The position numbers were made by a program, and so were the translations under genes. A stretch of 32,245 nucleotides of DNA from Hyphomicrobium sp. (GTDB lineage: Bacteria > Pseudomonadota > Alphaproteobacteria > Rhizobiales > Hyphomicrobiaceae): the NCBI GenBank assembly GCA_013141015.1, contig JABFRT010000050.1:1-32245 (forward strand), in the 5' to 3' direction. The notes beneath the pieces are model-generated. The model was not told the origin of the DNA. It was given only the letters and a program-made list of their open reading frames with translations, and did not search any database. Each line of letters opens with the position of its first letter. The first letter of the stretch is position 1. This document shows positions 1-32,245 of the stretch, piece after piece.

Positions 1-328
1 CATTATCTCACCGCAAATTTTTCGGCTTCTGAATGTCGGAATCCCCGAAACATCAACATCACGCTTGGCATGCCAAAGATCATGAGCCGCTTGCATGTTG
101 AGCCATAGGTTTGGGCCATTGCCAAGCAAAGCGCCGCCGATGCGGACCGCCATCTGCGGCGTCACAGGTTGCTTCTCTGAAAGCAAATCATAGAGCGTCT
201 GGCGGAAATCCCGAGATGCTCTGCGATAGCCGATTTGGAAAGCTCCAGAGCGGGCACAGAATACTGCGCAGGATGCGCCTTCGATGTGTTGGGCAGCGCT
301 TAGGATCGCGGGTGGGGTACTCTGTCAT
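1..328 (-). pseudogene. higA: HigA-family antitoxin, two frameshifts, reaches the window edge
   Basis: Reading leftward from the ATG at 328, three frames together spell a HigA/XRE antitoxin. The first frame gives MTEYPTRDPKRCPTH, the second VPALELSKSAIAEHLGIS, and the third RQTLYDLLSEKQPV followed by the typical C-terminal stretch NLWLNMQAAHDLW and DVDVSGIPT. The helix-turn-helix region straddles the second shift: ATTTCCGCCAG is one C short of the expected Ile-Ser-Arg-Gln. The first shift is near 270. In this family the antitoxin binds DNA and neutralises the cognate HigB RNase; here no intact product can be read. It lies just downstream of higB, the usual order for HigBA. The frame stays open to base 1, so the end may be outside the window. 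It is either a decayed antitoxin or a victim of sequence errors. Confidence 0.72.
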
Positions 329-355
329 ATGATACACTCAACTCTACCAATCACG

Positions 356-634
356 CTACTCGATGCGTTCCAAATCGACATCGATCGCATGTCCTTCGCT
401 CCATCCAAATGAGACGAGCCAATGGTCCGAGACCATTATGCCGTGCCGCTTGATTCTACCTTCCATCCATTCGTCGTACCGGAATCCCGTAAATGCCGCG
501 TCCTGCGGCGCGCCGGCCGCGTCCACGACATCCAAGCAGTCCAGAATTTTCTTCGTATCAAGTGTCCTGAAACTCAGGGCCTTACCAGATTTCCAAAGTT
601 TCTCTAGGTCTGCGCTCCGAAAGGAACGGATCAT
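356..634 (-). CDS. higB: HigB-type (RelE superfamily) mRNA-interferase toxin
   Basis: The 92-residue product fits the HigB/RelE toxin fold. It begins MIRSF, has a central helix rich in Asp/Ala (DVVDAAGAP), then the typical FRYDEW and KRHGIMVSDHWLVSFGW strands and ends in HAIDVDLERIE. HigB toxins cleave ribosome-bound mRNA and are held in check by HigA. The ATG at 634 is chosen over an upstream TTG at 658 because the family begins at MI(R/K)SF and GGAG lies nine bases ahead. The antitoxin downstream appears frameshifted, so either the toxin is weak or inactive, or the break is artefactual. The usual Arg/Lys-rich active surface is partly present (GRIKRHG). Confidence 0.75.
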   Translation of the reverse strand: MIRSFRSADLEKLWKSGKALSFRTLDTKKILDCLDVVDAAGAPQDAAFTGFRYDEWMEGRIKRHGIMVSDHWLVSFGWSEGHAIDVDLERIE

Positions 635-741
635 AGTTGGCGCTCCATAGCTGTGCAAAGGCCTCCGGCCTCCACCTTCCCATCGCGTGCGCCCTTTTCA
701 TCTACTCTCCATTCTCTCGGCCGTTGTCCGGCTCTGATCGC

Positions 742-770
742 AATGTAAGTCGTGGCCTGACACTTGTCAA
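742..770 (-). promoter_or_regulatory. Sigma-70-like promoter of higBA with overlapping palindrome
   Basis: On the minus strand TTGACA (765-770) is followed after 17 bases by TACATT (742-747), a near-consensus promoter about 100 bases ahead of higB. The -35 box is embedded in the palindrome TGACA-CT-TGTCA (758-769). That is a plausible site for HigA autorepression, inferred from position only. Confidence 0.55.
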
Positions 771-788
771 CCGCAGCCTTACACACCC

Positions 789-1640
789 TCAAATCAACCT
801 GAGCGCCTTCAGGCTGGCGTGCCCGTCGCGGCCGACGATGATGTGGTCGTGGACTGACACGCCGAGAGGGCGGGCGGCGTCCATGATCTGCCGGGTCATG
901 TCGATGTCGGCGCGCGACGGCGTTGGATCGCCGGACGGGTGGTTGTGCACCAGGATGATGGCGGTGGACGACAGTTCCAGCGCGCGCTTGACGACCTCGC
1001 GCACATAGACCGGCGTGTGATCGACGGTGCCCTGGCCCTGCACTTCATCGGCAATCAGGTTGTTCTTCTTGTCGAGAAACAGAATGCGGAACTGCTCGCG
1101 ATGATCGAAGCCTTGCGCCAGCCGCAGGTAGTCGAGCACGCCGGTCCATGAGGTCAGCGTACTCTTGGCGGCAATCTCGCCGCGCGTCAGGCGTTCGGCA
1201 GCGGCTTTGATCAACTTCAACTCGTCAACCGCGCGGTCGCCAATGCCATCGACTTCCTTCAGCCTTTCGGGCGGCGCCGCCACCACTTCGGCAAACGAGC
1301 CGAAGGTTTTCAAAAGCCGCTTGGCGATGGGTTTGGTGTCGCCGCGAGGGAATACGCGGAACAGGATCATTTCGAGCAATTCATAGTCAGCGACCGCCTG
1401 CGCGCCGCCGCTGCGGAACCGGTCGCGCAGGCGCTGGCGATGGCCAACTTTATCGCCAGCATCGTCGGTCTTGGGTTTGCCCGCGTCCTTGCCGGTGATT
1501 TTGCCCAGCACCTTACCGGTCTCGCTGGACGCGGCAAGTGCGGTGAGCAGCTCAGCCGGGGCAAGCGGCGCCGCGCCGAATAACTCGCGCTGTTCTTCGG
1601 CCGCAAGTTTGTCAGCGTCGCGTTTCTTTGCGCTCGGCAT
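789..1640 (-). CDS. radC: RadC-family JAB/MPN domain protein
   Basis: This 283-residue protein carries the RadC architecture. Residues 1-65 are a low-complexity Ala/Lys-rich head. Residues 66-155 hold the helix-hairpin-helix-like UPF0758 N-terminal domain ([26 protein letters not shown]). Residues 160-283 hold the JAB/MPN+ domain with the zinc motif [14 protein letters not shown] (His232, His234, Asp245). The biochemical role of RadC is unsettled; the old link to DNA repair is not well supported, and the zinc motif suggests a metallo-hydrolase. The ATG at 1640 is preceded by GAGG at seven bases. It starts nine bases after the map stop, so the two genes are almost certainly co-transcribed, an arrangement common in alphaproteobacteria. 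Confidence 0.93.
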
Positions 1641-1649
1641 TTTTGAGCC

Positions 1650-2483
1650 TCAGGCGGCGTTTTCCAAACGATACGGCGGGCAATCAAAACCCGCGGGCGA
1701 GCCTGTGAAAATTTCGCAACCCGTTCGCGTCACGCCGACGGTATGCTCGAACTGCGCTGACAATTCGCGGTCGCGTGTCACGGCGGTCCACCCGTCGGCC
1801 AGTATTTTAACGTGCGGCTTGCCGAGGTTGATCATCGGCTCAATGGTGAACAGCATACCGGCTTCCAGGATCGTGCCGGTGCCGGCTTGACCGTAGTGCA
1901 GAATGTTGGGCCGGTCGTGGAACACCTGGCCCAAGCCGTGGCCGCAGAAATCGGTAACAACCGAGCAGCGCTCAGCCTCGGCATAGGTTTGGATGGCAGC
2001 CCCGATATCGCCGGTGGTGGCGCCGGGCTTCACGGCCGCAATGCCCAGCATCAACGATTTGTAGGTGACCTGCATCAGCCGGTCTGCGCGCCGTGAAATT
2101 TCGCCAACCGGATACATGCGGCTGGTGTCGCCATGCCATCCGTCCACAATCAGCGTCACATCGATATTGACGATGTCGCCCTCTTTCAAAGGTTTGGCAT
2201 TCGGCATGCCATGGCACACAACATGGTTAATAGAGGTGCAGCTGGAGTAGCGATAGCCGCGATAATTGAGCGTTGCTGGAATAGCCCCGTGATCCAGCGC
2301 AAATTCCAGCAGAAGCCGGTCGATTGTATCGGTTTGCGTGCCCGGCTGCACGAGTGGCACAAGCATATCGAGAGCTTCGGCCGCCAACCGCCCGGCTTTG
2401 CGCATGCCGGCAAAGGCTTCGGGGCCATGCAAAGGTATTTTACCGTCCCGGCTCGCCAGGCGGTTTGCGTCACCGTTGGACAT
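1650..2483 (-). CDS. map: Type I methionine aminopeptidase
   Basis: The 277-residue product removes the initiator methionine from nascent proteins. All five metal ligands of the pita-bread fold are visible: Asp108 (VNIDVT), Asp119 (HGDTSR), His182 (CGHGLG), Glu215 (TIEPM) and Glu246 (QFEHT), together with His91 (CHGMPN). The start at 2483 (MSNGDANR) is preferred. The frame is open further upstream to 2639, but that extension crosses the divergent promoter region and the first codons of the OmpA-family gene, and has no family counterpart. The gene leads a map-radC transcription unit and is divergent from the OmpA-family gene. The C-terminal tail (CPPYRLENAA) is slightly longer than in E. coli Map. 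Confidence 0.96.
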   Translation of the reverse strand: MSNGDANRLASRDGKIPLHGPEAFAGMRKAGRLAAEALDMLVPLVQPGTQTDTIDRLLLEFALDHGAIPATLNYRGYRYSSCTSINHVVCHGMPNAKPLKEGDIVNIDVTLIVDGWHGDTSRMYPVGEISRRADRLMQVTYKSLMLGIAAVKPGATTGDIGAAIQTYAEAERCSVVTDFCGHGLGQVFHDRPNILHYGQAGTGTILEAGMLFTIEPMINLGKPHVKILADGWTAVTRDRELSAQFEHTVGVTRTGCEIFTGSPAGFDCPPYRLENAA

Positions 2484-2598
2484 CTGTTTCCGTGCTGCCG
2501 CTTTTTGAAGGAACTCGTCTTGACACCAATTTAGTGTAAAACACGCGGTGTGCAAAGCGTGGCCTAAAAACACAAAAAAAGTTCGGGGAGTTCGAGAC

Positions 2599-4353
2599 AT
2601 GTCGTTGCAACAATTGCTGAGTAGCGCAAGCCCTCTCATGGTATTGGCGGCCGCGCTTCTATATTTCCTATTTCTGTATCTGAGGCGCGACCGCAGCGCT
2701 GGCCAGTATGGAGAGGCACCACGAGATGCATCGCGGCATGAAGCGCATGACGCGTCTCACGCGGCCGGACGTGCGGTGCACACGGCCAGCGGCCATCGCA
2801 CGGCCGCGGCTTCTGCCGCCGTAGCCGGTGGCGCAACGATCACGGCGGCGGCAAGCGCTGCATCAAGCCACTTGGCCGCCGGTTACGAATTTACCGACAG
2901 CACGCTGCGCCGCCACAACGGTCTCGTGCCGCTCGACATGATCGGTCACGACGCTGCCGCTCACACACCTCATGGAGGTGCAACTGCGCTGGGCGCTGCG
3001 ACGGCTGGGGCGGGTGTGGCGGCCTCGGCCGTAGACGCGCATGCAAAGGATCACAGCGCCGGTCATGCCGCTGCAGAGGTGATTTCAGGTTCAGCCACGG
3101 CGGCGCCGGTTGCAACGGGTGCGCGCGCTTCAGCGCCGTCCGATGATGACAACAGGGCCGCCGGCGGGTTCTCCTGGTATTTTCCGGTGATCGCCGCGTT
3201 ATGCGCAGGTTTGGCATCCTGCCAATTTGCATCGAAAGACGGCATCGCTGGCATTCCGGGAAATATCAGCGCATTCTTTAGTGGATCGCGTCCCGCCGCT
3301 CCGGTAGCACCAGCCGTCGTAAAGGTCGAAGTGCCAAGCAAGCCGGTTGCAGCACCGGCTCCAGCACCAGCCAAGCCTGAGCCAGCCAAGACTGAGCCAG
3401 TCAAGACTGAGCCGGTCAAGGCTGAGCCAGCGAAGCCAGAGCCCAAACCAGAACCTGCCGTTGTGGAAGCTGCGCCGCCGATGACACCGCCGGGCGTCAC
3501 GCAATTCTACGGCTACAATACCGGTGCAGCCGGTGCCGCATGGAATGCCGAAGCCAAGTTCAATCCTGACTATGTGGTGGCCGCTGCAGAACCGGCGGCG
3601 CCCGCCAAGGCTGCAGTACCCGCTCCCGCACCTCAACCCGAAGCCGCACCCGTATCGCTCGGCGGCGTTGGCACCACGTCGTACTACGGCGATGGGCAGA
3701 CGCCAGACGCGGACAAACCTTGGGCTGCGGCTGCGGCGATGAACCCGGACTACGTGGCAGAGGCGCCTGCACCCACACCCACACCCGCACCCGTTGCCGC
3801 TCCAGCGCCCATTGCAACGCCTGCTCCAGAACCTGCACCCGCGCCCGTGTCGCTCGGCGGGGTTGGCACCACGTCATATTATGGCGATGGTCAGACGCCG
3901 GACGCCGGCAAGCCGTGGGCAGCGCCTGCCACCGTCTATGCTCAGCCTGCCGCGGCCCCTGCTGCACCGGCTGTTGCTGCCGCGGTCAATGGCTGCAGCG
4001 TGTCGCTTGCGGCGGCCGTCAAAGACGGCATGATCAACTTTGCAACGTCGCGCTGGGATATTCTGCCCGACAGCTACGCCACACTCGATAATATCGCCAA
4101 GCTTGCCAAAGCCTGCGATGGCGTGGCGATCGAAGTGTCCGGCCACACCGACAACACCGGTAAAGCGGCCAGCAACAAGACGCTGTCTGAATTGCGGGCC
4201 AAGGCGGTCGTCAACTATCTGACCGGCGCGGGCGTCGATGCGGCAAAACTCAAAGCGGCCGGCTACGGCCAGGATAAGCCGATTGACGATAACGGAACGG
4301 TCGAAGGCCGCCGCGCCAACCGGCGCATCGAATTTGGTGTGACGGCGAACTAA
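2599..4353 (+). CDS. OmpA-family envelope protein with Ala/Pro-rich linker
   Basis: The 584-residue protein starts at an ATG with GGGGAG eight bases upstream; an in-frame GTG at 2548 is less likely. A hydrophobic helix (residues about 10-28, VLAAALLYFLFLYL) is followed by an Ala/His-rich stretch, a second hydrophobic segment near 190-210 (WYFPVIAALCAGLA) and a long Pro/Ala/Lys/Glu linker. Three copies of a motif follow: FYGYNTGAAGAAWNAEAKFNPDY, then two nearly identical GGVGTTSYYGDGQTPDA blocks. Residues about 463-584 form a C-terminal OmpA domain with GHTDNTG, LSELRAKAVVNYL and GRRANRRIEF, which binds peptidoglycan. It probably tethers the inner membrane or periplasm to the cell wall. A strong terminator follows. 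The exact biological role is unknown. Confidence 0.88.
   Translation: MSLQQLLSSASPLMVLAAALLYFLFLYLRRDRSAGQYGEAPRDASRHEAHDASHAAGRAVHTASGHRTAAASAAVAGGATITAAASAASSHLAAGYEFTDSTLRRHNGLVPLDMIGHDAAAHTPHGGATALGAATAGAGVAASAVDAHAKDHSAGHAAAEVISGSATAAPVATGARASAPSDDDNRAAGGFSWYFPVIAALCAGLASCQFASKDGIAGIPGNISAFFSGSRPAAPVAPAVVKVEVPSKPVAAPAPAPAKPEPAKTEPVKTEPVKAEPAKPEPKPEPAVVEAAPPMTPPGVTQFYGYNTGAAGAAWNAEAKFNPDYVVAAAEPAAPAKAAVPAPAPQPEAAPVSLGGVGTTSYYGDGQTPDADKPWAAAAAMNPDYVAEAPAPTPTPAPVAAPAPIATPAPEPAPAPVSLGGVGTTSYYGDGQTPDAGKPWAAPATVYAQPAAAPAAPAVAAAVNGCSVSLAAAVKDGMINFATSRWDILPDSYATLDNIAKLAKACDGVAIEVSGHTDNTGKAASNKTLSELRAKAVVNYLTGAGVDAAKLKAAGYGQDKPIDDNGTVEGRRANRRIEFGVTAN
3652..3924 (+). repeat. In-frame direct repeat inside the OmpA-family gene
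   Basis: A 78-base segment at 3652-3729 recurs at 3847-3924, offset by 195 bases (65 codons), with mostly synonymous differences. Both encode VSLGGVGTTSYYGDGQTPDA followed by a Lys-Pro-Trp-Ala motif. A more diverged copy (FYGYN...NPDY) lies upstream near 3505-3570. Confidence 0.85.
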
Positions 4354-4382
4354 GCCGCGCATCAGTCCCTCAACCAGCAAAC

Positions 4383-4413
4383 AGCGGCGGCCCTTCCCGG
4401 CTGCCGCTTTTTT
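4383..4413 (+). terminator. Intrinsic terminator of the OmpA-family gene
   Basis: A ten-base stem AGCGGCGGCC / GGCTGCCGCT (one G-U pair) around a six-base loop is followed directly by a run of Ts, 30 bases past the stop codon. Confidence 0.85.
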
Positions 4414-4459
4414 GTGCCCGCGCCGTCGCGTCGTTTGCCGCCCGCACCACATTGATGGC

Positions 4460-4474
4460 TTGACGTCCGGTCAA
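4460..4474. promoter_or_regulatory. Inverted repeat upstream of the DUF6428 gene
   Basis: TTGAC-GTCCG-GTCAA forms a perfect five-base inverted repeat about 45 bases before the DUF6428 start. It could be an operator. Many DUF6428 genes sit beside ArsR-type regulators, but none is in this window, so the function is a guess. Confidence 0.3.
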
Positions 4475-4517
4475 CAATTCAACAGGTGTTGGGCGACAGA
4501 AGCTGGAGACAGAAACT

Positions 4518-5126
4518 ATGACCAATTCCGCATCAAATTCTGCAAACCCGGCGGGCTGCTGTTCCGGCGGGCCCACCATGGCCAACGCGGGTGCTGCGAC
4601 AGGCGGCATGACGCTTGGCGGGTTGATGGAGGCACTCGGTGGGACGCGCGGTTCCGATCTGGCCTTCGTCTATGGGGATCGCGTCACCAAGCCCGGCTAT
4701 CACATCACCGAATTCAAGTTTGCGCGTGTCACCGGGCTTGATTGCGGCGCCAACGTCGAATCGTGGACCGAGACGGTGCTGCAGCTCTGGGACATCGAGG
4801 AATCGGTGACCGGCGAACATATGACGGTCAACAAGCTGCTCGGCATTGGCCGCAAGGCGATCACGGCCGTTGGCGCGGAACCGTCCTCGCGCGTGGTCTT
4901 TGAGGTGAGCGACGGCTGCGACGCGATGCGGATTTTCGCGTTTGACCGTCTCGAAATTGCAGACGGCCTGGCGCTGATCCATCTGAAGGTCGAGGTGTCA
5001 GCCTGCAAGCCACTGGTGCGCGGCATTCTCAATGTGCCAGGGTCATGCGGTCCGAAGCCGGCCAACCCCGCCGTGCAGGGGAGCGGGCCAGTCAGCCGCC
5101 CTGCAGCCACCAAATGCTGCGGGTGA
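4518..5126 (+). CDS. DUF6428 family protein with Cys-Cys termini
   Basis: The 202-residue protein has a core (residues about 30-165) with the features I associate with DUF6428: MTLGGLMEALGG, DLAFVYGDRVTKPGYHITEFK, VTGLDCG, SWTETVLQLWD, MTVNKLLGI, and a late ALIHLKVEVSACKP. The family has no assigned biochemical function; in other genomes it tends to sit near arsenic/ArsR loci (from memory). Unusual here are extra N- and C-terminal tails each carrying a Cys pair (NPAGCCSGG near residue 14 and KCCG at the very end), which together with CGAN and CGPK suggest thiol or metalloid binding. The ATG at 4518 has GGAG about ten bases upstream. The gene appears monocistronic. Confidence 0.68.
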   Translation: MTNSASNSANPAGCCSGGPTMANAGAATGGMTLGGLMEALGGTRGSDLAFVYGDRVTKPGYHITEFKFARVTGLDCGANVESWTETVLQLWDIEESVTGEHMTVNKLLGIGRKAITAVGAEPSSRVVFEVSDGCDAMRIFAFDRLEIADGLALIHLKVEVSACKPLVRGILNVPGSCGPKPANPAVQGSGPVSRPAATKCCG

Positions 5127-5230
5127 TACTGAGAGAGCCAAGTCGCGGCGCCGCCGGGAAAAATTCCCTCTCGCCGACGTGATGCAATCTCACGCTCAGT
5201 TGAAATATGATAACGGTCCTGCGCGATAAA

Positions 5231-5260
5231 CTCCCGGCACTTCGCATAATTTTCGGGAGG
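5231..5260 (+). promoter_or_regulatory. Hairpin covering the ribosome binding site of the small exported protein
   Basis: CTCCCG (5231-5236) can pair with CGGGAG (5254-5259), which overlaps the Shine-Dalgarno GGGAGG of the gene starting at 5270. Whether both arms are transcribed is uncertain: a possible promoter (TTGAAA at 5200, GATAAA at 5225) would start transcription inside the hairpin. Confidence 0.3.
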
Positions 5261-5269
5261 CTGCAGGAC

Positions 5270-5602
5270 ATGCCGGTGCGTTCGACGGGACTATTTTTTG
5301 TCGCGGCGATATTGGCGGCTGCTCCGCTGTCTAACGCCAGCCGTGCGGATGACCGTCCACGCTGGGACGTTGGCGAAATCTGCGCCTCGTCTACCCTTGG
5401 CGCGCAATGCCCGAAAATCGAAAGCGAGAACCGCCGTTCGGTGCTCAATCGCTGGGAGGCTATCCCGGTGGCGGACCGCACGGCGTGCGCGGCGGTTGTC
5501 ACCGAAACCGGTAAGCCGAGTTACAAGGCGCTTCTGTCATGCCTGGAGGAAAGCCAGTTGAAAGCACTTGAGGGCGGATCAGCCCGCCGGTCCGACGGCT
5601 GA
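5270..5602 (+). CDS. Small exported protein of unknown function
   Basis: The 110-residue product begins with a signal peptide (MPVRSTGLFFVAAILAAAPL, with likely cleavage after NASRA). The mature part is a short helical domain with four cysteines (GEICASS, GAQCPKIES, RTACAAVV, LLSCLEE) that could form two disulfides in the periplasm. The pattern CPKIESENRR and YKALLSCLEE resembles uncharacterised small exported proteins I have seen in Hyphomicrobiales, but I cannot give a family name. The ATG at 5270 is preferred over an in-frame upstream start at 5207 because it gives a clean signal peptide and follows GGGAGG at nine bases. A perfect terminator hairpin follows. Confidence 0.75.
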   Translation: MPVRSTGLFFVAAILAAAPLSNASRADDRPRWDVGEICASSTLGAQCPKIESENRRSVLNRWEAIPVADRTACAAVVTETGKPSYKALLSCLEESQLKALEGGSARRSDG

Positions 5603-5631
5603 AGAATAGCCCCGCTCGAAACGCGCCAAAC

Positions 5632-5662
5632 AAAAACGCCGGACAGATTGCCCGGCGTTTTT
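5632..5662. terminator. Bidirectional intrinsic terminator
   Basis: A perfect 11-base stem AAAAACGCCGG / CCGGCGTTTTT with a nine-base loop has a T-run on both strands. It can end the exported-protein gene on the plus strand and the unrecognised gene at 5718 arriving on the minus strand. Confidence 0.9.
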
Positions 5663-5717
5663 AATTTCAATTCAGCAGGACGACGCTTAGCACCTAAGTT
5701 TTTCTTCGTGTTGCTCT

Positions 5718-6347
5718 CTAGTCGATGATCCGTCCAGCCCCATCCCACATCAGCTCAAAGATCAATATGAATTTTTCTATCTTAGGTAAATCAGACAACT
5801 CAGATTTGGCTACGACCGTATCATGGTTCAGCTTGATCTCATATTCTTCGCGGAATATGGGCGGATTCAGTGCGATATCCGCCTTGTATTGTCCGAGGCT
5901 CCGAAGCTGTTGGGCACTCAACAATCGCAAATATCGATACAATCCATCGCGCTTTAGTTTGTAACTAAATATCTCATCGAAATCATGGCCTAGCGGTCTA
6001 GAAGCCCATGAAAGCGAGAGAAGTTCGTTTGCGTATATCGACAGTGGATTAACGACGTCATCTCGATTTTTGACACGCAAAGGCTGGAAATCCGCGAGAA
6101 CCAAGCTTGTCATCGCAGCAATCTTGGGGGGTTCAGTAGACTTGATTTCGAAGTGAGCTTTGTACGCCTCACTGATCATAAAATATGCTTGAGTAGCTCT
6201 CAGCAACGCAACGTCGTCGAGCACCAACTCGCATTGGCCACCAACATCAAGCAGGCTGTGAGACATAAGTTGCTCGGCAGCCTCGGCAAGCGTATAGAAC
6301 CGCTCTTCAATTCGCGACTTAAGCGCGACACAGTTTATGAGCGGCAT
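5718..6347 (-). CDS. Unrecognised protein, second gene of an orphan A/T-richer pair
   Basis: I do not recognise this 209-residue protein. It is mixed alpha/beta in appearance, lacks a signal peptide or membrane helix, and contains YFMISEAYKAHFEIKS, SLSWASRPLGHDFDEIFSYKLKRDGLYRYLRLLS and a C-terminal acidic/aromatic stretch IEKFILIFELMWDG. The ATG at 6347 follows GAAGG at about seven bases. It starts 47 bases after the stop of the 71-residue gene upstream and is probably co-transcribed with it from the promoter near 6670. Both genes are visibly more A/T-rich than the flanking housekeeping genes, which suggests recent acquisition. No toxin, nuclease or transferase motif could be identified. Confidence 0.6.
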   Translation of the reverse strand: MPLINCVALKSRIEERFYTLAEAAEQLMSHSLLDVGGQCELVLDDVALLRATQAYFMISEAYKAHFEIKSTEPPKIAAMTSLVLADFQPLRVKNRDDVVNPLSIYANELLSLSWASRPLGHDFDEIFSYKLKRDGLYRYLRLLSAQQLRSLGQYKADIALNPPIFREEYEIKLNHDTVVAKSELSDLPKIEKFILIFELMWDGAGRIID

Positions 6348-6394
6348 CGAACAACCTTCGGGGAGCAGATAAATCGAATAAGTGGGCGCCCTAT

Positions 6395-6610
6395 TTACCG
6401 AATGTCGCTATTTAACCCAAGCACTTTCTTTATGCTGTCGAGGACCCGAGTGCTCAAATCACTACGCTCCCTGAGTTTCTCCTCAGTGAAACAGTCAAAA
6501 TGATTTTTTGCTTTCCAGGATTTCCAGAAATCCACACCGCTACCGCGCAACTCACGTGCCCCTGGCACGAACGGGATTTTTTCTAACTCTTTGGGCGAGC
6601 GGACAGCCAT
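6395..6610 (-). CDS. Unrecognised small protein, first gene of the orphan pair
   Basis: This is a 71-residue, highly charged protein (MAVRSPKELEKIPFVPG at the start, then DFWKSWKAKNHFDCFTEEKLRERSD and a C-terminal helix STRVLDSIKKVLGL). I recognise no family. The ATG at 6610 is chosen because AAAGG lies ten bases ahead; an in-frame TTG at 6628 has no visible ribosome binding site. A good sigma-70 promoter lies about 48 bases upstream of the ATG, so the gene is very likely expressed. The size and order (small charged protein followed by a larger one on the same transcript) would fit a two-component module such as toxin-antitoxin, but nothing in the residues demands this. Confidence 0.5.
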   Translation of the reverse strand: MAVRSPKELEKIPFVPGARELRGSGVDFWKSWKAKNHFDCFTEEKLRERSDLSTRVLDSIKKVLGLNSDIR

Positions 6611-6657
6611 ATCATCGATGCCTTTCAATTTTTCGACGACGGCGAATATGATTCGCT

Positions 6658-6686
6658 ATAGTACGTTTAAAACGGGCCTACTTCAA
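6658..6686 (-). promoter_or_regulatory. Sigma-70-like promoter of the orphan two-gene unit
   Basis: On the minus strand TTGAAG (6681-6686) and TACTAT (6658-6663) are separated by exactly 17 bases, placing the transcription start about 40 bases ahead of the ATG at 6610. Confidence 0.6.
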
Positions 6687-6725
6687 TAGTTGCAAAGAGT
6701 TAACGGAGTTCTACACCGATTTCTC

Positions 6726-7430
6726 TTAGCCCTTGGCTTCTTCGGCCGGGACTTCGCCAGCGGTCGTTTCAGCCATCAGGCGCTGGGCCTGGCCGATCCA
6801 ATCCTGCTTCTCAATCGCGCCCTTGAGGTTCAGCGTCTCATCAACGTTGGCGATATCTTCGTCCGACAGCGTTGCGATCTGCTCGAAGCGATACAGGTTG
6901 AGCTGCTTCAGGCGGCCCATAATGTCCGGCGTAATGCCGGTGATCTGCAGCAGATCTTCCGGCTCGCCCTTCGGCTTCTTGAAGCCCTTCCAGGCGGCGT
7001 TGAGGCGGCGGGCGCGGGCGTCCGTGCGTTCGAAGATGCGTGCCGACTTACCGCGGCGTCCACGCAGGTAGTACAGCTTGGCGCGGCGGACTTTACCGCG
7101 GCGGATGACTTCGATTTCGGCGATATGTGGCGAGTAGACCGGGAACACGCGTTCCACGCCTTCGCCATACGAAATTTTGCGGACTGTGAAGCTTTCGTTG
7201 ATGCCGGCGCCCGAGCGCGCGATCACCATGCCCTCATAGGCCTGCAGGCGGGTTACGGCCGCTTCGACCTTACCCTTGGCCTTCTTTTTGTCCTTGGGAT
7301 CGGCCTTTTCAGCCGCTTCAACGACGCGGACCATCACCTTGACGGTGTCGCCCGGGCCGAATTCCGGAACGCCACGCTTTGCGAGGACGGCGTCCATCTG
7401 CTCGCGCTCAATCTGCGCAATAATGTTCAT
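6726..7430 (-). CDS. rplS: Ribosomal protein L19 with a C-terminal extension
   Basis: The 234-residue product contains L19, a 50S protein at the 30S-50S interface, in its first roughly 135 residues: [44 protein letters not shown], and the basic [14 protein letters not shown]. An inserted charged loop ([14 protein letters not shown]) interrupts the usual short turn. L19 is normally about 115-130 residues, so roughly 85-100 are extra. The C-terminus resembles the helix-hairpin-helix-like module seen at the end of some alphaproteobacterial proteins ([47 protein letters not shown]). The ATG at 7430 is the family start; the frame is open upstream to 7604 but lacks a start with support. Unlike in most relatives, trmD is not next to it. 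Confidence 0.93.
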
Positions 7431-7548
7431 GTGCTTGATTCCACGTTGTTTTTCATTGACGCAGAGGAGCGGCTTGGCGTCCCGGAGGACCCGAACCGTT
7501 CTTGCAACCCTGATGGGTAACCCGTTTGAGGGCAATGTTTGTTGGGGC

Positions 7549-7577
7549 TTCCTACCCGAGAAGCGCCCCCCGATCAA
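7549..7577 (-). promoter_or_regulatory. Candidate rplS promoter
   Basis: TTGATC (7572-7577, minus strand) and TAGGAA (7549-7554) lie 17 bases apart, giving a leader of roughly 110 bases before rplS. An own promoter is expected because the usual upstream partner trmD is distant. Confidence 0.4.
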
Positions 7578-7656
7578 GGGGCCAACCGGGCATAACCCGG
7601 ACATGAGGCGGTCTAGCGCGGGGCAGGTGCCAAAGGGCGGTAGGGCGCAATGGCTT

Positions 7657-7682
7657 CGCGCTTTGCACTTGTGCGAAGCGCG
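7657..7682. repeat. Strong hairpin between the RTX gene and rplS
   Basis: CGCGCTTTGCAC-TT-GTGCGAAGCGCG forms a 12-base stem (one G-U pair on the plus strand) with a two-base loop. It lies about 55 bases past the RTX stop and could end that transcript, though no T-run follows. The rest of the 305-base gap 7431-7735 holds the candidate rplS promoter and no convincing gene. Confidence 0.6.
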
Positions 7683-7735
7683 ACCACTTGGAAGTCCCCT
7701 TGCGGGATTTTGCGCCGACTTTCCACATCTGCTGC

Positions 7736-10189
7736 TTAGAACATCAACACGTCAGCCGATGATATGACCGGCTTGGTGTCGAGGATGGCGAAAAGGATTT
7801 TAGCGGCAGAGCCTGAGCCATCGGCGTCGAACCACAGCGAGCCGGTCGCTTGCTCGTAGATCACGCGGTCGCTGACATCGAGGGCGGCGGTGCCAGCCAC
7901 GAATTCGTAACCTTGCAGCGCCGTCAGGCTGGTGACGGCTGTGGCGTCAATCTTGATGTAGTCGGAGGATGTGAAGTCATAAATCCGGTCAATGCCGGAG
8001 GCAGCGCCCAGCGATTGGCGGAACTGGAACCGGTCAACGCCCGTCCCGCCGAACAGCGCGTCGTTGCCCGCTTGGCTTTCTATCGTGTCATTGCCGCCAA
8101 AGCCATAGAGGCTATCGTTGCCGCCACCGCCGAGGATCGTGTTGACGCCGTTGTTGCCGCGAATGACTTGCCTGAACTCGTTGCCGGTCAGGTTGACCGG
8201 ATTGGTGCCAGCTAGGGGACTGGCCGTGAAACCTTCGATCTCTTGGCCTGCGGCCAGCGTGTAACTGACCGTCGTATAGACGAAGTCGTTGATACCTCCG
8301 CCAACAGCCTCGACAACAACGTCTCCTGCAGACTCGACGACGTAAACGTCGCTATCATCACCGCCGATCATCGTATCATTGCCAAGGCCACCGGTCAGGG
8401 TATCGGCACCAGCGCCACCATTGAGAATGTCTGAACCGGTGCGCCCGTCCAACGTATCCGCTCCGCCGCCGCCGGCCAGATAGTTGTTGTCAGCGCTGCC
8501 TCGAATTGTGTCATCGAACCCGCTACCGGCGATGCTTTCAATCGAGAACAAGACGTCGCCGTGTGCAGTACCACCGCGTTGGTCTGGATAGAGTTGAAGG
8601 TCGATATCGAGCGCACTGGTCGTATCGACATACGACGCTGTATCGTTGCCAGCACCGCCGTCTATCAAGTCTCTTCCGGCACCGCCAATAATGACATCAT
8701 CTCCGTTTCCGCCATTAATCGTGTCATTGCCTCCGCTGGCGTTAATAACGTCGGCTCCAGTAGTTCCCGTTAATACGTCACGCAACAATCCACCTTGAAT
8801 GGTTGTTGGTCCCGTTGATGGAGGTGGGGGCGGCGGTGCATTTTGCTGGGGAGGAGGTGCCGCGGCTTGATTAAACCCAAGAGCCCCCCACTGAAAGCCC
8901 TTGATCGCAAAATATGCCAAGAAACCGATGTCATGATTTTTGTAGTCAATATCGCTTGTGTAAAGATAGAAGCCCGTTTCTTGATCATAAACGAGGCCAT
9001 TCAAAGCGCCGTCCGCCAGCCAATATCCGGCCGAAACTTGACGATAGGTGGTTGGTGCAATTTTGGCTGGAGCAGAAAATCGATACGCATTCATATCTGA
9101 TGGCCCACCATCAGAATAAGCAACGCCATCTTGCTCGCTATATGCCCAAATAACCCCCTGACCATCAGAGTCAGATATGATGTCAATTTGGTCGTACACA
9201 GCTTGATTGATTGAATAAGTCAAGTCGGCGCGACCAGTTTCGCCTAACTGCGTCTGAAATGCGCCGCCACCTGCTTTTAAGGCACCGGTAAAGTAAGTGT
9301 CGAAGCCTGCGCCACCTTCCAAGCGATCTGAGGCACCATCAATCCACTTTTTGCCGTCTGCTATGTTGCCGACATAACCGGCTCCGATTTCTGCACCGTC
9401 ATTAAGGGGGCTACCGCTCCAGTCTCCACCGAATAGGAAGTCGTCACCTGGTTGATTCTGGATCGAGGCCGCGTCAAAGTCGCCGTAAATAAAGTCTGCA
9501 CCTTGACCGCCAATGAGCCTGTCGGAGTTGCGCGCTCCGATGATCAACTGCGCGGTGTTCCCGAATTTCGAAAAATCTATTCGGCTTGCCCAGTCGGCAT
9601 TATCGATGATGACGCTATCAACAGTTACAACCGTTCCATCATACTTTGCGGTCCACGAATCGCCCCCAATATACAGTTGATTTTTTATGCCGTTTGCAAA
9701 ATATGAGGGACGCTCCAACGAGTGACCGCCGACGGGGGTCTCAAATTGGTTAGCAAAGGCATTTTCCAAAGGTACCGTTGGACCGGTGAGGTCAACATTC
9801 GCACTATTGAGTTCGGTCCAGACATCCGGCTGGCTGTTTGACCACACTCCTTCGTCTATGCCGAGCATTGCGTGTACCAATTCATGGTACATCAACCTTG
9901 GAGGCGATTGACTGACAAAATAACCATCCTTTGTGATGAACCCCGGGCCGCCGTTTGTTGTCAGCCAGGACGGGTCCATTGTTATGGTGTGCGTCGTTGG
10001 ATTGGTTCTTAGTGTAAAACCCGGTTGATATTGAATCGTTACCTGGAGGCTAACGGAGTCGATTAGGCTTTGACCTAATGGTGCAGAGTAAACTTGGGCG
10101 ATCCACTCGCGCACCTCGGCTATGTTCGAGCCAAATCCTACAAAATTGAATTTTTGTTGCACAAAGAGTGATAGATTCGCCCAAGCCAT
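7736..10189 (-). CDS. Secreted RTX protein with N-terminal HELVH zinc-peptidase motif
   Basis: This 817-residue protein has no N-terminal signal peptide, as expected for type I secretion. Residues about 1-180 hold a putative zinc metallopeptidase domain centred on [10 protein letters not shown] (His102, Glu103, His106), closest in pattern to the M91/NleD-like effectors. A middle region (about 210-440) has scattered calcium-binding nonapeptides ([23 protein letters not shown]). A Pro-rich linker (about 442-462) leads to a block of GGxGxD repeats ([30 protein letters not shown] and others). The last 100 residues match the usual RTX tail ([19 protein letters not shown]). The true start is the ATG at 10189, eight bases after AAGGAG, not the GTG at 10198. 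It follows the exported paralog by 41 bases. No T1SS ABC/MFP genes are in the window. Confidence 0.85.
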
Positions 10190-10230
10190 TTCAGACACTC
10201 CTTGATATCAGTGTGACGCTGCCGTGCTCA

Positions 10231-11634
10231 CTATTTTGCGATGCGAATCGACGATGCCTTATAAGTGTCGCGGCTCAGGCAGATATCGCCAACCCGAAGA
10301 TCAAGGGCTACGTCTTTGATCGCTGCAACAATTTCTTCGTACCGACCCTTCAGTATCATCGCGGCAAAATTTTTGATTTTTCCGGTAGGCCGAACTGGGT
10401 AGGTTGCTTTCAATACAATTGGTGACAGCGCATCATCGAGCCTTGCAGTGAATGATCCGGTATAGCCGAGCAGTGACGCTTCAGCGATAAAGTGTTCCGG
10501 GTCACGGCGGTATTCGGTGGCATAGTCAGTCCTTGGATCGAGTATGAGCCCGTTGAAACGGAAAGCACTTCCGAAGACCGATAGAGCCCTTGCCAATCTA
10601 CCGCCGATCGCTCGAGAATGTTCCGGCGCTGCGCAATCCGCCGCGCTGCCCGACTCACCGCCCGGCGTCCCAGGAAGCATCGTCTCGTCCTCTTCGTAGG
10701 GGAGGGCCGAGGCGGACAGTAGACTTTGACCTGGGCGTGTCGATTGCCACGTTTGTCGAGGAGACTGGAGCGATTTGCTAAGCGGAGCCAGCGCGGTGAG
10801 GTGCGGTGGACGAAACTTAGCTACGATTTCGTAGTGCGTGCTGCCGAGGCCGAGATTTTGGGCTAATTCAGGCATGTCTAGTGCGGCACGAGCAACACTC
10901 TCCTGCCAAAAAGTTCGGACCGGATACTGTATCCAAATTTCGCCACCCTCGATTCGTCGGCCTAGTGGCTCATCCTTGGTCGCTGAACGATGATAGATCG
11001 TAACCATCGTCCACGGCATCAGAATGGTGGTTTCTTCAAGTGCTGGATTACTTTTTTGTTGTGGTGACCGTTCGGAATACCGCGACATTCGATCACGACT
11101 AAAATTCACTGAGGCCTGCATTCGATCAGCCAAATTCAAGTGAATGAGAATATCGGCACGACCGGGGTCGGTTGATGCTTCAAATCCAGTTGAGGCCGAA
11201 AATGTTGAGATGGCTTGCTCGACCGCTGTGTAGATTTCTGAATTAGTTTTGCTGAGGCTTGCTTTACTGTTGTCTGTCTGTGAAATAGGCGGAATGTGCC
11301 TTTCCACTGCAGCGACTTTGTCGCTGTCTGTATCAAATCGTATGACGACGTGGAAGCTCATCCGCTTGACGGAAACCTTTTCGATTTCAGCTTGTGCAAG
11401 GCGATCATTGGAGAAGGAAAGCAACATAGTCGATATGCGCTGGATGAGGAGCGGCTCATCAATCAATGGCCGTATCCGACCGCTTGTTAGATCGTCTTTA
11501 AAGACTAGCGGTTCCTTAAGGAAATCTTGGACTTGGGTCGTCTGAGACGAAGGGTCCGCAGCGAATGCGAAACGGGCCGCCCCCGCGATAGCTGCGATTG
11601 CACACACTAAGAGCAGACTAACGCGCAAATACAT
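10231..11634 (-). CDS. Exported protein, paralog 1 (possibly DUF2927-like)
   Basis: The 467-residue product begins with a clear signal peptide (MYLRVSLLLVCAIAAIAGAA, cleavage near AFA-AD). I do not firmly recognise it. The pattern FHVVIRFD (93-101), then a helix with STGFEAS, RADILIHLNLAD (159-170), and GGEIWIQYP followed by PELAQNLGLG (255-264) resembles the order of elements in DUF2927, a family of exported proteins. That helix reads like the metzincin signature with the zinc histidines missing, so the fold may be an inactive peptidase. The C-terminal 130 residues (SRAIGGRLARALSVFGS, DYATEYRRDPEHFIAEASLLGYTGSF) form a second domain shared with the paralog upstream. The start at 11634 gives the signal peptide; the longer open frame to 11787 is rejected. 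The RTX gene follows by 41 bases. Confidence 0.7.
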   Translation of the reverse strand: MYLRVSLLLVCAIAAIAGAARFAFAADPSSQTTQVQDFLKEPLVFKDDLTSGRIRPLIDEPLLIQRISTMLLSFSNDRLAQAEIEKVSVKRMSFHVVIRFDTDSDKVAAVERHIPPISQTDNSKASLSKTNSEIYTAVEQAISTFSASTGFEASTDPGRADILIHLNLADRMQASVNFSRDRMSRYSERSPQQKSNPALEETTILMPWTMVTIYHRSATKDEPLGRRIEGGEIWIQYPVRTFWQESVARAALDMPELAQNLGLGSTHYEIVAKFRPPHLTALAPLSKSLQSPRQTWQSTRPGQSLLSASALPYEEDETMLPGTPGGESGSAADCAAPEHSRAIGGRLARALSVFGSAFRFNGLILDPRTDYATEYRRDPEHFIAEASLLGYTGSFTARLDDALSPIVLKATYPVRPTGKIKNFAAMILKGRYEEIVAAIKDVALDLRVGDICLSRDTYKASSIRIAK

Positions 11635-11726
11635 TTTCGACCCAAGTCCTCGCTCTGCCTGATATGGCGTAGACTGAAATGCAAACAGGGTTGAGTCAAC
11701 CGCATTTTTTAGTGCGCATTTTTCTC
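11521..11726. repeat. Direct repeat copy A: leader plus signal-peptide segment
   Basis: This 206-base segment matches 13126-13331 at a constant offset of 1605 with five substitutions and no gaps; the outer 152 bases (11575-11726) are identical. It spans the promoter region and signal-peptide codons of paralog 1. Confidence 0.95.
11689..11701. promoter_or_regulatory. Palindromic candidate operator, paralog 1
   Basis: GGTTGA-G-TCAACC is a perfect six-base inverted repeat about 55 bases upstream of the paralog 1 start, inside the duplicated leader. A TTGACT on the minus strand overlaps it and could be a -35 box, but no good -10 follows. Confidence 0.35.
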
Positions 11727-11767
11727 CCCTGCTTCTTGGTTTTTCTTTGACATTCCGACCGCAAACT

Positions 11768-13239
11768 TCACTGCGACCGTAGCCCAAATCTCATCCGTAG
11801 TTGAAGTGGTTGCAGACCACATTCGTCCGTCAGACTTATTGCAGTTTTTCGAATTGCTTCTTCGATTTCGCGGCTTTGATCTTTGAATATTTGAGAAAAA
11901 ATAGCAGCTTGTGCTGGATGCCGGCCTGGCCCGGCTATGGTAGGAAGTTCGCTCAGCATCCGGTTGCCGTGCGCGGACTTCGCAGCCTTAGCCGCGATTG
12001 GGGCGAGTAAATCGTCAAGCCTCAGGTCGAAGCTCGACCGATAGTCCTGCAAGGATAGGGCGGCGAGCAAGCCATCAGGCTCGCGCTGAAATTCCGCCGT
12101 GTAATCTCCGGCAGGATTTACCAGCAATGCATTTGATCTGAGACCACCCGCGACCAATATGATTGCACGGCCCACGCGCGCTGCCACAGTTGCCGAATGC
12201 TCAGCCAGTGCACAAACTGCGTCAGCAATTTTGTTTCCGCCACCTGCCGCGGGCACGCCGAAAACTCATATTCCTGTTTTGCGCTTGATGCGATCGTGAG
12301 AAGGTTCTCATTCGGTCGTGGGGCATCCCAGATCGGCCGTTGCGAGCCCAATGATTGAACCAATGGTGGCAACATCGTCTTGTGCGGCGTTCTAAAACCT
12401 TCAATGATATCGCGCCGGTTTGTTCCTAGCCCCAATTCTTGGGCGAGCGCCAAGTCATCGAATAAGTGCCGAGCAACGGTTTCCTGCCAATATGTCCTTG
12501 TCGGATATTGAACCCATATCTCTCCACCCTCGACCGTTCGCTCAACACCTTTAGCCGTGCCCTTCACGCGATAGTAGAGGCGCGCAATCGTCCAAGGCAG
12601 TGCGTAAGTGAGCTCCTGCAAGCCGCGCAAATCTTGTTCTGGCTTGCCTGCGTAAAGTCTCTTGGGCAACGTCGGCATTGCCTCAAAAGAGAAATCCTTC
12701 GAAGCTTGTTGGCTATCTGCCAAATTGACGTGGATAAGTAGATCTGCCCGAGCAGGATCTGGCTCGGGGTGCAGCCCAAGAATAGACGCTACTCCTGAGG
12801 TCGAGCCGTCAGTGGCTTTTTCGTATTTTTGAAAAATCTTGGTTAGTGCTGAGCCGTCATCAGGGAGACCGGATGCACCGGCCTGTCTTGGTATGTCTGA
12901 ATTGCTGAACAAATTTGGACTGTACGGGTTATCGAAGCGGATCACAACGTGATAGCTAAGCGGTTTTCTGGGCCGCATAGATTCAACCGTCGGCCCTATC
13001 CATTTCGTACCGACATCAACGGTTCGAATGATCTGTTCTAATCGATGCTGAAGATAGTCACCGCGCAAAACGGGAACGAGCTTCTTTTCAGCAAGCTCCT
13101 CTTTGTACTTGAGGGGCACCTCGCGGAAATCTTGGACTTGGGGCGTCTGAGACGAAGGCTCCGCAGCGAATGCGCAATTGGCCGCCCCCGCGATAGCTGC
13201 GATTGCACACACTAAGAGCAGACTAACGCGCAAATACAT
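11768..13239 (-). pseudogene. Exported protein, paralog 2, frameshifted
   Basis: This paralog of the gene at 10231 has the same signal peptide (first 20 residues identical) and the same domain order: YHVVIRFD, ARADLLIHVNLAD, GGEIWVQYPTRTYWQE, LAQELGLG, then the C-terminal domain with DYTAEFQREPDGLLAALSLQDY. The reading frame breaks near 12261: reading from 13239 the frame runs to KQEYEFSACP, but homology resumes one frame over at PAAGGGNKIADAVCALAEHS. On the coding strand the break sits in a TTTT run (12261-12264), and one extra T would restore a 490-residue protein. It may be a genuine inactivation, a sequencing error or, less likely, a programmed slip. It lies first in the paralog2-paralog1-RTX series, 133 bases ahead of paralog 1. 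Confidence 0.72.
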
Positions 13240-13331
13240 TTTCGACCCAAGTCCTCGCTCTGCCTGATATGGCGTAGACTGAAATGCAAACAGGGTTGAG
13301 TCAACCGCATTTTTTAGTGCGCATTTTTCTC
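13126..13331. repeat. Direct repeat copy B: leader plus signal-peptide segment
   Basis: Second copy of the 206-base segment, ahead of and within paralog 2. Beyond the repeat the two coding regions are clearly diverged, so the identity is local to the control region and export signal. Confidence 0.95.
13294..13306. promoter_or_regulatory. Palindromic candidate operator, paralog 2
   Basis: This is the same GGTTGA-G-TCAACC palindrome at the identical distance from the start codon of paralog 2, so both genes would answer to the same regulator if the site is real. Confidence 0.35.
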
Positions 13332-13407
13332 ACCAGCTATTATACTCGCTGCTTCGTTTTGATTGATCCGGGCTTATCGAGCGTCCCGCGCGCTGAATGC
13401 GCCAAAC

Positions 13408-13442
13408 AAAAAAGGTGCGGAGCACCACGCGGCCCCGCACCT
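13408..13442 (-). terminator. Intrinsic terminator of the FYDLN-acid gene
   Basis: Read on the minus strand, an eight-base stem AGGTGCGG / CCGCACCT with a 14-base loop is followed by a T-run, about 30 bases after the stop at 13474. Confidence 0.8.
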
Positions 13443-13473
13443 CAAAATGCAATTCCAATAAACTGAATGCCAA

Positions 13474-13845
13474 TTATTCCGGTTCGCCAATTGGCATGCC
13501 CGGCGCAATTGGCTCATCGCTGCCATCATCTTCGTCGATTTCGAGCAGCGTATCGACCTTGTCGACTTCGTCACCGTCGTCCACGGTGGCATCCAGCGCG
13601 TCGTCGCCGGCTGCTTCCTTGTCTTCTGGTTCCTCGACCGGATCGACCGGCTTGAACAATTTGTATTGCGGGCGCTTGCCGTATTCCTTGGGCTTGAACA
13701 CCACGTCTGCCACCGGCTTGTAGTCTTCACCGCATTCCGGGCACGCGATCGGCGACCGGTTCAAGTCATAGAACGGCAAACCGCACGGTTCGCTTTGGCA
13801 AATGCGTTTGAGGCCGCGTTTGGCGGCAAGTGCTGCTCTGGTCAT
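13474..13845 (-). CDS. FYDLN-acid domain protein (TIGR02300 type)
   Basis: The 123-residue protein has the hallmark order of this alphaproteobacterial family. A basic N-terminus (MTRAALAAKRGLKRICQS) is followed by the motif PFYDLNRSPIACPECGE. A strongly acidic C-terminal half (DDALDATVDDGDEVDKVDTLLEIDEDDGSDE) completes it. Two Cys pairs (CQSEPC and CPEC) could bind zinc. The function is unknown. The family is found mainly in alphaproteobacteria, which supports the taxonomic placement. It ends at a good terminator and appears to be transcribed alone. The start at 13845 matches the usual M(T/A)xAxxGxKR opening. Confidence 0.92.
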   Translation of the reverse strand: MTRAALAAKRGLKRICQSEPCGLPFYDLNRSPIACPECGEDYKPVADVVFKPKEYGKRPQYKLFKPVDPVEEPEDKEAAGDDALDATVDDGDEVDKVDTLLEIDEDDGSDEPIAPGMPIGEPE

Positions 13846-14159
13846 ATGTCCGGTGCCTTTTTTCGCACGCCTCTAAAGACGTGTACGCCGCGTATTTCAA
13901 ATGACGGTGTCATCTGCAAAATCAGCCGGGCGCATGGGGTTTCGCCATCCACCTAGGGCTAATTGGGGCCGAATAGATAGCGCAATCGCCGTGCCGCGCC
14001 TGAAAAGGGCGATTGTGGACCCTGTGACGCGCCCATTGGCCGGTGACGCCACAGCGGTGGCGCAACGAATGGCCGAGGTAACGGATCGCACATCCGCCGC
14101 GAACACAGCACATCGACAACCTGTGACCCTATGGGCCACGCGAGCCGGAGTAGGACCCT
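13846..14159. other. Intergenic gap without a supported gene
   Basis: This 314-base divergent spacer separates the FYDLN-acid gene and the thioredoxin gene. It shows only a short hairpin (CGCCAC-AGCG-GTGGCG near 14049) and a weak TTGAAA on the minus strand near 13898. The open frames in it have no protein-like features. Confidence 0.6.
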
Positions 14160-14555
14160 ATGACCGTCATGCCGCTGTTTAAATCCGCTGTTGCCGCTCT
14201 TGCGATGTTCGCCAGCACATCCGCATTTGCATTCGAGTCCACGCCATTTGACGCCGCCGCCTTCAAAGCAGCCCAGGACGCCGGCAAACCGGTTGTCGTC
14301 GATGTGTTCGCCACCTGGTGCGGCACCTGCAAGGCCCAGCACAAGGTGCTCGATACGCTCAAGGACAAGCCGGACTATGCCAAGCTGACGATATTCAGAG
14401 TCGAATTTGACAAACAGGCGGACGCTCTCAAAACATTCGCCGTCTCCAAGCAGAGCACGTTGATCGCCTTCAACGGCGCCAAGGAAACCGCGCGCTCAAC
14501 CGGCGCGACGGACGCTGCCGAAATTGAAAAGATCCTCAGCGCAGCGGCGAAGTAA
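14160..14555 (+). CDS. Periplasmic thioredoxin-fold protein
   Basis: The 131-residue product has a signal peptide (MPLFKSAVAALAMFASTSAFA) and a thioredoxin domain with the redox motif WCGTC (residues 53-57) in the context VVVDVFATWCGTCKAQ. The usual cis-proline loop is replaced by VSKQSTLIAF: Ser-Thr stands where Thr-Pro or Val-Pro is expected, which may alter the redox properties. It lies 28 bases ahead of a CcdA/DsbD-type membrane gene, so the pair likely forms a thiol-reducing relay: CcdA-like protein passes electrons from cytoplasmic thioredoxin to this periplasmic partner. AGGA and GGAG precede the ATG. Confidence 0.88.
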   Translation: MTVMPLFKSAVAALAMFASTSAFAFESTPFDAAAFKAAQDAGKPVVVDVFATWCGTCKAQHKVLDTLKDKPDYAKLTIFRVEFDKQADALKTFAVSKQSTLIAFNGAKETARSTGATDAAEIEKILSAAAK

Positions 14556-14583
14556 CCTCAAGCGGTCTGCAGGGAGCGCGGCG

Positions 14584-15306
14584 ATGGCCACGAGCAGTTT
14601 TATCTTCGCATTTCTCGCCGGCGTGCTGTCGCTGTTGTCGCCGTGCGTATTGCCGCTGTTGCCGATTGTGCTCGGCACAGCGGTCAGCGAACATCGCTTC
14701 GGCCCCGCTGCATTGGCGGCGGGGCTGGCACTGTCGTTCGTCGCAATTGGATTGTTTGTTGCAACAATCGGCTTTGGTATCGGCTTGGACGCTGGCCTGT
14801 TCCGCAAAGCTGCGGCCGGATTACTGGTTGCAGCCGGATTGGTGCTGATGGTGCCGCGCTTGCAAATGGCGGTGGCGGGTGCCGCAAGCCCAATCAGCGG
14901 CTGGGCCGACAATCGCTTCGGCGGATTTCAAACCTCAGGGCTTAGCGGACAATTCGCGCTCGGGCTGTTGTTGGGCGCGGTGTGGAGCCCATGTGTCGGT
15001 CCGACGCTTGGCGCTGCATCCGTGCTCGCATCACAAGGCAAAGATCTGGCGCAAGTTGCGCTCGTGATGGCATCGTTCGGCGTTGGAGCAGCGCTTCCCC
15101 TGCTGCTGCTTGGAACGCTGTCACGTCAGACTCTGATCAACATGCGCGGCAAGCTGATGGCGGCGGGAAGTGCAGGAAAATTGATCCTCGGCGCCATTCT
15201 GCTGGCCGTTGGTATCGCGATCCTCACCGGTCTCGACAAGCACATCGAAACGGCGCTTGTCGATCTCTCGCCAGACTGGTTGACGAATTTGACGACGCGG
15301 TTTTGA
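14584..15306 (+). CDS. CcdA/DsbD-family thiol transporter
   Basis: This 240-residue integral membrane protein has about six hydrophobic helices. The two conserved membrane cysteines that shuttle electrons are in SPCVLPLLP (Cys21) and WSPCVGPTLG (Cys137), the signature of the CcdA/DsbD transmembrane family. The ATG at 14584 follows GGGAG at eight bases; an upstream in-frame start overlapping the thioredoxin gene is less likely. With the thioredoxin just upstream it forms a two-gene unit for delivering reducing power to the periplasm, for cytochrome c maturation or another thiol pathway; which one cannot be told from the window. Confidence 0.9.
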   Translation: MATSSFIFAFLAGVLSLLSPCVLPLLPIVLGTAVSEHRFGPAALAAGLALSFVAIGLFVATIGFGIGLDAGLFRKAAAGLLVAAGLVLMVPRLQMAVAGAASPISGWADNRFGGFQTSGLSGQFALGLLLGAVWSPCVGPTLGAASVLASQGKDLAQVALVMASFGVGAALPLLLLGTLSRQTLINMRGKLMAAGSAGKLILGAILLAVGIAILTGLDKHIETALVDLSPDWLTNLTTRF

Positions 15307-15345
15307 AATCCTAGGTCATTTTCTTCACATACGGAATCGCGTGCA

Positions 15346-15495
15346 CTTCCTTCTCCCTTGGGGAGAAGGTGGTCCGAAGGACTGGATGAGGGGCTGGCCT
15401 CTGCGCCATTGTAGCGGGCTAAGCCCCCTCACCTGCCCGCCTTCAATTGGCGCTTCCGCGCCGGGCGGGTATCCTCTCCCAAAGGGAGAGGAAAA
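15346..15495. repeat. Intergenic palindromic repeat, family 1 copy A
   Basis: This element opens with CTCCCTTGGGGAGAAGGTGG, continues TCCGAAGGACTGGATGAGGGG, and ends ATCCTCTCCCAAAGGGAGAGG. It is a mosaic of nested hairpins. A second copy lies at 22163-22286. Similar elements are common in alphaproteobacterial genomes. The open frames across it are repeat-derived. Confidence 0.85.
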
Positions 15496-15527
15496 GTTTG
15501 CATGCCTCCGTATGATCAAAAAATGCA

Positions 15528-17144
15528 CTAGTCGTTGAGGCCCAATGCGCTACCGAGGATATCGCCGAGGGTCGCACTCTTTTGCGCCGAGCGCGGCAGG
15601 GCGCGATTAACAGCGGCCGGTGCCCGCGCCGCAACTGCTGACGTGTTGATCGGCTGCACGGGCGCTAAGTGATCGCGGCCTTTGTTGATCTTGTCCCACT
15701 GGCCGTCGAGCGCTTGGCTGACGCGCTTTTCGTGACCATAGATGTCTGCAAAAATTTTCATGCGGCCGTCGTCGCCAACCCAGGCCGTGAAATAGGTCAG
15801 GTGGATCGGGATGCGCTTCTCAATCGCCACTTCGTTGTTGAGCGGGCCTGAGCGGTTGAGTCCGGCGATTTTGTCTTTGTCCCATCCTTTGTCGTCCTGC
15901 AAAATGATCTCGGCCAGTTCCATCGGTTTCCATACGCGCAAGCAGCCGTGGCTCAACGTGCGCTGGCTTGAGCGGAACATCCACTTGTCGGGCGTGTCGT
16001 GCATGAAAATCGTATGCTGGCTCGGGAACGAGAATTTGACGTGGCCCAGCACGCTTCTCGGGCCCGGCGGCTGGATGACTTCATAGTTGCGGATGTCGGA
16101 TTTGACCCAATCGATCTTGCGCCAGTCAACCGGGCGGCCATCCTTGCCTTGCATTTCCAGGCCATACTGGCGCATGTAGCCGCCGCCGCGAATGAGGCTT
16201 GGCCAGAGTTCTTTCACCTTGATGCTTTCAGGCACCCGCCACGCCGGCCGCAGCACCACATATTTCAACGGACGCGAAAAAATCGAGCTTTGCTTGTCGA
16301 GCATGCCAGCGACGATTTTTTCAGAGCGGATGATCTGGCCGTCTTTGTAAACGTGCTGCATGAACTCCGGAATATTGTTGAGCACGTGCAGCGCGCCCAT
16401 ATCCTCGTTCATCCAGCGCCACATCTCCATGTTGGCGCGCAGCCGCTTGGCGGAAGCACTCATCGGCGCATCCTTCTTTGGCAGCGCGTTGACGTAAAGC
16501 TGGCGCAGCTTTTCAAACTGCGGATGCTTGGGGTGCAGACCGCGCAAAACGGCATCCGGTGCGTCTGAGGATGCGAGTTGATCGAGCACGGTTTTCGGCT
16601 CGATCCACTGCGGACGGCGGTCAAGATTGGTATTGAGTTGCGCCGCCGGATCGCTGATCCGTCCGCCGCGGGCGAAGCGGGCATATTTTAAAGCAGCGAT
16701 AGATAACTGCAATTCAGCGTCTGCCGTGGCGTCTGTCGTCAGCGTTGCGGCGTCGTCTTCGCTGCCCGAGGGCAGGCGGAAATCTTTGGCGTCGAGGCCA
16801 TAGGCATTGGCGTTTTTGATTTCGGAAATCAGCGCGCGGGCTTTGGGCGTAAAGCCGGTGCCGGTCATCCACAGGCCGACGCCTTCGCGGGCGGCGTAGA
16901 ATGCGGCGAGCGCCTCTTGGTCGGCGCGCTCTTTGTCAGCAAGGCCCGCCGGCAGGGAGGCGAGCTTGGAGCGCAACTCGATCAGCACGGCGCTTGGGGC
17001 GGGCGTGTCTTTGTTGATCGCGCCGGTGATCGCGCCTGTCGTGACCGGCGAGGTGACGGGTGTGGCTGCGTCGTCCGCGCTGGCGGCGGGTACGAGCAGC
17101 GTTGAAACAAAGAAAGCGGCAGCGGCAAAGCGCAGTCGGGTCAT
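15528..17144 (-). CDS. L,D-transpeptidase (YkuD domain, YcbB-like)
   Basis: This 538-residue exported enzyme is predicted to form 3-3 crosslinks in peptidoglycan. It has a signal peptide (residues 1-23, ending AASA). A helical scaffold domain (about 55-260) contains YGLDAKDF, DAELQLSIAALKYARFARGG and RANMEMWRWMNEDMG, typical of YcbB-type enzymes. The YkuD catalytic domain (about 270-430) contains SFPSQHTIFMHDTP (His382) and the nucleophile motif TLSHGCLRV (His399, Cys401). A Pro/Ala-rich tail follows. The size and order match the large YcbB class rather than the small Ldt enzymes. It is transcribed leftward, 205 bases after trmD. Confidence 0.92.
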   Translation of the reverse strand: MTRLRFAAAAFFVSTLLVPAASADDAATPVTSPVTTGAITGAINKDTPAPSAVLIELRSKLASLPAGLADKERADQEALAAFYAAREGVGLWMTGTGFTPKARALISEIKNANAYGLDAKDFRLPSGSEDDAATLTTDATADAELQLSIAALKYARFARGGRISDPAAQLNTNLDRRPQWIEPKTVLDQLASSDAPDAVLRGLHPKHPQFEKLRQLYVNALPKKDAPMSASAKRLRANMEMWRWMNEDMGALHVLNNIPEFMQHVYKDGQIIRSEKIVAGMLDKQSSIFSRPLKYVVLRPAWRVPESIKVKELWPSLIRGGGYMRQYGLEMQGKDGRPVDWRKIDWVKSDIRNYEVIQPPGPRSVLGHVKFSFPSQHTIFMHDTPDKWMFRSSQRTLSHGCLRVWKPMELAEIILQDDKGWDKDKIAGLNRSGPLNNEVAIEKRIPIHLTYFTAWVGDDGRMKIFADIYGHEKRVSQALDGQWDKINKGRDHLAPVQPINTSAVAARAPAAVNRALPRSAQKSATLGDILGSALGLND

Positions 17145-17210
17145 GGATGTCGTCCGGAATAAAGACGCGCACTGGTTCGACTAGGGTCTGCTTTTGGTCG
17201 TGCTTCTTTT

Positions 17211-17235
17211 CGGAAAACCGGTTCCCACTTTTCCG
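17211..17235. repeat. Short palindromic repeat of the rhizobial GGAAAACCGGTT type
   Basis: CGGAAAA and TTTTCCG arms flank CCGGTTCCCAC. I recall this 25-base unit as a widespread intergenic repeat in Hyphomicrobiales genomes. Confidence 0.6.
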
Positions 17236-17349
17236 GACGCACTCTAACGCAAAATGTCAGTCCCCCTTGTCGTGGGCTGCAGCGGATTGAGCAAGCGAAT
17301 CGCTGCATTTTCCGAAGTTTGCCCACGGTTTCCCGCTGCAGGGAAGAGG

Positions 17350-18096
17350 CTACGGCTTCTTGGCCGGAGTGGGGCGCGTGCCGGAGTGCAGCAGATCCGG
17401 GCGGCGCGCGGCCGTGATATGCTCGGATTGTGCCTGCCGCCAAGCGGCGATTTTCTTATGGTCGCCGGACATTAGAACGTCAGGTGTCGGGTGGCCGTTC
17501 CAGTCGCGCGGTTTGGTGTAGTGCGGGTATTCGAGCAGACCGTGCTCAAAACTTTCGTGGTCGAGGCTTTCCGCCGCGCCGATCACGCCCGGCAGCAGGC
17601 GTATGGCGCTGTCGAGCAAAACCATTGCCGCCAATTCGCCGCCCGACAAAACGTAGTCGCCTATTGAGACCTCACGCAGGTGATAGTGCTCGATCACGCG
17701 CTCGTCGATGCCTTCAAAGCGGCCGGCGAGAATGGTGACGCCGGGGCCGGATGCGAACGCGTGCGCCGCTTGTTGCGTCAAAGGTGCGCCGCGTGGCGAC
17801 ATGTAGAGCAGCGGCGCTTCCGGGTTCAGCGTGCGCGCGTGATCAAGTGCCGGTCCGAGCACGTCGGCGCGCAACACCATGCCCGCGCCGCCGCCGGCTG
17901 GCGTGTCGTCAACTTGCCGGTGGCGGCCAAGACCGAAGTCGCGGATTTGAATGGTCTCAAGCGACCAGATGCCAGCGTCCAGCGCTTGCCCCGCGAGCGA
18001 GAGCCCCAGCGGCCCCGGAAACATTTCTGGAAACAACGTCAGCACCGTTGCCCGCCAGGCTGGCTTCGTCGCATCGCTGGTAGGAAAATGGGCCAA
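17350..18096 (-). CDS. trmD: tRNA (guanine-N1)-methyltransferase TrmD
   Basis: The 248-residue product methylates G37 of tRNAs using S-adenosylmethionine, preventing +1 frameshifting. Conserved pieces are [49 protein letters not shown] and the trefoil-knot SAM site [24 protein letters not shown], followed by [13 protein letters not shown]. The N-terminus carries about 14 extra residues before the usual start of the core. In most relatives trmD sits in rpsP-rimM-trmD-rplS; here neither rimM nor rpsP is upstream, and rplS is about 9.9 kb downstream on the same strand. Confidence 0.96.
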
Positions 18097-18123
18097 AGGT
18101 GTTCAGTGCCGATCCAAAATAGG

Positions 18124-18215
18124 TGTCATCCTAGCCCTCGTGGCTAGGATCCATTTCGCCGCGTGCAGCGGCGCTTGTGGAACGATGGATCCTAGGCACG
18201 AGGCCTAGGATGACA
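18124..18215. repeat. Palindromic repeat, family 2 unit 1
   Basis: Outer arms TGTCATCCTAG / CTAGGATGACA enclose inner hairpins built from CTAG-containing stems. It lies between trmD and the DUF1330 gene, next to unit 2. Confidence 0.85.
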
Positions 18216-18241
18216 GGGAAAGCAAATGCCCTCAACAAAGC

Positions 18242-18366
18242 TGTCATCCCGGCATTTATTGCCGGGACCCATCGGTCAGCAAATTCAATTTGTGGAAATG
18301 CTTTAGAGGTGCATCGGCGTCACGCTTGCGGAAGAATGGGTCCCGGGCACGAGGCCCGGGATGACA
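18242..18366. repeat. Palindromic repeat, family 2 unit 2
   Basis: Outer arms TGTCATCCCGG / CCGGGATGACA. It has the same plan as unit 1 but with CCGG replacing CTAG in both halves of the stems, so pairing is preserved. It also shares the GGCACGAGGCC loop segment near the right end. Confidence 0.85.
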
Positions 18367-18372
18367 CCGGAA

Positions 18373-18660
18373 CTAAACCCCCTCGACAACCGTGATGTCG
18401 ATGGAGCCGGCGCCTTCGCGCAAGGCCTTCGCCATCGCGTATTCGGCCGACTTGGCATAGCCAAGCGCGTGCTCGTAGCTTGGGAATTCCAAAATCACAT
18501 TGCGCGCTGTGCCGTTGCCTTCAATGATTTCGCTTTTGCCTCCGCGCACAATCGGGTGGCCTTCGTACTTATCGAGTGCGACTTTTGTTTTCGCGGCGTA
18601 CTCGGCCCACTTCTCTGGGTTCGTTACGGTGGCGTGGGCGATCACGTATCCTTTGGCCAT
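18373..18660 (-). CDS. DUF1330 family protein
   Basis: The 95-residue protein matches DUF1330, a small ferredoxin-like alpha/beta barrel family related to EthD/ABM folds: MAKGYVIAHATVTNPEKWAEY, GHPIVRGGKSEIIEG, RNVILEFPSYEHALGYAKSAEYA. The function is unknown; dimeric cofactor-free enzymes share the fold. The ATG at 18660 is the family start; the frame is open to 18708 but the extension has no counterpart. Only a weak GAG precedes it. Confidence 0.9.
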   Translation of the reverse strand: MAKGYVIAHATVTNPEKWAEYAAKTKVALDKYEGHPIVRGGKSEIIEGNGTARNVILEFPSYEHALGYAKSAEYAMAKALREGAGSIDITVVEGV

Positions 18661-18748
18661 TGCGGGTCTCGTGTTGCTGGTGGTGGCTGCGATGAACGTC
18701 AGAACCACCCCTTAGCCCGGCAGGCCAATGGGAGCAACAGGGGGCAAC

Positions 18749-19768
18749 CTACTTCACCGCATCCAAATACGGAGTCATGCTGCCGCCGATGGGTGGGCTC
18801 GCCACTGCTTCCTTGGGGGCCTTGCCGCGCTCATCGCCACCGACGGAGCCGAGCATCATTGCGCCGGTGCCCGGACGCTGCCAGGTTGAGATATCTTCGA
18901 CCGTCCGCGTCTTCGGGCCATCGGCAATCAAGGGCGTGCTCAGGAACGCGAGTTTGCGGGCCTTCTTTGGCGATAGCGGCGCGATCAACTTTCCGATCCG
19001 CGCCGGGCACGCGTCTTTGGCGCTGCCGTTCAGCGACGCAATCGGGTTGACCACATAACGGCTGCCGCATACGCCGACGACAGGCGGCATTTGGGTGCGG
19101 GCGAAATCATCATAGGCTTCTTTGAGCGGCGCCCATGTCGCTTTCGCCGGGTGGCCGGCGTGGCGTTTGAGATTTTCAGCCGACATGCGGAACGGAAAAA
19201 TATGCACCGGCACGCGCGCCGCGCCGCCGTCGATCGCATCGCGGGCGAGCGCGTAGATTTCCTCGATCAGATCGTTGGTCATCGCGAAGCAGCCGACGCT
19301 GACGCACTGGCCGTGGACCATGATGAAATCGCCGGTCCGGCCAAGCGCGCGGTCAAGCGCATTCGGGTAGCCGACGTTGAGCGCCAAATGATATTTGCTG
19401 TCGGGCTTCAAGCCATCGGCGCTAAAGCCATAGAACCCTTCCGGGGCCATGTGGTCGCCAACGGATTGCTTGGGGCCGAGCGCGCCGGACCATTTGCAGA
19501 TCGGGAAGGTTTTGAGCGCGACGTAACGGCCATCGCGGCGCTGCTTCCAGACTTCGAGTTCAGACTCTTCCTTGAACACGCGGATGTAAATCGGCGCTGA
19601 AGCGGGGATAACTTTTTGCGCCAGCGCCGTCTGCGTTAAGGATGGTACGGGTTTCGCGGCGGCTTTTTCGCCGGCGGATGCAGGGTATGAAATGCAGAGG
19701 CTCGCGGCGGCCCACACGAGCCCGCTGGCGGCGTTTTGAAGCCGCTTGGTAGTGTGGCTACCCTTCAC
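18749..19768 (-). CDS. YafK/DpaA-like L,D-transpeptidase-fold protein
   Basis: The 339-residue exported protein has a signal peptide (to about residue 32, SYPASA) and a YkuD-type catalytic domain in the variant form of the YafK branch: YIRVFKEESELEVWK, then FIMVHGQCVSVGCFAMTN with His152 and Cys160, and EEIYALARDAI followed by VPVHIFPFRM. In E. coli, YafK (DpaA) was shown to cut the bond between peptidoglycan and Braun lipoprotein, so hydrolysis rather than crosslinking is a possible role here. The start is a GTG at 19768 preceded by GGGGG. A further Cys pair (GVCGSRY, DACPARIG) lies in the C-terminal region. It is the second YkuD-type gene within 4 kb. Confidence 0.87.
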   Translation of the reverse strand: MKGSHTTKRLQNAASGLVWAAASLCISYPASAGEKAAAKPVPSLTQTALAQKVIPASAPIYIRVFKEESELEVWKQRRDGRYVALKTFPICKWSGALGPKQSVGDHMAPEGFYGFSADGLKPDSKYHLALNVGYPNALDRALGRTGDFIMVHGQCVSVGCFAMTNDLIEEIYALARDAIDGGAARVPVHIFPFRMSAENLKRHAGHPAKATWAPLKEAYDDFARTQMPPVVGVCGSRYVVNPIASLNGSAKDACPARIGKLIAPLSPKKARKLAFLSTPLIADGPKTRTVEDISTWQRPGTGAMMLGSVGGDERGKAPKEAVASPPIGGSMTPYLDAVK

Positions 19769-19803
19769 TCAAACCCCCGCAGAAACGCAATAAAACCGGG
19801 CCT

Positions 19804-19823
19804 ACCTGTTAACCTGAACAGGT
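19804..19823. repeat. Small hairpin upstream of the YafK-like gene
   Basis: ACCTGTT-AACCTG-AACAGGT is a seven-base stem about 40 bases upstream of the GTG at 19768. It could be an operator or part of the leader. Confidence 0.4.
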
Positions 19824-19911
19824 TTGGCGGATTAAACTTAACGAAACGTAAACGCAAAGTTGGGAAGCCGCGTGGTGGCGATGGGGCAAGGATGTGGCGG
19901 TGGGCTTCTCA

Positions 19912-20050
19912 CCCGTCATTCCGTGCGCGGCGCAGCGCCCTATCGGCGTTGCACCGCAGACACGGAATCTTCTTTCGTCAGATATGAAAAAAGATCCCGG
20001 ATCAGCGCCGCATCAATGAAGGATTGCTGCGTCGCATCCGGGATGACGGG
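19912..20050. repeat. Palindromic repeat, family 2-related unit 3
   Basis: CCCGTCAT / ATGACGGG form the outer arms of a 139-base element between pyrF and the YafK-like gene. The GGGATGAC end resembles units 1 and 2. Confidence 0.7.
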
Positions 20051-20055
20051 TGGAA

Positions 20056-20754
20056 CTACGCCAGCGCGATGTGCTCAAGCACGCGTTCGGCGGCGCGGAC
20101 CGGGTCGGCGGCGGCGGTGATTGGCCGTCCGACAACGAGATGATTGGCACCGGCACGCAACGCGTCTTGCGGCGTCGTGATGCGCTTCTGGTCGCCCGCG
20201 TCGCCGCCCGGCAAGCGGATGCCCGGCGTGACGATCAGGAATTTGCGCGATGAGGCGGCGCGAATGGCCGCGGCTTCCTGCCCCGACGCAATCACGCCGT
20301 CCATGCCGGCATCTTCCGCCATGCGTGCGCGCTTCAACACGAGTTCAGCAGGCGTTGAGACAATGCCCTGCTCTTGCAGATCGGCTTGATCGAGGCTGGT
20401 CAAAACAGTCACGGCGAGCAACTTCAGCGGCGCTGACCCGCGGCCCTTGACGGCGGCCTGCATGGTCTTGCTGTCGGTGCCGTGGATGGTCAGGAAATCA
20501 AAGCCGTGACCGGCGACGGCGGCGACGGCTTTTTCCACCGTGTTGCCGATGTCGAGGAACTTCATGTCGAGGAAGATGCGCTTGCCGTCGTTTTTCATCT
20601 CTGACGCCAGCGCCAGGCCGTCGTTGAACAGCAACTCAAGGCCGATCTTGTAGAAGCTGACCGTATCGCCCAGTACATCGACCAGCGCGCGCGCTTCATC
20701 GTACGACGGATAGTCGAGGGCTACGATCAGTTTGTCTTTGATGGCGTTGGTCAT
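20056..20754 (-). CDS. pyrF: Orotidine 5'-phosphate decarboxylase
   Basis: The 232-residue enzyme converts OMP to UMP in pyrimidine synthesis. The catalytic Asp-x-Lys-x-x-Asp array is visible in FLDMKFLDIGNT (Asp63, Lys65, Asp68), with VALDYPSYDEA at the N-terminus, the TIHG strand, VTVLTSLDQADL, and the phosphate-binding VTPGIRLPGGDAGDQKR and NHLVVGRPIT near the end. The start overlaps the stop of the upstream membrane gene by four bases (ATGA), indicating translational coupling in a three-gene unit with the FMN reductase. Confidence 0.97.
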   Translation of the reverse strand: MTNAIKDKLIVALDYPSYDEARALVDVLGDTVSFYKIGLELLFNDGLALASEMKNDGKRIFLDMKFLDIGNTVEKAVAAVAGHGFDFLTIHGTDSKTMQAAVKGRGSAPLKLLAVTVLTSLDQADLQEQGIVSTPAELVLKRARMAEDAGMDGVIASGQEAAAIRAASSRKFLIVTPGIRLPGGDAGDQKRITTPQDALRAGANHLVVGRPITAAADPVRAAERVLEHIALA

Positions 20755-21200
20755 GGTTTGGCCTGTCGCGACTCGTAGCTAATCCACAACCAGAACATCT
20801 CAATGCAACAGAATAATTGGGCAGTGATGCAGTAAGCTCCAACTGCGCCTTGCCAAGAAAAACCTTGTTTTCCATGTGCTAAGAAGACGATTGCGAGTAC
20901 AGCCAAATTTGTTGCTAGGAGAGTGAAGACTTTAAGTGTCGTTGTGGCAAACCAAATCAAAGAAACATAGAACACTGCTATCGCAATTGTCGTCAAGTCG
21001 TGGCGCGACCAGTCCAAGCCTGTAACAGCAGGAATTGAAAAAGCCAAAAGCAGCAGGGCGTTAATTGCCAAAGCAAAATCAAGCCATTTTACGTGGGCGT
21101 TGAGGGAAATCCAATTTGTCAGCAAGCCCACAACGACCTGTGCGAGCACCGAAGTGAACCAGAACTCTGGCGTTTTCAGCAACGCGATTATGCTGTCCAC
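20751..21200 (-). CDS. Small membrane protein of unknown function
   Basis: The 149-residue product shows four to five hydrophobic segments (SVLAQVVVGLLTNWI, FALAINALLLLAFSIPAV, IAIAVFYVSLIWF, LATNLAVLAIVFLA, GAYCITAQLFCCIEMFWLW). I recognise no family. The GTG at 21200 is chosen because GGAG lies seven bases upstream; an in-frame TTG at 21215 overlaps that site. The gene is noticeably poorer in G+C than its neighbours. It is inserted between the FMN reductase (28-base gap) and pyrF (four-base overlap), so it is co-expressed with pyrimidine synthesis, but a functional link is not evident. Confidence 0.65.
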   Translation of the reverse strand: MDSIIALLKTPEFWFTSVLAQVVVGLLTNWISLNAHVKWLDFALAINALLLLAFSIPAVTGLDWSRHDLTTIAIAVFYVSLIWFATTTLKVFTLLATNLAVLAIVFLAHGKQGFSWQGAVGAYCITAQLFCCIEMFWLWISYESRQAKP

Positions 21201-21228
21201 GGCTACTCTCCGCAACGTAGAATAGTTT

Positions 21229-21828
21229 CTACCCGTGCAGCAGGTGCGCCGCGCGGGCCAGTTTCTGAATGACGCCCTTGAAGGTTTCCTGGTTGTCTTT
21301 GTTCTTCAAGTGGCCGTTCTCGTCAAACGCTTCCATGGCTTTCGGCACCACGAATTGGTCGGGCAGAACAAGCGCGTTGAGGCCGTTTTCGAGCACGATG
21401 CGCAGTTGCGCGAGGCCGCGCAGTCCGCCCATGCCGCCGGGAGATGCGGCGCCGAGCGCGAATACGCGCGTCTTGAAAACCTGCAACGGCGCTTCGCCTT
21501 CGTCTTTGATGTGGCTGACCCAGTCGATTGAGTTTTTCAAGAGAGGCGAGAACGACGCGTTGTATTCGGGGCTGGCGATGAAGATGCCGGTGTGCACGCT
21601 CATAAGCGCTTTCAGTTTGCGCGCGTTTTCGGGCGGGCCGTCGTTCACTTCGATGTCGCCGTTATAGATCGGCATCGGATAGTCGCCGAGATCGGCAAAC
21701 GTCGCTTTGATGCCGTTGGCGTCGGCGATTTTTTCGCCGAGCTGCGCGAGCTTCTTGTTCCACGATTTCTCACGTGAACTACCCGCGATGAAGAGAAGCC
21801 GCGGTTCGGCTTTAGATGAAGTGGGCAT
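21229..21828 (-). CDS. NADPH-dependent FMN reductase family protein
   Basis: This 199-residue flavodoxin-like protein binds FMN and reduces quinones, azo dyes or chromate with NAD(P)H in characterised relatives. The family signatures are an N-terminal phosphate loop (FIAGSSREKSWNKKLA), GDYPMPIYNGD, and the isoalloxazine-binding SPEYNASFSPLLKNSIDWVSH, followed by ALGAASPGGMGGLRGLAQLR. It is the first gene of the leftward unit with the membrane protein and pyrF. The natural substrate cannot be inferred. Confidence 0.9.
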   Translation of the reverse strand: MPTSSKAEPRLLFIAGSSREKSWNKKLAQLGEKIADANGIKATFADLGDYPMPIYNGDIEVNDGPPENARKLKALMSVHTGIFIASPEYNASFSPLLKNSIDWVSHIKDEGEAPLQVFKTRVFALGAASPGGMGGLRGLAQLRIVLENGLNALVLPDQFVVPKAMEAFDENGHLKNKDNQETFKGVIQKLARAAHLLHG

Positions 21829-21940
21829 GCGGGGATGAGGTCCTAAGTTTGTGCGGGAGAGGTCACTGGGCTTGACGCCGTACCCAATATACGTCGGAGG
21901 AACCTATAAGGTTTTTCCGGTCGCGCCAATTCATTGAATC

Positions 21941-21961
21941 CCCCTCCCCTCAGGGGAGGGG
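21941..21961. repeat. G/C hairpin, left arm of an inverted pair
   Basis: CCCCTCCCCT-C-AGGGGAGGGG is a ten-base palindrome followed by GGGGTGGGG. The reverse complement of this arrangement occurs at 22088-22127. The 479-base gap 21829-22307 holds these repeats and family 1 copy B, and no supported gene. Confidence 0.75.
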
Positions 21962-22087
21962 TTAGGGGTGGGGTGAAGAGCTAGGCGTGATGAGAATGAT
22001 GAATTTCGGTCTGCACCGGTCGAATGTCCATTTGCGATAAGAATTCTTTGCGCAAGCATTGCGCTTCGAAGGTGGCACCGCTTTTTG

Positions 22088-22127
22088 GTTCTCCCCACCC
22101 CCGTCCCCTCCCCGCGAGGGGGAGGGG
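22088..22127. repeat. G/C hairpin, right arm of an inverted pair
   Basis: CCCCACCCCCGT precedes CCCCTCCCC-GCGAG-GGGGAGGGG, mirroring the unit at 21941 so that the two face each other across about 130 bases. Confidence 0.75.
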
Positions 22128-22162
22128 ATTAGTGGTGCTGCCTACTTGGAAATCGCACTGAC

Positions 22163-22286
22163 TTTCCTTCTCCCTTGGGGAGAAGGTGGTCCGAAGGACC
22201 GGATGAGGGGCTTTTCCCATGCGCTGCGGTTGAGGCAAGCCCCTCACCTGTCACTTCGTGACATCCTCTCCCTAAGGGAGAGGAAA
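22163..22286. repeat. Intergenic palindromic repeat, family 1 copy B
   Basis: It shares TCTCCCTTGGGGAGAAGGTG, the GTCCGAAGGACCGGATGAGGGG block, CCCCTCACCTG and the closing ATCCTCTCCCTAAGGGAGAGG with the copy at 15346-15495, while the middle spacer differs. It lies about 20 bases past the dnaJ stop. Confidence 0.85.
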
Positions 22287-22307
22287 GTGTTGCGGCCCCT
22301 AATCGAA

Positions 22308-23957
22308 TTACCCGCCCTTGCCTTCGAAGAAATCTTTGACGCGGCTGAAGAACCCGGCGCTTTCGGGCGAGGTGTCTTTGTGGGCGGTCTTCTCGAATTC
22401 TTCGAGCAGTTCGCGCTGGCGGCGCGTCAGGTTCTTCGGCGTTTCAACCTCAACCTGAATGTACATGTCGCCGGTCACTTTGCTGCGCAGAACCGGCATG
22501 CCCTTGCCCTTCAAGCGGAACTGCTTGCCGCTTTCGGTGCCGTCGGGAACCTTGACACGCGTGGTCGCCCCTTCAAGCGTCGGCACGTCGATTTGGCCGC
22601 CGAGCGCTGCCGTGGTCATGGCAATCGGCACCTTGCAGAACAGATCCGATCCATCGCGCTGGAAAAATTCATGCGGCTTGATGGACAGGAAAATATAGAG
22701 ATCGCCCGCGGGTCCGCCGCGCAAGCCTGCTTCGCCTTCACTCGCCAAACGAATGCGCGTGCCGTCTTCGACGCCTGCCGGAATGTTGACTGACAGCGTC
22801 CGCTCTTTGGTGATGCGGCCTGCGCCTGAACAGTTGGGGCACGGGTCGTCGATGGTTTCGCCACGGCCGTTGCACGCCGGGCATGTGCGCTCAATCGTGA
22901 AGAAGCCTTGGCTGGCGCGCACTTTGCCGGCGCCGCCGCAGGTCGAACAGGACTTGGCTTTGGTGCCGGCCTTGGCGCCCGAGCCCGAACACGTTTCACA
23001 CGAAACGCTGGCTGGCACGCGGATCTGCGCGGTTTTGCCGGCATACGCTTCGGCGAGCGTGATCTCGAGGTTGTAGCGCAGATCGGCGCCGCGCTCGCGG
23101 CCCGTGCCGCGCCGTGCGCCTTGTTGGCCAGGGCCGCCACGCCGGCCGCCCATGAACTCGCCGAACAGATCGTCGAAAATATCAGACATCGACGACGCGA
23201 AGTCCGGGCCAAAACCTCCGGGGCCGCCGCGCCCGCCACCCATGCCGCCTTCGAATGCGGCGTGGCCGAATTGATCGTAAGCCGCGCGCTTTTGGGTGTC
23301 TTTCAGCGCTTCATAGGCTTCGTTGACTTCTTTGAATTTGTGCTCGGCATCTTTGTCGCCGGCGTTGCGGTCGGGATGGAAATCCTTGGCAAGCCGGCGA
23401 TAGGCCGACTTCAAGTCTTGTTCGGTGGCGTTACGTTGCACGCCGAGAACTTCATAGTAGTCGCGCTTGGCCATGTGTTCAGCCGATCGATAGCGGGCCG
23501 CGGCGGCGGACAGGCCGCTTGCGCCCAGGAACAGGCAAAGGGGTGAGAAGTAGCGGCTGTCCGCGTTCGCAAACGGCGTGCCCGTGTTGCGTTTAAAAAA
23601 GCCGACGTGATTGAAGTCGCCGATGGCGCGCAGCAGAAAACCTAATCCGGCGATCCCTACTACAACGATTTCCCAAGGTGCGAAAAATGCGCGGCGATCA
23701 ATTTCGCCGATTGAGAAAGCGCGTGCTTCAAAGGCGTAAAGCGCTGCGAGTATCGCAATATGCAGCCCAGCCGCCAGGGTCGCAAGTGACGACGGCACGA
23801 ATTGCGGGCCGCCGCCAGCGCTGGCCGGCTTTTCAGGGACGGCAACGTTCAGGCCTTTGGTACCGCCGAGTGCCCAATAGAAATGCCAGAACGCCGCGAT
23901 CCCAAGGACCGCGGCGCTAAGTATCAGGGCGATTTCAGTGATCGTCACTATCGCCAC
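22308..23957 (-). CDS. dnaJ: DUF3995-type membrane domain fused to DnaJ
   Basis: A single open frame of 549 codons encodes two modules. Residues 1-161 are a membrane domain with four hydrophobic segments ([74 protein letters not shown]), resembling DUF3995. Residues 162-549 are a complete DnaJ: the J domain ([14 protein letters not shown] in FHPDRNAG), a Gly/Phe-rich region, four zinc motifs ([32 protein letters not shown]) and the C-terminal substrate domain. No stop separates the modules. The DnaJ ATG at 23474 has no clear ribosome binding site. The frame opens with a GTG three bases after the dnaK stop. Free DnaJ could still arise by internal initiation. Confidence 0.9.
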
Positions 23958-23960
23958 CGA

Positions 23961-25886
<1,926 letters not shown>

Positions 25887-26007
25887 AGATTCAATCCTTC
25901 TTAAAGTTGCGGCAGACCGGGCGGACCCATTTCTGGCATCCCGCGGGCTTTCCAAGTTTGGCAGGCCCCGGGCCGGTCCCCAGGATCATTGTTGTGCGTG
26001 TAGCCGG

Positions 26008-26036
26008 TATATAGGCAGCGGCTTTCGCCGTGCAAC
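26008..26036 (-). promoter_or_regulatory. Candidate heat-shock (sigma-32-type) promoter of dnaK
   Basis: On the minus strand GTTG (26033-26036) is followed after 17 bases by CCTATATACCG, which closely fits the alphaproteobacterial sigma-32 pattern CTTG-N17/18-CYTATNT. It also reads as a sigma-70 promoter (TTGCAC, 16 bases, TATATA). The leader would be about 115 bases. The 331-base gap 25887-26217 holds this promoter and no gene. Confidence 0.55.
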
Positions 26037-26217
26037 GGCCAGAAGCCTTCAAATGGTGGTCAATTTTGTCCTGGGGTGTAGCTTACAATCCCCGGGCGGT
26101 CACGGGCCCCAGCAAAACGCCTTTAAACCCTGCGAAATCTTTGCGGTGTTGCTTTGATCCCCATCAATTCATCTGATCATGCCAATGTCACGCTGGCACT
26201 GGCCGCAGGTGCGGCAG

Positions 26218-26856
26218 CTAGGCTTGCGGTTCGCCCGTTCCAGCATCAGCCGCCAGATCGGGTGCTTTACCGGCTTTGCCGCCGCCGCGCGACACGACAA
26301 CCATGGCTGGCCGCAAGCAGCGGTCGTCGATCAGATAGCCGGTCTGGAAAACCTGCAGCACCGTGCCGTTCGGCACATCGGGGTTCTCCTGCTCCATCAC
26401 GGCTTGATGATGATGCGGATTAAACGGCTGGCCTGCGGGATCGATGGTTTTGACGCCGTGCCGGTCGAGCGCGCTGCGGAAATCACGCTCCGCCAGCACT
26501 ACACCTTCAAGCAGCGTTTTCAAGGCCGGATCGGTATCAATCGCATCCTTCGGCACAGCCGAAATGGCGCGCTGGAAATTGTCACCAACCGACAGGATAT
26601 CCTTGGCGAATTTTGAGATCGCGTACTTGGCGACATCATCTTTCTCCTTTTCCAAGCGGCGGCGGACGTTTTCCGTCTCCGCGACGGCGCGCACGAACTG
26701 GTCATGCTTGTCGGCTACGGCCGCTGTCTTGGCGTCGAGATCAGCCTGCAGCGCGGCGATCACGTCCTTCAACTGGCTGGCGCTGATTTCCATTTCAGGA
26801 GCCGTGGCGGTGCCGTCTTGAGGCGTCGCGTCGTTTGCCGTCGTATCGTCGCTCAT
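26218..26856 (-). CDS. grpE: Nucleotide exchange factor GrpE
   Basis: The 212-residue protein releases ADP from DnaK. The long dimerising helix (about residues 25-85, DVIAALQADLDAKTAAVADK and FVRAVAETENVRRRLEKEKDD) is followed by the beta-wing domain with FNPHHHQAVMEQENPDVPNGTVLQVFQTGYLIDDRCLRPAMVVVSRG split over its two conserved halves. It starts at the ATG at 26856, 143 bases after hrcA, so it may share the hrcA transcript. A separate promoter ahead of dnaK then serves the other two partners. Confidence 0.96.
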   Translation of the reverse strand: MSDDTTANDATPQDGTATAPEMEISASQLKDVIAALQADLDAKTAAVADKHDQFVRAVAETENVRRRLEKEKDDVAKYAISKFAKDILSVGDNFQRAISAVPKDAIDTDPALKTLLEGVVLAERDFRSALDRHGVKTIDPAGQPFNPHHHQAVMEQENPDVPNGTVLQVFQTGYLIDDRCLRPAMVVVSRGGGKAGKAPDLAADAGTGEPQA

Positions 26857-26999
26857 GGTCTCTCGATTCTACTGAAGTTCTGGGTAGAAGTTTGGGGTAC
26901 ACCTTCGGCGCACGTCAGCGCCCGGATATCATCCCTCAGCCGTCAAAAATCAAGCCGTCTCGCCGCCGCACGCCCGATTCCCGATTGACGAGCGGTTGC

Positions 27000-28058
27000 T
27001 CAGGTGATCAGCCGGCCAACCAGCTTGGCGGTATAGTCAACCATCGGGATTATGCGGGCATAATTGAGCCGCGTCGGGCCGATCACGCCGAGCACGCCAA
27101 CCACCCGGCGGGTCTGGTCACGGAACGGCGCTACCACCAGCGACGATCCGGACAGCGAAAACAGCTTGTTCTCAGAGCCGATAAATATGCGCACGCCGTC
27201 GGCGTTTTCCGACGCGCCGAGCAATTGAACGATGTCCCGCTTGGATTCAAAATCATCAAACAATTGGCGGATCCGCTCCAGATCTTCAGCCGCGCTGACG
27301 TCTTTGAGCAGATTTCCCTGGCCGCGCACGATCAGGCTTTTGCGCTCGTCCGTCGTGCCCGACCATTCGGCAAGCCCGGCGGTGATGACCTTTTGCGTCA
27401 GGATATCGAGTTCGGCCTTGGCATCGCGCAGCGCCTTCTCAATTGCCGCGCGCGCTTCCGTGATGGTCAGCCCGCGAATGTGGGTGTTGAGATAGTTCGA
27501 AGCCTCCTGCAAGGCGGATGGCGGCAGGCCGGTTGGCAGCGCGATAATGCGGTTCTCGACGTTCTGGTCTTCGTCAACCAGCACCACCAATCCCTTGCCC
27601 GGCTCCAGCGGCACGAATTCGATGTGCTTCAAGCGCGCAACCAGCTTTTCAGCCAGCACCACGCCGGCGCAATGCGAGAGCCCTGAGATCATTTCACCGG
27701 CCTCGGCCAGCAGTTGATCGACCGACTTTTCGCGTTGAAAGCCGATCTGGGTTTCAATCTGGCGGCGTTCGTCCTGGGTGATGTCGCCGACTTCCAAAAG
27801 CCCATCGACGAACATTCTAAGGCCAAGCTGTGTCGGCAGGCGCCCGGCCGAGGTATGGGGCGAGATGATCAGCCCCAAATGTTCAAGGTCAGACATCACG
27901 TTACGGATCGAGGCCGGCGACAGGGAAATCGGAAGCCCGCGCGCCAGATTGCGCGAGCCAACGGGGTCGCCGGTCGCCAGATAACTCTCGACGATTTGCC
28001 GGAGAATAGTGCGCGAGCGCTCGTTCAGCTGCTGCAACTCGCTTTTGCCGTCTATCAT
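27000..28058 (-). CDS. hrcA: Heat-inducible transcription repressor HrcA
   Basis: The 352-residue repressor controls chaperonin genes by binding the CIRCE operator when GroEL keeps it active. The N-terminal winged helix is visible ([24 protein letters not shown], followed by [19 protein letters not shown] and [18 protein letters not shown]), as is the C-terminal dimer domain ([44 protein letters not shown]). No CIRCE element (TTAGCACTC-N9-GAGTGCTAA) is visible around hrcA, grpE or dnaK here, so its targets are presumably elsewhere (groESL). It is divergent from rph. Confidence 0.97.
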
Positions 28059-28189
28059 GCCATCAATTCAATCATGGGAGGGACTTGGTGCGGTTCTATG
28101 GGTTTCGCAAGCAGAGATGTCTGAGAGGCGACGTTAAGGAGCCCCGGCCCCGCCGTCAAATGACGTGCGCCCAATTTGCGGCTTTAAGG

Positions 28190-28218
28190 TTGAACCGGGC
28201 ACGCGCGTTCTTTAGGGT
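28190..28218 (+). promoter_or_regulatory. Candidate rph promoter
   Basis: TTGAAC (28190-28195) and TAGGGT (28213-28218) are spaced by 17 bases, placing the transcription start about 25 bases ahead of rph. Confidence 0.45.
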
Positions 28219-28250
28219 TCGCGGCGAAATCTCTAAAATTCAGGAAAACC

Positions 28251-28964
28251 ATGCGACCGTCCAAACGAAAGCCCGATGAACTGCGCCGCGTCTCGATTGA
28301 GCGCGCCGTGTCGAAGCACGCCGAGGGCTCGTGCCTGATCAAGTTCGGCGATACGCATGTGCTGTGTACGGCGAGTTTGGAAGAGCGGATTCCGCCGTGG
28401 CTGAAGGGTCAGGGCCGTGGCTGGGTTACGGCTGAATATTCCATGTTGCCGCGCGCCACGCATGACCGCACGCGCCGCGAAGTGACCAGCGGCCACCCAT
28501 CGGGCCGGACGCAAGAAATCCAACGCCTGATCGGCCGGGCATTGCGTGCCGTTGTCGATTTGCCGAAACTCGGCGAACGCCAGATCACGGTTGACTGCGA
28601 TGTGATTCAAGCGGACGGCGGCACACGCACGGCGGCCATCACCGGTGCGTGGGTTGCGCTCTATGATTGCATCCAGTGGATGAAGATGCGCGACATGGTC
28701 AAGGATGGCGTGTTGCGCGATCACATCGCCGCCGTCTCGTGCGGTTTGTACAAGGGCGAACCGGTGCTCGATCTCGATTACGCCGAAGACAGCAACGCCG
28801 ACGCCGACAGCAATTTCGTGATGACTGGTTCGGGTGGCATTGTCGAAGTGCAGGGCACGGCCGAGACGACACCGTTCACGCAAGAGCGTTTCGACCAGCT
28901 GATGGTGCTCGCCAAAAAGGGTATCGGCGAACTCGTGCAATTGCAGAAGCTGACGGTGGGGTGA
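28251..28964 (+). CDS. rph: Ribonuclease PH
   Basis: The 237-residue phosphorolytic exoribonuclease trims the 3' ends of tRNA precursors. Family landmarks are [82 protein letters not shown], the phosphate/metal site [21 protein letters not shown] and [24 protein letters not shown] lies six bases before the ATG. It opens the rightward unit rph-DUF1772-rdgB-hemW, although a hairpin (28972-28998) follows it directly. Confidence 0.97.
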
Positions 28965-28971
28965 TGTGTCT

Positions 28972-28998
28972 CCTCTCCCCATCCTTCATGGGGAGAGG
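28972..28998. repeat. Hairpin after rph
   Basis: CCTCTCCCCAT-CCTTC-ATGGGGAGAGG is a perfect 11-base stem with a five-base loop. There is no T-run, so it may be a shortened member of the CTCTCCC repeat family or an RNA-stabilising element between rph and the next gene. Confidence 0.75.
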
Positions 28999-29045
28999 GG
29001 GCTTATTGCCGCCCTTCAATTCTCACGAGCAAAGGGCCGCTCCTC

Positions 29046-29474
29046 ATGAACCTTGGTCCACTCGCTCTCACCGCCGCGGCACTCTTCACAGGTGCCGCAT
29101 TCTACATCAACTTTGCGGAGCAGCCGGCGCGGCTGGGGCTGGATGACCGCGCGCTGCTGGCGCAGTGGAAGCCAAGCTACGCGCGCGGCTTCACGATGCA
29201 GGCGTCGCTTGCGGTTGCCGGCTTCGTGCTTGGCGCGCTGACGTGGTGGTCGACTGGAAACTACGCGTGGCTGCTGGGCGCCGTCGTGCTGGTTGCCAAT
29301 TGGCCCTACACGCTGCTCGGCATCATGCCGACGAACCACGTCTTGAACGCCATTGCCCCGGAAGATGCAGGTCCAAAATCGCGCGAACTGATCGTAAAAT
29401 GGGGCGGACTGCACGGCGTGCGGACGGCGCTCGGCGCGGCTGCGACGGCAATCTTTCTATGGGCTTCGATGTAA
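29046..29474 (+). CDS. DUF1772 family membrane protein
   Basis: The 142-residue protein has four hydrophobic segments ([76 protein letters not shown]) and the DUF1772 pattern: [12 protein letters not shown] near the start, WKPSYARGF, and PTNHVLNAI before the last helix. DUF1772 includes fungal anthrone oxygenases, but bacterial members are uncharacterised. Its stop overlaps the rdgB start (TAATG), so the two are translationally coupled, which is unusual for rph-rdgB pairs. Confidence 0.88.
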
Positions 29475-30373
29475 TGCAAAAGCTGTCTCGCGGCACGAAG
29501 ATCGTCGTTGCCTCTCACAACAAGGGCAAGGTCTGGGAGATCCACCAGCTGCTCGAGCCCTACGGCCTCGATGCGGTTTCGGCTGGTGATTTGAACCTTG
29601 CAGAGCCCGAGGAAACCGAAGCGACGTTCGAGGGCAACGCCCGGCTGAAAGCTGTTGCGGCGGCCAAAGGATCTGGGCTTCCAGCGCTTGCCGACGATTC
29701 AGGCCTGGAAGTCGAAGCTTTGGGCGGCGCGCCTGGAATTTATTCGGCGCGCTGGGCGGGTCCTGAAAAAGACTTCGGCCTCGCGATGCAGAAGGTCGCT
29801 GACGAGATTACCGCGCGCCATGGCTGGCCGGCACCGGGCATGTATGGCTTGGGCCCGCGCGCCAATTTCATTTCGGTGCTGTGCTTGGCGTGGCCCGATG
29901 GCACGACGCAAATGTTTGAAGGCAAAGTGTTCGGGCACCTCGTCTGGCCGCCGCGCGGTGGCAATGGTTTCGGCTATGACCCGATGTTCGTGCCGGAAGG
30001 CGATGCCCGCACTTACGGTGAAATGCCGCCCGCTGAAAAGTACGCAGACTCGCACCGCACGCGCGCGTTCGCGGCGTTCAAACGCGACTGCCTCGATCAG
30101 ATCGCGGCGGCGCCTGCCGCGGGCAAAATCGCCGGCCGTGATCTGGCAGCTCTCGTTGCAGCCGCGGGGTCTCTCTCGACGCGCGAAGAGCTGGCGCAGT
30201 TTGTCATGCGGCTGCGCGAGGACTATCAATTAAACCGCGCGGCGTGGCCGAGCCAAACGCTCGACGATTATCTCGCCAGCCTGCAAGGCTATCTCGGCGA
30301 TATGCCAGAGGCCAACGACCCGAAGTGGCGGACAATGGCCAAGGTTCTGCTGGCCGCGAGTTTGTATGAGTAA
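29474..30373 (+). CDS. rdgB: RdgB XTP/dITP pyrophosphatase fused to a DUF7660-like domain
   Basis: The 299-residue protein has two parts. Residues 1 to about 205 are RdgB/Ham1, which hydrolyses non-canonical purine triphosphates (ITP, dITP, XTP) to monophosphates: [53 protein letters not shown] and [14 protein letters not shown]. After a short linker, residues about 233-299 ([51 protein letters not shown]) match the DUF7660 pattern as I remember it, a small helical domain of unknown function. RdgB is normally about 200 residues. The ATG at 29474 overlaps the DUF1772 stop. hemW starts eight bases before this stop. Confidence 0.9.
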
Positions 30374-31660
30374 CCTCGCTGCCAGCGACCCTGGCTTCGG
30401 CGTTTACATTCATTGGCCGTTTTGCGCGCAGAAGTGCCCGTATTGCGACTTCAACAGTCACGTGCGGTTTGGCGGCTGGGACGAGGATCGGTTCCTGGCC
30501 GCTTATCTCAGCGAACTCGATACCGCGGCGGCACGCATAGGCGTCCGTCAGGTCCGGAGCATTTTCTTTGGTGGCGGCACGCCATCGCTGATGAAGCCTG
30601 AGACAGTGGCGGCGATCCTTGACCGGATCGCACACCATTGACGGTGGATCGCGATGCGGAAATCACTCTCGAAGCCAATCCCGGCAGCGTCGAGGCTGCG
30701 CGCTTCCAAGGCTATCGCACGGCCGGCATCAATCGCGTGTCGATGGGTTTTCAATCGCTGCGCGACGAAGACTTGAAACGCTTGGGCCGCATCCATTCGG
30801 TTGCCGAAGCCAAGGCGGCGCTGAACATTGCGCGCACCACGTTTGAGCGGTTTTCGTTCGATCTGATTTATGCGCGTCCTGGCCAGCAGCCGGCGGCATG
30901 GCGCGAAGAGCTCGGCGAAGCGCTCGATCTGGCCGACAATCACGTCTCGCTTTATCAATTGACCATTGAGCCGGACACGCCCTACGCCGCATTGCAAGCC
31001 GCCGGCAAATTGATCGTGCCGGACCCAGATGCCGCGCTCGCGCTCTACGAGATCACGCAGGAGATGACGGCTCAGCGCGGGCTGCTGCCGTATGAGATTT
31101 CCAATCACGCGAGCCCCGGCGAAGAAAGCCGCCACAACCTGCTCTATTGGCGCTACGGCGAATACGCCGGCATCGGCCCTGGCGCGCATGGGCGGATACG
31201 TGCCGATGGCGCCCGCATCGCCACCGCAACCGAGCGTCACCCCGAGACGTGGGCGGCGCTGGTTGAGGCGCACGGCCACGGCATCATCGAGGAAACGGAA
31301 CTGACGCCCGAGCAACAAGCCGACGAAATGCTGCTGATGGGGCTGCGCCTGCGCGAAGGCATCGATCTTGACCGCTTGGCGGCATTGGGCGGTGTCAGGC
31401 CATCCGCCGCCGCGCTCGATCATCTCGAAAGCCTCGGATTGCTGGAGCGCGCGGTGCGGCGGGCGACGTCATCAGGATCAGTTGGAAACTGGCGAGCCAA
31501 TGAGCTGGATCCGATCCTGATGTGCGCCGGGCCAGGACTGGCTCCCGATGGCATTGGCCACAATGCCCCCCCGCAGCTGATCCGCGCCACGCCCGCAGGC
31601 CGCTTCGTGCTGAATGGCGTCGTCTCGGAACTCTCGAAAAGCTTCGAGCCTGACCGATAA
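30366..31660 (+). pseudogene. hemW: HemW radical-SAM protein, frameshifted
   Basis: Two frames together encode HemW, the CPO-III-like radical-SAM protein now regarded as a heme chaperone. The first (30366-30641) carries the 4Fe-4S motif FCAQKCPYCDF and FFGGGTPSLM. It stops at TGA after DRIAHH. The second, read from 30638, continues seamlessly with TVDRDAEITLEANPGSVE, RVSMGFQSL, SLYQLTIEPDTPY, LPYEISNHASPGEESRHNLLYWRYGEYAGIGPGAHG split over two conserved stretches. Expected His-Trp-Thr-Val would be CATTGGACG; the sequence has CATTGACG, one G short. Near the C-terminus about 42 extra codons (31451-31576) interrupt the conserved end. The G loss is probably an error or a recent mutation, since the rest is well conserved. 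Confidence 0.88.
31451..31576 (+). repeat. Hairpin-rich in-frame insertion within hemW
   Basis: About 126 bases separate the usual HemW segments ending LLER and beginning LIRATPAGR. They contain the inverted arms ATCAGGATC (31471) and GATCCTGAT (31513), GGCATTG-GCCA-CAATGCC (31550-31567) and GCCAG-GA-CTGGC (31531-31542). This suggests insertion of a palindromic element that stayed in frame. Confidence 0.5.
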
Positions 31661-31707
31661 CACCCGCCACATAGACAACGGCCGCGACGCGCGATAAGCA
31701 CTCGCCC

Positions 31708-32245
31708 ATGCTCAAACGCTTATATGATTGGATGATGCGCAAGGCCGCCGGCGACAAGGCGCCGTGGGCGCTTGGCGTCGTGTCGTTTGTTGAAAGTTCG
31801 TTCTTTCCGATCCCGCCTGACGTGATGCTGATCCCGATGGTCATGGCCAACAGGCAGAAGGCCTGGTGGTACGCAACAATCGCAACGGTCACGTCTGTGC
31901 TCGGCGGCATGCTTGGCTATGCGATCGGCTATTATCTCTATGACGCAGTCGGCGTGCCGATCCTCAAATTCTACGGCAAGGAAAACGCGCTCGACGCGTT
32001 CATAGCGTTCGTCCACGACTACGGCGTGCCAGCCGTCATCATCAAAGGCATGACGCCGATCCCGTATAAGATCGTAACAATCGCAGCCGGCGTCGCCAAA
32101 ATGGATCTGCTGGCGTTTACCGCTGCCAGTATCGTTGCGCGCGCGATGCGCTTTTATCTGGTCGCGGGCCTCCTATATTATTTCGGCGAGCCGATCCGCG
32201 ACTTCATCGAAAAGCGTTTAACACTGGTCACGACCGCGTTTGTTG
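31708..32245 (+). CDS. VTT/DedA-type (YqaA-like) membrane protein, 3' end outside the window
   Basis: The visible 179 codons encode a membrane protein of the SNARE-associated/VTT family, closest in pattern to the YqaA branch: WALGVVSFVESSFFPIPPDV, ATVTSVLGGMLGYAIGYYLYD, the amphipathic VHDYGVPAVIIKGMTPIPYK, AAGVAKMDLLAFTAASIVARAMRFYLVAGLLYYFG in two hydrophobic pieces. VTT proteins are linked to lipid carrier or phospholipid transport. The conserved E-x(n)-PIPP and R-a-x-RF motifs are present. The ATG at 31708 has no strong ribosome binding site, and the frame is open to the window edge, so the C-terminus is missing. Confidence 0.85.
   Translation, partial: MLKRLYDWMMRKAAGDKAPWALGVVSFVESSFFPIPPDVMLIPMVMANRQKAWWYATIATVTSVLGGMLGYAIGYYLYDAVGVPILKFYGKENALDAFIAFVHDYGVPAVIIKGMTPIPYKIVTIAAGVAKMDLLAFTAASIVARAMRFYLVAGLLYYFGEPIRDFIEKRLTLVTTAFV

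Follow-up and report, generated by a model that had tools for sequence, protein, structure and literature searches.

DnaJ is normally a soluble protein that serves as a general partner of DnaK. DjlA is not known to contain a zinc finger or DnaJ_C. To our knowledge, the bacterial J proteins known to be membrane-bound (DjlA, DjlB and DjlC) are separate, scarce proteins. An N-terminal transmembrane segment is described for DjlA of E. coli and Legionella (PMC10754441). DjlA interacts with DnaK and is reported as a class-C J-domain protein, and DjlB and DjlC are reported as tail-anchored J-domain proteins, with DjlC shown to be in the plasma membrane (PMC8215388). Among the papers listed by searches of the open-licence literature, none appeared to describe a DnaJ anchored by a DUF3995 domain. 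DUF3995 is not named in the papers searched, and PF13160 occurs in one paper, on a chlamydial protease, with nothing usable on the family.

Here we present the analysis of a locus from Hyphomicrobium sp. (contig JABFRT010000050.1, assembly GCA_013141015.1), in which a DUF3995 membrane domain and a complete class-A DnaJ share one open reading frame. The whole stretch of 32,245 nucleotides that was analysed is called the window. The leading reading, to which we give a probability of about 0.45, is a working membrane-anchored class-A DnaJ that arose from a fusion by loss of a stop codon.

Organization of the locus

The genes are arranged on the same strand in the order hrcA-grpE-dnaK-DUF3995::dnaJ; their coordinates are listed in Table 1. 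The fused frame contains no internal stop and begins three bases after the stop of dnaK (TAA-TCG-GTG). The observation on which the preliminary description was built, a frame that runs from this point through a membrane domain into a full DnaJ, is thereby confirmed. The dnaK TAA, the TCG and the GTG (positions 23955-23963) share one reading frame, and a ribosome reading through the dnaK TAA would produce a DnaK-DUF3995-DnaJ protein.

Table 1. Features of the dnaK-dnaJ region in the window (G238 is the genome with separate genes described in the text)
Feature	Positions	Strand	Basis or remark
Fused frame DUF3995::DnaJ, 549 codons, GTG start	22308..23957	-	open frame and Pfam
DUF3995 module plus junction, residues 1-161	23475..23957	-	N-terminus aligns with start of separate G238 gene
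Junction, residues 147-161 (last part of weak helix 4 plus a short linker)	23475..23519	-	no stop; G238 gene ends there in TGA
Complete class-A DnaJ module (J domain, zinc finger, C-terminal domain)	22308..23474	-	possible internal ATG start at 23474
dnaK	23961..25886	-	AAGGA precedes the ATG at 25886; 3 bases separate the stop from the GTG
grpE	26218..26856	-	
hrcA	27000..28058	-	

Pfam assigns residues 19-146 of the fused frame to DUF3995 (PF13160, E 4.4e-22). The match reaches 79.3 bits against a cut-off of 34.3 and is nearly full length, covering positions 2-122 of the 124 in the profile. The remainder contains DnaJ at residues 166-228, DnaJ_C at 293-507 and DnaJ_CXXCXGXG at 320-380, with the HPD motif at residue 194 and a zinc finger with all four CXXCXGXG repeats intact. 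The methionine of DnaJ is residue 162 and is preceded by 161 codons in the same frame; unlike in an ordinary class-A DnaJ, the J domain is not at the very N-terminus of the protein. In the relatives DUF3995 is a separate gene with a stop soon after helix 4, and those listed end 6-15 residues past the aligned part, whereas the frame in the window continues for 403 residues beyond it.

Chance falls far short of explaining the family match but could account for the open junction by itself. Ten codons in a random frame of the window are stop-free 77% of the time, and an open junction is therefore expected once the stop has gone and the frames agree (1 in 3). The fused frame is real in the present assembly. 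The genome comprises 3.94 Mb in 69 contigs and is 97.6% complete. That the fusion is known from one genome and one assembly counts against the leading reading.

Downstream of dnaJ (21940-22300) there are short G-rich and C-rich repeat-like stretches, e.g. CCCCTCCCCTCAGGGGAGGGG and CTCTCCCTTAGGGAGAGG. A 154-codon frame without a Pfam match (20751-21215, minus strand) lies between pyrF and an FMN reductase gene, in DNA that looks AT-richer than its surroundings.

Separate-gene counterpart and probable origin of the fusion

In G238, a genome of the same order and another family, dnaK, DUF3995 and dnaJ are three separate genes. There dnaK is followed by a stretch that looks hairpin-like by eye, the DUF3995 gene (ATG to TGA), ten bases and the ATG of dnaJ. 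A second genome of the G238 genus, G322, also carries DUF3995 between dnaK and dnaJ, with the same junction but as a shortened gene; at this locus (L177, G322:C70:40000-45500) the inner part of the gene is missing and the frame is kept to the stop. Four other genomes of this genus were read and have a dnaK-dnaJ gap of 78-81 bases and no DUF3995. The DUF3995 gene of G238 (L178, G238:C1:3003500-3009500) follows a GAGGGG that is like the G-rich stretch before dnaJ in its relatives (L182, L184, L185 and L186), as if DUF3995 had taken over the dnaJ ribosome binding site.

The DUF3995 proteins of the window and G238 are 43% identical. The best match of the window protein is that of G238, and the best match of the G238 protein, after that of G322, is the one in the window; the window protein groups with that of G238 in one clade (support 99/96, tree of 44). 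The GTG start of the fused frame aligns with the ATG start of the G238 gene. Because homology to the separate DUF3995 proteins persists through helix 4, this part of the fusion is read in the correct frame. As G238 shows the same order as separate genes, the fusion is likely to derive from an operon DUF3995 gene of the dnaK/dnaJ-linked lineage that lost its stop. The lost stop codon, offered in the preliminary description as the alternative to a real fusion, is thus supported as the way in which the fusion originated. The arrangement may be shared between the two lineages by descent or by transfer. The window copy has a branch length of 1.3 (0.68 for G238), and GC3 is 0.65 in the DUF3995 part compared with 0.74 in dnaJ and 0.78 in dnaK, which might fit a decaying or foreign gene.

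A TGA is located out of frame four bases before the DnaJ ATG, so that a single-base error could create a false fusion. We consider it quite unlikely that a one-base insertion or deletion near the junction, made in sequencing or assembly, hides the DUF3995 stop and that the true order is dnaK-DUF3995-dnaJ as in G238. The resemblance of this TGA to the G238 junction (TGA, ten bases, ATG) and the single assembly in 69 contigs speak for such an error, but only the last few codons could harbour it, because homology in this frame persists through helix 4, and the peculiarities of charge and helix 4 reported below would have to be coincidences.

Distribution of DUF3995 and dnaJ in related genomes

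The genome draws searched for DUF3995 overlap and are samples, and the genome of the window is counted in all of them except in the searches of the G238 genus. PF13160 matches 40 of 397 genomes of the order at E 0.001, 37 of them over the cut-off, and 16 of 385 genomes of the class, 13 of them over the cut-off (window genome included in both). Searches with the DUF3995 protein gave 3/60 relatives, 4/103 genomes of the family and 2/12 genomes of the G238 genus, which are also all the genomes covered from its family; those with subfamily alignments gave 26/398 genomes of the phylum and 5/393 in a second draw from the order at E 1e-10. The distribution in these samples is patchy, and the gene is dispensable, being shortened in G322 and missing from most relatives.

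The neighbourhood of DUF3995 was searched for dnaK and dnaJ by tblastn at 82 loci (with genomes repeated), then at L217 and L218 and then at nine more, one of which was a weak hit below the cut-off in a 567-codon frame. Among the 82 loci and the 11 later ones, both genes are found beside DUF3995 only in the window genome, G238 and G322. Other hits over the cut-off lie in long open frames of up to 388 codons (order search) and 378 codons (class search); where such loci were tested for neighbours, none outside these three genomes had adjoining dnaK and dnaJ. The 549-residue architecture was sought in related genomes, as had been suggested earlier, and a second fused DUF3995::DnaJ frame was not found in the sampled genomes of the genus, family, order, class and phylum. 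No plasmid record had one place covering 80% of the fusion (DUF3995 alone gave weak matches in 7 plasmid records), and among viral contigs there was no confirmed relative.

Of 354 relatives, 80 dnaJ loci were kept, and in these 80 a tblastn search (E 0.1) for the DUF3995 part gave no match. A near-full-length dnaJ match is present in 20 of the 21 other genomes of the same genus, each beginning at residue 134 or later, and none of the 20 has DUF3995 in front of dnaJ; the 21st genome (G015) gave partial J-protein matches only. One genome of the genus (G012) has a DUF3995 gene, on a different contig from its dnaJ. In the five near relatives that were read, the gap between dnaK and dnaJ is an ordinary intergenic stretch, and the window has the DUF3995 module in that place. 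The gap at L121 (genome G011) contains a hairpin with perfect 9-base arms (TGGCGCCCC/GGGGCGCCA, found by eye), which may be an attenuator; the whole of this gap is replaced by the DUF3995 module in the window.

A second dnaJ elsewhere in the window genome had also been considered: no second class-A match was found in this 97.6% complete genome. A homologue on contig C43 (312-codon frame) aligns on either side of the zinc finger and not over it, and is for this reason probably a class-B J protein.

Membrane topology

According to the positive-inside rule, loops rich in lysine and arginine (K/R) lie inside. In 43/43 DUF3995 homologues the K/R count of loops 1 and 3 exceeds that of the N-terminus, loop 2 and the C-terminus combined; this set includes close relatives and does not amount to 43 independent cases. 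Mean K/R numbers are 3.4 and 3.4 for loops 1 and 3, and 0.3, 0.3 and 0.4 for the N-terminus, loop 2 and the C-terminus. The loops were set from the window sequence and some start codons were chosen by rule; L173 (copy of L129), L174 (the shortened G322 gene) and L166 (partial) were dropped. Because loops 1 and 3 carry most of the K/R, the homologues are predicted to have both ends outside (N-out/C-out). With a topology of this type the fused DnaJ would be exported to the periplasm, away from DnaK and ATP.

An even number of helices had been taken to leave the J domain in the cytoplasm. This assumes an N-terminus inside, against the prediction for all 43 homologues, but the window copy differs from them: its K/R balance is 0, compared with +1 to +10 in 43/43 homologues (the lowest value, +1, is that of L159, whose N-terminus is doubtful), and its loop 2 has three K/R, compared with 0 or 1. 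Since the charge bias of the homologues has been lost, a cytoplasmic J domain is still possible for the window protein, though it would need a change of topology. A hydrophobic anchor is joined to the J domain in the frame; the homologues predict a C-terminus outside, and the window copy is neutral. The last helix, which had been called degenerate, ranks second from the bottom in 19-residue hydropathy among 44 proteins, the one in the window being counted; this point is softened by an insertion scale on which 5 of the 43 others are as weak or weaker. The changes in charge and in helix 4 fit a re-orientation that would keep DnaJ cytoplasmic, and they fit decay or drift as well. AlphaFold models of single sequences were poor (mean pLDDT 53.8 and 43.3) and uninformative on orientation. 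The earlier reading as a whole is partly supported by these comparisons.

Translation start

The internal ATG of DnaJ has a Shine-Dalgarno energy of -2.2 kcal/mol, calculated with an anti-Shine-Dalgarno sequence. Of 2000 random positions in the window, 56% score as well (random median -2.4), in agreement with the earlier remark that this ATG lacks an obvious ribosome binding site. The sites of the 22 dnaJ loci with at least 80% identity are all stronger (-2.7 to -6.6). Because 10 of the 80 dnaJ loci, more distant ones, have sites as weak as that of the window or weaker, a weak site is not rare for dnaJ. The background-level site mildly favours the fusion, and internal starts may occur too. As the DUF3995 part is in the right frame, a ribosome starting at the GTG would be able to make only the fusion, unless the frame shifts.

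It is possible, though we think it doubtful, that the fused frame is real and that functional DnaJ nevertheless comes mainly from the internal ATG; a decaying DUF3995 gene would then yield the fusion as a by-product that is minor, non-functional or exposed to the periplasm. The intact J, zinc-finger and C-terminal parts are consistent with this, as are the periplasmic C-terminus predicted from the homologues, the dispensability of a gene that is shortened in G322, the dnaJ start sites, which are often weak in close relatives and no stronger than that of the window at 10 of the 80 loci, and a long branch and weak helix 4 that fit relaxed constraint. However, the ATG site is at background level and weaker than in each of the 22 relatives with at least 80% identity, and the DUF3995 motifs are well conserved (Pfam E 4e-22), which argues that decay is not advanced.

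Proposed mechanism and implications

For the working membrane-anchored DnaJ that we prefer, the following steps are proposed. A DUF3995 gene of the dnaK/dnaJ-linked lineage, situated between dnaK and dnaJ, would have lost its stop and become joined in frame to dnaJ. Ribosomes that have terminated at the end of dnaK would probably re-initiate at the GTG and produce a class-A DnaJ of 549 residues held in the membrane. DnaK would be recruited to the inner membrane by the J domain of this protein, provided that the domain faces the cytoplasm. Such an orientation may be allowed by the loss of charge bias, by the additional arginines in loop 2 and by the weakening of helix 4, either with the N-terminus inside and four helices or with the N-terminus outside and helix 4 not inserted. 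Some soluble DnaJ may also arise from the internal ATG.

A more far-reaching proposal, which we regard as unlikely, is that the organism's only class-A DnaJ is now an integral membrane chaperone. On this view the DUF3995 topology was reversed along with the fusion, or its last membrane crossing was given up, with arginines gained in loop 2 and helix 4 weakened, and the main DnaJ would operate at the inner membrane. If this were true, the operons in which dnaK, DUF3995 and dnaJ are separate would suggest that DUF3995 takes part in the folding of membrane proteins with DnaK and DnaJ. A fusion that is made and faces the cytoplasm would be a natural test of whether a cell can live when its only class-A DnaJ is fixed to the membrane, and would combine gene fusion with a change of topology. 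The occurrence of the operon link to dnaK and dnaJ in a second lineage hints at a function of DUF3995.

Comparison with known systems

The fused protein resembles class-A DnaJ (Hsp40) in its complete J domain with HPD, its four CXXCXGXG repeats, its C-terminal domain and its hrcA-grpE-dnaK-dnaJ cluster, and differs by 161 extra N-terminal codons that encode a DUF3995 membrane domain. With DjlA it shares the combination of a J domain and an N-terminal membrane segment. The anchor of the window protein is, however, a DUF3995 domain of several helices and is attached to the main class-A DnaJ; the presence of a zinc finger and DnaJ_C sets the fused frame apart from the class-C architecture of DjlA. 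DjlB and DjlC are unlike the fusion in their C-terminal anchor and in having HscC as partner. The DUF3995 (PF13160) proteins have the same domain and motifs, and that of G238, the nearest, occupies the same operon position; unlike the window protein they have no dnaJ fused at the other loci tested, and all 43 charge-tested ones are predicted to be N-out/C-out.
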